Below are positions 1-64,000 of a DNA stretch of 64,000 nucleotides, one piece after another (position 1 is the stretch's first letter; the number at the start of each line of letters is the position of its first letter). The notes beneath the pieces were generated by a model. That model did not search any database and was not told the origin of the DNA. It saw only the letters and a list, made by a program, of their open reading frames with translations. This DNA is from Natronococcus occultus SP4 (lineage in GTDB: Archaea > Halobacteriota > Halobacteria > Halobacteriales > Natrialbaceae), in assembly GCF_000328685.1 (NCBI RefSeq), contig NC_019974.1, forward strand, positions 3,587,001 through 3,651,000, given 5' to 3'. A program made the translations under genes and the position numbers.

Positions 1-58
1 GGAGGGTGACGTGATCAAGATCGTGAGTACGAATTGATAACGCAGAAGTCGTAGCGTG

Positions 59-199
59 TTACTCGTTTTTGAGCGCGTCGTAGATGTCTCGATTTGCGTC
101 CCGGTCAGCTGCTGCTACCCGCCGGACGAGTTCACCTCGGATATCCTCCATCACCTCATCGAGTGGAGTATCGGACTCTGAACCTTCCTCGGTCGCCAT
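59..199 (-). CDS. Small acidic hypothetical protein (46 aa)
   Basis: A short acidic polypeptide starting MATEEGSESDTPLDEVMEDI and predicted to be mostly helical. I chose the ATG at 199 because the upstream in-frame extension is basic and low-complexity and runs into the decayed GNAT gene. The acidic composition and G/C third positions suit a haloarchaeal gene. No family recognised and no function can be assigned. It follows the GNAT remnant on the same strand by 25 nt, so it may once have been co-transcribed with it. Confidence 0.45.
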   Translation of the reverse strand: MATEEGSESDTPLDEVMEDIRGELVRRVAAADRDANRDIYDALKNE

Positions 200-224
200 A
201 GTTGTTGTATCGTCCCGACTGCGG

Positions 225-521
225 TTACTCGTTCGGGTTCGACGAATCACCGGTCAGTTCGTCCAGCCCGTATTCGTAGTTCCGGGACAGGTGATGGCCG
301 TCGCGGATCGTGACGAAGCCGATTCGCTCGCCGTCGTGAACGACGAGACAGTTCGTGACGTTCTCGCTCTTGAGCTGGCCACGGTAGCCATCCTCGATGG
401 TTTCGTCGGTTGCGTCACGCCGAGGTCTTCAGATCGGCGCACTCCTCGGCTCCCTTCGCGAGGACGTCCCACCGTCGGCGAGCACTTCGAGGTCGTCCGC
501 GCTGGCTTGGACGAGCACCAT
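225..521 (-). pseudogene. Frameshifted, C-terminally truncated GNAT acetyltransferase
   Basis: Read from ATG 521 the product starts MVLVQASADDLEVLAD. The continuation WDVLAKGAEECADLKTSA lies in a second frame, and DETIEDGYRGQLKSENVTNC then LVVHDGERIGFVTIRDGHH in a third, ending at the stop at 225. Joined, these match the N-terminal half of a common haloarchaeal GNAT N-acetyltransferase (opening with a DDL..LVDRW segment, then LVVHDGE.IGFVT.R.G.H). Two single-base frameshifts lie near 473 and 418. The C-terminal half, with the acetyl-CoA-binding RGxGxG/A motif, is missing. The fragment is about 90 codons where the family has roughly 150-160. Inference: a dead gene. Confidence 0.75.
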
Positions 522-620
522 ACGGAACCTCCACAACGCTGTGGATGGGTGCGTTCAGCACGTGCTGGCGGCGGTGTGCAGGAGGGAATATCAAAATCAC
601 GAAAATAATATCTGGGAGCA

Positions 621-637
621 GTCTCTCGTCGAGAGAC
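621..637. promoter_or_regulatory. 17-nt perfect palindrome before the 643 gene
   Basis: GTCTCTCG-T-CGAGAGAC is perfectly dyad-symmetric and ends 5 nt before the ATG at 643. An AT-rich TATA-like stretch (gaaaataata, 601-610) lies 33-42 nt upstream of that ATG, so the palindrome would cover the transcription start. It could be a repressor operator or a short hairpin at the 5' end of the mRNA. No regulator is identified. Confidence 0.4.
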
Positions 638-642
638 GAGAG

Positions 643-1302
643 ATGCCCTCCAGTTCGAGCGACACCGACGTTCCGACGGCGATATCCGCGCTCGCCCGAC
701 GGTACCGACGGTTCGATCGGCTACTCAGTATCGCGCTTGCGGGAGTCGTCGTACTCGCTAGCATCGTCGTCGTCGCTGCTCTGTCGCTGCTTCCGTCAGT
801 TCTCGTCCTCGTGGTCCTGCTCTCGCTTCTCGGCGTTCCCGTCTTCAGCGTGAGTGGGACGATCACGCTCGTGACCGACGAGGACGCGGACGCAGTTCGT
901 CGTGACTTCGAGAGCACGACTCCGCCCGTCCTCGCGTTCCAGTGGGCGAGCGCAGACGAGATTCGTACGACACCGAACGGGACGGAGTACGACTTCTCGT
1001 CCCTGTTCGGCCTCCGGTCGATCACGATGGTGACCGAAGCCGACTCCGACGCCGATCGTAACGTGATCGAACTAGCCAGTCAGTCGGGCGGCCGAGAGTG
1101 GGGGACGTACACCGTCTCGATCGCTGATGACGGTGAATCGACGAGAGTCGACATCGAGCTAGAATCGGATCGACGGTTCGAACTGGCGCGACTCACGCAG
1201 CTGGTTGCCGCCTCGCGCTACCAGGACGAAATCTTGGCGGAGCAGGGATACACCGTGCGAGACCGGGACCGATCCGTATCGATCTCCGTGAACCGAGGGT
1301 AG
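643..1302 (+). CDS. Two-TM membrane protein, haloarchaeal hypothetical (219 aa)
   Basis: Start at ATG 643, which follows a TATA-like box and a palindrome; the longer in-frame extension is antisense to the GNAT remnant and is not credible. Residues about 27-49 and 51-72 are very hydrophobic and form a hairpin of two membrane segments. The remaining ~145 residues are polar and acidic, with an alternating beta-like pattern (TVSIADDGESTRVDIELESD), and probably form a cytoplasmic or extracellular domain. I do not recognise the family. No enzymatic motif is visible. Confidence 0.7.
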   Translation: MPSSSSDTDVPTAISALARRYRRFDRLLSIALAGVVVLASIVVVAALSLLPSVLVLVVLLSLLGVPVFSVSGTITLVTDEDADAVRRDFESTTPPVLAFQWASADEIRTTPNGTEYDFSSLFGLRSITMVTEADSDADRNVIELASQSGGREWGTYTVSIADDGESTRVDIELESDRRFELARLTQLVAASRYQDEILAEQGYTVRDRDRSVSISVNRG

Positions 1303-1450
1303 TCGAGGACGAAGCAGGGACGTTCGATCCTCGACTATCGGTCCCCGCCACAGCGGGCGGTGTCCTCGCAGCTCGAGCCGAGTCTCCCGTAGTGCCCGTA
1401 CTGACTGACCGTTCAGGTTATACCGCTCGGGGCCGTACCGCCGGGTGACA

Positions 1451-1717
1451 ATGGAAGGGGCCAATCCGGATCTGATGGAGGACATCGACCACGCTCGCAC
1501 GGACATCCCCACGCATCTGTGGGGGGCGATCATCTCGGCTATCGTCTCGCTGCTGATCCCGATCGTCGGCGTCGTCGCGGTCTACAGCGGGTACAGAGTG
1601 TCAGAAGTGATGTCACGGCGCTGGTTCGGGCTGCTCTTCGCCGCCGTCGGCGGCGCGATGGCCGCGTTCTGGCTGCTCGGACTCGTTCTCTGGCAGCTGG
1701 GCTATCTCGGCGTCTGA
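1451..1717 (+). CDS. Small two-TM membrane protein (88 aa)
   Basis: Starts at ATG 1451 (a GTG at 1445 is an alternative). After an acidic N-terminus of ~20 residues come two hydrophobic helices, about residues 23-46 (WGAIISAIVSLLIPIVGVVA) and 60-85 (FGLLFAAVGGAMAAFWLLGL), separated by a basic SRR loop. This is a short integral membrane protein with no recognised domain. It stands alone between the 643 gene and the convergent LysE gene. Confidence 0.65.
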   Translation: MEGANPDLMEDIDHARTDIPTHLWGAIISAIVSLLIPIVGVVAVYSGYRVSEVMSRRWFGLLFAAVGGAMAAFWLLGLVLWQLGYLGV

Positions 1718-1789
1718 GCTGTCGCATCGATCGCTCGAACGACTGCCTCTCGGATGCCCGTGTCTCGGGTTCGCGATCCGACGTCCTCG

Positions 1790-2434
1790 TCAGCCGACGC
1801 TCCCGACGAACAGCCGCACCCCGAGCCCGATCAGTACGAGCCCGGAGAGCCACCGAACGCCGCTCGCGATCCGCGGCCGGGTGAGCAACAGGCGACGCAC
1901 GCCACTCGAAGCGACCGCGACCGTCCCCAGATACCCCATCGTGAGCGCGGCGTAGATCGCTCCGAGCGCCGAGAGCTGGACGGGGACGTGGGCGCTGCCG
2001 TCGACGAACTGCGGGAGGAAGGCCAGGAAAAACAGCGCGACCTGGGGATTTGCGACGTTGACGATCACGGCTTCCCGGAACGGACTGCCGTCGCCCGCGG
2101 GGCCGTCGTCGTCCGCGAACAGTTCGGTCTCGCGGATCGTGCGGACGCCCAGGTAGAGCAGATAGGCCGCACCGACGTAGGTAACGGCGGCGAACGCGAG
2201 CTCGGAGGCCCGGAAGATCGCTGCGAGTCCCACGGCCGCAGCGAGGGTGTGGACGAGGACGCCGACGCTGATCCCCGCCGCCGAGGCCAGCCCGCTCTCG
2301 CGGCCGTCGCCGACGCTGCGGGTCAGCACGTAGACGGTGTCGGGGCCGGGCGAGAGGATCATCGCACCCGCTGCCAGGAGGTAGACGGCGAGCAGCGTCG
2401 GATCGAGCAGGACGGTACGAAGCGCCTCGAGCAT
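1790..2434 (-). CDS. LysE/RhtB family amino-acid exporter
   Basis: A 214-residue protein with about six hydrophobic segments, the size and profile of LysE/RhtB exporters. The N-terminal signature is visible as LLAAGAMILSPGPDTVYVLT, where SPGPD is the family hallmark. A second conserved stretch, VIVNVANPQVALFFLAFLPQ, carries the NP..ALFFLA...QF pattern. The family exports amino acids or derivatives across the cytoplasmic membrane; the substrate cannot be told from sequence. It starts 6 nt after the stop of the UbiA gene and is probably its operon partner. Confidence 0.88.
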   Translation of the reverse strand: MLEALRTVLLDPTLLAVYLLAAGAMILSPGPDTVYVLTRSVGDGRESGLASAAGISVGVLVHTLAAAVGLAAIFRASELAFAAVTYVGAAYLLYLGVRTIRETELFADDDGPAGDGSPFREAVIVNVANPQVALFFLAFLPQFVDGSAHVPVQLSALGAIYAALTMGYLGTVAVASSGVRRLLLTRPRIASGVRWLSGLVLIGLGVRLFVGSVG

Positions 2435-2440
2435 TGGGTT

Positions 2441-3301
2441 TCAGCCGAGTCGGGCCAGCGGTTCGAACCAGACGGCCGCGACCAGGACAGCCAGAAAGAC
2501 GTACGACCCCCGGATAAGTAGCATGGTCGCGAGTTTCGGGGGCGCCCGCCGGGCGACGGCAGCGACGACGGCAAAGGCGAGCGCGGCCACCACCGCCCCG
2601 GGCGGGAAGACTCCAACGGCGGCGAGGACGACGACAACGAGCAGGGCGGCGACCATGAGCCCGTAGGCCACGGCATCGGCACGCTCCGGGCCGACGGCGA
2701 CGGCGACGGTGCGCTTGCGTATCGACCGGTCGTAGTCGTAGTCCGTGGCGTCGTCGATCACCTTGATCCCCGAGAGCAACGCGAGAAAGACGACCGCGAA
2801 GCCGACGGGAACGGCCGCGAACGCCTCCGCCTGGACGTAGAACCCCCCGAGGACCGAGAGCGCGATCCCCAGCGGGTAGCCCGTCGTCGCCGTCACCGGG
2901 TTCATGTCGAGCTGGGGGGCGTGGTAGTAGGCGATCAGCCACGTCGGGAGGGTAAGCGCGGCGGCGACCCAGTCGACCAGGACGAACAGCGCGAGCGAAC
3001 AGGCGACGAACGCCGTCGTCGAGGCCACCAGCCCGAGCCGACAGCCCTGCTCGGTCAGCGGGTGGTCGTCGTCCTCGCCGCGCAGGTAGAAGTCGACGTA
3101 GCCGTCCTTGACGTGGGCCGTGTACACCGCGGCGAACATCGCGAGGACGTGCAGCGTCGCGACTCCCGGTTCGAACGTTCCGGCGAGCACCGCGCCGAAC
3201 AGCGAGGCGGCGAGTGGCGGGAGCATGAACACGGGATGGACCTGTGACCCGAAGGCGCGAGCCGTCGCCCCGACGCCGGACCCGTGTCTCGCGAGGGACA
3301 T
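2441..3301 (-). CDS. UbiA family prenyltransferase
   Basis: A 286-residue polytopic membrane protein of the UbiA superfamily, which moves prenyl chains onto aromatic or glycerol-phosphate acceptors. The second Asp-rich motif is clear (DDATDYDYDRSIRKRT, about residues 181-196). The first is present in modified form (KDGYVDFYLRGEDDDHPLT) where classic UbiA has NDxxDxxxD. Haloarchaea use such enzymes for archaeal lipid or menaquinone synthesis; which one applies here is not evident. It is first gene of a two-gene operon with the LysE exporter and diverges from the ThDP enzyme; a TATA-like gtaaaata lies upstream near 3325. Confidence 0.85.
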   Translation of the reverse strand: MSLARHGSGVGATARAFGSQVHPVFMLPPLAASLFGAVLAGTFEPGVATLHVLAMFAAVYTAHVKDGYVDFYLRGEDDDHPLTEQGCRLGLVASTTAFVACSLALFVLVDWVAAALTLPTWLIAYYHAPQLDMNPVTATTGYPLGIALSVLGGFYVQAEAFAAVPVGFAVVFLALLSGIKVIDDATDYDYDRSIRKRTVAVAVGPERADAVAYGLMVAALLVVVVLAAVGVFPPGAVVAALAFAVVAAVARRAPPKLATMLLIRGSYVFLAVLVAAVWFEPLARLG

Positions 3302-3467
3302 GGTTCGGGTGACGACGGACCGACGTAAAATACCGCGGGTAGCGGGGAGTTTGGATGGCTCTCGCCGGCGACGAACGACCGCGCCTCACTCGCCGAGAAG
3401 CGACGCCCCCAACGCGGGCGGCGCTGCCGGGGGCACCTTCATGATCGATCACGTTCCAGGGAGGAGT

Positions 3468-5159
3468 ATGAGCGACGAGTACACCGGCGCCGATCTCTTC
3501 GTCGACGCCCTCGAATCCTACGGGGTCGATTACGTCTTCGGCAACCCCGGGACGACGGAGCTGCCGATCGTCGACGCGATCGGAGCGAGCGGGCTGGAGT
3601 ACGTCCTCGGGCTCCACGAGGACGTCGCGGTCGGGATGGCCTCGGGGTACGCCCAGACCCGACGCTACCACGCCCACCACGACGAGTCGATCACCCCAGT
3701 CGGGGTGGCGAACCTCCACATCGCGCCCGGACTCGCACACGGGTTGGGCAACCTCTACGCCGCCACAATCGCCGGCGCACCGGTGGTCGTCACGGCGGGC
3801 AACCACAGCACCGACTTCCGCCACGAGGAGCCGATCCTGTCGGGCGATCTGGTGGAGATGGCCACGGAGTTCTGCAAGTGGTCCGACGAGGTAAGAGACG
3901 TCGCGGCGCTGCCGACGATGCTGCGACGAGCGTTCCGGGTCGCGCTGACGCCGCCGACCGGACCCGTCTTCCTCGCCTTGCCCCTCGACGTCGCGCTCGC
4001 GGAGACCGACGGCGAGCCCGAGCGGCTCGGGTCGATCCCCAACGCTGGAAGCGGTGATCCGGGCCAGCTCGAGCGCGCGGCCGACCTGCTCGCCGAGGCC
4101 GACGAGCCCGTGTTAGTCGTCGGCGACGGAATTGCTCGCTCTGGCGCCGACGCCGTCGCGGCCGCGGTCGAGCTCGCCGAGGCGACGGGGGCCCGGGTTC
4201 ACGGCGAGATCCTCTCGGCCGAGGTCGACTTCCCGACCGACCACGAGCAGTGGGTCTCCTCCATCCCGCCCGACGAGGACCTCGCGGCGACCGCGATGGA
4301 CACCGACACGCTGGCGTTCGTCGGCTGTTCGACGAACACCACCCTGACCCGCCACGAGGACGCGCTGGTCGACCCCGAGACGACCTGCATCCACGTCGGC
4401 GACGACCCCTGGCAGCTGGGCAAGAACCAGCCCGCAGACGCCGCCGTCGTCGGCGACCCGGGGCTGGCGATGGAGGGGATCACCGAACGCGTGCGAAAAC
4501 GGATCTCCGAGGACGTCCTCGAGGAACGGCTCGAGCGAGTGCGGACGGTCACGGAGGCGGTCCAGGCTCGAACGGCCGAGATCGGCGAGGGGAAGGCGAC
4601 CGACGATCCGCGCGCCTCGAAGGCCCGACTGGTCGAGGCGATGCACGACGTCGCGGGCGACGCCTACGTCGTCGACGAGGGGATCACGGCGAAGTACGCG
4701 ATGCTCGAGCGCTGGGATCTCGCACCGGAGCAGTACATCTCGAACAAGGGCGGCGGACTCGGCTACGGGCTCCCCGCCTCCGTGGGTGCGGCGCTGGCCG
4801 AGAGCCAGCGCGCCGAGCCCCGCGACGTGATCGGCTTTATCGGCGACGGCTCCTACCTCTACTACCCTAACGCCGTCTACAGCGCGGCCCGGTACGACCT
4901 CGATCTCACCGTCGTCGTTCCCGACAACCGCAACTACCGGATCCTGAAGGACAACACGCTCAAAATTATGGGCGGCGAGGAAGCGGACTACGACTTTACC
5001 GGGATGGAGTTCGATCCCCCGGTCGACATCCCCAAAAACGCCGAGAGCCACGGCGCCCGCGGCCACCTCGTCGAGACGCCCGACGAGATCGAGGACGTCC
5101 TCGCGGACGCGCTCGATCGCGAGGGGCCCGACGTGATCGACGTGCTGGTCCACGACTGA
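3468..5159 (+). CDS. Thiamine diphosphate-dependent enzyme (acetolactate synthase / benzoylformate decarboxylase type)
   Basis: The 563-residue protein has the three-domain layout of the acetohydroxyacid synthase superfamily. The Pyr domain carries FGNPGTTELPI and the activating Glu (LHEDVAVGMA, E51). The PP domain has NKGGGLGYGLPASVGAALAE and the ThDP/Mg motif GDGSYLYYPN (residues 459-468), with the downstream PDNRNY completing it. I chose ATG 3468 because a GGAGG-type site (gggaggag) sits just upstream and the longer ORF overlaps the divergent UbiA gene. Substrate unknown: the GNPGTTELP start resembles benzoylformate decarboxylases and sulfopyruvate-type enzymes as well as IlvB. Confidence 0.85.
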   Translation: MSDEYTGADLFVDALESYGVDYVFGNPGTTELPIVDAIGASGLEYVLGLHEDVAVGMASGYAQTRRYHAHHDESITPVGVANLHIAPGLAHGLGNLYAATIAGAPVVVTAGNHSTDFRHEEPILSGDLVEMATEFCKWSDEVRDVAALPTMLRRAFRVALTPPTGPVFLALPLDVALAETDGEPERLGSIPNAGSGDPGQLERAADLLAEADEPVLVVGDGIARSGADAVAAAVELAEATGARVHGEILSAEVDFPTDHEQWVSSIPPDEDLAATAMDTDTLAFVGCSTNTTLTRHEDALVDPETTCIHVGDDPWQLGKNQPADAAVVGDPGLAMEGITERVRKRISEDVLEERLERVRTVTEAVQARTAEIGEGKATDDPRASKARLVEAMHDVAGDAYVVDEGITAKYAMLERWDLAPEQYISNKGGGLGYGLPASVGAALAESQRAEPRDVIGFIGDGSYLYYPNAVYSAARYDLDLTVVVPDNRNYRILKDNTLKIMGGEEADYDFTGMEFDPPVDIPKNAESHGARGHLVETPDEIEDVLADALDREGPDVIDVLVHD

Positions 5160-5162
5160 CGG

Positions 5163-5546
5163 GTGACCGATCGCTCGTCGTCCTCGAAGGTGGAGCTGTC
5201 TCGGTTCGGGACAACGATGACGGTGTTCGGGCCCGTCCGGTCGCCCGTGACCGACGTGTCTGACGATCGCTCCGACGGGTCGTTCGAGGAGCGCCTCGAG
5301 GCGCTTCGTGACCATCTCGAGGCGACCGCGGAGCTGCCGATCGATCCGCGGACGAACCGCTGGCTCGGCGAGGCCGAGGCCGTCGCCCGGGACGCGACCG
5401 CGGACGATATCGATCCGGAGACGGCCCGAAAACGCGTGCGACAGGTCCAGCGGCTGCTGTCCGAGGCCGACGACCCCGACCACGAGGACGCGGTCGCCCA
5501 CCTCGAGGCGGCCCGCGAGCTGTGTGCGGACGTGCTGTCGTCGTGA
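5163..5546 (+). CDS. Small haloarchaeal helical protein (127 aa or shorter)
   Basis: The C-terminal ~95 residues (SFEERLEALRDHLEATAELP onward, with NRWLGEAEAVARDA and RKRVRQVQRLLSEAD) are acidic, amphipathic and look like a conserved haloarchaeal DUF of helical hairpins. The start is uncertain: GTG 5163, ATG 5217 and GTG 5247 are all in frame. The first ~28 residues are less protein-like, so 5247 is quite possible. It lies 3 nt after the ThDP enzyme stop and may be translated with it. No function is known. Confidence 0.6.
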   Translation: MTDRSSSSKVELSRFGTTMTVFGPVRSPVTDVSDDRSDGSFEERLEALRDHLEATAELPIDPRTNRWLGEAEAVARDATADDIDPETARKRVRQVQRLLSEADDPDHEDAVAHLEAARELCADVLSS

Positions 5547-5591
5547 CCGACGCGAGCGGTGACGCTCCCGGCCGTGCACCGGCACCGCCGC

Positions 5592-6938
5592 TCACGACGG
5601 CTCGTGGGGCCAGGAGTGGATCTCGTCGTCGTCGCCGGGACGGACGGGGCCGTCGAGCAGCGGATCGTCGGTGGCGTCCATCCACTCGTACAGTTGCCGG
5701 GACAGATCGGCGCGGGCCTCCCGGTAGCGCGGCTCGAGGGCCACGTTCTCGTCCTCCTGGGGCGCGTTGCGGAGGTCGTACAGCTCCTCGTACGGGCGGT
5801 ACGGGACGGCGTAGGTTTCGCGGACCTCGCGGCCGGCCTCGCTGGCGAAGATGTCCTTCGTGAGATACGCTTTCGGCAGGTGCCAGAAGTTTCGGACGTA
5901 CTTGTACCGATCCGTACGGATCGCCCGAACTGGGTTGTACGTGTCGTGCCAGGTCATCTCGGCGAACACCCGTTCGCGGGGCTCGTACTCGTCGTCGGTC
6001 AACAGCGGGAGGAAGCTCCGGCCGTCGAGACGGTCCGGCACGTCGACGTCGAGGTACTCGAGCAGCGTCGGGAGGACGTCGACGTTGCTGACGAGCTCCT
6101 CGGAGCGCCGCCCCTCCGGAACGCCGGGACCGCGAAGCGCCAGCACCGCCTCGATCCCGGGGTCGTAACAGCTCCCCTTCGCGAGGGGAAAGGCGATCCC
6201 GTGTTCGGTCGTGAAGATCACGAGCGTCTCGTCGGCGAGGTCCGCGTCCTCGAGCGCCGAGAGGACCGTTTCGACGCCGTCGTCGATCGCCCGAACCATG
6301 CCGCGCATCTCCGCCAGATCCCGCCTGATCCCCCGTCGGTCGGGGAGGTAGGTCAGCGGCCGCACCTCGTCGGGGTCGTCCGTCTCGTAGTGGTCGGCGT
6401 CGAAGCCGAACCGTCCGGTCTCCTCCTCGACCCGGTGGCACTCGAAGAAGCCGATCGAGGCGAAAAACGGCTCCTCGAACGCCTCCCGCTCGAAAAACGA
6501 GGCGACGACCGAGGAGACGGTTCGCGCCCGGTTCGCCTGGTGAACCGCCGGAGAGACGCCCGGGTACAGATTGCCTTCCGAGTGGATGTGGTCGTACCGG
6601 AGCTTGTCCGTGTCCTGTGTGATGTGTTGCAGGCCGAACAGGTGGGTCTCGTAGCCGACGTCGCTGAGGTAGTGCGGGAGGATCCGTTCGTCGTCGCCGA
6701 GCTCCCAGTTCGCGTGTGCCAGCCCCATGAGCCCGTTGACGTGTGGGTACCGGCCCGTCATGAGACTGCCCCGGCTCGGCGTGCACTGGGGCGCCGTCAC
6801 GAAGTGGTTCTCGAACAGCGTGCCCTCGGCTGCGAGCCGGTCGATCGCCGGCGTCTCGACGTCGACCCCGTAACAGCCGAGGTATCGGCCGAGGTCGTGA
6901 CAGTGAATCAGGAGCACGTTCGGTCGGGTCCCGCTCAT
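5592..6938 (-). CDS. Sulfatase (alkaline-phosphatase superfamily)
   Basis: 448 residues. Type I sulfatase signature TAPQCTPSRGSLMTGRYPHV: Cys52 in C-T-P-S-R is the residue normally oxidised to formylglycine. Metal-binding motifs follow (NVLLIHCHDLGRYLGCYG at the N-terminus, FTTEHGIAFPLAKGSCYDPG near residue 240). It hydrolyses sulfate esters, or possibly phosphonate or choline-type esters. No signal peptide is visible, so it is probably cytoplasmic. No formylglycine-generating enzyme is in the window. It diverges from the F420 oxidoreductase gene. Confidence 0.88.
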   Translation of the reverse strand: MSGTRPNVLLIHCHDLGRYLGCYGVDVETPAIDRLAAEGTLFENHFVTAPQCTPSRGSLMTGRYPHVNGLMGLAHANWELGDDERILPHYLSDVGYETHLFGLQHITQDTDKLRYDHIHSEGNLYPGVSPAVHQANRARTVSSVVASFFEREAFEEPFFASIGFFECHRVEEETGRFGFDADHYETDDPDEVRPLTYLPDRRGIRRDLAEMRGMVRAIDDGVETVLSALEDADLADETLVIFTTEHGIAFPLAKGSCYDPGIEAVLALRGPGVPEGRRSEELVSNVDVLPTLLEYLDVDVPDRLDGRSFLPLLTDDEYEPRERVFAEMTWHDTYNPVRAIRTDRYKYVRNFWHLPKAYLTKDIFASEAGREVRETYAVPYRPYEELYDLRNAPQEDENVALEPRYREARADLSRQLYEWMDATDDPLLDGPVRPGDDDEIHSWPHEPS

Positions 6939-7084
6939 GAGGACGACGGTACCACGACCCGCAGGATAAGTATGCGATGGCTACGGCCCCGGAGATCGAA
7001 CCGACCGACCGGACCGTTAAGCCAATAGGTAACGCGGTCGGTGGTGACAGGTATGCAACGAGGACGACCGCGGAGGCGAGCGAC

Positions 7085-8092
7085 GTGAACGCACAGCTGG
7101 ATCTGCTCGTTCGGCTCGGCGACTACGATCGGCCACAGGACGTCGCCGACCGCGCCGTCAGGGCCGAGGAGCTCGGGTTCGACCGGATCACGACGGGCGA
7201 GACGACGGGCTGGAACATCGTCCCGGCGCTGACGCTGATCGCCGACCGAACCGACGAGCTCGGGATCTCGAACGACGTCGTCTCCCCGTTCGGGCGATCG
7301 CCGGCGCTGCTGGCCCAGACCGCGCTGGCGCTGCACGACGCCTCCGGGGGGCGATACCGGCTCGGTCTCGGTCCGAGCTCGCCCGCGATCACCGAACGCT
7401 GGCACGGCGAGTCGTTCGACCGTCCGCTGCGGCGTACTCGGGAGGCCATCGAGATTGTCAGGGCAATCTACGAGGACGGCACCCCCGCCTACGAGGGCGA
7501 TATCTTCGAGATCGCCGGGCTCAACTACGAGCGCGAACTCCCCGAGCGTCCGCCCCCGATCGACGTCGCCACCCTGGGACCGACGGCCACCGAGATGGCG
7601 GGGCGGTTCGGCGACGGCTGGGCACCCCAGCTGTTCACGGCGTCGGGCCTGGCGGATCGACTCGAGGACCTCCACCGCGGTGCCGAGCTGGCCGACAGGG
7701 ATCCCGACGAGCTGCGCGTGAGCCCGATCGTCCGCGGAATCGCCTCCGAAGACCGCGAGCAGGCCCGCGAGCGCGCCCGCAAGACCGTCGCCTTCATGCT
7801 CGGCGCCTACGGCCCCTACTACGGCGACTCCGTGGCCGAGCAGGGCTACCCCGATGTCGTCGCCGACGTTCGCGACGCCTGGGCGGATCGGGACACGGAC
7901 GCGATGGCCGCACGGCTTCCCGACGACGTCCTCGACGAGCTGGCGCCCGCGGGAACGCCCGACGAGGTTCGCGAGTGGGTCCGGGAGTACGCCGCGATCG
8001 ACGGCGTCGACGCCGTCCGGTTCGGGTTCGTCGACGGGATGGACGATGCCGAAAAGGAGACGACGATGGCAGCGCTCGCCGAGCTACGCTAG
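7085..8092 (+). CDS. LLM class F420-dependent oxidoreductase (TIGR04024-like)
   Basis: 335 residues from GTG 7085 (MNAQLDLLVRLGDYDRP). It is a luciferase-like TIM barrel with typical segments GRYRLGLGPSSPAITERWHG and FDRPLRRTREAIEIVRA, and FGDGWAPQLFTA. It resembles the haloarchaeal TIGR04024 group, which is expected to use coenzyme F420; the natural substrate is unknown. The in-frame ATG at 6977 would add 36 residues with no domain similarity, so I prefer the GTG. The last 9 nt overlap the end of the convergent methyltransferase gene. Confidence 0.8.
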   Translation: MNAQLDLLVRLGDYDRPQDVADRAVRAEELGFDRITTGETTGWNIVPALTLIADRTDELGISNDVVSPFGRSPALLAQTALALHDASGGRYRLGLGPSSPAITERWHGESFDRPLRRTREAIEIVRAIYEDGTPAYEGDIFEIAGLNYERELPERPPPIDVATLGPTATEMAGRFGDGWAPQLFTASGLADRLEDLHRGAELADRDPDELRVSPIVRGIASEDREQARERARKTVAFMLGAYGPYYGDSVAEQGYPDVVADVRDAWADRDTDAMAARLPDDVLDELAPAGTPDEVREWVREYAAIDGVDAVRFGFVDGMDDAEKETTMAALAELR

Positions 8093-8947
8093 TTCGGCCC
8101 GCAGCGAGACGCTCCCGACGCCGTACTGCTGACAGACGCTGCGTGCCCGGGTCGAGACGAACTCGTACCAGGGGTTCTCCCTGATCCGGACGTTCCGAAA
8201 GCCCGCCGACGCGAGGACGTCGGGGACGGTAGCGAGCTCCATCGCACCCCCGATCCCGATCGCGCGCAGCTCCGGGTCTCGCCGGAGCTGGGCCGGCAGG
8301 CGACGCTCACAGACCAGCTCGGAGATCGCCAGGCGCCCACCGGACGCCAGGACGCGACTCGCCTCCGCGAGGACGCGCTCGGGGTGAGCAGCGAGGACGA
8401 GCGTCCCGTTCGAGAGGACGACGTCGACCGCGCCGTCGGCAAGCGGGAGCGCCTCGATCGTCCCCCGCTGGAACGTGGCGTTCGTCACGCCCGCGTCCTC
8501 GCGGAGCCGTCGGGCTCGAGTCAGCTGCGCTTCGACGCGTTCGACGCCGAGCGCGCGTCCGCGGTCGCCGACCCTGAGCGCGGCGACGAACGCGTCCGTT
8601 CCGGAGCCGCTACCGAGATCGAGAACGGCGTCCCCGGCACCGAGTCCGGCCAGATCGTGGTGGTAGCCGACGCCGGTAAACGAGCGGAGGACGGTCTCCG
8701 GAACCCGTTCGAGGTCGGCGGGCGGGTAGCCGAGCCGCGAGGCCAGCTCGCGGCCCGTCTCGAAGTGGGTCACCTCCGTCGGCGTCGCCGCGACCGTCCG
8801 GTAGACGCCGTCGACTGCACGCTGCAACTCCCGTCCGTCGAGCGCGGTCGCCGTCGGTACGGGGCTCGCTCCGCGGTGATCGGTCAGTCCGCGGGCGAGC
8901 CGTCGGTCGCGATCGGCGGTGTTCGTGAGACGTTCGTGGTCACGCAT
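8084..8947 (-). CDS. Class I SAM-dependent methyltransferase
   Basis: 287 residues from ATG 8947. Motif I is clear (AVLDLGSGSGTDAFVAALRV, roughly residues 106-125). It is followed by the acidic loop (ALGVERVE), motif post-I (GTIEALPLADGAVDVVLSNG) and motif III (VLASGGRLAISELV). The pre-domain helix FETGRELASRLGYPP and overall plan resemble arsenite methyltransferase-like and ubiquinone-type C-methyltransferases. The paired cysteines needed for arsenic methylation are not evident, so arsM is not assigned. The far upstream ORF extension is low-complexity and excluded. Confidence 0.8.
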   Translation of the reverse strand: MRDHERLTNTADRDRRLARGLTDHRGASPVPTATALDGRELQRAVDGVYRTVAATPTEVTHFETGRELASRLGYPPADLERVPETVLRSFTGVGYHHDLAGLGAGDAVLDLGSGSGTDAFVAALRVGDRGRALGVERVEAQLTRARRLREDAGVTNATFQRGTIEALPLADGAVDVVLSNGTLVLAAHPERVLAEASRVLASGGRLAISELVCERRLPAQLRRDPELRAIGIGGAMELATVPDVLASAGFRNVRIRENPWYEFVSTRARSVCQQYGVGSVSLRAELA

Positions 8948-9136
8948 CCCGGTCGACGTACGCTCGATCGGCGTATGTACGTACCCGGTGCGTGTCGGGC
9001 GTCCGACGACGACCGTGCAGCCGGTGATTCCGTGTGCAGTTCGCGGGTCCGGATCGCTCGCTGCCCGCGGATCGACCACCGCACGTCCGAGTCGGGACAC
9101 GCCTGCCGCTCCCGCCCCGGTCGGCGAGGCGCTCGC

Positions 9137-9985
9137 CTACTCGAGCGGGGTCTCGGCCTGGAAGGGACGGGCCTCTCGGCGGTAGGCGGCGTAGGTCGAC
9201 TCCGCCCACTCGCGGACCGTCCGATCGTCGGTGTCGATCAGGATCCGAACGGTCCCGCTGTCGGTGTGGTAGCCACAGATCGCGATCCGATCGTCGAAGA
9301 GGCTGAGCCCGTACTCCGGCAGCCCGTCGTGGACGAGGACGGTGAGGTTTCCGCTCGCGAACATACGCTCGGACCGTTCGGGGTAGGTCCGTCGGATGTA
9401 GCGCGCGACCGACGGGGGGTCGACGACCTCGGTCGTCATCCCGCCGGCGACCTGATCGGTGAGTTCGTCCCGGCAGAGTTCGAACAGGGCCAGCTCGAAA
9501 CCGACGAACCGGAACCGGTCGGTCTCCCGGAGCAGCGATCGGAACCGATTCACCGGGCGGTACGGATCGTCGACGGCGGCGACGGTGACGACCGCCCTCG
9601 AGAGCGACTCGAGGGGAAGCTCCCGGGTCTCGGCCGGAAACCACCGCCAGACGTCCCGCAGCTTCAGTTCGGTCTCGACGCGCTCGAGCAGCTCCCGCAT
9701 CCCCGTCGCGACGAACCCGCCGAGCCGGGTCGTCTCGTACCCCTCGTCGGTCGGTTCGATCCAGCCCCGCTCCTCGAACGCACGCAGCGTGCGACCGACC
9801 GTCGACCGCGAGACGTCGGTCAGATCGCGGAGTTCGGCCCGGGTTCGGGGCCCGTCCGCAAGTGCAGCGAGCGCGACCGTTCGGTGGGGCGATCGCACGA
9901 GATACGCCACGTCGTCGATCGCTTCCGTACTGCTCACCCCCGTTTTCCGTTCGCGGTCGCCGCTCTCGCTCGAGTGTGGGTCCAT
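9137..9985 (-). CDS. Winged-helix transcriptional regulator
   Basis: 282 residues from ATG 9985. The N-terminal ~75 residues form an ArsR/TrmB-like winged helix (SPHRTVALAALADGPRTRAE then LRDLTDVSRSTVGRTLRAFE, with the recognition helix at SRSTVGRTLRAF). The C-terminal ~190 residues form a haloarchaeal sensor domain (FGFELALFELCRDEL-like segment; ERMFASGNLTVLVHDG). Such proteins are cytoplasmic DNA-binding regulators with unknown ligands. It lies upstream of the methyltransferase on the same strand (about 190 nt away) and may regulate it or the adjoining quinone reductase. Confidence 0.8.
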   Translation of the reverse strand: MDPHSSESGDRERKTGVSSTEAIDDVAYLVRSPHRTVALAALADGPRTRAELRDLTDVSRSTVGRTLRAFEERGWIEPTDEGYETTRLGGFVATGMRELLERVETELKLRDVWRWFPAETRELPLESLSRAVVTVAAVDDPYRPVNRFRSLLRETDRFRFVGFELALFELCRDELTDQVAGGMTTEVVDPPSVARYIRRTYPERSERMFASGNLTVLVHDGLPEYGLSLFDDRIAICGYHTDSGTVRILIDTDDRTVREWAESTYAAYRREARPFQAETPLE

Positions 9986-10044
9986 GCCAATCGTACGCAC
10001 GCAGCGGTAATAGTAGTGGGGTCGGTGCGTCGATTCCGACCGAG

Positions 10045-11010
10045 CTACGGCTCGATGACGAGCTTGCCGAACACGCTCTCGTTCATCACGTCCCGTTGGG
10101 CCTGCGCGGCGTCGGCGAGGTCGTAGCTGCGATCGATCTCGATCGTGAGCCGGTCGGTCTCCATGAGGTGGGCGACCCCCCGCAGCGGCACGCGCAGGTC
10201 GGGCGTGTTGAACATGCTCATGAACTGGTAGCTGACGTCCTTCGAGCGGGCCGCGCCGTCGTTCGTGAACGCGGGATCGGGGCTGTTCTCGCCGATCCCG
10301 ACGACCCGTCCGCCCTGGGCCGCGACGTCGGCGTCGAACTGGAGGTAGTCGTCTAGCCGATGATCGAGGATCGCGTCGACGCCCCCGTCGCTTGCCTCGC
10401 GGACGGCGTCGGCGAGGTCCTCGCGGCCGTAGTCGAGCACGACGTCGGCGCCCAGCTCCGCGAGCGCGTCGTGGTACTGCTCGGAGGCGGTCGTCAGAAC
10501 CCGGGCGCTGACGGCGTCAGCGACCTGGACGGCCGCGTGACCGACGCCGCCGGAGCCGCCGTGGACGAGACACGCCTCGGCCGGCTCGAGGTCGGCGTGG
10601 TCGATCAGCGCACGCCAGGCGGTGACGCCGACGACGCCGGCAGCCCCGGCCTCGCTGGCGTCGACGCTGTCGGGGAGGGCGACGACCCGGTCCGTCGGAA
10701 CCGTCGCGTACTCGGCGTAAGAGCCCTGGTACGCTCCGTTCCCGATCCCCGTCCCGTAGACGCGGTCGCCTTCCGTGAACGTCTCGACGTCCTCGCCCGT
10801 CGCGGCGACGGTGCCCGCGACGTCGACCCCCGGCGTGAACGGCGGGCCGACGGATTCGTAAGAGCCATCGCGGAAGTAGGTGTCGACGGGGTTGACGCCC
10901 GCCGCCTCGACCTCGACGAGCAGCTCCCCGGTTTCTGGTTCGGGTCGGTCGACCTCTTCGACCTGCAGTACGTCCGGACCGCCGTACTCCGAGAGTCGTA
11001 CAGCGCGCAT
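10045..11010 (-). CDS. Zinc-independent NADPH:quinone oxidoreductase (MDR family)
   Basis: 321 residues from ATG 11010 (MRAVRLSEYGGPDVLQVEEV), the classic start of a quinone oxidoreductase/crystallin-type medium-chain reductase. The N-terminal GroES-like domain shows AAGVNPVDTYFRDG. The Rossmann nucleotide motif is VHGGSGGVGHAAVQVADA, and LGADVVLDYGRED follows. It is expected to reduce quinones or enones using NADPH in the cytoplasm. The 25-residue upstream ORF extension has no family similarity. Stop at 10045 is 60 nt from the HTH regulator start. Confidence 0.88.
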   Translation of the reverse strand: MRAVRLSEYGGPDVLQVEEVDRPEPETGELLVEVEAAGVNPVDTYFRDGSYESVGPPFTPGVDVAGTVAATGEDVETFTEGDRVYGTGIGNGAYQGSYAEYATVPTDRVVALPDSVDASEAGAAGVVGVTAWRALIDHADLEPAEACLVHGGSGGVGHAAVQVADAVSARVLTTASEQYHDALAELGADVVLDYGREDLADAVREASDGGVDAILDHRLDDYLQFDADVAAQGGRVVGIGENSPDPAFTNDGAARSKDVSYQFMSMFNTPDLRVPLRGVAHLMETDRLTIEIDRSYDLADAAQAQRDVMNESVFGKLVIEP

Positions 11011-11195
11011 GACGTACGGGGACACGAAGCGTACCGCCATAAACGTGGAGATCGACCGCGGCGGTTGCCGGTGGAAAATCATCATTTTGAAACCGTCGAA
11101 CCCCTTGTCGGCACTCGGTTCCGGCGAATCCGATCGGTCGTCGACCGCCGAGGACGGCCCGCGTCGGCAGCGACCTGCCCGCGAGTGACGCCCCG

Positions 11196-11369
11196 ATGAT
11201 CGAACTCCAGTGGCTCGTCGGCGCCGTGATCGTCGTTCCGCTGGGAGCCGCGGTGCTCTCGGTGCTGGCCGACGCCCGGCTCGAGGACGTCGGCTGGCCG
11301 ATCGCCGCGGCGTCGCTGTCGGTGACGTTCGTCCTCGCGGTCGCGCTGGTGGTGGCGCTGACGCTGTGA
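11196..11369 (+). CDS. Small two-TM membrane protein (57 aa)
   Basis: A short gene starting MIELQWLVGAVIVVPLGAAV and ending ALVVALTL. Two hydrophobic helices (residues about 5-25 and 35-57) flank an acidic loop ADARLEDVGW. Third codon positions are strongly G/C, as in real genes here, and the stop at 11369 abuts the convergent aminotransferase stop at 11371. No family is recognised; it is an integral membrane micro-protein of unknown role. Confidence 0.6.
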   Translation: MIELQWLVGAVIVVPLGAAVLSVLADARLEDVGWPIAAASLSVTFVLAVALVVALTL

Positions 11370-11370
11370 G

Positions 11371-12492
11371 TCAGCGCACGGCCCGCGTCGCGTCGCCGAT
11401 GATCTCGAGGGCCTCCTTCAGCTCCTCCGTACTCGTCGCGTAGGAAAGGCGGGCGTACCCCTCACCGTTCGCGCCGAAGGCGTCGCCGGGGACGACGACC
11501 ACGTCGCGGTCCAGCACCTCCTCACACCAGCCCTCGGGGACCTTCGGCATGACGTAGAACGCTCCGGACGGCGTGGGAACCTCGAGACCCGCGTCCTCGA
11601 GGCCGTCGACGACCAGATCACGGCGCTCTTCGAAGGCCGAGACCATCTCCTCGACGGGCTCCTGGGGACCCGTCAGCGCGGCCTCGGCGGCGTACTGGGC
11701 AGGCGCGGAGGCGCAGGCCTGGGCGTACTGGTGGACCCGCAGCATCCGTTCGATCCGACGATTGGAGCCCAGGACCCAGCCAAGCCGCCAGCCCGTCATC
11801 GAGTACGTCTTCGAGCAGGCGCTGACGACGACGACGTTGTCGGTCTCGGCGAACTTCAGCGGCGAGTGGTGCTCGCCCTCGAAGACGATCCGTTCGTAGA
11901 CCTCGTCGGAGAGACAGAGGACGTCGTGCTCGTCGGCGATACGGGCGAACTCGCGCATATCGGCCTCGCTCTGGACCGCGCCCGTCGGGTTCGCGGGGCT
12001 GTTGACGACGAACGCCGCGGTCTCGTCGGTGATCGCGTCCTCGACGGTCGCGGGGTCGAGCGTCAGGTCGTCCCGAAGCCCGACGGGTTTCGGCGTCCCG
12101 CCCGCGATGTTCGTCAGCGCGTCGTAGGAGACGAATCCGGGATCGGGGAAGATCACTTCCTCGCCGGGGTCGACGTGGGCCTCGAGGGCGAGGTGCAGGG
12201 CCTCGCTCCCCCCCGACGTGGCGATGATATCGGCGGGGTCGACGCCGATCCCGTAGTCCCGGTCGTACTTCGCCGCAATCGCCTCGCGGAGCGACTGCGT
12301 TCCCTTGTTCGAGGTGTAGGCGTCCGTCCGCCCGGCCTCGATCGCCTCCATCGCCCCGCGGCGGGCGTGGGCCGGCGTCGGGAAATCCGGCTGGCCGATG
12401 CCGAGGTTGATCGCGTCCTCGCCGGCGGCCTCGAACACTTCGCGGATACCGCTGATCGACACCTGCTCGACCCGGGCTGCAAACTCGGTCAT
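11371..12492 (-). CDS. PLP-dependent class I/II aminotransferase
   Basis: 373 residues from ATG 12492 (MTEFAARVEQVSISGIREVF). Fold-type I features: INLGIGQPDFPTPAHARRGA, DAYTSNKGTQSLREAIA, the AANPTGA-like VVNSPANPTGAV, the Asp-Tyr pair in LCLSDEVYERIVFEG, the Schiff-base lysine in VSACSKTYSMTGWRLG, and the substrate-carboxylate Arg near GYARLSYA. It transfers an amino group from aspartate, an aromatic or another amino acid to 2-oxoglutarate. The specificity cannot be told. It diverges from the USP gene at 12659. Confidence 0.9.
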   Translation of the reverse strand: MTEFAARVEQVSISGIREVFEAAGEDAINLGIGQPDFPTPAHARRGAMEAIEAGRTDAYTSNKGTQSLREAIAAKYDRDYGIGVDPADIIATSGGSEALHLALEAHVDPGEEVIFPDPGFVSYDALTNIAGGTPKPVGLRDDLTLDPATVEDAITDETAAFVVNSPANPTGAVQSEADMREFARIADEHDVLCLSDEVYERIVFEGEHHSPLKFAETDNVVVVSACSKTYSMTGWRLGWVLGSNRRIERMLRVHQYAQACASAPAQYAAEAALTGPQEPVEEMVSAFEERRDLVVDGLEDAGLEVPTPSGAFYVMPKVPEGWCEEVLDRDVVVVPGDAFGANGEGYARLSYATSTEELKEALEIIGDATRAVR

Positions 12493-12658
12493 AGCTACAC
12501 CGGTGTTGGCGATCCCGATAACTCTTGATGTGTTACCGCCTCGCTCCCCCTCGGACGAGCGTCGATGGCGCGTCGACCACGAGGTGACGACGCCCGCGAT
12601 CGACGGCGTCGACCAGGGCAAACCGTTAGGTCCGCGAGCGTAGTAGCGGCCGTAACGG

Positions 12659-13117
12659 ATGTCCCCGTCCGACGACTCCCCCGCGCCGATCCGCTCGATC
12701 CTCGCGCCGACCGACGGGAGCGACGCCGCCACGGCCGCCCTCGAGCGCGCGCTGGAGCTCGCCGCGTCGCTCGAGGCGACCGTTCACGTGCTCTCGGTCG
12801 TCGACACGACGTCGAACCCCATGCAGTTCGGCGTCTCGGAGGTTGCCGACCTCGACCGGACAGCAACGGAACTCGTCGAGGACGTCGCCGACGCCTGCGA
12901 CGACGGGCCGATTCCTGCGATCGAGGGTGCGGTCCGCCGAGGTCGTCCGGCGCCGACGATCCTCGACTACGCCGCGGAGAACGGGATCGACCTGCTCGTC
13001 GTCGGACGGACGGGACGGGGCGTCGTCGCGAAGACGCTGCTCGGCAGCACTGCCGACCGACTGGTCCGACAGGCACCGATTCCGGTCGTCGTCGTTCCCG
13101 ACGGCGGGGCCGAGTAG
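12659..13117 (+). CDS. Universal stress protein, single domain
   Basis: 152 residues with one UspA domain. The fold start SILAPTDGSDAATAALERAL and the complete ATP-binding motif G-2x-G-9x-G-(S/T), seen in VVGRTGRGVVAKTLLGSTAD, are both present. It is therefore predicted to be an ATP-binding USP of the cytoplasm. The gene is first of a 13-kb cluster of USP genes and is followed by the DUF2267 gene after 83 nt. Confidence 0.9.
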   Translation: MSPSDDSPAPIRSILAPTDGSDAATAALERALELAASLEATVHVLSVVDTTSNPMQFGVSEVADLDRTATELVEDVADACDDGPIPAIEGAVRRGRPAPTILDYAAENGIDLLVVGRTGRGVVAKTLLGSTADRLVRQAPIPVVVVPDGGAE

Positions 13118-13200
13118 TTTTATCCCGCTTCGCGGTGTACTGTCGGCGGATCGACACCTCGGGCGTTCAGCTCGAGGAACCGTCGTCAGCCCGTCAGAGT

Positions 13201-13590
13201 ATGAACTACAAGGAATTCATCGGACAGGTCCAGCACAGACTCGAGTACGCACAGTTCGGCCAGGCCGTCCGGGCGACGCGGGCGGTGTTGACGACGCTCG
13301 GCGAGCGGCTCCCGGAAGGGGAGGCGACCGATCTCGCCAGCCCGCTGCCGATGGAGATCGACCGCTACCTGTCGGCGGCCCAGCACGGCCAGCGGTTCGA
13401 CTACCAGGAGTTTCTCGATCGGGTCGCCGAACGCGAGGGCGTCGATCGTGCCGACGCCAACTACCACGCCCAGCAGCTGATGGTCGTCGTCGCCGAGGAC
13501 GTCCCCCCAGGTAACATCGAGAAGGTCCGCAACAACTTGCCCGAGGAGTTCGACCCGCTGTTCGAACTGGTCGATGCCGCCGAGGAGTGA
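13201..13590 (+). CDS. DUF2267 domain protein
   Basis: 129 residues starting MNYKEFIGQVQHRLEYAQFG. The pattern matches DUF2267, including RATRAVLTTLGERLPEGEA and LASPLPMEIDRYL, then YQEFLDRVAEREGVD. The function is unknown. Related bacterial and archaeal genes often sit near stress and USP genes, as here, immediately downstream of a USP. It is a soluble helical protein. Confidence 0.85.
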   Translation: MNYKEFIGQVQHRLEYAQFGQAVRATRAVLTTLGERLPEGEATDLASPLPMEIDRYLSAAQHGQRFDYQEFLDRVAEREGVDRADANYHAQQLMVVVAEDVPPGNIEKVRNNLPEEFDPLFELVDAAEE

Positions 13591-13724
13591 CCGAGACGCC
13601 GCTGGAGGCCGGCTTCCGCGTCTGCGAGCGCCGTGACTGGACCGTCGGAGGGCTGCCCGTCGAGATCGTTCTGTGTCGGCCGCAGGGACGGGAGGAAGCG
13701 GACGTCAGGCGGGTGCCCCCCTGA
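13587..13724 (+). CDS. Possible coupled small protein (45 aa)
   Basis: A GTG at 13587 overlaps the DUF2267 stop (GTGA) and opens a 45-codon frame, MTETPLEAGFRVCERRDWTV then GGLPVEIVLCRPQGREE. Third codon positions are heavily G/C, as in real genes here, and two cysteines are present. The overlap suggests translational coupling to DUF2267. Its end overlaps the convergent USP gene by 20 nt, which weakens the case. No homologue recognised. Confidence 0.4.
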   Translation: MTETPLEAGFRVCERRDWTVGGLPVEIVLCRPQGREEADVRRVPP

Positions 13725-14580
13725 CCAGCGTAACCGTCACCGGCGAGCGGCGGGCGACCCGCTCGGCGACCGACCCCGTGAACAGCCGCGCCGCGAGCGA
13801 GCGCCCGTGGCTGCCCATGACGAGCTGGTCGTATTCGTCGGCCCGATCGACGATCTCAGTCGCCGGCGAACCGGGGGCGGTTTCGGTCTCGATCGTCGCG
13901 TCGCGCCCGCCGGCAAGCGCTGTCGCCGACTCGAGGATCTCCTCGGCGCGGCGCTGGCGGTCCTCGAGGATCGGCTCGAGGTAGGTTCCGTGAACCTCCG
14001 CTCGGGGCCGATCGAACGGCAGGTCGAGCGCGTAGACGGCGGTGTAGTCGGCGTCGGGAAACGTCTCGAGGGCGTACGCGAGCGCCGCCTCGGCCTGCTC
14101 GGAGCCGTCGAGGGGAACCAGGATCTCGCCGGGAAGGTCGCGCTCGGCGAGCGCCGCCGTCGGCTCGGGAACGACCGTCGTCGAGACCGGCGCCCGGCGG
14201 ATGACCGCCTCGCTCACGCGGCCGAGAAACGGGCGCGTGATGGGCGATTCGCCGTGGCTCCCGAGGACGACGTGGTCGACGTCCTCCTCGTCGGCGACCG
14301 CAAGGATCTCGGTGTGGGGCGTCCCCGTTCGGAGGACGGTCCGCAGCTCGCGGCCACGGTCGTCGGCGCGCTCGGTTGCGCGTTCGAGAGTCCGCTCGCC
14401 GCGCTCGGTCGCCCGTTCGAGGGGTGATTCGGCCGATCCGACGGTCGCGGCGTGATCGTGGCTGGGGTCGGCGACGAACAGGGCGATCGGCACAGCGTCG
14501 GGAAACGACGCGAAGCAGTACTCGAGGCCGGCGAATCCCCGGTCCGATCCGTCGACGGGGACGAGAACAGTTGTTGGCAT
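13705..14580 (-). CDS. Tandem universal stress protein (two Usp domains)
   Basis: 291 residues. Domain 1 starts TTVLVPVDGSDRGFAGLEYC; its motif VVLGSHGESPITRPFLGRVS has Arg where the last Ser/Thr is expected. Domain 2 starts EILVPLDGSEQAEAALAYAL and carries the complete motif VMGSHGRSLAARLFTGSVAE. So one domain is canonical for ATP binding and the other degenerate, a pattern shared by all four tandem USPs here. It converges on the DUF2267 unit. Confidence 0.9.
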   Translation of the reverse strand: MPTTVLVPVDGSDRGFAGLEYCFASFPDAVPIALFVADPSHDHAATVGSAESPLERATERGERTLERATERADDRGRELRTVLRTGTPHTEILAVADEEDVDHVVLGSHGESPITRPFLGRVSEAVIRRAPVSTTVVPEPTAALAERDLPGEILVPLDGSEQAEAALAYALETFPDADYTAVYALDLPFDRPRAEVHGTYLEPILEDRQRRAEEILESATALAGGRDATIETETAPGSPATEIVDRADEYDQLVMGSHGRSLAARLFTGSVAERVARRSPVTVTLVRGAPA

Positions 14581-14813
14581 ACGATGTGGAAAGCGAGCGT
14601 CGCCCGCTCGGGTCGGCGTCCCACGCCGACGATCATAAAACGATCCGGGTGTGTCATCGGCGCGGCGATCCGACGGGCTCGAGGTCGAACCGAACCCGTC
14701 GCCGTTCGAGACGGTCGATCTGCGCCGAGGACGGACGGACGGACCGATCCCCCGCCGTCCGTTCGCGTGAGCGACAACGGCGGAACTATGTGGATCCGGA
14801 CCCGTGTCCGGGT

Positions 14814-15563
14814 ATGGAGCTCGGGCTCACCGTCGGTGACTCACTCGAGCGTGCCGAGCGAACGATCGAGGGGTTCGACCTGATCGAGCTGTCGATCGGC
14901 GAGGGAGCGGATCCGAACGAGTTCGACGTCGACCGCCTCGAGCGAGTCCTCGACGAGGCGGACGCCGATCTCTGCGTGCACCTTCCGTTCAAGCAGGTCG
15001 TCGTGACCCCGGTCGAAGGGATCAACGACGCGATCCTCGAGTATCAGCGGGAGCTGCTCGAGTGGGCGGGGTCCGTCGGCGCCCGAAAGGCGGTGCTCCA
15101 CGGAACGGCGCGAAACCCCCACGACACCGACCTCCGACCCGTGTTCGCCGACCAGCTAGCGGCGATCGCCGACGCCGGAGCCGACGCGGGCGTCGAACTC
15201 GTCGTCGAGAACGTCGGTCACCAGAAGCGCGGCCTGCCGCTGTCGGTGCTTGGCGACCTGGCCCGGGAGACCGAAACGTCGGTCTGTTTCGACGTCGGTC
15301 ACGCCTACATGGAGGACGGTGACGACGGCGTCGAGCGCTTCCTCTCGGGGTACGGCGACCTCGTCAGCCACCTCCACGTCCACGACGCCCGGAGCCGCGG
15401 CGACACCCACCTGCCGCTTGGGGCCGGCGAGATCGACTACGGGATCGTCGCCGACCGCCTCGAGGAGTTCGACGGCACCGTCGCGATCGAGGTCTTTACC
15501 GACGATACCGCCCTGCTGTCCGACACCGCAGAACGGACTCGCAGCTGGCTCGCGGACGGCTGA
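14814..15563 (+). CDS. Xylose isomerase-like TIM-barrel protein (sugar phosphate isomerase/epimerase family)
   Basis: 249 residues from ATG 14814 (MELGLTVGDSLERAERTIEG). AP-endonuclease family 2 features include the metal-ligand segments ADLCVHLPFKQ, VELVVENVGHQ (Glu), SVCFDVGHAYMED (Asp-x-x-His) and VSHLHVHDARSRGDTHLPLG, and a final IAIEVF-like Glu segment (VAIEVFTDD). It should bind divalent metal and isomerise or epimerise a small sugar-like molecule; the substrate is unknown. The longer ORF upstream is arginine-rich and not coding. Confidence 0.85.
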   Translation: MELGLTVGDSLERAERTIEGFDLIELSIGEGADPNEFDVDRLERVLDEADADLCVHLPFKQVVVTPVEGINDAILEYQRELLEWAGSVGARKAVLHGTARNPHDTDLRPVFADQLAAIADAGADAGVELVVENVGHQKRGLPLSVLGDLARETETSVCFDVGHAYMEDGDDGVERFLSGYGDLVSHLHVHDARSRGDTHLPLGAGEIDYGIVADRLEEFDGTVAIEVFTDDTALLSDTAERTRSWLADG

Positions 15564-15626
15564 GCCGAGACTCGCCGGAAACTCGAACGATAGTTTGAAC
15601 AGTTCAAGGAGCGAACAGTCGCGACG

Positions 15627-16037
15627 ATGACCGCCCGAAGCGACTCGAGCGCCCTCCTCTTGCTCGCCGGAAGCCTGCTCGCGGTCGCGCTCGTTTACGG
15701 CGTGTTGGTACCGAGCGACGTCCTCGGCGGCGACGGCTCGCAGGCGGTGCTGTACGTCGTCGTCGGCTGGGTGCCGTTCACGCTCGTCTTCTACGCGCTG
15801 GGACGCGGGTTCTCCTCACCTGAGGCGCTGCCGAGCATGCGCAGCGCCGACGCCGGGCTCGCGCTCGTACTCGTCTTGCTCCTGCTCAGCCTCGGCCTCG
15901 AGGCCTGGGGGATCTCCCCCGAACAGCTGCCGGAGGCGTACGTCCTGCAGGCGATCGGGATCTTCGTCGGCCTCGCGCTGTTCGGCTGGGGGATCGGCCG
16001 TCGCTCGCGGGCGATCGGTCAGCGGGCCGACTCCTGA
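15627..16037 (+). CDS. Four-TM membrane protein, hypothetical (136 aa)
   Basis: Starts MTARSDSSALLLLAGSLLAV. Four hydrophobic helices are visible, at about residues 8-28, 40-60, 75-93 and 106-124, ending in the basic tail GRRSRAIGQRADS. No known family. Its last 19 nt overlap the end of the convergent USP gene at 16019, so the two transcripts meet tail to tail. Confidence 0.7.
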   Translation: MTARSDSSALLLLAGSLLAVALVYGVLVPSDVLGGDGSQAVLYVVVGWVPFTLVFYALGRGFSSPEALPSMRSADAGLALVLVLLLLSLGLEAWGISPEQLPEAYVLQAIGIFVGLALFGWGIGRRSRAIGQRADS

Positions 16038-16465
16038 TCCTCGCCGACGACGAGGACGTCGACGTCGCCCTCTCTGATGACGCCGTCGGTGACGCTGCCC
16101 AGCATCATCCGGCTGACCCCGCCCCGTCCCCGGGTTCCCATGACGACGGCGTCCGCGTCGACCTCGTCGACGCAGGTCAGCAGCTCCCGGACCGGGACGC
16201 CCTCGCGGATTTCGGCGTCGACGGTGAGACCGCGCTCGCGGGCCCGTTCGGCGATCTGTGCGACGAACTCCTCGGCCCGCTCGGCGAACGCCCCGGCGGC
16301 GCTGGCGTCGTCACCGGGGAGCCGAACGGAACCCAGCGGTCCCTGCTCGACGACACAGACGACGTGGACTGCGGCGTCGGTTGTCTCCGCGAGGTCGAAC
16401 GCCCGCTCGGCGGCGTCCTCGGCGTACTCGCTGCCGTCAGTGGGGACCAGAATCCGATCGTACAT
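16019..16465 (-). CDS. Universal stress protein, single domain
   Basis: 148 residues. Start MYDRILVPTDGSEYAEDAAE and canonical ATP motif VMGTRGRGGVSRMMLGSVTD. Standard single-domain UspA-type protein. It lies upstream of the UbiB gene in a head-to-head-free arrangement (same strand, 84 nt from the UbiB stop), so it may be transcribed downstream of it. Confidence 0.9.
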   Translation of the reverse strand: MYDRILVPTDGSEYAEDAAERAFDLAETTDAAVHVVCVVEQGPLGSVRLPGDDASAAGAFAERAEEFVAQIAERARERGLTVDAEIREGVPVRELLTCVDEVDADAVVMGTRGRGGVSRMMLGSVTDGVIREGDVDVLVVGEDQESAR

Positions 16466-16549
16466 GCCCGTCCGTTCTCCCGCGGGGTGGATAAGTCCGG
16501 GTGGCGTCGGCGAGCACCGAGAACCGCGAGCGAGCCGTCGACCCGGGAC

Positions 16550-18118
16550 TCACCGCCGCGCCCGAACGTACTGGACGGTCGCGACGACCGCGGCGAGCAA
16601 CGACGGGAGCTCGTAGGGCTGGGTGTGCAGCGTCAACACTGCTGTCGCGACGAACAGCGCGCCCGCGAGGACGGCGTACCCGACCGCGGGATCGCTCCCG
16701 CTGGGTGGATCGACGGGGTCGGTCCTGACGACGAGTTCGCCCCGCTCGAGCTGTCCGAAGACGGAATCGAACCGGGCCGGTGCCCGTGCGAGGACGGGCG
16801 CCGACTCCCGCAGGTCGGTTCGGGTCTCTGCGAGCAGCGCCTCGAGTTCGCTCTCGATGAACCCGTGGTCGACGAGAAACGACCGCGTCGCCCCGAGAAA
16901 GTCGAACTCGGGGTCGAGGCTCCGACAGACCCCCTCGCCGACGGTGCCGGCTCTGACGAGCAACATCACGTTCGGCGGAATCCGAAACGGAAAGTCCTGC
17001 AGCATCGACAGCAGTTCGGTGATGATCGCCCGCCAGGTGATCTCCGAGCGGCCCTCGAGATTCTCGATCACCAGCTCGAGGACGCGACGAACGGCGGTGC
17101 GGTCGACGGTCGGCTCGAGCACCTCGAGCGCGATGAGCGTGTTCAACAGGCCGTCGACGTCCCGGCGGACGAGCGTGCGATACAGGTTCGTGATGTCCTC
17201 TTGCTCCTGGGACGTGAGCCGCTGGCTCATCCCGTAGTCGTAGATGACGAGCCGCCCGCCGTCGGTCACCGCGAGGTTCCCCGGGTGTGGATCGGCGTGG
17301 AACACGCCGTCGACCAGCCCCATCTTCAGGTAGGTCCGGGCGATCAGGGTGGCCATCTCGGTCCGCCCGACGCCGACCGCCTCGAGGGCGTCCTCGTCGG
17401 TGATCTTCCGTCCCTCGACGTACTCCATGGCGATCACGCGGTCGGAGCAGAGCTCCGCGTGGGGTTCGGGGATGACGACCCGATCGTCGTCGGCGAAGTT
17501 GTCGCCGATCTCGGCCATGATCGCTGCCTCGCGCTCGAAGTCCAGCTCCTCGAGGATGATCTCCTCGAAGTCGTCGGCGACGTTCTCCAGCGAGTAGCGC
17601 TGGCGCTCGTCGGCGAACGTCGCGATCAGCGGGACGATCCCCCTGATGACCCGCAGGTCGCGCTCGATCATCGAGACCAGCCCCGGACGACGGACCTTCA
17701 GCGCGATCCGCTCGCCCTCGTACTCGGCGGTGTAGACGAACGCGAGCGAGCCGCCCGCGACGGGCTCGGCCGTTTCGAGGTCGAGCACCTCGCCGAGTTC
17801 GTCCTCGAGGACGGCCTCGGGATCGCCGCCGACGTCCTCGGGGACCTCGTTTTGCAGGGTCGCGAACGCCTCGACGTACGTCGGGGGGACGACGTCCGGG
17901 CGCGTCGACAGCACCTGGCCGACCTTGATGAACGCGGGGCCGAGATCGAGCATCGTCTCGGTGAGCCGCTCGGCCCGCTCGCGGTGGGTCGCCGTCGACA
18001 CCCGACGGGGCGGGCCAAAGAGGAGGAACCGCCGTCGATCCCGGAGCAGGGCGATCGCGACGGGGAGAAATCGGAGCAGGACCTGTATGTACCGCAGATA
18101 GTAGCCGTAGCCGGTCAT
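16550..18118 (-). CDS. ABC1/UbiB/AarF family atypical kinase
   Basis: 522 residues. The family hallmark KxGQ helix is present (LGPAFIKVGQVLSTRPDVVP), with the nucleotide-binding region GGSLAFVYTAEYEGERIALK, catalytic HADPHPGNL and YDYGM (DFG-equivalent). The C-terminus has two hydrophobic helices (YAVLAGALFVATAVLTL and LLAAVVATVQYV), so it is membrane-anchored. Homologues support ubiquinone or menaquinone synthesis or lipid homeostasis as ATPases. A 13-codon ORF overlaps its start by ATGA. Its name in other genomes is often ubiB/aarF. Confidence 0.9.
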   Translation of the reverse strand: MTGYGYYLRYIQVLLRFLPVAIALLRDRRRFLLFGPPRRVSTATHRERAERLTETMLDLGPAFIKVGQVLSTRPDVVPPTYVEAFATLQNEVPEDVGGDPEAVLEDELGEVLDLETAEPVAGGSLAFVYTAEYEGERIALKVRRPGLVSMIERDLRVIRGIVPLIATFADERQRYSLENVADDFEEIILEELDFEREAAIMAEIGDNFADDDRVVIPEPHAELCSDRVIAMEYVEGRKITDEDALEAVGVGRTEMATLIARTYLKMGLVDGVFHADPHPGNLAVTDGGRLVIYDYGMSQRLTSQEQEDITNLYRTLVRRDVDGLLNTLIALEVLEPTVDRTAVRRVLELVIENLEGRSEITWRAIITELLSMLQDFPFRIPPNVMLLVRAGTVGEGVCRSLDPEFDFLGATRSFLVDHGFIESELEALLAETRTDLRESAPVLARAPARFDSVFGQLERGELVVRTDPVDPPSGSDPAVGYAVLAGALFVATAVLTLHTQPYELPSLLAAVVATVQYVRARR

Positions 18119-18156
18119 CGCTCGAGCGCGCCGTCGACGATCGTCTCGCTGTCCAT
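18115..18156 (-). CDS. 13-codon upstream ORF coupled to the UbiB-family gene
   Basis: ATG 18156 opens MDSETIVDGALER followed by TGA at 18117-18115, which overlaps the UbiB start as ATGA. A TATA-like tgtatttgtag on this strand lies at about 18181-18188, 25-31 nt upstream, so transcription would start at or near this ATG (leaderless). The UbiB ORF would then be reached by translational coupling. It could be a leader peptide or a vestigial N-terminus; no homologue known. Confidence 0.4.
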   Translation of the reverse strand: MDSETIVDGALER

Positions 18157-18299
18157 AGCTGGACTTGGAAGCCCGACTACAAATACATCAGTGATCTGGC
18201 AGCCGAACCGATCGTCCGCGAGCCGTTCGGTGGTCCCGTTTTCCCAGCACCCTGGAAATCGGCCCCGGTAATATGGCGATCGACCTCGTTCCGGGAGAT

Positions 18300-18749
18300 A
18301 TGTACGATCGACTACTGCTGCCGACCGACATGAGCGCGGGAATCGACAACGCGATCGATCACGCGATCGACGCGGCCCAGCGGTACGACGCCGAACTCCA
18401 CGTCCTGTACGTCGTCGACGCCGACGCCTACAGCTCCTACCCCGGCGACGAGTACGTCCACGAGTTCGAGGGTCTCGAGAGCGCTCTCGAACAGGCGGGT
18501 CGGGACGCAGTTGAAGAGATCGCCGACGAAGCCGACGGAGCCGGCGTGGAGACGACCGAGGTAATCCGCCACGGCGTTCCCCACGAGGAGATCCTCAAGT
18601 ACGGCGACGAGGCCGACATCGGACTCACGGTGGTCGGCTCGAAGAACCGCTCGGGCGAGTACCGACGGCTGCTGGGAAGCGTCGCAGAGCGGGTCGTGAA
18701 CATGTCCGAGCGCCCGGTGACGGTCGTCAAGTCCCCGGTCGACGAGTAG
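18300..18749 (+). CDS. Universal stress protein, single domain, degenerate ATP motif
   Basis: 149 residues from ATG 18300 (MYDRLLLPTDMSAGIDNAID). The motif reads VVGSKNRSGEYRRLLGSVAE: the second glycine of G-2x-G-9x-G-S is Asn. It may bind nucleotide weakly or not at all. The ORF start at 18273 would add nine residues; the internal ATG gives the canonical MYDxxLLPTD start. Confidence 0.85.
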   Translation: MYDRLLLPTDMSAGIDNAIDHAIDAAQRYDAELHVLYVVDADAYSSYPGDEYVHEFEGLESALEQAGRDAVEEIADEADGAGVETTEVIRHGVPHEEILKYGDEADIGLTVVGSKNRSGEYRRLLGSVAERVVNMSERPVTVVKSPVDE

Positions 18750-18851
18750 CGAGGAGCGACCGTATCAGTAGAGAGTAGTACACTTCCTTCATTCATATTT
18801 TATCGTGAATCCGTGTTCAGTACAGGTGAAAGACAGAGCAAGCAATAATAA

Positions 18852-19013
18852 TCAAGTCCCTATAATCACAAACACTACAATATAAGAAATCATTCCAAAG
18901 AGGGCGGTGGCTCCCATCCAGACAGCAACTATTAGCGCTGCCTGTTTTCCAGTCATATCCTCTCCTTCAAGGAATTCACTAAATTGTGACAGCATCTCAG
19001 GGGAACCCATCAT
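18852..19013 (-). CDS. Single-TM micro-protein (53 aa) in AT-rich islet
   Basis: Starts MMGSPEMLSQFSEFLEGEDM and has one long hydrophobic segment (KQAALIVAVWMGATALFGMI into SYIVVFVII). The start ATG (19013-19011) overlaps the TGA of the upstream small gene (19012-19010), so the pair is translationally coupled. Codon use is AT-richer than surrounding genes, suggesting a different origin. Probably a membrane peptide; function unknown. Confidence 0.55.
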   Translation of the reverse strand: MMGSPEMLSQFSEFLEGEDMTGKQAALIVAVWMGATALFGMISYIVVFVIIGT

Positions 19014-19183
19014 GGTGATTCAACGGATTGGTTGAATAACAACGCCCAGAGACGCTCGAAGTGACTGGCATAGAACGGTGGGGTGTTCCCGGCGGGGAGG
19101 TAGAATCTTGGTTCAGTGTCGCTGCCTTGGTCATCGACACGGTATCTCTGTGCCATACTAACATGTACCGGCCGTGCCCGCAT
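19010..19183 (-). CDS. Small soluble protein (57 aa) in AT-rich islet
   Basis: Starts MRARPVHVSMAQRYRVDDQG and ends with ASHFERLWALLFNQSVESP. ATG 19183 is chosen because a TATA-like ATATAAAT on this strand (around 19210-19217) sits ~30 nt upstream, fitting a leaderless transcript; ATG 19156 is the alternative. The stop overlaps the next start. The PPFYASHFERLW stretch looks like a conserved short motif but I cannot name the family. Confidence 0.5.
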   Translation of the reverse strand: MRARPVHVSMAQRYRVDDQGSDTEPRFYLPAGNTPPFYASHFERLWALLFNQSVESP

Positions 19184-19491
19184 TGGTCTCTCTCTTAATC
19201 GAATAATCCATTTATATCGGGTCTGTGAGTGGCGTGACCAAAACACACTGTGTATTCAGCACGGCTTTGCCAACATCACCGATAGCTGATAGAAGTAACA
19301 GCGTTACGTTCGCACTCTGTACGTAACGACTCGAGCAGTTCGGATTCGCAACTCAAAGTAGATAAAGGAAATCGTACTCCCAGCGACTGCTCTCGACCGC
19401 TGCCCGAGGACGGACCACGAGAACGATCCCGGTGTTCGCGTTCGGCCGTCGAGCCGAACGCTTAGGGATCGGCGAGCCGACGATTTGGTAT
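19184..19491. other. Intergenic region between AT-rich islet and class V aminotransferase
   Basis: 308 nt without a supportable gene. The left part carries the TATA-like box of the small-gene pair (tttatat, about 19211-19217). An imperfectly spaced inverted repeat CGTTACGT (19302-19309) and ACGTAACG (19321-19328), arms of 8 and spacer of 11 nt, lies in the middle. The right part holds the promoter of the aminotransferase gene. Nothing else was recognised. Confidence 0.5.
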
Positions 19492-20598
19492 ATGGATCAC
19501 GAACGGCTACGGGCGGATATCCCCGCACTCGAGCGTGCCAGCTACTTCAACACTGGTGCGGGGGGTCCGAGCCCTCAACGGGTCGTCGAGGCGGCCGAAT
19601 CGGCACTGGAGTCCCACGAGTACGAGGCGCCCGTCGAGGACGGAATGTACGTCGCGGCCGGGGAGAGCCACGACGCGACGAAACCCGCCGTCGCCGACTT
19701 GCTTGGCGCGAGCGAGGACGAGGTCGCACTTACCCAGAGCACGACCGACGGGATCAACCGGATCGCCGGCGCGGTCGACTGGAGCGAAGACGACGTCGTC
19801 GTCCGGACCGACCTCGAACACCCTGCGGGCATCCTCCCCTGGCGCCGGCTCGAGCGAGAGTACGGCGTCGAGGTGCGCGTCCTCGAGACCGAGGACGGAC
19901 GGCTCGATCTCGACGACGTCAAGGCGGCCCTCGGGGACGCGACGCTGTTTGAGTTCAGCTCGATCACCTGGACCCACGGGACCCGGCTTCCGGTCGGCGA
20001 ACTCGTCGATATCGCCCGGGACGCGGGCGCGGCGACGCTCGTCGACGCCGTCCAGTCGCCCGGCCAGACGGCCGTTGACGTCCGGGAGTGGGACGCCGAC
20101 TTCGTCGTCGGCGCGGGCCACAAGTGGCTGCTCGGACCGTTCGGTGCGGGCTTTCTGTACGTCCGCGAGGGGATCGAGGACGCCTACGTTCCGAGCGCGA
20201 TCGGCTACCGGAGCGTCGTCGACCCCAACGCTCCCGACTACGAGTACGCGCCCGGCGCGGGACGGTTCGAGGTCGGGACGACCACGCCCGCGACCGACGC
20301 CGGGCTCCGAGAGGCGATCGCGCTCCACCGGGAGCTGGGCGCCGACGCGATCGAATCCCGCATCGAGACGCTGACCGATCGCCTCAAAGCGGGGTTATCC
20401 GAGGAGCGACTGTTGAGTCCTCGTTCCTTCGAATCCGGGCTCGTGACCGTCGACGTCGACGATCCCGAGGCGACCGTCGAACGGCTCGCCGATCGGGATA
20501 TCGTCGTTCGCTCGCTGCCGTACCCGGAGGCGATCCGAATCTCGGTCCACGCGTTCAACACGCGCGAGGAGATCGACGGCCTGCTCGAGGCGCTGTAG
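19492..20598 (+). CDS. PLP-dependent class V aminotransferase
   Basis: 368 residues from ATG 19492 (MDHERLRADIPALERASYFN). Fold-type I class V features: the N-terminal YFNTGAGGPSPQRVVEA, LTQSTTDGINRIAGAV, the Asp in LVDAVQSPGQTAVDV and the PLP lysine in VVGAGHKWLLGPFGAGFLYV. It resembles the cysteine desulfurase/isopenicillin N epimerase-like group. A conserved catalytic Cys loop of true desulfurases is not apparent, so an aminotransferase, lyase or racemase role is more likely. The substrate is unknown. Confidence 0.87.
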   Translation: MDHERLRADIPALERASYFNTGAGGPSPQRVVEAAESALESHEYEAPVEDGMYVAAGESHDATKPAVADLLGASEDEVALTQSTTDGINRIAGAVDWSEDDVVVRTDLEHPAGILPWRRLEREYGVEVRVLETEDGRLDLDDVKAALGDATLFEFSSITWTHGTRLPVGELVDIARDAGAATLVDAVQSPGQTAVDVREWDADFVVGAGHKWLLGPFGAGFLYVREGIEDAYVPSAIGYRSVVDPNAPDYEYAPGAGRFEVGTTTPATDAGLREAIALHRELGADAIESRIETLTDRLKAGLSEERLLSPRSFESGLVTVDVDDPEATVERLADRDIVVRSLPYPEAIRISVHAFNTREEIDGLLEAL

Positions 20599-20781
20599 CG
20601 GTCACCCGAGGACGGCGTCGTCGGGGAACGTCTCGAGGGCGGTCTCGAAGAGGACGAGTCGTCGTAGGACGCGGTCGTCCATCGCTATCAGTGACGCGAC
20701 GCCGTCCCGTCGCAGAGTGGTATTCACTGTCATCGCGGCCGATACGTTCGTTCGCGGTCGCTGACGTCCGCGTGGCCGGAG

Positions 20782-21666
20782 TCAGCGCCGAAGCGTCGAC
20801 GCGAGTCGGCTCAGCCGGGACGGGACGGGCTCGTGGCGTTTCGCCAGCACGATCGTTCCCGCGGCGTGTCTCCCGACCCCTTCCGAGATCGTCCCCAGGA
20901 GCTTGCGTTCGAGGAACCCGCCGCGAGAGACGCCGAGCACCGTCAGGTCGTGCTCAACCGTTCGGTCGGTGATCGCCCCCGCGACGTCGTCGGCCTCGAG
21001 GAGCTCCCGTTCGACCTGATCGACGTCCTCGAACGCTCCGGCTCGCTCGGCGAGGACGGCACGGGCCTCCTCCCGGGAGAGCTCCGAGTCCTCGGACTCG
21101 AGGACGTGCAACAGCGTCGCCGCGGCGTCGTTCGCGCGGGCGATCGAGGCGCCCGCTTCGGCGGCGAACTCGTCGTGAGGACCGCCGACGACCGGGACGA
21201 GTACCGACTCGACGTCGGGCCGGGGCGTCTGGATGCGCTGGACGAGGACGTCACGGCCGGCGTCCCGAAGCACGGTGTCGAGGTGAGAGCCGAGGACGAC
21301 GTTCTCCCGTGGCGGACGGCCGCGCCACCCCAGCAGGACCGCCTCGGCGTCGTACTTTTCGGCGGCGCCGACGATCCCCGTCGCGACGCCGCGGGCCATC
21401 CGGATACGCCTGTCGACGGGTACCCCCTGAGCGTCGACAGCCTGCACGGCGTCGTCGAGCATCGCCTCGGTTTCGTCCTCGAGGAGATACCGGTATCCGT
21501 CCTGCAGCGACAGCTGCGGCGGAACGGCGAGAACGTACACAAACAGGATGCGGTACGAGCGGTCGGTCGCGACGTCGATCGCGGTCCCGAGCTGTCGCTC
21601 TGCTGTCTCGGCGTTCGCGACCGGAACGAGCAGGGTCCCCTCCGCGCTCGAGGTGTCATCAGGCAT
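20782..21666 (-). CDS. Tandem universal stress protein (two Usp domains)
   Basis: 294 residues from ATG 21666 (MPDDTSSAEGTLLVPVANAE). Domain 1 keeps a complete motif in VLLGWRGRPPRENVVLGSHL. Domain 2 starts SVLVPVVGGPHDEFAAEAGA, and its motif VLGVSRGGFLERKLLGTISE has lost the second glycine. The N-terminal VPVANAE replaces the usual VPVDGSE, so the nucleotide pocket is already altered. The 54-nt longer ORF adds unlikely residues. Confidence 0.85.
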   Translation of the reverse strand: MPDDTSSAEGTLLVPVANAETAERQLGTAIDVATDRSYRILFVYVLAVPPQLSLQDGYRYLLEDETEAMLDDAVQAVDAQGVPVDRRIRMARGVATGIVGAAEKYDAEAVLLGWRGRPPRENVVLGSHLDTVLRDAGRDVLVQRIQTPRPDVESVLVPVVGGPHDEFAAEAGASIARANDAAATLLHVLESEDSELSREEARAVLAERAGAFEDVDQVERELLEADDVAGAITDRTVEHDLTVLGVSRGGFLERKLLGTISEGVGRHAAGTIVLAKRHEPVPSRLSRLASTLRR

Positions 21667-21815
21667 GGCAACGCTCGACTCTACACGGACCCGCGGTATT
21701 ACCGTTTTCCTGTCGCCCACGGACAGTAATCCGACGTTCGTCCGGAGACCGTTCGCTAGCGACTCGAGGAGCGCAGGCCTCCGTCCGAGGGACCGATTCT
21801 AGACGAACCGACGAA

Positions 21816-22250
21816 CTACCGAACGATCGTCACCGGAACCGGCGCCCGACGGGTAACCCGCTCTGCCACGCTGCCGATCAGGATCCGCGAGACCCCCTCC
21901 CGGCCGTGGCTGCCGATAACGACGTGGTCGACGTCCTCGGTCTTTGCGTACTCGAGGATCGTCCGGGAGGCGCCGCCGACCTCGACGGCGGTCTCGAACT
22001 CGGTCGACTCGAGGACGCCGGCCGCCCGGAGCCGTTCGCGGGCGTCCTCGCAGAGTTCCTCGCCGCGCTCGCGGGCGTGGTCGAACGCCACGGGGTCGTA
22101 GTAGCCGCCCTCCGCGCCCGCGTACGATCCAGCCGAGGGGTCGACGACGTGGAGGACGGTGATCCGATCGCCCGCGTAGTTCTCGACGGCGTGATCGAGT
22201 GCGGCCCACGACGGCTCGGAGCCGTCTAGCGGAACGAGCACGTGACTCAT
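21816..22250 (-). CDS. Universal stress protein, single domain
   Basis: 144 residues from ATG 22250 (MSHVLVPLDGSEPSWAALDH). Canonical ATP motif VVIGSHGREGVSRILIGSVA. The ORF extension upstream to 22718 is antisense to the divergent USP and excluded. It diverges from the USP at 22404; the 153-nt spacer holds an inverted repeat that could control both. Confidence 0.9.
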   Translation of the reverse strand: MSHVLVPLDGSEPSWAALDHAVENYAGDRITVLHVVDPSAGSYAGAEGGYYDPVAFDHARERGEELCEDARERLRAAGVLESTEFETAVEVGGASRTILEYAKTEDVDHVVIGSHGREGVSRILIGSVAERVTRRAPVPVTIVR

Positions 22251-22331
22251 ACCCGGAACGACGGGAGCCGGACGGAAATCGTTTCGTGCGGTTCCCGGGA
22301 CGGGAGAATCGGACGAGTCGGGGTGCGAGCC

Positions 22332-22355
22332 GACAGTTCGCTCGAGAAAACTGTC
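22332..22355. promoter_or_regulatory. Inverted repeat between divergent USP genes
   Basis: GACAGTT (22332-22338) and AACTGTC (22349-22355) are perfect 7-bp inverted arms with a 10-nt spacer. They sit ~49-72 nt upstream of the ATG at 22404, just upstream of a TATA-like gttatg, the usual place for a haloarchaeal activator or repressor site. Chance occurrence cannot be excluded. Confidence 0.3.
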
Positions 22356-22403
22356 ACCGAACGATGAACTACGGTTATGTGACCACCCGGCGTACGTCCG
22401 ACG

Positions 22404-22832
22404 ATGTTCGACAGGATCCTCGTTCCGGTAGACGGCTCCGAGCACTCCCGGCGCGCGCTGACGACCGCCGCGACCGAGTTCGAGACCGACGAGATCGTCG
22501 CCCTGCACGTCCTCGATCCGTTCCGTGTCGCCTCGACGACCGAGGAGGCGGTCTGGAACAGCGACTACATGGACGAGCGAGAACGAGAGGCCGAGGAACT
22601 GCTCGCGGAGTACGCGGAGCTCGGCCGGGAGTTCGACGTCCCGATCCGGACCGAACTCGCGAAGGGATCGCCAGCGCGGGCGATCGTCGGCGCCGTCGGC
22701 GACTTCGACGTCGACCACGTCGTCGTCGGCAGTCGCGGCCGCTCGGGGATCGGCCGCGTGTTGCTCGGCAGCGTCGCCGAGAACGTCGCGCGGCGGGCAC
22801 CCGTCTCCGTGACGATCGTCCGCGAGGAGTGA
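22404..22832 (+). CDS. Universal stress protein, single domain
   Basis: 142 residues. Start MFDRILVPVDGSEHSRRALT and complete ATP motif VVVGSRGRSGIGRVLLGSVA. It ends 6 nt before the convergent PPOX-family gene. Confidence 0.92.
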   Translation: MFDRILVPVDGSEHSRRALTTAATEFETDEIVALHVLDPFRVASTTEEAVWNSDYMDEREREAEELLAEYAELGREFDVPIRTELAKGSPARAIVGAVGDFDVDHVVVGSRGRSGIGRVLLGSVAENVARRAPVSVTIVREE

Positions 22833-22838
22833 CGGGAG

Positions 22839-23288
22839 CTACGGCTCCGTGGGAACCTCCTTGCGCCCCGACAGCGTCTCGGGATCGAGCTGGAAGTCCC
22901 GAAACTCCAGCCCCTCGCGGGGCGTTTCGAAGACGTCGACCTCGGGAATCTCGATCCCCCACATCCCCTGGACCGTCGTCGAGTCGTACGACGCGTTCTC
23001 GACCGCCTCGAGCCGCCCCGTCGCGATCACGCTCCGCCAGCCGTCGTCAGTTTCCCGGTAGGTGACGAACGATACCGGTCGGTCGACGAGGTCGGCCTTT
23101 CTGCTTCCCGACGGTAGCGAGAGCCGGAAGTAAAACGCCTCGACGTCCGGGTTGTAGCCGTAGGAGACGGGTATCGAGGCGGGAACGGTGTCGGCGTCGG
23201 CGCCGAACGAGATGACGCCCGTCCCGCCCCGGTCGAGGAGCTCGTTTCGCTCGGATTCACTCAGCTGGAGCCGGCGTGAGTCTCGCAT
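22839..23288 (-). CDS. Pyridoxamine 5'-phosphate oxidase-like flavin-binding protein
   Basis: 149 residues from ATG 23288 (MRDSRRLQLSESERNELLDR). The split-barrel fold is suggested by GGTGVISFGADADTVPASIP and VSYGYNPDVEAFYFRLS, then KADLVDRPVSFVTYRETDDG and SVIATGRLEAVE. Members bind FMN or F420 or heme-degradation-type ligands; the haloarchaeal ones are uncharacterised. A second family member lies at 26608. Confidence 0.8.
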   Translation of the reverse strand: MRDSRRLQLSESERNELLDRGGTGVISFGADADTVPASIPVSYGYNPDVEAFYFRLSLPSGSRKADLVDRPVSFVTYRETDDGWRSVIATGRLEAVENASYDSTTVQGMWGIEIPEVDVFETPREGLEFRDFQLDPETLSGRKEVPTEP

Positions 23289-23406
23289 AGCCGACCCCAC
23301 CACGTGAGCGAGGAAAACACCTCGTCTCGGAGATCCGAACGGTTCACTCGACGGGAACGCGGTCGCCCCCCTCGGGATTATTGTGTTCGCCGTCGACGGG
23401 AGGTGT

Positions 23407-23892
23407 ATGACGTTCGTCGTCCCGTTCGACGGATCGGAGCTCGCGGCAGTCGCGCTCGTCCGTGCGGTCGAGTACGGAAGCGCCCTCGACGAGGACGTGA
23501 CAGCTGTCAGCGTCGTCCCCGAGCGGAAACGCTACGCGAGGGAGAAGGGGTGGATCGACGACGAGGAGCCGTTCGATCCGGAACGCGTCGTCGCCGACCT
23601 CCGGGAGCGGGTGCTGGAGCTGGCGCCAGCGGCCTCGTTCGAGGCCGAGCGAATCAGGGAGTTTCCGCCCGAAGACCGCCTGGCGAACGACATCGAGCGG
23701 CTGGTGCTCGAGCAGGAGCCGAGTGTGGTCTTTCTGGGCAGTGACAACGTCGGCCGCGTCGTGACACCGCTGACGAGCGTCGGTGTCCACATCGCCGCCG
23801 AGGACGCCTACGACGTGTTCGTCGTCCGCCACCCGTCGCCGCCGATGGTCGCGGGGATCGAGTCCCATGAGTCGTTCTACGAGGAATCCTGA
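23407..23892 (+). CDS. Divergent UspA-like protein
   Basis: 161 residues from ATG 23407 (MTFVVPFDGSELAAVALVRA). The start and fold are UspA-like, but the nucleotide motif is lost: VVFLGSDNVGRVVTPLTSVG retains only the first glycine. A C-terminal tail (HPSPPMVAGIESHESFYEES) extends beyond the usual domain end. It probably no longer binds ATP. Its last 16 nt overlap the convergent tandem USP gene. Confidence 0.75.
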   Translation: MTFVVPFDGSELAAVALVRAVEYGSALDEDVTAVSVVPERKRYAREKGWIDDEEPFDPERVVADLRERVLELAPAASFEAERIREFPPEDRLANDIERLVLEQEPSVVFLGSDNVGRVVTPLTSVGVHIAAEDAYDVFVVRHPSPPMVAGIESHESFYEES

Positions 23893-24710
23893 TCGCCGAC
23901 CGTCCGCACGGTCATCACCGGAACGCCCGCCGACGGTACCACGCGTTGGGAGACGCTGCCGACGACCAGTCGCTCGAGGTTCGACTTGCTCTCGGTGCCC
24001 ATGACCAGCAGGTCGGTCTCCGTGGCGCGGTCGAGGATGACCTCGTCGGGGGCACCGTGAACGACCGTTCGCGACGCCTCGAGCCCGCGTTCGGCGGCTC
24101 GCTGTGTGACGGCCGCGGTTGTCTGCTCGCCGTGTTCCTCGAACCCCTCACGTAGCTCCGGCGTGTCGTCACTGACGTCGACGGCGTACAGCGCGTGCAA
24201 CTCGGCGTCGAAGGCGTCCGCGACTCCGAGGGCGTGGTCGGTCGCGGCTTCCGAACCCGACCAGCCGTCGGTCGCCAGCAACACGCGCTCGACCGGTTCC
24301 GACCGTCCGTCCCACCCCGCGTTCGGCCCGACCGAGAGGACGGGTCGGCGAGCCTCCCGGATCACCTCGAGGGCGACACTGCCGAACAGTACCTGTCGGA
24401 CGCCGGTCCGGCCGTGGGTGCCGACGACGACCAACCCCGCGTCGATCTCGTCGGCGGCGGTCCGGATCTCGCTCGCGGGGCGACCGGTGCGGACGATCGT
24501 CTCGGCCTCACAGCCCGCCTCGCGAGCGTCGGTCGCGATCGCCGCCGCGTCGGCCTCGCGGCGGTCGCGTTCGGCCGCGTCGCTTCCGTCCTCGGCTACC
24601 GACAGCACTCGTACCCGCGCTCCGAGCGTGCGAGCGAGCGAGACGCCAACCGTTCCCGCCGTCGCCGCGACGTCGCTCCCGTCGGTCGCGATGAGTACGT
24701 CCTCGTACAT
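23877..24710 (-). CDS. Tandem universal stress protein (two Usp domains)
   Basis: 277 residues. Domain 1 starts MYEDVLIATDGSDVAATAGT and has the complete motif VVGTHGRTGVRQVLFGSVAL. Domain 2 starts RVLLATDGWSGSEAATDHAL and its motif VMGTESKSNLERLVVGSVSQ lacks the second glycine. Again one domain canonical, one degenerate. Same-strand neighbour of the next tandem USP (93 nt apart). Confidence 0.9.
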   Translation of the reverse strand: MYEDVLIATDGSDVAATAGTVGVSLARTLGARVRVLSVAEDGSDAAERDRREADAAAIATDAREAGCEAETIVRTGRPASEIRTAADEIDAGLVVVGTHGRTGVRQVLFGSVALEVIREARRPVLSVGPNAGWDGRSEPVERVLLATDGWSGSEAATDHALGVADAFDAELHALYAVDVSDDTPELREGFEEHGEQTTAAVTQRAAERGLEASRTVVHGAPDEVILDRATETDLLVMGTESKSNLERLVVGSVSQRVVPSAGVPVMTVRTVGDQDSS

Positions 24711-24803
24711 GGGCCGCGGTACGACGACCAGCGTCTTGAAGCTCCCTCTGCGTCGCGAGCGGGACCTGGCCCGACGACCACCCTGGGTGTGCCGCGGTCG
24801 TCG

Positions 24804-25667
24804 TCACCGAACCGTCAGAACCGGTCGCGTGGTCCGTCGCAGGACCCGGGCGGTCGTGCTCCCGAGGACGTCGCCCGTCGCGCCGCCACGTCCTCGCGTC
24901 CCCATCGCGACCAGATCGGCCTCGACCCCCTCGGTGTACTCGACGAGTTCTTCGTCGGGGACGCCCCGGAGGACGTCGGTCTTCACCGATAGCCCCCGCT
25001 CGCTGGCGTCCTCGGCGATCGACTCGACGGCGTTCCGTCCGCCCTCCTTCAGCAGGCCGACCATACTCCGGGTGGTGTCCTCGAGATCGTAGCTCGTCGT
25101 GTCGACCACGTAGGGAACGTACACCGAGGCGCCGTACGCTTCGGCGAGGTCGAGCGCGCGCTCGGCCGCCCGTTCCGCGGCGTCGCTCCCGTCGGTGGGA
25201 ACGACGACACGATCGTAGGAGATCGCGTCGACGGCGGGGCCGTCCTCGTCGGGACGAACGGCTACCACGGGAGCGTCCGCCCGCGCGATCACGCGCTCGG
25301 CCGTGCTCCCGAGCCGGACGTCGGGTCGATCGCGGGTCGCCATCACGATCAGGTCGACGTCCTCGGCGGCCGCGTACTCGAGGACGACCCGATGCGGCGT
25401 CCCCTCGCGGACGGCGCGGCTCGCCTCCAGGTCGAGGTCGACAGCGCGGTCTCTGACCTGTGCGGTCGCTTGCCGACTTCGCTTTTCGGCCCGTCGCCGA
25501 AGTTCGTCGCGGCGCTCCTGGTCGAGCTCGACGGGTTCGCCCCCGGTTTCGACGACCGAGAGGGCGTGGACGGTCGCGTCGAACCGCCGCGCGAACGCGA
25601 GCGCCCGGTCGATCGCGCGTTCGGAACCTGGGCTACCGTCGATCGGAACGAGAATCGTCGAGTACAT
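24804..25667 (-). CDS. Tandem universal stress protein (two Usp domains)
   Basis: 287 residues from ATG 25667 (MYSTILVPIDGSPGSERAID). Domain 1 motif is shortened and damaged (IVMATRDRPDVRLGSTAERV). Domain 2 starts RVVVPTDGSDAAERAAERAL and has the complete motif VAMGTRGRGGATGDVLGSTT. It is the last of the USP cluster. The ORF extension upstream overlaps the nicotinate phosphoribosyltransferase remnant region and is not used. Confidence 0.9.
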   Translation of the reverse strand: MYSTILVPIDGSPGSERAIDRALAFARRFDATVHALSVVETGGEPVELDQERRDELRRRAEKRSRQATAQVRDRAVDLDLEASRAVREGTPHRVVLEYAAAEDVDLIVMATRDRPDVRLGSTAERVIARADAPVVAVRPDEDGPAVDAISYDRVVVPTDGSDAAERAAERALDLAEAYGASVYVPYVVDTTSYDLEDTTRSMVGLLKEGGRNAVESIAEDASERGLSVKTDVLRGVPDEELVEYTEGVEADLVAMGTRGRGGATGDVLGSTTARVLRRTTRPVLTVR

Positions 25668-25779
25668 CCGAACCGCCACGGTGTACGTCGTCGAGACACA
25701 AGAAACGCTACCAGTCGATCGACGGTTCGTTCCCGTCCTGTCCCGGGCTATTTGCTCCGCGATCGAATCGGGGCTCACC

Positions 25780-26229
25780 ATGTCTCACCCCAGGTTCGGC
25801 CACGTCGACCCCAACGACGACGAGCAAGGACGCCCCAGCAGCGACGTCGTCTACAAGCTCATCGCTGTCGAGCGCGACGGTGTCCTCGAGCCGAGCATGA
25901 AGCTCTCGCCCGGAAAGGTGACCTACCCCGGACAGAAGGAGCTCCACCGGATCGAACGGGACGGCGCGTACGTTCGTGACGTCCTCGCGAAACGCGACGA
26001 ATCGGTCGCTGGCGAGTCACGTCTCGAGACGGTCGTCGAGGACGGCGCGATCGTCACGGAGTTTCCGTCGCTGTCGACGATCCGCGAGCGAACCCGACGG
26101 GAGCTCGAGCGCCTGCCCGAGCGCCACCGTCGGGTCAGGGAGCCGGACCGCTACGAGGTCCGGATCAGCACCGGACTCGAGGCGCTCAGACGGCGCACGG
26201 AACGGGAACTCACGGACCGCGAACAGTAG
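25780..26229 (+). pseudogene. C-terminal fragment of nicotinate phosphoribosyltransferase
   Basis: 149 codons from ATG 25780. From residue ~22 the sequence matches the C-terminal part of NAPRTase: DVVYKLIAVERDG, MKLSPGKVTYPGQKELHRIE, RDGAYVRDVLAKRDESVAGE and FPSLSTIRERTRRELERLPE, ending with the ISTGLEALRRRTE segment. The family is ~390 residues or more; the phosphoribosyltransferase barrel with its catalytic residues is absent and is not upstream in any frame. The next kilobase holds further gene debris. Inference: a deletion remnant, though the reading frame is still open and could be expressed. Confidence 0.7.
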
Positions 26230-26299
26230 GGCGAGACCCACCACGACCAGTGTCCTCGGTCGCAGGGTCGTTCGCCCGAGATCGCCGGGACGGTGCGGT

Positions 26300-26505
26300 G
26301 TCGACGACTCGGATTCGATCTCGATGTCGCCGACCTGGGTCGACTCGTGGTACGTACAGATGTACGTCGTCATCTCCTCGGTCGCGGTGACACCCTCGAG
26401 GGTCGTCTCCTCGCCCTCCTCCTCGACGGCCTCGCTCTGGTAGTCGTCGATGATCTCGCCGTCCTCGTTCCGGATCTCCAGACTGTGGCGGATCCCGTCG
26501 GCGTT
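26300..26505 (-). pseudogene. Cupredoxin (blue-copper) domain remnant
   Basis: Translated on this strand: ADGIRHSLEIRNEDGEIIDD, YQSEAVEEEGEETTLEGVTA, then TEEMTTYICTYHESTQVGDI. It matches the C-terminal part of a cupredoxin, including a first His ligand (GIRHSLEI) and the C-x-x-H cluster with Gln or Met axial position (YICTYHESTQ). There is no start codon and no N-terminal half, and the frame runs on without a stop into the NAPRTase remnant. The upstream edge abuts an IS200/IS605-like end. Inference: gene split by insertion and deletion. Confidence 0.6.
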
Positions 26506-26550
26506 TACAGAGATTCGAGGAGAACGCCTACGACTTCAGTCGTGGGATGA
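26506..26550 (-). mobile_element. Relic end of an IS200/IS605-type element
   Basis: On the minus strand the sequence runs ATCCCACGACTGAAGTCGTA then GGCGTTCTCCTCGAATCTCT. The ACGACT-GA-AGTCGT hairpin (26527-26546, 9 bp with one G-T pair) followed by a ctcctcgaat-type tail is the right-end pattern I associate with haloarchaeal IS200/IS605 (OrfB) elements. No transposase is nearby, so only the end remains. It abuts the broken cupredoxin gene. Confidence 0.5.
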
Positions 26551-26607
26551 ATCCGACCAGACACGACACCATCCATCCTCCTCCGGACGGCCACCGACCC
26601 ACGATAG

Positions 26608-34939: not shown

Positions 34940-36220
34940 CTATTCGGCGGGTGTCGGCTCGCCAGCTAGCTCGTCGGCGAGGCGATTGGCGCTCCGGATC
35001 CGCCCCGGAATCCCGGGGCGGTCGACGAAGTTCGTACAGAGGTGGACCCCGTCGGGAAGCGCGAGGTCGTCGGTGGCCCGCCAGGAGCGGTCGTACGCCG
35101 GCATCCCCGGCTCCCAGCGGTGGACGTGGATCGGCGTCGCCGGCGCGCCGGTGATGCGCTCGAACTCGGCGGCCCCGACCTTCCCCAGCTCCTCGTCCGT
35201 GGCCTCGGTCAGCGCCGGGTAGCCCAGCTGGTCGACGTAGCAGGTGAAGATCCCGTCCCGATCGAGGAAGCTCGCGTTCCAGGTGAGGCCGCTGATCTGT
35301 GCGTCCGATCCAGGTGGGATCAGCGTACCGATCCCGGTGCCGTCGAACGAGGACTCGAGGAACACCATCCCGATCGGGTTGTAGTTAAACCGCCGCAGCG
35401 TCGCCTCGAGGTCGGCGTCGATCGGCGCGAGCAGGTCCGCACACGTCGGCGCCGGGGTCGTCAGGACGACGTCGTCGACGTACTCGCTCCCGTCGGCCGT
35501 CCGCAGCTCGTACCCGTCCTCGCGCTCGCGGATCGCCTCGACGGGCGTCCCGAGGCTGATCGCGTCCGCGTGGGCCTCGTAGAGCCCGTCGGTCAGCTCG
35601 CCGAGGCCGTCCTCGAAGGTACACATCGGCGGCGACTCCCGTCCCTCGCGGAGTTTTCGAGCGACCCACAGGAGAACGCTCCCGTCGATTCCGGCCTTCT
35701 CGAGGACGCGACCCAGCGAGTACTCGACGAGCATGTCTCGGGGATCGGTTCCGTACAGTCCGCTGTACAGCGGGCCGAGGTAGCGACGGGCCGCCTGCTG
35801 GCCGAACTTTCGAACGAGGAAGTCGTCGACGGTCTCGTCCGGTTGCTGCGGGTCGGTGAGCGGCTCGAGGAGGATCCGGAGCTTGCCCAGCGGACCGAGC
35901 AGGTCGGTCGTCACCGCCTCCCGGACCGACAGCGGCGCCACCTTCAGCTCGCCGTCGTGGTAGACGTAGATCGGCTGGTCGTCGTCGCCGAACTCGAGTC
36001 GGTTGCCGAGCCCGAGATCGTCGACGATCGACTCGAGCCCCGGGGTCAGTCGAAGCCGCTGGGGGCCGAGTTCGAGGACGTGCTCGCCGACCCGTCGGCT
36101 CTGTACCACTCCGCCGGGGGTCTCGCGCGCCTCGAACGCCGTCACGTCGACGTCCCGCTTCGCGAGCGCGTGGACGAGCGAGAGCCCCGAAATCCCTGCT
36201 CCGACGACACCGACTTTCAT
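34940..36220 (-). CDS. hemG: Protoporphyrinogen/coproporphyrinogen oxidase, FAD-dependent
   Basis: 426 residues from ATG 36220. N-terminal FAD motif MKVGVVGAGISGLSLVHALA, then EARETPGGVVQSRRVGEHVL, PQRLRLTPGLESIVDDLGLG, and the C-terminal dinucleotide-end region (VDRPGIPGRIRSANRLADEL). This is the HemY/PPOX fold, oxidising protoporphyrinogen IX (or coproporphyrinogen III). HemG is the label used in many haloarchaeal annotations; the fold is HemY-like. Its ATG overlaps the thioredoxin stop by 4 nt. Confidence 0.88.
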   Translation of the reverse strand: MKVGVVGAGISGLSLVHALAKRDVDVTAFEARETPGGVVQSRRVGEHVLELGPQRLRLTPGLESIVDDLGLGNRLEFGDDDQPIYVYHDGELKVAPLSVREAVTTDLLGPLGKLRILLEPLTDPQQPDETVDDFLVRKFGQQAARRYLGPLYSGLYGTDPRDMLVEYSLGRVLEKAGIDGSVLLWVARKLREGRESPPMCTFEDGLGELTDGLYEAHADAISLGTPVEAIREREDGYELRTADGSEYVDDVVLTTPAPTCADLLAPIDADLEATLRRFNYNPIGMVFLESSFDGTGIGTLIPPGSDAQISGLTWNASFLDRDGIFTCYVDQLGYPALTEATDEELGKVGAAEFERITGAPATPIHVHRWEPGMPAYDRSWRATDDLALPDGVHLCTNFVDRPGIPGRIRSANRLADELAGEPTPAE

Positions 36221-36702
36221 CGGTGGTCCTTTCGAGCGGAGCCTTTTCGGTGTATCGTCACGCGATCGGCGGTGGTACTCGGTCGCTCGATCAGCGATTC
36301 GAGGGTCGCCCGGTCCTGGGCCCCGAGCAGCCGCTCGACCGGGTCGCCGTCCGCGTACAGCACGAGCGTGGGGACGCTCCGAGCGCCGAGTTGCTGGGCC
36401 AGCCGCTGGTGGGCGTCGACGTCGACTTTCGCGACGGCAGCGTCGGTTTCGGCGGCCAGCGCCTCGATCGTCGGCTCGAGCATCTTGCAGGGGCCACACC
36501 AGTCGGCGTAACAGTCGACCAGCACGACGTCGTGGCTGTCGACGACGTCCCGGAGGTGTCCCTGCCCCTCGATCGCGATCGGCTCGGCCGACGTCGCGGC
36601 TCCGTCCTCGCTCGGGTCGCCGCCGTCCTCGAGGCACCGTTGCAGTTCCCGTTTCTTCCGTTCGCGGATCCGCGCTCGCTCGTCGGCAGCAGTGTCGCGC
36701 AT
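36217..36702 (-). CDS. Thioredoxin
   Basis: 161 residues starting MRDTAADERARIRERKKREL. A basic and acidic N-terminal extension of ~45 residues is followed by a thioredoxin domain with VDCYADWCGPCKMLEPTIEA and the cis-Pro SVPTLVLYADGD. Redox role in the cytoplasm. It is translated just ahead of the hemG-like gene (overlap ATGA), suggesting a link to heme synthesis or maturation. Confidence 0.93.
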   Translation of the reverse strand: MRDTAADERARIRERKKRELQRCLEDGGDPSEDGAATSAEPIAIEGQGHLRDVVDSHDVVLVDCYADWCGPCKMLEPTIEALAAETDAAVAKVDVDAHQRLAQQLGARSVPTLVLYADGDPVERLLGAQDRATLESLIERPSTTADRVTIHRKGSARKDHR

Positions 36703-36913
36703 CGTCGAACGACGGTACGCGCTCGTCAGGAATAACGGCTGTGTGGGAACCAGACAATACGGAAGGCTCGTAACCGACGTTCGATCGGCGATCGGTTCTC
36801 GGCTCGTCGGCAGCAGCCCCCTTCGGGATATTTCCTTCGACGGTTCCGGTTCGGAGGGAGCTCGTGGCCGTGCTTATCGTCTACAACACCGTACGTTCGA
36901 GCGTGATCGACCG

Positions 36914-37033
36914 ATGACGACCGCACGCGAGATGACGACCGCACGCGACCGAACGGGGACCGCGAACCGGGCGCTCGAGGAACTCCGCGAACGCTACGCC
37001 CGCGGCGACATCGCCACGGAAGAGTTCGAGTGA
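36914..37033 (+). CDS. Mini SHOCT-like protein (39 aa)
   Basis: MTTAREMTTARDRTGTANRA then LEELRERYARGDIATEEFE: the second half is a SHOCT-type motif (LxxLxxRYARGEIxxEEFExR), but the protein ends at its middle. The 18-nt unit ATGACGACCGCACGCGA[G/C] is tandemly repeated (36914-36949), duplicating the start codon. SHOCT modules are usually C-terminal oligomerisation tags. It may be truncated by the TGA at 37031. Confidence 0.4.
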   Translation: MTTAREMTTARDRTGTANRALEELRERYARGDIATEEFE

Positions 37034-37159
37034 CGACGACGGACGCTCCGGAGGGACGGAGAGTGAGAGCGCTCGAAACCGACGCTGTCCCATCCCGAGG
37101 ACGTCGCCGTGCGTCGTCCACTGACGAATACTTATTCGATCGACGGTACGAGTAGTAGT

Positions 37160-39175
<2,016 letters not shown>

Positions 39176-39304
39176 CCGGCGATCCTGACGACCGGTGAGG
39201 ACGCAAGCGGACCGTCCACGGCGCGAGCCGACCGTCGCCGGAACGGCCGTGCAGGGATGAAAGCTATCCGCCCGCCCGTCGGACGGTAGTGTGAGGCGAT
39301 TCCA

Positions 39305-40459
39305 ATGGTGACCCAAATGTCCCCGAACGAGCTCGCCGACCTGCTCGACTCCGGCGAGTCGTTCACGCTCATCGACACACGTCCCGAGGACAGTTACGAG
39401 GGGTGGCGTATCCACGGCGCCGAGAACGTTCCGTTCGGTCCCGGCGACTCGCTCACGGACGATCAGCTCGAGCGCATCGGCGACGGTGACGGCGACTCGC
39501 TCGTCGCGATCTGTGGCAAGGGGCTGACGTCGACGCCGTTCGCGTTCGAGCTGCAACAGGCGGGCTACGACGACGTCTCCGTCGTCAAGGGTGGGATGGA
39601 AGACTGGAGCAAGGTATACGAGGTCGTTCCGATGGAGACCGGGAGCGACGACCTCGTCGTGGTCCAGCTACAGCGACGGTCGAAGGGCTGTCTCAGCTAC
39701 GTCGTCGGCTCGAAATCCTCGGGATCGGCCGCCGTCGTCGACCCGACCCGCCAGACCGACCAGTTCAAGATCGTCGCCGAGGAGGCGAACCTCACCATCG
39801 AGCGCGTCCTTGATACGCACGTCCACGCCGATCACATCTCCGGCGGCCGCCAGCTGGCCGACGAGCTCGACGTCCCCTACCACCTCGGCGAACACGCCGC
39901 CGATCGCGACGTCGCCGACGAGTTCGAACCGCTCGCGGACGGCGAGACGATCGACGTCGGCGACGTCGAACTCGAGACGCTGTACGCGCCGGGACACACG
40001 TCCGATATGGTGAACGTCCTCGTCGAGGACGAGGCGTTGCTGACTGGCGATACACTGTTCGTCGAGTCGGTGGGCCGAACGGAGCTCCAGTTCGGCGACG
40101 ACGAGACGGAAGGCGCCTCGAGGGGCGCCGAACTGCTCTACGAGACGCTCCACGACACCGTCCTCGAGCTCCCCGACGAGACGCTGATCTGTCCAGGCCA
40201 CGTCTCGGTCTCGGCGGACAACCGCTACGAGGTCCGTTCGCCCGGCGAGCCGATAGCCGAACGGCTCGGAACGCTGCACGACGAACTCGAACTCCTCGGG
40301 CTGAGCAAAGACGAGTTCGTGGAGCGGCTGACCGAGAACGCGCCCGACAAGCCCCCGAACTACGAGCGAGTCATCGAGATCAACACGGGCAGAGACCCCG
40401 TCGACGACGAGTCGGAGGCGACGGAGCTCGAACTCGGGCCGAACAACTGCGCGGCCTAG
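39305..40459 (+). CDS. Rhodanese - metallo-beta-lactamase fusion (paralogue)
   Basis: 384 residues starting MVTQMSPNELADLLDSGESF. N-terminal rhodanese with its Cys in SLVAICGKGLTSTPFAFELQ. MBL domain motif LDTHVHADHISGGRQLADEL, then YAPGHTSDMVNVLVEDEALL and TGDTLFVESVGRTEL, and the same closing ELELGPNNCAA as the 30395 gene. A likely recent-to-ancient duplicate of that gene. Probably handles glutathione-like persulfides or sulfane sulfur; substrate not determined. Upstream of the OsmC gene, convergent. Confidence 0.9.
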   Translation: MVTQMSPNELADLLDSGESFTLIDTRPEDSYEGWRIHGAENVPFGPGDSLTDDQLERIGDGDGDSLVAICGKGLTSTPFAFELQQAGYDDVSVVKGGMEDWSKVYEVVPMETGSDDLVVVQLQRRSKGCLSYVVGSKSSGSAAVVDPTRQTDQFKIVAEEANLTIERVLDTHVHADHISGGRQLADELDVPYHLGEHAADRDVADEFEPLADGETIDVGDVELETLYAPGHTSDMVNVLVEDEALLTGDTLFVESVGRTELQFGDDETEGASRGAELLYETLHDTVLELPDETLICPGHVSVSADNRYEVRSPGEPIAERLGTLHDELELLGLSKDEFVERLTENAPDKPPNYERVIEINTGRDPVDDESEATELELGPNNCAA

Positions 40460-40477
40460 CGGTCGTTCGGAACCGCG

Positions 40478-40903
40478 TCAGATCGACTCGACGGCGATCT
40501 CGAGTGGCGTCTCGTTTTCCACATTGTCGGTGACCGGACAGCGGTCCTCGACGGCTTCGAGCCAGGATTCGAGTGTCTCGTCGTCTGCGTCCGCCTCCAC
40601 CGCAATCGTGACCGTGAGCTCCTGAAGTCCGGAACGAGCGTCGGTGGGCTCGCCGCGGTAGCTGGCGTAGTCGACGTCGCCCTCGACCCGAAGCTCCATC
40701 TCGTCGATAGACAGCCCCATATCCCGGGCGACCATCGTCGCAGTCGAGTTCAGACAGCCCAGGACCGCGCCCAGGAAGTACTCGACGGGGTTGACGTCCT
40801 TGCCGACGACGAACTCGGCGTCGCCGGTGTCGATCCGCGTGCGTCCCGGGCTGAGCCGTTCGCCAGTCAGTTCGTACGTCGTCGGTTCGTTCGATGGTGT
40901 CAT
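40478..40903 (-). CDS. OsmC family protein
   Basis: 141 residues from ATG 40903 (MTPSNEPTTYELTGERLSPG). OsmC fold features: NPVEYFLGAVLGCLNSTATM with the conserved Cys, and ESWLEAVEDRCPVTDNVENE with the second Cys of the peroxide-active pair. OsmC/Ohr-type proteins reduce organic hydroperoxides and may act on persulfides. A variant of the CTACACAATATC motif (CTAGACAATACTT) overlaps its TATA region at 40935-40947. Confidence 0.88.
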   Translation of the reverse strand: MTPSNEPTTYELTGERLSPGRTRIDTGDAEFVVGKDVNPVEYFLGAVLGCLNSTATMVARDMGLSIDEMELRVEGDVDYASYRGEPTDARSGLQELTVTIAVEADADDETLESWLEAVEDRCPVTDNVENETPLEIAVESI

Positions 40904-40934
40904 GAGTAAGAGACGGTTCGCCCTGCCGCCCAGT

Positions 40935-40947
40935 AAGTATTGTCTAG
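40935..40947 (-). promoter_or_regulatory. Operator-like site upstream of OsmC
   Basis: Minus strand reads CTAGACAATACTT, matching 9 or more positions of the CTACACAATATC motif. It covers the TATA-like aatactta centred ~34 nt upstream of the OsmC start, so a bound factor would block transcription. Inferred. Confidence 0.5.
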
Positions 40948-41218
40948 GTTCCACAATCCCGGAGACCGACTGCTCGAGACCGTCCCGGACGGGCTCGGCG
41001 CATCGCTGGGCGTCGGCGTGCTGGACGCTTCGCGCTCGGATGGGAACTGTCTCCGGCTTGCCCATCGCGACGACTGCTCTCGATGAACGGGAACGCCAGT
41101 CGCGCTCGAGACCCGTTCGGTCCCTCTCGTGGGCCGAAATCAGTCGATAACAATCAAACGTCCCGGCGCCTGCCGCCGAACTCCGACGGCAGACAGCGCG
41201 CCGGGCGGCGCATCGTTT

Positions 41219-41245
41219 TTGTACAATATTCGCACAACCCTTATA
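41219..41245 (+). promoter_or_regulatory. Operator-like site and TATA box of the HTH gene
   Basis: TTGTACAATATTC (41219-41231) is a variant of the CTACACAATATC motif. It is followed by TATA-like TTATA (41241-41245) and ATG 41274, 29 nt downstream, fitting a leaderless mRNA. The site sits at the BRE position, where autoregulation would act. Confidence 0.5.
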
Positions 41246-41273
41246 CCGGCTCGGCTCCTACCCCAAACCAGTA

Positions 41274-41687
41274 ATGGCAAACTCGATGGCAGAGCAACTC
41301 CAGCAGGACATGCAGTGCGAGGGCCTGCTCGAGTGTATCCACGGTCTCAAGCAGCTCGACAAGGACTGTTTCCGGGTACTGGTCGAAAGCGAGGACCCGC
41401 TGACGATCGACGAGGTCGCCGAGCAGGTCGACCGCGAGCGCTCGACGGCCTACCGGTCGATCCAGCGGCTGCTCCAGAGCGGGTTCATCCAGAAAGAACA
41501 GGTCAACTACGACCAGGGCGGCTACTACCACGTCTACTACCCGACCGATCCGTCCCAGATCGCAAACGACATGCAGCGGATGTTAAACGACTGGTACGCG
41601 AAGATGGGCCAGCTCATCCAGGAGTTCGAGGACAAGTACGAGGGCGTCGAGGACGGGACGCCGACGGTCGAGAACACGCGAGCCTAA
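41274..41687 (+). CDS. TrmB/HTH-type transcriptional regulator, N-terminal cysteines
   Basis: 137 residues. Winged-helix region VLVESEDPLTIDEVAEQVDR then RSTAYRSIQRLLQSGFIQKE, with a C-terminal helical dimerisation stretch (ANDMQRMLNDWYAKMGQLIQ). The N-terminus carries Cys15, Cys21 and Cys32 (DMQCEGLLECIHGL). A Cys-rich regulator next to sulfur genes suggests a persulfide or redox sensor. It lies next to the OsmC gene (divergent) and is leaderless by its TATA spacing. The protein itself is not a canonical TrmB (no sugar-binding domain). Confidence 0.85.
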   Translation: MANSMAEQLQQDMQCEGLLECIHGLKQLDKDCFRVLVESEDPLTIDEVAEQVDRERSTAYRSIQRLLQSGFIQKEQVNYDQGGYYHVYYPTDPSQIANDMQRMLNDWYAKMGQLIQEFEDKYEGVEDGTPTVENTRA

Positions 41688-41690
41688 CTC

Positions 41691-42287
41691 TCACCGACCC
41701 GTGTTGTACTTGTAGGTCGCCGTCTCCGGATCGATGCCGAAGTCTTCGGCGCTCTCGTCGTCACCGTCGTCCTCGGGCTGTTCGGTCGCTTGCTTGAACG
41801 CCTCCCGGAGCCGCTCGGGCATCCGGAACCGATCGATCTCGATCGCCAGCGGCACCGCGTCGGGGTCGGTTCGCTCGCGTTTCTCGGCGTGGCGCTTCTC
41901 GAGCGGAGCGGGCAGCTGTTCGGCGTCGGTCCGACGGAAGCCGAACTGTGCGAGGTAGGCGCTCTCCCCGGTGAGCGCATAGACTGTGTCGAACCCCTCG
42001 TCGCCGGCGTACTCGAGAAGACGTTCGACGACGTGTGCGCCGACGCCCTGGCCGCGCCACCCCTCGAGGACGCCGATGCTGGTCAGTTCACAGACCGCGT
42101 CGGGACCGTCTTCCTCGGCGTCGGTCCGATGGATCCGAATCCGTCCGAACCCCGCCTTCTCGCCGGAGACCTCGTCGACCGCGACCACGTAGTCTCGGGA
42201 GCGAAACGCCGTGTCGTCGAGCCCCATCGACTCGATGTGGTCGAGCAGCCAGACTTCCTCCCTGTTTTTGGCGTCTCGGACGTACAT
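41691..42287 (-). CDS. GNAT family N-acetyltransferase
   Basis: 198 residues from ATG 42287 (MYVRDAKNREEVWLLDHIES). Motif A for acetyl-CoA is clear (TSIGVLEGWRGQGVGAHVVE, RxxGxG), followed by LEYAGDEGFDTVYALTGESA and LAQFGFRRTD. A ~60-residue C-terminal tail is polar. The acceptor is unknown. The stop lies 4 nt from the HTH regulator stop (convergent). Confidence 0.88.
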   Translation of the reverse strand: MYVRDAKNREEVWLLDHIESMGLDDTAFRSRDYVVAVDEVSGEKAGFGRIRIHRTDAEEDGPDAVCELTSIGVLEGWRGQGVGAHVVERLLEYAGDEGFDTVYALTGESAYLAQFGFRRTDAEQLPAPLEKRHAEKRERTDPDAVPLAIEIDRFRMPERLREAFKQATEQPEDDGDDESAEDFGIDPETATYKYNTGR

Positions 42288-42375
42288 GTACGGACCTAGG
42301 CCAGCAGTTCCCAAAAGGGTTTGCGAGTCCTCGGATCGACTCCCCGGAGCCGGCTCGAGCTCCGCGATCCGGACA

Positions 42376-42420
42376 CAATAGGTAGCTGAGCTACTACACC
42401 TATTGCAGCTATGTGAGCTA
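42376..42420. repeat. Dyad and direct repeats upstream of parA
   Basis: CAATAGGT (42376-42383) and ACCTATTG (42398-42405) form perfect inverted arms. Between them GTAGCTGAGCTAC (42382-42394) is itself a perfect palindrome. AGCTA recurs as a direct repeat at 42408-42412 and 42416-42420. The cluster lies ~110-155 nt before parA, between the convergent-free GNAT and parA genes. It could be a parS-like centromere or a ParA/partner autoregulatory operator. Function inferred. Confidence 0.45.
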
Positions 42421-42530
42421 TTGTATCGAAGTCGGCAGCGTTATGTGGGTCTCGTCGGCTGTCTCCAGTATCCGCTGAGAGTGACGTTCACACAAGAATA
42501 GGGACCTACCGTTCAGTGGATGGAGACACT

Positions 42531-43412
42531 ATGACAGACGAGCCACGCGCTGTAAGCGTCGTAATTCTGAAAGGCGGTGTCGGAAAGTCGACGACTTCGA
42601 TCAACCTCGCGCGCCAGCTGGCCGAGCGCGGATCGACACTCTTCGTCGATCTGGATCCCAACGGTCACGCGACGAACGGCCTCGGGTTCGAGGACGCCTA
42701 CCACGCCGAGACTGACCTCGGCGACGTCATCCTCGAGGGAACGGCTACGCCCGGGGACATCATCCGCGAGACGGAGTCGGGGTTCGACCTGCTGCCGTCC
42801 TCGGACGCCCTCGAGGACGTCGAGACCGAGCTGGCGGGCGCGATGCAGGGATCGGCCCGCGTCAAATCAAAGATCGTCGACCCCCTGCTGGGCGAGGTCT
42901 ACGACTATGTCATCTTCGACTGTCCGGCCTACCCAGGGATGCTCAACAACAACGCCCTGGTCGCGACGGGCAACGTCGTGACCCCGATCGAGCCCGGCTC
43001 GAGCGCCATCGGCGGCTACAAGCGGACGATGGAGCGGCTGATCGAGCCCGCTCGCGAGTACATCGACGTCGACGTCCTCGCGATCGTCCCGAACAAACTC
43101 GAGGACCGAATCGACCAGCGCACCGAGGACCGGGAGCTGCTCGAGAGCCTGAACACGGCCGAACACGAGGTCAACCCCGGCCAGCCGCTGCCGGAGGTCG
43201 TCCCCGAGTTCGCCCGGATCACCGAGGCGGAGTTCGACCGGATCGACGCCGGCGAGCTCGAGCCCCCGAAGCCGGGCATTCGCCACCGGGCGGCGCTGTC
43301 CCGATCGCTGAGCCACGAACAGCCCCTGCAGGACTACGCGCCCGACTCGGATCAGATCGCCCCCTACGAGGAACTCGCCGAGATCGTCGCGAGCGGAGGT
43401 GTCCAGCGGTGA
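42531..43412 (+). CDS. ParA family ATPase
   Basis: 293 residues from ATG 42531 (MTDEPRAVSVVILKGGVGKS). Deviant Walker A KGGVGKSTTSINLARQLAER, switch I/II region FVDLDPNGHATNGLG and VIFDCPAYPGMLNNNALVAT. Partition or positioning ATPase acting on DNA or protein cargo. The next gene overlaps by 4 nt and encodes its probable partner. GTG 42516 is an alternative start. Confidence 0.92.
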   Translation: MTDEPRAVSVVILKGGVGKSTTSINLARQLAERGSTLFVDLDPNGHATNGLGFEDAYHAETDLGDVILEGTATPGDIIRETESGFDLLPSSDALEDVETELAGAMQGSARVKSKIVDPLLGEVYDYVIFDCPAYPGMLNNNALVATGNVVTPIEPGSSAIGGYKRTMERLIEPAREYIDVDVLAIVPNKLEDRIDQRTEDRELLESLNTAEHEVNPGQPLPEVVPEFARITEAEFDRIDAGELEPPKPGIRHRAALSRSLSHEQPLQDYAPDSDQIAPYEELAEIVASGGVQR

Positions 43413-43810
43413 GCAACCCGTTCGACGACCTCGAGGCCGAGACTGCCGAGTCGCCGAACACTGAGGACGGCGCGGGCGAAGACGGAGCGGCGTCCGTCGA
43501 CGAGGAGGCGACCGGATCCGCGGCCCCCGAGGACGCGGGCGCGGGTTCGATCGAGTCGACGGCGTCCTCGCCCGCCGAGAGCGGTCCCGCCTTCGAGTAC
43601 GACGCGGTTCGCCAGCGGCCGCTGTACGCCCGCGGCGAGAGCTGGGACGCCTTCGAGAAGAAGCTGCGAACGACGATCGCACCCGAGCTGGCCCGCGAGG
43701 ACGTCGTCGACGAGGAGACCCGTGAGATCCACGACGCGGTGCTTCGACTGGCGACCGAGGAGCCCGAACGGATCGCCGAACTCGTCCTCGAGGCCCGTCG
43801 GGAGGAGTAG
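43409..43810 (+). CDS. Acidic ParA partner protein
   Basis: 133 residues from GTG 43409, overlapping the parA stop (GTGA). A strongly acidic, low-complexity N-terminal ~65 residues (EDGAGEDGAASVDEEATGSA) precedes a compact C-terminal domain (YDAVRQRPLYARGESWDAFE then IHDAVLRLATEEPERIAELV). No ParB signature or classical HTH is visible. The overlap and position suggest the dedicated partner of ParA. Confidence 0.75.
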   Translation: MSNPFDDLEAETAESPNTEDGAGEDGAASVDEEATGSAAPEDAGAGSIESTASSPAESGPAFEYDAVRQRPLYARGESWDAFEKKLRTTIAPELAREDVVDEETREIHDAVLRLATEEPERIAELVLEARREE

Positions 43811-43963
43811 CGTCGTATCGGGCCGTCCCGACGGCTGCGGATCCCGTCGGTAGTTTTGAGAGAGGGGGAACGCGGATTTCGAGAGCTGGGAGCAGTCCTC
43901 TTCGGCGGTCTGGCTTGCAGCGTCCACGTCCAGCGATTTTTCGACCCCTCCTGTATGCCTTCT

Positions 43964-44758
43964 ATGAGCCGTCTTGACAGTATCCGAACGATCGTCGCGC
44001 GAGCGAGCGACGAACACATCACGTTCTACGCCTCCAGCATCGCGTACTACGCGTTCTTTTCGATCATCCCGTTGCTACTGCTAACGCTGGCGATCGGATC
44101 GTTCGTCGGCGAGGAAGCGTTCGCCGAGCGAATCATCGCGACGGTCGAAGAGCATCTCTCGGCGTCCGGCCGCGAGATCGTGAGCCAGACGCTCGAAGAC
44201 CAGTCGGGCCAGGTCGGCGCGTCGGTCGTGGGCGTGCTCGGGTTGGCGTGGTCGGCGGTCAAGGTCGTTCGGGCGATCGATATGGCGTTCGATCAGGTCT
44301 ACGCGGCAGACGTGGAAACGCCGTTCACGCGGCAAGTTCTCGACGGGCTCGTCGTGTTGGGGCTGGTTGGCGTCAGTGTCACGCTCATGATCGGCGCTGG
44401 AACGTTCATCAGTCAGCCGACCATCGTCGATCTCCCGTACGTCGATATCGTCGGCTGGACCGTCCTGGTGGTCGGACTCGCGATCGTGTTTCTCCCGGTC
44501 TACTACGTCATGCCGCCACAACAGATGAGTCTCGCCGCAGCGCTGCCGGGGACGGTCGTCGTTTCCCTCGGGTGGCTGGTTCTCCAGGCCGGGTTCCAGC
44601 TGTACAGGAGATACGCCGCCGGGTTCGAGGCGTACGGATTCATCGGCGGTGTCTTACTGTTTCTCACGTGGTTGTACTTCGCCAGTACCCTCCTTCTTCT
44701 CGGAGCGGTCGTCAATGCGGTCCTCGAACAGGACCTCGAGCGAACGGCTTCGGCCTGA
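43964..44758 (+). CDS. YihY/BrkB family membrane protein
   Basis: 264 residues from ATG 43964 (ATG 43955 adds 3). About six hydrophobic helices in the BrkB pattern, starting FYASSIAYYAFFSIIPLLLL, followed by VGVLGLAWSAVKVVRAIDMA and GFIGGVLLFLTWLYFASTLL. The family was once annotated as RNase BN but is a membrane protein of unknown function, possibly lipid- or ion-related. Confidence 0.88.
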   Translation: MSRLDSIRTIVARASDEHITFYASSIAYYAFFSIIPLLLLTLAIGSFVGEEAFAERIIATVEEHLSASGREIVSQTLEDQSGQVGASVVGVLGLAWSAVKVVRAIDMAFDQVYAADVETPFTRQVLDGLVVLGLVGVSVTLMIGAGTFISQPTIVDLPYVDIVGWTVLVVGLAIVFLPVYYVMPPQQMSLAAALPGTVVVSLGWLVLQAGFQLYRRYAAGFEAYGFIGGVLLFLTWLYFASTLLLLGAVVNAVLEQDLERTASA

Positions 44759-44832
44759 GCCCGGGAGATCCCGGCGTGGCGTACAGCCGTTCCGAGTCGG
44801 TGTTCGGAGATCATAGCCGCCCGAGCCGCGAG

Positions 44833-46584
44833 CTACTCGTCCCGGCGCTCGAGTGTTGGCGCCGGGGTCGAGCGAGCCCCCGGAACGCCGTCGGATTCGT
44901 CGGTGTAGATCCCGTGTTCTCGCGGATAGTCGGCGTGGAGGTCCGCGCTGTAGACGTGGACCTTCTCGGTGTCGGGCCCCTCGTCCATCGACTGGCTGGT
45001 CGGGGGCGTCGTCTCGCCCGGTTCGGGACGGCCCTCGGGCTTCGGGATCTCGATACGCTCGCGGAGGGCGGCCTCGACGTCCATCGCCAGCGTCGTTCCG
45101 AGTCGCAGGCTCTCGAGCAGCCGTCGCGAGGTGTCCTCGGTGAGCAACTCGCAGGCCGCGCCGTCCTCGCCGGCCTCGAACAGCGTCCGGGCCCTCGCCT
45201 CGACGGCGTCCCGTTCCGCGAGGACTTCCTGCTCGAAGCCCTCGATGGCACCCACCACGTCGGCGTAGAACGCCGCGGGGTCGGCGGAGGTGAAGTACAG
45301 CAGGCGTTTGAACTCCCGGGTCGCGTACCGAGTGGCCTCCTGGAGCTTCCACTCCTCGTCGAGGAAGTTCGCGGCCGAGTTCGTGGTGAGATACCGGTGT
45401 TGGCGGAACTCCGGGGGGACCTCCTCGACGCCGACGGGAATCGGAACGTACGGCGTCGTCGCGGCGCTCGTGACGGCGGTCCACAGCGTCTGGAGCTCCT
45501 CGCGGGTGTCGGGCCGCAGGTGGGCGACCTGGCCGTAGCCCGCGTGGTCGGTCGCCCAGCGGGGATCCCGCACCAGCGCGAGCATGTCCTCGAGGCTGAC
45601 CGGGGCCAGCTCCCGGAGTTCCTCCTCGCGGGCGGGCGGATACCGTGCGTCCTGGTAGAACTCCGGCGTGTCGTACTCGTCGGCCTCGGCGGGGAACTCC
45701 CCCAGGCCGTAGACTTCGAACAGGTCCAGGGTGTCACCCTCGCCGTCCCACCAGCCCCGTTCTTCCGCGAAGTCGACCAGCCGATCCGAACCGATGAAGT
45801 CCGGATCGTCCTCGTGGTCGACGGGGAACTCGCGGATATACCCGAAGTACGACACCCGGACCTCGTCGGCGCCAAGCCGTTCGGCCGCCCAGAGGTCGCC
45901 GTCGGGGTGGGCGAAGTTGATGAACACCCACCCCTCGTCCTCGTCGGCGAACAGATGGGAGTTCCCGCCGTAGGTCGAGTAGCCGTGTTCGTCCATCAGC
46001 CCGCCGACGACCTCGACGGCCTCCCGGGCGCTCGAGGCCCGCTCCATCGCCGCCTTCGCGAGGTCGGAGTACTGCGGACCCGTCTGGGGGGCCTGCTCCT
46101 CGGCCAGCTCGACGAGCTCCGGCCGCGAGGGTGACCAGATATCCCTGGCGGCGACGCCGTGCTCGTTGAGCCCGCCGTTGGTCAGCGGCGGCGGAAACCC
46201 CGCCCATTCCGAGTACATCGAGGCGACGTACTTGTTCGTCTCCGAGGCCTGCGGAATCTCGGTCAGCTCGCCGGGGATGTCCGCGTCCTCGGTGACGCCG
46301 ACGGTCACGGTCGCGTCCTCGGCGTGGTCCTGGCGGGAAACGATCTCGAGCCAGTGGCTCGAGGGCTCGTGGCCGAACCCGCCCAGCAGCGTCGATCCGT
46401 CCTCGGTGAGGTCGCTGCCGACGTAGAAGCCGATGCTCTTCCCGTCGAGCGAGTGGGGATCGCTCGGATCCGTGAGGCCCGTGTCAGTGCCGAGCCCGTC
46501 GGCTCCCCGCCCAGCGCCGGCGAACAGCGCCGCGCTCACGCCCAGTGCTCCGAAGCCGCGTCTCGAAAGTCGGTTCTTAGCCAC
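44833..46584 (-). CDS. C69/dipeptidase-like secreted protein without a nucleophile
   Basis: 583 residues. A Tat-type signal (NRLSRRGFGALGVSAALFAG) precedes a peptidase C69/U34-like domain: LTEDGSTLLGGFGHEPSSHW, YSEWAGFPPPLTNGGLNEHG and FINFAHPDGDLWAAERLG, with a C-terminal helical region. In C69 dipeptidases the mature N-terminal Cys is the nucleophile; here the position before VGSDLTEDGST reads KSIGFYVG, and the only Cys is far downstream (DGAACELLTED). It is probably a non-peptidase or changed-mechanism homologue. Exported across the membrane. Confidence 0.8.
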   Translation of the reverse strand: MAKNRLSRRGFGALGVSAALFAGAGRGADGLGTDTGLTDPSDPHSLDGKSIGFYVGSDLTEDGSTLLGGFGHEPSSHWLEIVSRQDHAEDATVTVGVTEDADIPGELTEIPQASETNKYVASMYSEWAGFPPPLTNGGLNEHGVAARDIWSPSRPELVELAEEQAPQTGPQYSDLAKAAMERASSAREAVEVVGGLMDEHGYSTYGGNSHLFADEDEGWVFINFAHPDGDLWAAERLGADEVRVSYFGYIREFPVDHEDDPDFIGSDRLVDFAEERGWWDGEGDTLDLFEVYGLGEFPAEADEYDTPEFYQDARYPPAREEELRELAPVSLEDMLALVRDPRWATDHAGYGQVAHLRPDTREELQTLWTAVTSAATTPYVPIPVGVEEVPPEFRQHRYLTTNSAANFLDEEWKLQEATRYATREFKRLLYFTSADPAAFYADVVGAIEGFEQEVLAERDAVEARARTLFEAGEDGAACELLTEDTSRRLLESLRLGTTLAMDVEAALRERIEIPKPEGRPEPGETTPPTSQSMDEGPDTEKVHVYSADLHADYPREHGIYTDESDGVPGARSTPAPTLERRDE

Positions 46585-46861
46585 GTACTGTCACTCCGTC
46601 GGGTACGTTCGGCGAAGCGTTCGATAATAGTTAGCACTGATAGATTAGACAGAACATAACGGTTTCGAACCTGTTGGAATTCCCGAACCCCAGCCCGCTG
46701 GGTGGAAAACCATAAAATACCACACACTAATACCGAATTCGTCAAAGTCGCGACGAATCGTCTGCTGGGGCAAATATCGCGGTTTTCGATGAACCATTAC
46801 GATCATTCATCTCGATTTAACGATAATCCTTATGCGCGCCGAGTCGGTTGACTGAGACAGG

Positions 46862-48289
46862 ATGGCACGTGAGAGCTGGGCGAGCCGCGTCGGATTCATT
46901 CTGGCCGCGGTCGGGAGCGCGATCGGACTGGGGAACATCTGGCGGTTCCCGTGGATGACCGCGGAAAACGGCGGGAGCGCCTTTCTCCTCCTGTACCTGC
47001 TTATCGTTCTCTTCGTCGGGGTTCCGGGACTGCTGGCCGCGTTCGTGATCGGTCGCCGGTCGAATCGAAACCCCATCGGGGCATTTAAATCGCTCGCCGG
47101 ATCGCGCGCCTGGACCGCACTCGGCGTGCTCTGTGTCGTTACCGCGATCATGCTCATGTCGTTCTACAGCGTCGTCGGCGGCTGGATCCTCCGATACTTC
47201 CTCGAGAGCGCGACGGGCGCGTACTTCGCGGATCCGGACGCTCACTTCGCGGCGATCAGCTACGGACCCGAGGCGTTCGGCTACCAGCTGGCGGTGCTGG
47301 CGGCCACTGCGGTGATCGTCACCGCAGGGATCAGACGCGGTATCGAGGCGACGACGAAGGTGATGCTGCCCGGGATCGTCGTCCTCCTCGCCGCGCTTGC
47401 GGTCTGGGCAGCCCAGCAGCCCGCAGCCACACAGGGGTACGAGTTCTACCTCGGGTTCGACGGCGCCTACCTCGCGGAGAACTTCCTGTCGGTGCTCGGA
47501 TCGGCAGCCGGCCAGGCGCTGTTTACCCTCTCGATCGGCGGCGGGACGATGATCACCTACGCCTCTTACGTCGACGACGACCGCTCGCTTCCCCTCGACG
47601 CCTCGGCCATCGCCGTGCTCAACCTCGGTGTCGGAATTCTGGCCGGGCTCGTGTTGTTCCCGTTGTTGTTCTCGTTCGCTGCGGGTCCGACGGAGGGCGG
47701 CCCCGGCGCCCTGTTCGTCGGGATCGCCGGCGCGTTCGCGAGCCTGCCCGGCGGTCGCGTCCTCGGAGCCATCTTCTTCCTGGTCGTCCTGCTGGCCGCC
47801 CTCACGAGCCTGATCAGCATGCTCGAGATCCCGGTTTCCTTCCTGGTCGACGAGTTCGACCTCGAGCGCTCGACCGCGACTCGCGGACTGTTCGCCCTGG
47901 TCGCGGTTACCGGCGGTGTAAACGCGTTCAGTCCCGCCGTGTTTACCCTGTTCGCTGACCATCTCGTCGATCTGCTCCTGGTGCTCGGACTAACCGGGTT
48001 CATGGTCTACACCGCCTGGGTCCTCGGACCGGAAGCGGTCGAGGAGCTCCGTAACGGTGCGGGACCGATCTCGAGCCCGCTCGTGGTTCCATGGCGGTAC
48101 GCGATCGGGACCGTCTTCCCGGCGTTTCTGCTCTTTACGTTCTACGCCGACGTCTCGGTCCTGGTCGGGCTCTCCGTGGGGACGGAGCTACTGCTGGTCG
48201 CGACGCTGGTGACGATAGTTCCGTTCGTCCTCCTGGCCCGCCGTTCCCACTCCGGAAGCCACAGTCGCCCGACCGAGAGCGCGGACTGA
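46862..48289 (+). CDS. Sodium-dependent transporter, NSS family
   Basis: 475 residues starting MARESWASRVGFILAAVGSA. LeuT-like fold: GSAIGLGNIWRFPWMTAENG and GGSAFLLLYLLIVLFVGVPG at TM1-TM2, with the unwound GSAxGLGNxWRFP substrate and sodium site. About 11-12 membrane segments. Imports amino acids or similar solutes with Na+. Substrate unknown. It converges on the metallophosphoesterase gene. Confidence 0.92.
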   Translation: MARESWASRVGFILAAVGSAIGLGNIWRFPWMTAENGGSAFLLLYLLIVLFVGVPGLLAAFVIGRRSNRNPIGAFKSLAGSRAWTALGVLCVVTAIMLMSFYSVVGGWILRYFLESATGAYFADPDAHFAAISYGPEAFGYQLAVLAATAVIVTAGIRRGIEATTKVMLPGIVVLLAALAVWAAQQPAATQGYEFYLGFDGAYLAENFLSVLGSAAGQALFTLSIGGGTMITYASYVDDDRSLPLDASAIAVLNLGVGILAGLVLFPLLFSFAAGPTEGGPGALFVGIAGAFASLPGGRVLGAIFFLVVLLAALTSLISMLEIPVSFLVDEFDLERSTATRGLFALVAVTGGVNAFSPAVFTLFADHLVDLLLVLGLTGFMVYTAWVLGPEAVEELRNGAGPISSPLVVPWRYAIGTVFPAFLLFTFYADVSVLVGLSVGTELLLVATLVTIVPFVLLARRSHSGSHSRPTESAD

Positions 48290-48292
48290 CGG

Positions 48293-49627
48293 TTATTCTG
48301 TCGTCTCCGCGACCTGTTTCTGCCGTGGCGGTTCGACGACGTATCGGTCGGGCAGATCCGGTTCGGGTTCCCGGCCGACGGTAAAGAACCGCTCGGTGCG
48401 AGTCAGCTCCTCGGAGGCCGGGCTCGGTTTCGTCATCCGTTCGTACTCGACGGCGACGCCCCCTTCCTCGGCCGAGATGCGGACGGCCGGAAGCTGGTAA
48501 GAGGGATAAAACACCGGTGGGAGGATCCCGATGATCCCGTCCCGTCGGTGGAGTCGCTTGAGCCAGGTCCCGGTGTTGACCAACAGTCCGCCGTCGACCT
48601 CGCGGATCCCCGGACGGTGAGTGTGGCCGTAACAGAAGATCGTCGTCTCCGGCTGTTCGGAGAAGATCTCGCGGGCCGCCTCCTCGTAGGGCTGTTGGGG
48701 ATCGACAGTGAGTTCGGTCTCGAAGACGCCGAACCGGTCGATGGTCTTCCTGAGATCCCGGCGGATGAAGTACAGCGGGATCCCGACGAGCAGGAGGAGG
48801 CCGCCGACGGCGACGATCAGCGCGAGGAAGAACCACGCCGCGGTTCCGGCCGTGCCGAACTGCCCGAGAAACGCCTCGGTGCGATCGACGGGCATCGACC
48901 AGATTCCCGCGAGATCCAGCCCCGCGAGCACCGCGAGCAGGAGGCTGATGTTGAACAACAACAGGAACGGGACGATCGAGTACCGCAACAGCGGGTTCAT
49001 CTCCCGGTAGAAGTACTTCGAGAGGAGCCAGATGGGCATCCGTTCGGTCGGTGTCACCGCCTGGACGTCCTTCATCCAGTTGTACCGCCCCCGATCGGAG
49101 AGCTGGCCCGCTCGGCTCGTGACGAGGGTGTTGTAGTAGTAGCCAAGCGGCGTCGCGTGGGGGTTCCCCCAGTCCTCGATCCGGTTGTTGGCGTCGTGCT
49201 GGTGCCCGTGCTCGAAGTGGATCGCCTGCTCGCCGATCTCTCTGGAGATCCACTTCTCCTGGGTCAGCTCGACGTTGTACTCGGCGAAGCGCTCGACGTA
49301 CTCGTCGTAGGCCGCGAGCTCGTGGTCGTGGTTGCCCGGCAGCAGCGTAATCCGAACGTTCTCGCCGGTCGCCCGGAGCTGCTCGAACAGCTCCGGATAC
49401 GTCCGTTCGAGGACGTCGAACTTCTCGATCCCCTCGACCGTGGTAAACTCCCAGAGGCCGAAGGCGTCGCCGTTGATAATCAGTTCGGCGTCCTCGTCGG
49501 TCTCCTCGAGACGCTCGAGGAACTCGAGCAGCTCGTCAAGGAACTCGACGTGCTCGAGCTGTTCGTCGCCGCCGATGTGGAGGTCGCTAATAACGTAGTA
49601 GACCCGATCATCGGTGTCGGTGGCCAT
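48293..49627 (-). CDS. Calcineurin-like metallophosphoesterase with membrane helices
   Basis: 444 residues from ATG 49627. All metal motifs are present: VISDLHIGGD, LIINGDAFGLWE, LLPGNHDHELAAY, HFEHGHQHDANN and IFCYGHTHRPGI. Two to three hydrophobic segments (PFLLLFNISLLLAVLAGLDL, ALIVAVGGLLLLVGIPLYFI) interrupt the domain around residues 220-300. This makes it a membrane-associated phosphoesterase with unknown substrate. Divergent from the LVIVD gene. Confidence 0.87.
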   Translation of the reverse strand: MATDTDDRVYYVISDLHIGGDEQLEHVEFLDELLEFLERLEETDEDAELIINGDAFGLWEFTTVEGIEKFDVLERTYPELFEQLRATGENVRITLLPGNHDHELAAYDEYVERFAEYNVELTQEKWISREIGEQAIHFEHGHQHDANNRIEDWGNPHATPLGYYYNTLVTSRAGQLSDRGRYNWMKDVQAVTPTERMPIWLLSKYFYREMNPLLRYSIVPFLLLFNISLLLAVLAGLDLAGIWSMPVDRTEAFLGQFGTAGTAAWFFLALIVAVGGLLLLVGIPLYFIRRDLRKTIDRFGVFETELTVDPQQPYEEAAREIFSEQPETTIFCYGHTHRPGIREVDGGLLVNTGTWLKRLHRRDGIIGILPPVFYPSYQLPAVRISAEEGGVAVEYERMTKPSPASEELTRTERFFTVGREPEPDLPDRYVVEPPRQKQVAETTE

Positions 49628-49810
49628 CGTCCCCACAGTTTTGGGCCACCTCAAAAGGTGTTTTCTTTAGCTGCGACAGCGTCCTCGAGCCTGCGCAGAG
49701 CACCCCTCGCTGATTTCCGAGAATCACTCGATAATATAACTTTGTACTCCCATCAACGTTTGAAATCCTTGGATACCGATAACACAGTACGGACCGGTAC
49801 CCCAACTGCC

Positions 49811-51355
49811 ATGTTCGACAGTTCACGGCGGGATGTCCTGAAGTACAGCGGGATCGCAGCTGCGGCGGCTGGCGTGGGAACCGGCACGGTAAGCGGGGGC
49901 GAGACGTCGGACGATGAGGACGGGAAAGCAAAGAAAGTGGGCGAGGGAGTCCCCGGATCGATCGAGCGCCTCGGACACGACTTCCTCGAGAACCCGCCGG
50001 GGATCTACACGTACGGTGCGGTACGCGACGACGGGAAGTACGCCGTGATGGGGGGCTACTACGGCGAGGGTGGGAGCTTCCTCGTCGATCTCTCGGACCT
50101 GGAGAACCCCGAGCAGGCCCACCGGGTTCCCTCGGCGAACACGAACCGACAGAACGACGTGAAGTTCGATCCCCGCGACGGGCTCTACTATCGGACCCTC
50201 GAGCCCAACATCGACGACGCCGAGATGGGCTTTCAGGTGATCGACTACGGCTACGACGTCGGTACCGTCGAAGACCCCGAGATCGTCGCGACCGTCGAGA
50301 CGCCCCGGACGGGCGTCCACAAGCTCGAGGAACACCCCGACGAGCCGATTCTCTACCCGATCGACAAGGACGGCTCGGAGCCGGGAATCCTGATCTACGA
50401 CGTCAGCGACCCGACCGCTCCGGAGTATCTCTCGGAGTTCGGTCCCGACGGCTACTGTCACGATCTCGAGGTCGACCCCCACCGCGACCTGATCCACGCG
50501 GCGTACATCGGGGGCGATTTCGTCGGCTACGTCATCTTCGACGTCAGCGACCCATACGAGCCCGAGGAGCTCTCGCGGATCGACTACGCGGAGCGGCCCG
50601 ACTACGAGGAGATCGGCGAGCCGGGCTTCGAGAGCTGCCACCAGGCGAGCTTCGATCCCGAGCGGGATCTGGCCGTCGTCGGCGACGAGATCGGGACCGG
50701 GATGCCCGGCGGGAAACACGTCTACGACATCGGCTGGGACGAGGGCTCTCCGGAAAATCCGATCCACATCGGCTTCACCCACTCGCCGAACGCCAGAGAG
50801 CAAGGCGAGGACGAGCCGTTCTTCTGGACGACACACTTCCACAACGTCGTCCCCTGTGCGGGCGGGGTCACGCTGCTTGTCGACGGCGGCTACCACGAGG
50901 GCGTCTGGGTCGCCGACATCACCGATCCGACCGACCCCACGCCGGCCGAAAGCTACCCGACTCACGAGGACGAGGACCTGATCCCCCAGCTCGGGAGCGG
51001 GCCCGTCGTCGACATGCTCGACCCGATCCACCCGCCGTTCGTCTGGTCAGTGGAGTACAACGAGGCCCGGAACTTCGTTTTCGCCAGCGACTCGCTGACG
51101 GGGGCGTACACCTTCGAGCTCTCCCCCGAGAAGTTCGAGTTCCGGACGATCGTCGAGGAGATCAAGCGGACCTACGAACCCCGCGACGAGGTCGGCGCCG
51201 ACGGGCTCGAGCTGGCCTACCACTACTACGAGGAGCACGCGACGGTCCCCAACACCGGCGGAAAGGAGATGACTGAGGACGCCCTCGCCGAGATCGAGGC
51301 GATCGCGGAGGAAGAGGGCGTCGAGGTCGAGGAGTTCGAGATGGCCCACCACTGA
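49811..51355 (+). CDS. LVIVD-repeat secreted protein
   Basis: 514 residues starting MFDSSRRDVLKYSGIAAAAA, a Tat-type signal (SRRDVLK plus hydrophobic stretch). Repeats of the LVIVD type follow: ILIYDVSDPTAPEYLSEFGP, YVIFDVSDPYEPEELSRIDY and VWVADITDPTDPTPAESY, likely a beta-propeller. A His-rich stretch WTTHFHNVVPCAG suggests metal sites. Function unknown; extracellular beta-propeller. The open frame to the left (from 48548) is an antisense artefact. Confidence 0.85.
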   Translation: MFDSSRRDVLKYSGIAAAAAGVGTGTVSGGETSDDEDGKAKKVGEGVPGSIERLGHDFLENPPGIYTYGAVRDDGKYAVMGGYYGEGGSFLVDLSDLENPEQAHRVPSANTNRQNDVKFDPRDGLYYRTLEPNIDDAEMGFQVIDYGYDVGTVEDPEIVATVETPRTGVHKLEEHPDEPILYPIDKDGSEPGILIYDVSDPTAPEYLSEFGPDGYCHDLEVDPHRDLIHAAYIGGDFVGYVIFDVSDPYEPEELSRIDYAERPDYEEIGEPGFESCHQASFDPERDLAVVGDEIGTGMPGGKHVYDIGWDEGSPENPIHIGFTHSPNAREQGEDEPFFWTTHFHNVVPCAGGVTLLVDGGYHEGVWVADITDPTDPTPAESYPTHEDEDLIPQLGSGPVVDMLDPIHPPFVWSVEYNEARNFVFASDSLTGAYTFELSPEKFEFRTIVEEIKRTYEPRDEVGADGLELAYHYYEEHATVPNTGGKEMTEDALAEIEAIAEEEGVEVEEFEMAHH

Positions 51356-51566
51356 GACGGGCCGCCGTCCGCTAGCGCCGGCGTCCTCGCGCCCCGTCGC
51401 CGAGGCCATCGGGAAGCGGAGACGCGAGATCGGCCGATCGCTCGGGCGAGCGGTCCGAGACACGGATGAGGAGTCCTCGAGTCGGTCGTTCGAGACCGCT
51501 GCTACCGCGGCCGAGCGGCGAAATAGCAAGCCCAACGCCTACCCGACGGTGAGTGGTGGATCAGGT

Positions 51567-51713
51567 ATGGTCAGAATCTCGACGATCGTCATCGTGCTCG
51601 CGATCGTGCTCGGTATCGGCCTCATCCCGATCCCCGTTATTCCCGGCGTGGGGATTCTCGTCGGTCTCACGGGCATAATCTTGGGAATTATTTTGCGGTT
51701 GCTCGGGTACTAG
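51567..51713 (+). CDS. Very hydrophobic micro-protein (48 aa)
   Basis: MVRISTIVIVLAIVLGIGLI then PIPVIPGVGILVGLTGIILG: two hydrophobic helices with a proline-rich turn, ending RLLGY. Coding-like third positions in the helices are mixed, but the frame is clean from ATG 51567 to TAG 51711. Possibly a small membrane protein with a Pro-kink. It lies ~210 nt upstream of the propionyl-CoA-synthase-like gene, same strand. Confidence 0.55.
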   Translation: MVRISTIVIVLAIVLGIGLIPIPVIPGVGILVGLTGIILGIILRLLGY

Positions 51714-51846
51714 CGGCGGTACCGCGTCCGGGGCAGCTTCCGACCGCGGACGCCGGACGACGGCGCCAGCAGCCGCGGCGTCACCGCCGGCGAGGGCGCG
51801 ACGCTCGCAACCGGGAGCGCCTCGCCTCGGCGGGATACCGGTTTCG

Positions 51847-51885
51847 GTCGTTCCGACGTCGGAACGACGGTTTGCGCTCCGCAAA
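51847..51885. promoter_or_regulatory. Two adjacent dyads upstream of the propionyl-CoA-synthase-like gene
   Basis: A perfect 22-nt palindrome GTCGTTCCGACGTCGGAACG followed by AC occupies 51847-51868. Immediately after it TTTGCG-CTC-CGCAAA (51871-51885) is a second perfect dyad. They end 35 nt before ATG 51921. The spacing suggests operators over the core promoter rather than a terminator (no T run follows). A nearby TATA-like tttata (51913-51918) is too close to ATG to be its promoter. Confidence 0.55.
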
Positions 51886-51920
51886 ACACTCTTGACGAGG
51901 TGCGTTCATGATGGTTTATA

Positions 51921-54900
51921 ATGAGTGAACGCGCCGACGAGGGAGCGTCCAGCACCGACGACGTGCGATCGAACCCGATCCGAACCCGGGACGACTGGGA
52001 GCAGTACCGCGAGCGGGCCCGCGAGGACCCCGGTTCGTTCCACGGGTCGATCGCCAAGCGAGAGATCCACTGGTACCACGACGACGAGGACGCGTGGCTG
52101 TCCTACGACGGGGAGTGGACCGGGTTCGACGCCGAGACGGGCGCTCGAACGAGCCGCGACTACCCTGAGGGCCACGAGCCCTGGGACGTCGCCTTCGACG
52201 ACTCCGAGGCGCCGCTGTACGAGTGGTTCGCGGGCGGGCTGACCAACGCCTGTTTCAACGAGGTGGATCGGCACGTCCTCGCGGGCCACGGCGACGAGAC
52301 CGCGTTTCACTTCGAGGGCGACCGCTGGGATCAGTCGAAAAACGACGGCCGCGGGGGACCGGTCGTCTCCGAGGACGTCTCGCGCCGGGAGCTGCTGGTT
52401 CGGGTCGCCGAGGCCGCCCAGGTGCTGCAGAACCTCGGCCTCGAGCGGGGCGATCGCATCGCCCTGAACATGCCAAACATCATGGAGCAGCTCTACTACA
52501 CCGAGGCCGCCAAGCGGCTTGGGATCGTCTACACGCCGGTGTTCGGCGGCTTTAGCGACAAGACCCTCTCCGATCGGATCGCCCGGCTCGGTGCCGACGT
52601 GCTGATCACCAGCGACGGCGGCTACCGCAACGCCGAGATCGTCCCCTACAAGGAGCGGTACGCCGACCCCGCGCTCGAGGACTACCTGCCCGTCGAGACC
52701 GTCCTCGAGATCGTCGACGAGACGCTCGCGGAGCTGGAGCTGGACGAGCGCCACGCCGAGACGATCCGCGAGCGGGTCGAGCGGGCGATCGAGGGCGAGG
52801 CCACCGTCGATCGGGGCCAGGCGATGCGGGGGGTCGGGAACGCCCTCGAGACGTTCGCCGACCGCTCGGGCGAGGAGCTCGCCGAGATCCGAACCGAGAT
52901 CGCCCGGGCGCTGGTCGACTCGGAGGACCGGCTCGAACGGGTGGTCGTCGTCGAGCACACGGGCCAGGAGATCCAGACCCACGACCGCGACGACTGGTCG
53001 GCCGACCTGATCGCCGACGCCCGGGAGGATATCCTGGCTCAGGCCCGCGACGCGGGGTTCGCCCTCGAGAGCTACGACGACCTGCTCGCGCTCGAGGACC
53101 GGGAGCTGGTCCGGGCGATCTGGGCCAGCTCGCGTCCCGTCCCGGTCGACGCGGAGTATCCCCTCTTCGTCATCTTTACGAGCGGGTCGACGGGGAAGCC
53201 GAAGGGCGTCGTCCACGTCCACGGCGGCTACACCGCCGGCATCGCGAACACGATGAAGGTTTCCTTCGACGTCGTCCCCGGCGAGGACACGATCTTCGTC
53301 ATCGCCGATCCGGGCTGGATCACGGGCCAGTCGTATCTCATCAGCGCCTCGCTGACGACCCGGACGACGAGCGTTTTACTCGAGGGTGCGCCCGTCTACC
53401 CCGACGCGGGCCGGTTCAGTTCGGTGATCGAGCGCTACGGCGCGACCGTCTTCAAGGCCGGCGTCACCTTCCTGAAGGGGATCATGGAGGACGACGAGAG
53501 CGTCGCGGACATGCGCGAGTGGGAGACCGACTCCCTGCGGGTCGCGACGTTCTGTGCCGAGCCCGTGAGCCCGGCCGTCCAGGAGTTCGGGATGGAGGAG
53601 ATCTGCGAGCGCTACATCAACTCCTACTGGGCGACCGAGCACGGCGGGATCGTCTGGACCCACTTCTTCGGCAACGAGGACTTCGAACTCCGGGCGGACG
53701 CCCACACCTACCCGCTGCCGTGGGTGTTCGGCAACGTCTGGGTCGAGGAGGAGGAACACCCTGACGGCACCAGCGAGTGGCGCGAGGCCGACCCCGAGGA
53801 GCGCGGCGAGATCATCGTCGAGGAGCCCTACCCGTACCTGATGCGGTACGTCTGGGGCGACCTCGAGGGGTGGGACGGCGCCGACTGGGCGGGCGAGTGG
53901 ACGGGCAACGCCGAACGTTTCGAGGACGTCTACTGGATCGAGAAGGATGGCGAGTACGCCTACCTCCAGGGCGACGTCGCCAAGCAGTACGACGACGACT
54001 CCTTCAGCCTCCACGGTCGCTCGGACGAGGTGATCAACGTCTCAGGTCACCGGATGGGCACCGAGGAGATCGAGGGCGCGATCTTACAGGACAAGCGGAT
54101 CAACCCCGACTCGCCGGTGGCAAACGCCGTCGTCGTCGGCGCCGACCACCACGAGAAGGGACTGACGCCCGTGGCCTTCGTCCAGACAAAACCCGACGAC
54201 CGACTCACCAACGAGGTCGAGGCCCGCCTCTCGGGGCTGGTCCGCGATGAGAAAGGCGTCACCGCGGTCCCGGAGACGTTCATCGAGGTCGAGGCGTTCC
54301 CCGAGACCCGTTCGGGGAAGTACATGCGCCGGATGCTGACCGCGATGCTCGACCGGGAGCCGATCGGCGACACGAGCACGCTGAAGAATCCCGGCGTCGT
54401 CGAGTCGATCCGCCCGAAGTGCGAGCGCTGGCGCCGCCGCCAGGAGCTGGCGGCCGAGCAGGAGCTCCTCGAGCAATACCGCAACGTCACGGTTCAGTAC
54501 AACGACGTTCGCGGCGCGGACGAACGGATCGCGACGGTCACGATCGACAGCCCGCCCGTCAACGCGCTCACCGAACGCGCCCTCGACGAGCTCAACACCG
54601 TCCTCGAACACCTCGATCGCCGCGAGGACGTCGGCGCGGTCGTGCTCACGGGCGCGGGCCCGTCGAACTTCGTCGCCGGCGCGGACGTCGAGCAGTTCTT
54701 AGAGGAGGTCCACGAGTACGAGGACGCCGTCGCCTTCCCGAACACGGCCCACGAGGCGTTCCGACGGATCGAGGAGCTTTCGGTCCCCGTGGTTGCCGCG
54801 GTCAACGGCACGGCGCTCGGCGGCGGGAACGAGCTCCAGCTCGCGGCCCACTACTCCGTCGCCGAGCAGGCGGCCGAGTTCGGCCAGCCGGAGCTCAACC

Positions 54901-57335
54901 TCAACCTCATCCCGGGGTACGGCGGCACCCAGCGGCTCCCTCGCGTTCTCGGCGAACGTCGGGGGACCGACGGCGTCCGCGACGCCGTGACGCTGATCAC
55001 GAACGGTCGAACCGTCGACGCCGAGGACGCCCTCGAGATGGGGCTGGTCGACGAGCTCGAGACCGAGCGGACGGCCCGCATCCGGGCCGCGGCGCTCGCC
55101 CGCGAACACGTCACCGACGCGGGCGACACCCTGGCGGACGCGCGCGAACGGCGCCTCGAGAACCGCTCGGCGTGGGCCGACCCCGGCGAGTTCCCCGCGG
55201 ACGTCCTCGAGGACCCGATCGTCGAGCGCAACCGTCGCCAGTGCGACCACGCCGGCACGGGGCGGGCGAAGGCGTTCGAGCGGGCCGTCGAGGCCATCCG
55301 TGTCGGGTTCGAGGAGGGGATCGACGCGGGCCTCGAGCGCGAGGCGACACACTTCGCCGAGGCCGTCGTCGACCCTGAAGGCGGGAAAGCGGGGATCGAG
55401 GCGTTCCTCGACCGGGCCAGCGAGCCGTTGCCGACCCGCGAGCGGTTCTCGCCCTCGCCCGAGGAGGAGCAGGCGCTGCTCGAGGACGGCCGACTGCTCC
55501 CGCCCGGCGAGCCGTTCTACCCGGGCGTCGACGAGATCCCCGACTACCAGTACGCCCAGCTGGTCCGCAAGGACGACGAGACCGGCGAAGCCGCCCACGG
55601 CGACCCCGAGGAGGCGGAGCTCGAGGAGGTCGTCCCCGTCGAGGAGCCCGGCCCGAACGAGGTGCTGGTCTACGTCCTCGCAAGCGAGGTCAACTTCAAC
55701 GACATCTGGGCGATCACGGGCGTTCCGGTCAGCCAGTTCGAGAACCACGACCAGGACTACCACGTCACCGGCAGCGGCGGGGTCGCGCTGGTGGTCGACG
55801 CCGGCGAGGCGGTCGTCCGCGAGGGACGGGTCTCGGTCGGCGATCTGGTGACGATCTACTCCGGCCAGAGCGACCTGCTCTCGCCGCGGATGGGGCTGGA
55901 CCCGATGTACGCCGACTTCTCGATCCAGGGGTACGAGGGGCCGAACGGCAGCCACCAGCAGTTCATGCTCGCCCAGGGGCCCCAGGTGCTGCCGATCCCC
56001 GAGGAGGCGACGATCGAACAGGCCGGGGCCTACGTCCTCGCGACGGGCACCGTCTGGCGGGCGCTGTTTACGACGCTTGACATCGAGCCCGAGACGTCGA
56101 TGTTCGTCGAGGGCGCCTCGACGGGCACGGGCTGGGAGACGACGAAGCTCGCGACGCGCAACGACGTCGACGTGACGGGGCTCTGCTCGAGCGAGGAACG
56201 CGCCGAACGGATCGAGCGCCTCGGCGCGGACGCCCTCGACCGCACCGCCGATCCCTACGACGACATCTGGGGGCGGATCCCCCGCGAGGAAAACGCGTGG
56301 GACGACTGGAAGGAGGCGGGACGAGAGTTCGTCGAGGCCTACGAGGCCAACCACGACGGCGAGCGGGCCGACTACGCCGTCAGCCACGCCGGGGAGCTCT
56401 CTTTCCCCCGGAGCTTCCAGCTGCTCGAGGAGGGCGGGAAGCTGACCTTCTACGGCGCCTCGACGGGTTACTACCTGACTTTCCTCGGCAAGCCCGGAGC
56501 CTCGACCCCCGACGCGATGTTCGAACGGGCCGACGTCCGGGCCGGCGACGGCGTCCTGATCTACTACGGGACCGACACCGGCCCCGACGGGGTCGTCGAC
56601 GAGACCGGGCTCAGGGCAATCGAGGACGCCCGCGAGGCCGGCACCCGAATCGCGGTCGTCGCCTCCACCGACGAGCAGGCGGAGTTCGTCGAGTCGCTTG
56701 GCTTCGGCGACGCCGTCGAGGGTACCGTCAGCATCGAGGGCCTGCAACGGCGCGAGGACGACTTTCGCTGGCCCGAGACGCTGCCGGACCTCCCCGACGC
56801 CCAGGCCGATCCAGAGGCGTTCAGGGGGGTCGTCCAGTCGATCACCGACGAGGTGTTCAAGCCCCTCGGGAAGGCGGTCGGCGAACTCCTCGGCACGCCG
56901 AAGAACCCGCGGGGGTACCCCGACGTGGTCTTCGAACGGGCCGACCACGACGCCCTCTATGTGAGCACGATGCTGGCGAAACCCCACACCGGACGGGTCG
57001 TCTACAGCGAGGACCTCGAGGACCGACGATACTCGATGTACGCCCCGCAGGTGTGGATGCGCCAGCGCGAGGTGTTGATGCCGACTGCGGAGATCCTCGG
57101 CACCCATCTGAGCAACGCCTACGAGGTCGAACAGTTGAACGAGGCCGTCGACGCCGGCGAGATCGACCTCACCGATCCGGAAGTCGTCGGCTGGGACGAG
57201 CTCCCCGAGGCCCACCAGGCAATGTGGGACAACGAACACGAGGCGAGCAGCTACGTCGCAGCACACGCGCTGCCTGAGGACGGACTGGACTCCAAGGAGG
57301 AGCTGTTCCTCGCCTGGGCCGATAGAGAGCGCTGA
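51921..57335 (+). CDS. Propionyl-CoA synthase-like trifunctional fusion (ACS-ECH-ECR)
   Basis: 1804 residues. Residues 1 to ~840: acyl-CoA synthetase with P-loop TSGSTGKPKG (420-429), YWATEHGG (from 569), GRSDEVINVSGHRMGTEEIE (from 699) and A10 Lys800. Residues ~860-1180: enoyl-CoA hydratase with FVAGADV (917-923) and both crotonase Glu positions (E971 in LGGGNELQ, E991 in GQPELNLN). Residues ~1230-1800: reductase of the crotonyl-CoA reductase/MDR type with VNFNDIWAITG (1257) and Rossmann EGASTGTG (1397). Order and length match Chloroflexus propionyl-CoA synthase (about 1820 aa): 3-hydroxypropionate + CoA + ATP + NADPH to propionyl-CoA. The N-terminus (RSNPIRTRDDWEQYRERARE, then HGSIAKREIHWY) also matches that enzyme, supporting ATG 51921. 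A helical insert (residues ~255-395) precedes the P-loop. No other bi-cycle gene is in the window. Confidence 0.93.
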   Translation: MSERADEGASSTDDVRSNPIRTRDDWEQYRERAREDPGSFHGSIAKREIHWYHDDEDAWLSYDGEWTGFDAETGARTSRDYPEGHEPWDVAFDDSEAPLYEWFAGGLTNACFNEVDRHVLAGHGDETAFHFEGDRWDQSKNDGRGGPVVSEDVSRRELLVRVAEAAQVLQNLGLERGDRIALNMPNIMEQLYYTEAAKRLGIVYTPVFGGFSDKTLSDRIARLGADVLITSDGGYRNAEIVPYKERYADPALEDYLPVETVLEIVDETLAELELDERHAETIRERVERAIEGEATVDRGQAMRGVGNALETFADRSGEELAEIRTEIARALVDSEDRLERVVVVEHTGQEIQTHDRDDWSADLIADAREDILAQARDAGFALESYDDLLALEDRELVRAIWASSRPVPVDAEYPLFVIFTSGSTGKPKGVVHVHGGYTAGIANTMKVSFDVVPGEDTIFVIADPGWITGQSYLISASLTTRTTSVLLEGAPVYPDAGRFSSVIERYGATVFKAGVTFLKGIMEDDESVADMREWETDSLRVATFCAEPVSPAVQEFGMEEICERYINSYWATEHGGIVWTHFFGNEDFELRADAHTYPLPWVFGNVWVEEEEHPDGTSEWREADPEERGEIIVEEPYPYLMRYVWGDLEGWDGADWAGEWTGNAERFEDVYWIEKDGEYAYLQGDVAKQYDDDSFSLHGRSDEVINVSGHRMGTEEIEGAILQDKRINPDSPVANAVVVGADHHEKGLTPVAFVQTKPDDRLTNEVEARLSGLVRDEKGVTAVPETFIEVEAFPETRSGKYMRRMLTAMLDREPIGDTSTLKNPGVVESIRPKCERWRRRQELAAEQELLEQYRNVTVQYNDVRGADERIATVTIDSPPVNALTERALDELNTVLEHLDRREDVGAVVLTGAGPSNFVAGADVEQFLEEVHEYEDAVAFPNTAHEAFRRIEELSVPVVAAVNGTALGGGNELQLAAHYSVAEQAAEFGQPELNLNLIPGYGGTQRLPRVLGERRGTDGVRDAVTLITNGRTVDAEDALEMGLVDELETERTARIRAAALAREHVTDAGDTLADARERRLENRSAWADPGEFPADVLEDPIVERNRRQCDHAGTGRAKAFERAVEAIRVGFEEGIDAGLEREATHFAEAVVDPEGGKAGIEAFLDRASEPLPTRERFSPSPEEEQALLEDGRLLPPGEPFYPGVDEIPDYQYAQLVRKDDETGEAAHGDPEEAELEEVVPVEEPGPNEVLVYVLASEVNFNDIWAITGVPVSQFENHDQDYHVTGSGGVALVVDAGEAVVREGRVSVGDLVTIYSGQSDLLSPRMGLDPMYADFSIQGYEGPNGSHQQFMLAQGPQVLPIPEEATIEQAGAYVLATGTVWRALFTTLDIEPETSMFVEGASTGTGWETTKLATRNDVDVTGLCSSEERAERIERLGADALDRTADPYDDIWGRIPREENAWDDWKEAGREFVEAYEANHDGERADYAVSHAGELSFPRSFQLLEEGGKLTFYGASTGYYLTFLGKPGASTPDAMFERADVRAGDGVLIYYGTDTGPDGVVDETGLRAIEDAREAGTRIAVVASTDEQAEFVESLGFGDAVEGTVSIEGLQRREDDFRWPETLPDLPDAQADPEAFRGVVQSITDEVFKPLGKAVGELLGTPKNPRGYPDVVFERADHDALYVSTMLAKPHTGRVVYSEDLEDRRYSMYAPQVWMRQREVLMPTAEILGTHLSNAYEVEQLNEAVDAGEIDLTDPEVVGWDELPEAHQAMWDNEHEASSYVAAHALPEDGLDSKEELFLAWADRER

Positions 57336-57613
57336 GCGGATCCGTTCGGAACCGCCGACGTCGATCCGCCGTCATCGGATCACAGAAAGTATTTATTTCG
57401 TGAAGGTGGGGTTAGAATAGGCCGCGGACTCCGCCTCTGACACGCATCGCTCGCGAGTTCCCCGGTCTCCTCCCCCCATCGCTGCTCTTTCCACCGAGAT
57501 ACCACCGGAACCCGTCGAGCGGCTCGGCCAACTATGTTTATACATTCGGAATAGCTTCTTATTATAGCTAATCGATAAAAAGATTATTATGACCCGCTTA
57601 GGTAGAATTAGGT

Positions 57614-57684
57614 GGTCGGTGGGGGAGTTATTCGAACTGCCCTAACGGTCAGAGGTCATGCCCTCACTACCGCTCCCACCGACC
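57614..57684. repeat. 71-nt element with terminal inverted repeat
   Basis: GGTCGGTGGG (57614-57623) and CCCACCGACC (57675-57684) are perfect inverted arms, extending to 12 bp with one G-T pair. I tested it as a tRNA: the 7-bp ends could mimic an acceptor stem, but D, anticodon and T arms cannot be formed. It could be a MITE, an attachment site or an RNA stem. No function assigned. Confidence 0.4.
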
Positions 57685-57715
57685 TCGCACCACGAACTAC
57701 TACACGAACCACGCG

Positions 57716-57754
57716 GAGCGAGCTGGAGCGGGACTCCGACTCGCTCGCCTTTTT
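57716..57754 (+). terminator. Bipartite stem-loop followed by T5
   Basis: GAGCGAG (57716-57722) pairs with CTCGCTC (57740-57746), and inside GGAG (57725-57728) pairs with CTCC (57734-57737), leaving a 5-nt loop; gcc then TTTTT (57750-57754) follows. The geometry is that of a stem-loop terminator or of a small structured RNA end. It lies ~380 nt after the propionyl-CoA-synthase-like stop, so it may terminate read-through from that gene or belong to another RNA. Confidence 0.35.
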
Positions 57755-57908
57755 GGGATGTCGCCGATCGATCGCGGCCCGACACCGCGGCTCGTCGGTC
57801 GCGCCGATCGATCGAACGGTGGTCGTTGTTGTCACTTGCGTAGTGACGACCGTGGTACTTCGGTCGCACTCACGGACCGCTTATCCTGCTCGACGGTGAC
57901 CGAAACGT

Positions 57909-58088
57909 ATGGCGACCGACCCCAAAAGGCGGGCTGCCGGAACGTGCACCCAGTGTGGAAGCGTCTTCGCAGTCCGTCGGTCGGACGACGCAGTCGAGCC
58001 GATCGGCGTCCGTCGCTGTTCCTGCGGGAACTCCTCGTTCGACGTCCTCGAGAGCGAGCCGATCGATCCGTACGCGACCGACGGCTGA
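57909..58088 (+). CDS. Zinc-ribbon small protein (59 aa)
   Basis: MATDPKRRAAGTCTQCGSVF then RCSCGNSSFDVLESEPIDPY: two pairs of cysteines in C-x-x-C spacing (CTQC and CSC), the layout of a zinc ribbon/rubredoxin-like knuckle. A TATA-like cttatcc is ~25 nt upstream, so leaderless. Haloarchaeal genomes carry many such small zinc proteins; function unknown. Confidence 0.75.
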   Translation: MATDPKRRAAGTCTQCGSVFAVRRSDDAVEPIGVRRCSCGNSSFDVLESEPIDPYATDG

Positions 58089-58372
58089 ATCGATTTTCGA
58101 CGACTCGCCGCAGAGACGACTCCGTCCGTCGACGTCTCGGTTCGTCCTCGGCCGCGAGCACAGCTCCGTCTCGCTCGACGGTTCTGTCGATTCGGACGAC
58201 TGACCGGTCGCGCAACGAGGACGGACCGATCGACACAGCTGTCCGTGGAGTGACAGAATGTTCTCGACGGGGCGGATCGGTCGACCGCGGCGGCTCGTAG
58301 CTGAACGTCGATCGATTCCGTCGTCGCTTCGATTCCGATATCGTATTATATCAATAGCTCAATCGAGGAAAC

Positions 58373-58663
58373 ATGTATGATTTAACCGGCTTCCAGCGGG
58401 ACCTGTTGTACGTCATCCAGGGACGAGACGAGCCACACGGGCTGGCGATCCAGGAGGAACTCGAGGAGTACTACGAGAAAGACATCCACCACGGGCGGCT
58501 GTATCCGAACCTCGATACGCTCGTCGACAAGGGGCTCGTCGAGAAGGGGCAGGTCGACCGACGGACGAACTTCTACACCGTCACGCGGCGTGGCAAACGC
58601 GAACTCGAGGCGCGCAGGGAGTGGGAACAGCAGTACGTCGACGAGCTGCTCTCGGAGTCGTAG
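58373..58663 (+). CDS. PadR family transcriptional regulator
   Basis: 96 residues starting MYDLTGFQRDLLYVIQGRDE. Short PadR-type winged helix: EEYYEKDIHHGRLYPNLDTL then VDKGLVEKGQVDRRTNFYTV with the RRGKRELEARREW wing and helix. Small PadR proteins regulate adjacent genes. A TATA-like attatatc sits 23-30 nt upstream of ATG (leaderless). Probable target: the formyltransferase-like gene or itself. Confidence 0.88.
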   Translation: MYDLTGFQRDLLYVIQGRDEPHGLAIQEELEEYYEKDIHHGRLYPNLDTLVDKGLVEKGQVDRRTNFYTVTRRGKRELEARREWEQQYVDELLSES

Positions 58664-58825
58664 CTGCACTCCTCTCGCGGCCGAGCGACCGCTGTCTCCC
58701 ACCGCGAGCCCACGCGAGTCGCGGATCGAAACGGCGACTCCTCGGTGCACGGATGGGGGTGTTCGGAGTGCGTAACGCGACACACGGAGACCGTAACTAA
58801 GGGGCATACGGCGGACGGACGTACC

Positions 58826-59767
58826 ATGGCAGGCTTCGGACCGAAGCGGATCGGGGTGTTGGCCGATCCCTACCTCAACGGGTGGCAGGTGCGTGCGCTC
58901 GAACGGCTGCAGGCCGATCACGACGTAACGATCCCGCTGATCGTCACCAACGAAGAGAAAGCCGACGGCGATCCCGAGGCGTGGAACACACGAACCCGGA
59001 TCGGGCTCGCGGACGTCCGGCAGTTCTTCGAACTGCTCGACCGGGAACGAGCATGGGCGCTCGTGCTCGCCGAGCGCAACCTCGCCAAGCTGATCGGCGA
59101 GGAGCGCCCGCTCTGGCGGCGCCACGCGGTCGAGAACGTCGCTCCCCTCGCCGAGACTGACCACGTTCCGTGCGATCCCGTGCGGGACGGCGCCTGGTAC
59201 GAGTTCCCCGACGAGGTCGTCGACCGCGTCGCCCGGGACTGTGACGCGCTGGTACTCTTCGGCTTCGGGCTCATCCGAGGTCCGATCCTCGAGGCCCCGG
59301 AGTTCGGGGTGTTGAGCTTCCATCCCGCCGACATCCGTTCCTACCGTGGGATGGGGCCGCCGGCGGTGTTTCGCGATGGGCAGGATCGGTGTGGAACGAC
59401 CCTCCAGCGACTCGACGAGTCGATCGACGGCGGCGAGATCGTCGCATACGACGACGTCCCCATCGGCGACTGCCCCACGCTGTGGGACGTCTTCGACCGC
59501 GCCGCGACCCGCCAGATCGCGCTGCTGAGCGAGGGGGTCGCCAACCTGCAAGCGCCCGACTTCGAGCCGGCGACGGTCCCCGAGGACGAGCTCGGCGAGG
59601 TGTACTACCGGAAGCGACGCCGCGAGCTCTCCTTTTCCGGCGGGATCCTGCTGCAGAACCTCGTCGGTCGCGCCGAACGGCGCCTGCGCCACGGCAGGCC
59701 CGGGGGGTCGACGACCGAACCGTCTGCGCCCGTCTCGGGTCCCGGTCGCCCGCGATCGGGGGATTAG
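58826..59767 (+). CDS. Formyltransferase-like protein
   Basis: 313 residues from ATG 58826 (MAGFGPKRIGVLADPYLNGW). The hydrolase/transferase core GVLSFHPADIRSYRGMGPPA resembles formyltransferases (N-x-H...RG), with RLDESIDGGEIVAYDDVPIG as the conserved Asp region. The N of the catalytic triad is Ser (SFHP) here; His and Asp are kept. So activity may differ. Substrate unknown; the C-terminal ~60 residues are basic and low-complexity. It overlaps the convergent lipoprotein stop by 4 nt. Confidence 0.75.
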   Translation: MAGFGPKRIGVLADPYLNGWQVRALERLQADHDVTIPLIVTNEEKADGDPEAWNTRTRIGLADVRQFFELLDRERAWALVLAERNLAKLIGEERPLWRRHAVENVAPLAETDHVPCDPVRDGAWYEFPDEVVDRVARDCDALVLFGFGLIRGPILEAPEFGVLSFHPADIRSYRGMGPPAVFRDGQDRCGTTLQRLDESIDGGEIVAYDDVPIGDCPTLWDVFDRAATRQIALLSEGVANLQAPDFEPATVPEDELGEVYYRKRRRELSFSGGILLQNLVGRAERRLRHGRPGGSTTEPSAPVSGPGRPRSGD

Positions 59768-60018
59768 TTCTCCTCATCTTCGTCGTCCTCGAGCCCGCCG
59801 TTCGCGTTCTCGTCGTCGACCGTCTCCTCCTCGGTCGGGTCGTCCTCGGGATCGTCGCCCTCGGGCGCGACCGCGTCCTCGTTGTCGGGCTCCTGGTCCT
59901 CGTCCTCACCACAGCCCGCCAGCGCGGCGAGCGAGCCGACGGCAGCGAGCCCCAAGAGCTTCATTGTGCGCCGTCGCGTGCGGTTCGTGACGTCGGATTC
60001 GTGTTCGCCTATCGACAT
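59764..60018 (-). CDS. Acidic lipoprotein (84 aa)
   Basis: Starts MSIGEHESDVTNRTRRRTMK. A twin-Arg-like TRRR, a hydrophobic stretch (LLGLAAVGSLAALAGC) and a lipobox LAGC mark a lipoprotein; the rest is an Asp/Glu-rich tail (EDEDQEPDNEDAVAPEGDDP). It is exported and anchored to the membrane. No fold is expected from the acidic tail. Divergent from the PhaC-like gene. Confidence 0.75.
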   Translation of the reverse strand: MSIGEHESDVTNRTRRRTMKLLGLAAVGSLAALAGCGEDEDQEPDNEDAVAPEGDDPEDDPTEEETVDDENANGGLEDDEDEEN

Positions 60019-60134
60019 ATATACGTCGACGGTTGGGCGCTCCCGCAGATAGCGGCTGTGCTTGCGACGGACGGACGCAGTATGCAAGGCGGGAGGCAAA
60101 GGGCGTGGATCGCCCGAATGCGACCGACTACCGG

Positions 60135-61205
60135 ATGGACCCCCACGAGTTCTCGCGACAGCTCGCCGACCGCGCGGCGAGGACGCCGTCGAAGCTCGGC
60201 CAGGCACCGTCCCGAACGCTCCAGCTCGCCGCCGCCAAACCGGGCGAGACGCCCTACGAGATCGTCCACGAGGAACCGCCGGTTCGGCTCCGTCGGTACG
60301 AGCCCGAGCGTCCGGCGACCGACGCGACGCCGGTAGTGATCGCCTACGCGTTCATCAACGATCCCTCGATACTCGATTTCGCGCCGAAACGAAGCGTTGT
60401 CCGAACGCTCCTCGACCGAGGACTCCCCGTCTACGTCGTCGACTGGGGCGATCCGTCGCCGCTGGATCGTTCGCTCGGCCTCGACGACTACGTTCGGCGC
60501 TTTCTGGCCAACTGCGTCGACGCCGTTCGCGAGCGTCACGGGGCCGACGCGGTCCACCTGCTCGGCTACTCGACGTCGGTCCCGCTGGCGGTCGCCTACG
60601 CCGCGCTGTTTCCCGACCGCGTCCGAACGCTCGCGTTACAGGGGCCGCCGATCGACTTCCACGCCGGGGACGATATGGAGCTGTTTCGCTCCCTTGCCGC
60701 CGAACAGGACCACGAACGGATCGTAGCTACGTTCGACGCCGTTCCGACGCCGCTGCTGGAGCTCGGGCTCGCCTGTCGGAAACCCGTCGAGTACACCGTC
60801 ACGACGCCGCTTCGGCTCTGGGATCAGCTCGACGACGCGGCGTTCGTCGAGGAACAGGGACGGAAACTCGAGTGGATCACGGGCGGGCCGCACGTGCCCG
60901 GGCGGCTCTACCGCGAGTTCGTCGAGGGCCTGCTCCTCGAGAACCGGCTGATCGAGAACGAGCTCGAGCTCGGCGGGCGCCGTGTCGATCTCGCGTCGAT
61001 CGAGGCGCCGACGCTGCTCGTCCTCGGCACCGAGGACGCCTACGTCCCGCGAGCGGCGAGCGTCCCGCTGCTCGAGGCGATCGAGAGCGACGACACCGAC
61101 GTCCTCGAGCTCCCGACGGGCCACGTTGGGCTGTCGGTCTCGGCGGTCGCCCACGAACGTGGCTGGCCGCAGGTCGCGGACTGGTTCGTGGAACGGAACG
61201 CCTGA
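60135..61205 (+). CDS. PhaC-like alpha/beta hydrolase with Ser nucleophile
   Basis: 356 residues from ATG 60135. The fold and class III polyhydroxyalkanoate synthase features are clear: TPVVIAYAFINDPSILDFAP, LPVYVVDWGDPSPLDRSLGL, and the nucleophile elbow VHLLGYSTSVPLAVAYAALF. In PHA synthases that elbow is G-x-C-x-G; here it is G-Y-S-T-S. The His of the triad is in LPTGHVGLSVS and the Asp in VLGTEDAYVP. With Ser it is more likely a hydrolase or depolymerase-type acyltransferase than a PHA polymerase. No PhaE/PhaP gene nearby. Confidence 0.8.
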   Translation: MDPHEFSRQLADRAARTPSKLGQAPSRTLQLAAAKPGETPYEIVHEEPPVRLRRYEPERPATDATPVVIAYAFINDPSILDFAPKRSVVRTLLDRGLPVYVVDWGDPSPLDRSLGLDDYVRRFLANCVDAVRERHGADAVHLLGYSTSVPLAVAYAALFPDRVRTLALQGPPIDFHAGDDMELFRSLAAEQDHERIVATFDAVPTPLLELGLACRKPVEYTVTTPLRLWDQLDDAAFVEEQGRKLEWITGGPHVPGRLYREFVEGLLLENRLIENELELGGRRVDLASIEAPTLLVLGTEDAYVPRAASVPLLEAIESDDTDVLELPTGHVGLSVSAVAHERGWPQVADWFVERNA

Positions 61206-61400
61206 CCGCGGGTGGCCGGGTCAGCGCCCGAGAAGCGTTCGCACGCGGGAATCAAGAAACCGCTTACACCCGTCAGTCCCCGTGGTATCAGCCTCGTACC
61301 GGCCGTGAAAGGCAGTACCACGAGCGCGCGATCCGCTCTCGATCCTGCCGGAGGGATGGCTACCGGGGACCCGTCGATTCCGTCAGCCAGGACGAGCGGT
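61206..61400. other. Intergenic region
   Basis: 195 nt between the convergent PhaC-like and YciF genes. No gene or structure recognised. Confidence 0.5.
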
Positions 61401-61910
61401 TCAGGACGGAGTCAGGCGCTCCCAGAGCGATTTCATCTCGGAGGCGGCCGCCAGCGTGTCGATCTCGCCGTGGGCCGACTGCTCCTCGTCGTAGTTCGCC
61501 TCGAGGGGCTGGTGAACCTCCTCGCCGAGTTCGAGCTCGGTCGCCAGCAGTGACAACCCCTCGTAGGTCGACATCTCGACTCGTTCGATCATCAGTCCGG
61601 TCGTGAGATAGACCAGATCGAGCAGATCCTCGTCGTCGATCTGCGCTTCGAAACCGCGCCGCTGGGCGTCGATCGCGTCGAGGATCGGCGCCTCCCGGGT
61701 CTCGGCGTCGATCCCGAGGGTCGCAAAGACGTCCTCGAGTCGCTCGATCTGGGCCCGGGTCTCGTCGCGGTGGTCAGCGAAGCTCCGGTGCAGCCGCCCG
61801 TTGGTCGCGCTGGTCGCCAGCTCGTCGAGCGTCTCGACTAACTGCCGTTCTGCGTAGTACTGCTGGCGGAGCTTGTAGACGAACAGTCCCTCGAGCGTAT
61901 CGATGCTCAT
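61401..61910 (-). CDS. DUF892/YciF ferritin-like protein
   Basis: 169 residues starting MSIDTLEGLFVYKLRQQYYA. Helical four-helix-bundle pattern of YciE/YciF: ERQLVETLDELATSATNGRL, ETRAQIERLEDVFATLGIDA and VYLTTGLMIERVEMSTYEGL with iron-type Glu/His positions. Stress-related ferroxidase-like proteins. Haloarchaea often carry several. Monocistronic. Confidence 0.88.
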   Translation of the reverse strand: MSIDTLEGLFVYKLRQQYYAERQLVETLDELATSATNGRLHRSFADHRDETRAQIERLEDVFATLGIDAETREAPILDAIDAQRRGFEAQIDDEDLLDLVYLTTGLMIERVEMSTYEGLSLLATELELGEEVHQPLEANYDEEQSAHGEIDTLAAASEMKSLWERLTPS

Positions 61911-61963
61911 ACTATCTCAAAGCGCCCGCCTCGAATAGTCGCCGCCCACGAACACGCAGGGGG

Positions 61964-62536
61964 CTACTCCGATCGGAGCGACGGAACGTCGGCCGGCGTG
62001 TCGAAGTCGTGGTAGTGTTCGCCCTTCTCGGTGCTGAGGATGTCCAGTGCCGCCGCGCCGCCGTCGCCGGCGGCGATGACTGCCTGCCACTCCTCGGCCC
62101 GGACCATCGCACCCGTCGCGTAGCAGCCCTCGACGCTCGTCTCCATGCTGAGGTTCACGTCGACAGTATCATCGTCGGCGATCTCACAGCCCAGCTCCTC
62201 GGCGATCGATCGATCGGCGCCGGTCGCGAGGACGACGTAGTCCGCCTCGTACTCGTCGTCGTCGGTCTCGATCCGGAACCCGCCGTCTGTCTCCTCGACG
62301 GCGGTCACCTCCTCGTCGCCGTGGAGGTCGGCACCTCGGTCCTCGACCTGACCACGGGTAACTGACATGAACTCGCTGCCGCTGATGCTGCGGATCCCCG
62401 GATAGTTGAACAGGTGGGCCTTGTGCATCCAGGTCTCGTCGGTGTCGAAGACGACCGTATCCAGGCCGTTCTTCGCGGTGAAAAGTGCCGCACTCAGTCC
62501 GGCCGTCCCGCCGCCGACGATGGCTACGTCTGTCAT
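61964..62536 (-). CDS. Short FAD-dependent oxidoreductase (thioredoxin reductase-like, no CxxC)
   Basis: 190 residues from ATG 62536. N-terminal FAD motif MTDVAIVGGGTAGLSAALFT and the second dinucleotide-end ATGADRSIAEELGCEIADDD then SVEGCYATGAMVRAEEWQAV. It lacks the redox-active CxxC of thioredoxin reductases, so it is a half-size NAD(P)/FAD oxidoreductase of unknown partner. A residual-size flavoprotein common in haloarchaea. Confidence 0.85.
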   Translation of the reverse strand: MTDVAIVGGGTAGLSAALFTAKNGLDTVVFDTDETWMHKAHLFNYPGIRSISGSEFMSVTRGQVEDRGADLHGDEEVTAVEETDGGFRIETDDDEYEADYVVLATGADRSIAEELGCEIADDDTVDVNLSMETSVEGCYATGAMVRAEEWQAVIAAGDGGAAALDILSTEKGEHYHDFDTPADVPSLRSE

Positions 62537-62596
62537 GGCCTGGCCTACGACGAGCCGCCAGTAAACGGTTGTGTAAGGGGCGGTCAGTTCCGACAC

Positions 62597-63331
62597 TCAG
62601 TCCTCGAGGACGTCGACGCCGATCCGGGCGGGTTCAGGCACGGGGTCGCTTCCGACGGCGACCGCACCGCGGGCCTCCGTCGCGTCCTCGCCGTCGGTCA
62701 GGACGATCGGGGCCTCGATTAGCAGCGGCGCGAGGACGCCCGCGATCACGGTTCCGAGCTCCGAAAGCGGCGCGCGGACGACGACCCGATCGTCGGGATC
62801 GAGTCCGTGGTCGTCGACGACCCCGCGGGCCGCCTCGAGGGCCTCGCCGTGGGTCAGCGTCCGCTCGCTGTCGGTCACCAGTGCCGTCTCCGGGTCGACC
62901 GAAAGCGGCGGGAAGGAGGGGTTTTCGCTCCAGAGGCCGGCCTCGAAGTGATGGATCCCCGGCTGGTCGGGCTGGTCGCCGTAGTAAACCCGCTGGGCTC
63001 CCGGCGGCAGCTCGTAGGCGTCGCCGTCCTCGGTCGGCACGACGAGCGCGCGGAACGCGTCCGTCTCAGCGAGGTCGGTCGGCGGATCGAACCGCGTGGT
63101 CCCCTCGAGCAGGGTCGTCCCGAAAAAGGCGAGCAGGGCGAGGGGCCCCTCGCCGGCGACGCCGACGGTGACGTCCTCGCGGACGCCCGAGTGACGAAGG
63201 AAGTTGCCGGCCTTCCACGAGGAGGTACAGAGCCAGTGGCGGTCGTACTCGCGCCCGGTCGCGTCGACCAGCGCCGTCCGATCGCCGCGTCGCTCGCGAG
63301 CGAGCAGATCGTCGACTGTCGCGGCGTTCAT
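62597..63331 (-). CDS. AMP-binding domain protein, N-terminal half only
   Basis: 244 residues from ATG 63331. Starts MNAATVDDLLARERRGDRTA then REYDRHWLCTSSWKAGNFLR, like the N-terminal half of acyl-CoA synthetases (VDxxGREYDR), with DDRVVVRAPLSELGTVIAGV. It lacks the P-loop and the C-terminal lysine domain. It is a stand-alone haloarchaeal shortened protein, not a fresh pseudogene, as its frame is intact. Function unclear. Confidence 0.75.
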   Translation of the reverse strand: MNAATVDDLLARERRGDRTALVDATGREYDRHWLCTSSWKAGNFLRHSGVREDVTVGVAGEGPLALLAFFGTTLLEGTTRFDPPTDLAETDAFRALVVPTEDGDAYELPPGAQRVYYGDQPDQPGIHHFEAGLWSENPSFPPLSVDPETALVTDSERTLTHGEALEAARGVVDDHGLDPDDRVVVRAPLSELGTVIAGVLAPLLIEAPIVLTDGEDATEARGAVAVGSDPVPEPARIGVDVLED

Positions 63332-63379
63332 ACGAACCACTGGGAACCGATCCCAAAAAAGCGCGCCGACTCGCGAACG

Positions 63380-63967
63380 TCAGTCCTCGGCCGCCTCTGC
63401 TGGCTGCTCGAGGTCGGTTCCCAGTAGGTCGAGAAACGCGGCGAGCCACTCGGGGTGATCGGGCCAGGCCTGGGCGGTGACGAGGTTGCCATCCCGGACG
63501 ACGTCGTCCGCCCACTCCGCGCCGGCCTGGCGCATATCGACCTCGAGCGCGGGATAGGCCGTGCAGGTCCGGCCCTCGAGGACGTCCGCGGCCGCGAGGA
63601 TCTGCAGGCCGTGACACAGCGAGGCGACGGGTTTCTCGTCCTCGAAGAAGTGCCGGACCGTCTCGAGGACCTCGTCGTAGGTCCGCAGGTACTCGGGCGC
63701 GCGGCCGCCGGGGACGACGAGCGCATCGTAGTCGCTCGGCTCGACCGCGTCGAAGTCGTGGGTTAGTTCGAAGTTGTGGCCCGGCTTCTCGGTGTAGGTC
63801 TGGTCGCCCTCGAAGTCGTGGATTGCCGTCGGACACTGGTCGCCGGCCTCCTTCTCGGGACAGACGGCGTGGACGTCGTGGCCCACGGCCTGGAGCGCCT
63901 GATACGGCACCATTACCTCGTAGTCCTCGACGAAGTCGCCCGCAAGCAGGAGTATCTGTTCGGACAT
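63380..63967 (-). CDS. DJ-1/PfpI family protein
   Basis: 195 residues starting [20 protein letters not shown]. Nucleophile elbow [20 protein letters not shown] with the conserved Cys-His, and [20 protein letters not shown]. Class I glutamine amidotransferase-like fold; roles include glyoxalase, deglycase or chaperone-like activity. Which one applies is not clear. The gene sits at the right end of the window. Confidence 0.92.
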
Positions 63968-64000
63968 GGCGTGGTCACGTACACCACAGTTCGTGAAAAC

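Follow-up and report, generated by a model that had tools for sequence, protein, structure and literature searches.

The gene at positions 51921-57335 (+) of the window, by which we mean the whole 64,000-nucleotide stretch of Natronococcus occultus SP4 DNA analysed here, is, judged by its sequence, a genuine, full-length and residue-complete propionyl-CoA synthase (PCS) gene, hereafter pcs. PCS, a very large enzyme that unites three activities, is familiar from carbon fixation in bacteria, where it is taken as a marker of the 3-hydroxypropionate bi-cycle. The family is already known, and the haloarchaeal copy is an additional, well-supported member in an unusual host. The explanation that we favour, and consider quite probable, is that a genuine PCS was acquired and serves in scavenging, the propionyl-CoA that it forms from 3-hydroxypropionate going to succinyl-CoA or PHBV.

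The frame runs from an ATG at 51921 to a TGA at 57333-57335 and comprises 1804 codons with no internal stops. Since the longest open frames in base-shuffled copies of the same stretch were far shorter (mean 263 aa, maximum 601) and the whole frame stays open in relatives at 71-93% identity, pcs can be regarded as a real gene. It is chromosomal, on the largest of the three contigs of a 4.31-Mb genome, and solitary, same-strand genes being absent within 0.5 kb upstream and 1 kb downstream. Pfam matches follow along the protein in the order AMP-binding and AMP-binding_C, ECH_1 and MDR-type ADH_N/ADH_zinc_N. Three domains were delimited from these matches and from alignment with the solved Erythrobacter enzyme (6EQO), all on the + strand: an acyl-CoA (3-hydroxypropionyl-CoA) synthetase domain of residues 1-847 (51921..54461; AMP-binding, ACAS_N and AMP-binding_C, and a residue check), an enoyl-CoA hydratase (3-hydroxypropionyl-CoA dehydratase) domain of residues 848-1185 (54462..55475; ECH_1 at 867-1070, the hydratase tree and a residue check), and an acrylyl-CoA reductase domain of the MDR type, related to crotonyl-CoA reductase, of residues 1186-1804 (55476..57332; also placed by the reductase tree). 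The reductase domain of PCS has about 620 residues versus about 420 in crotonyl-CoA carboxylase/reductase, owing to an insert of about 180 residues common to PCS. The preliminary description had claimed a single intact PCS-like frame of three domains with its named motifs preserved, and both claims were borne out by the open frame, the Pfam order and the collinearity with 6EQO: the A10 lysine K800 (RSGKYMRR; codon 54318-54320, +), the crotonase glutamates E971 (54831, +) and E991 (54891, +) and the Rossmann motif GASTGTG at residue 1398 are all in place, and the three catalytic residues (K800, E971, E991) are invariant in the alignment with the solved enzyme.

Identity as PCS rests on the frame, the 6EQO match and the full-length tree. 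When all PDB chains were searched with phmmer, 6EQO was by far the best match (2066 bits; residues 5-1800 aligned with 6-1840), with 54% identity end to end; its sequence is 100% identical to the PCS of Erythrobacter NAP1 (locus L095), the ligase domain of which converts 3-hydroxypropionate to 3-hydroxypropionyl-CoA (PMC11599936). The two proteins are alike in domains, domain order, length (about 1850 residues versus 1804 in the window protein), linkers and catalytic residues; they differ in composition, an acidic, halophilic make-up (20% D+E, 9% K+R) being the feature of the window protein. Domain order and length, end-to-end homology, catalytic residues and the placement of each domain in its tree are thus all those of a PCS, and we infer that the window enzyme is active in high salt and acts on 3-hydroxypropionate. 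No PCS model was among the best 25 NCBIfam matches, and parts of the protein match models below their cut-offs, which fits the name 'AMP-binding protein' given in public records to the plasmid PCS genes of Natronococcus CG52, Natrinema zhouii and Natribaculum luteum. It might be supposed that three unrelated haloarchaeal domains were fused independently and merely resemble PCS, since the genome also encodes ordinary single-domain homologues of each. However, the 54-60% identity with bacterial PCS is collinear and includes the linkers and the N-terminus, the trees put the ligase and hydratase domains within PCS and at a great distance from single-domain proteins of the host, and they separate the reductase domain widely from known crotonyl-CoA reductases. 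The collinearity and the domain trees rule out such a fusion, to which we accord practically no probability; in the phylogenies run for each domain, the domains group with PCS and not with unrelated single-domain families.

A scan of 84,980 species found PCS in Chloroflexota, Pseudomonadota, Gemmatimonadota, Myxococcota, Bacillota and haloarchaea, the haloarchaeal holders being Natronococcus, Natribaculum, Natrinema zhouii, Natronomonas CBA1123 and a Natrialbaceae MAG. The full fusion is present in 4 of 194 genomes of the haloarchaeal class and in five of the nine Natronococcus genomes. It lies on the largest contig in genome G029 and on megaplasmids in Natribaculum, Natrinema zhouii and Natronococcus CG52. 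The full-length tree has one haloarchaeal clade (100), with Paenibacillaceae as sister (100) and then Chloroflexota (80), and the clade is kept in the domain trees (ligase 100/100, hydratase 98/94, reductase 96/91). The Chloroflexus PCS of the 3-hydroxypropionate bi-cycle belongs to the same enzyme family, at 57% identity, and the N-terminal block (NPIR..DW, HG.IA...IHWY) that the preliminary description had thought shared with it is indeed common to both in most positions. Chloroflexus, with which the description had compared the enzyme, is not its nearest kin: the closest bacterial sequences are those of Aneurinibacillus/Paenibacillaceae (Bacillota), at 58-60%. From the collinearity between about residue 16 and 1804 and from the haloarchaeal clade in the full-length and domain trees, we conclude that the PCS fusion arose once. 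Of the proposed common origin by horizontal transfer, the part that concerns one fusion event is upheld by collinearity and four trees; the direction is not, because the rooted trees conflict. In the rooted ligase tree Woeseiaceae and Myxococcota lie outside and the haloarchaea are nested among bacteria (99/93), whereas in the rooted reductase tree the root falls weakly (75/61) beside haloarchaeal PCS and the haloarchaea are not so nested; the outgroup branches are very long. The crotonyl-CoA reductase outgroup was drawn from PDB alignments, and none was found when sought in PCS-bearing bacteria. Transfer from bacteria to haloarchaea would be the simpler reading, the haloarchaeal pcs genes descending from one shared acquisition of a ready-made fusion and later having moved between chromosome and megaplasmids.

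Bifunctional malonyl-CoA reductase (MCR) is the canonical producer of 3-hydroxypropionate and the bacterial partner of PCS. In 33 bacterial loci pcs adjoins an MCR-type frame of roughly 1,200 residues, an assignment mostly made from an N-terminal motif, with seven sequences aligned and two SDR stretches seen in both of the two that were scanned. In Erythrobacter NAP1 the MCR gene directly follows pcs; the window pcs has no such pairing. A profile built from the seven-sequence alignment recovered the positive controls Erythrobacter and Chloroflexus with 2092 and 1701 bits, respectively. Bifunctional MCR was absent from all haloarchaeal PCS genomes searched, where the best match reached about 108 bits, and throughout the haloarchaeal and Bacillota PCS genomes the profile scored at most 158 bits. 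As the matches were to single SDR domains only, the canonical 3-hydroxypropionate producer is missing from the haloarchaeal PCS genomes. The window genome thus differs from that of Chloroflexus, which has a bifunctional MCR, and resembles those of Aneurinibacillus/Paenibacillaceae, which have none either beside pcs or elsewhere, although the latter are bacteria in which pcs has another gene neighbourhood.

The missing MCR rules out an autotrophic 3-hydroxypropionate bi-cycle in the window genome. Since the bacterial partner enzyme that makes the substrate is absent, PCS probably consumes 3-hydroxypropionate here instead of serving autotrophic CO2 fixation. The non-autotrophic role suggested in the preliminary description is likely, and fits the genome-wide absence of MCR with Erythrobacter and Chloroflexus as controls. 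The accompanying statement that no other bi-cycle genes are present holds for the window but not for the genome, which carries acyl-CoA carboxylase beta and methylmalonyl-CoA mutase elsewhere; these two bi-cycle markers are common in haloarchaea and not diagnostic. A survey using K14469 presented the 3HP cycle as a characteristic trait of archaea from thermophilic and halophilic lineages (PMC12806544). In our literature search, which covered mostly open-access papers, no paper was found that describes a haloarchaeal PCS as an enzyme.

In the scavenging role that we favour for the organism, 3-hydroxypropionate would come from uptake or catabolism and, on a single PCS chain, would be joined to CoA using ATP, dehydrated to acrylyl-CoA and reduced with NADPH to propionyl-CoA. 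Acrylate, DMSP and uracil, named in the preliminary description, would be candidate catabolic sources. Acrylyl-CoA is toxic, and would presumably be kept inside PCS and not released. Propionyl-CoA could then pass to succinyl-CoA via carboxylase and methylmalonyl-CoA mutase, for which the genome has an acyl-CoA carboxylase beta gene (70% identical to the cluster gene discussed below) and two mutase copies, or alternatively supply 3-hydroxyvalerate units for PHA. In favour of scavenging we count the IclR regulators found near pcs in several other haloarchaea, as such regulators are typical of catabolic genes; against it we count that carboxylase and mutase are ordinary in haloarchaea. No gene for making or importing 3-hydroxypropionate was identified in the window genome. 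An SNF-family sodium-dependent transporter (PF00209; 46862..48289, +) recurs in the neighbourhood of pcs at four Natronococcus loci despite differences in the intervening genes, its copies beside pcs in L043, L044 and L039 being 80-90% identical, and a functional link of this putative partner to pcs is possible.

The 3-hydroxypropionate could instead be made de novo from acetyl-CoA and CO2 by unrelated reductases, with PCS completing the route to propionyl-CoA, mainly for PHBV. There is a precedent in Haloferax mediterranei, for which, according to two reviews, a 3-hydroxypropionate pathway to propionyl-CoA has been proposed (PMC7137286, PMC6631277), likewise a haloarchaeal route to PHBV through this intermediate. 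Unlike in the window host, the PCS fusion was not found in Haloferax by the 84,980-species scan, a search that was not exhaustive, so that the Haloferax pathway appears to run without it. PhaC scores over the cut-off in all seven PCS genomes checked, the true PhaC of the window genome lying at C1:1336500-1337522; since it does so in 101 of the 194 genomes of the class as well, its presence lends the PHBV role weak support. A link to PHBV through a neighbouring gene was also considered and is weakened: the PhaC-like alpha/beta hydrolase at 60123-61202 (+) scores 259 bits against a class III PHA synthase cut-off of 365, its lipase box GYSTS, inspected by eye, has Ser where PhaC has Cys, and no such gene was found beside pcs in N. 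jeotgali.

Suggestive evidence for de novo supply comes from a conserved pcs cluster in Natribaculum and in a second genus, on the largest contig of G029 (loci L040:2043-19348 and L125/L126). Around pcs it holds genes for a thiolase, carboxylase beta, methylmalonyl-CoA mutase, Fe-ADH, GNAT and IclR proteins, a hydroxyacid dehydrogenase resembling 3-hydroxyisobutyrate dehydrogenase and tartronate-semialdehyde reductase, and a SauS-like CoA-acylating aldehyde dehydrogenase (584-592 bits, cut-off 600). The SauS-like gene occurs in 4 of the 194 class genomes, two of which are the PCS holders G029 and G136. The substrate of SauS, sulfoacetyl-CoA, is the sulfonate analogue of malonyl-CoA, and by this chemical reasoning the SauS-like enzyme could be a replacement malonyl-CoA reductase. 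We tentatively raise the possibility, itself doubtful, that the cluster encodes a complete conversion of acetyl-CoA and two CO2 to succinyl-CoA, with the part of malonyl-CoA reductase taken over by unrelated enzymes such as the SauS-like and hydroxyacid dehydrogenases. If true, the first half of the 3-hydroxypropionate cycle would exist in a distinct archaeal version, of which the window Natronococcus would possess no more than the PCS step and the widely shared downstream reactions. Profile searches found no SauS-like gene in the window genome, which excludes that enzyme as its malonyl-CoA reductase and leaves the window itself unexplained by the SauS hypothesis. As the hydroxyacid dehydrogenase of the cluster and MCR were likewise not found there, de novo supply seems unlikely for the window host. 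Beside pcs on the Natrinema zhouii plasmid (L038:17311-24860) lie genes for a 2-hydroxyacyl-CoA lyase-like TPP enzyme, a PaaK-like CoA ligase, a mutase large subunit, a B12-binding subunit and MeaB, in what looks like a 2-hydroxyisobutyryl-CoA mutase cluster.

Relatives with one or two of the domains were also found in haloarchaea. One is a 956-residue hydratase-reductase without the ligase domain (G021 contig 101, L122:1484-4351, -), which shares 51% identity with the C-terminal half of PCS; the others are stand-alone PCS-type reductases of about 620-630 residues on a plasmid of Haladaptatus sp. DYSN1 (L041:7950-9845) and in three f8 genomes (L127, L128 and L129). Their mutual identity is 66-74%, rising to 94% between the G125 and G070 members, and their identity with PCS is about 44-55%; in the two-domain tree they form one side together with haloarchaeal PCS (100/100). 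They may be PCS fragments or remnants of PCS assembly. The neighbours of the Haladaptatus reductase encode a BCCT transporter, an ADP-forming CoA ligase, two hydratases and a Rieske protein resembling glycine betaine monooxygenase, and in the vicinity of the G125/G070 reductases there are a halo-type malate synthase and a 3-(methylthio)propionyl-CoA-ligase-like protein. One could also imagine that the window PCS accepts acrylate or a similar acid, activated by its ligase domain, and serves mainly in detoxification, converting acrylyl-CoA to propionyl-CoA, the chemistry of its final step; the CoA ligases, hydratases and BCCT transporter adjoining stand-alone reductases in Haladaptatus would be in keeping with this. 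But all three domains are conserved in the haloarchaeal clade, the dehydratase would be superfluous in a detoxifier, and no gene that would form acrylate was recognised around pcs, so that this function appears very improbable. The haloarchaeal PCS would be a salt-adapted version of the 200-kDa compartmentalised enzyme, and its one- and two-domain relatives make the history of the fusion, whether by assembly or breakdown, testable.
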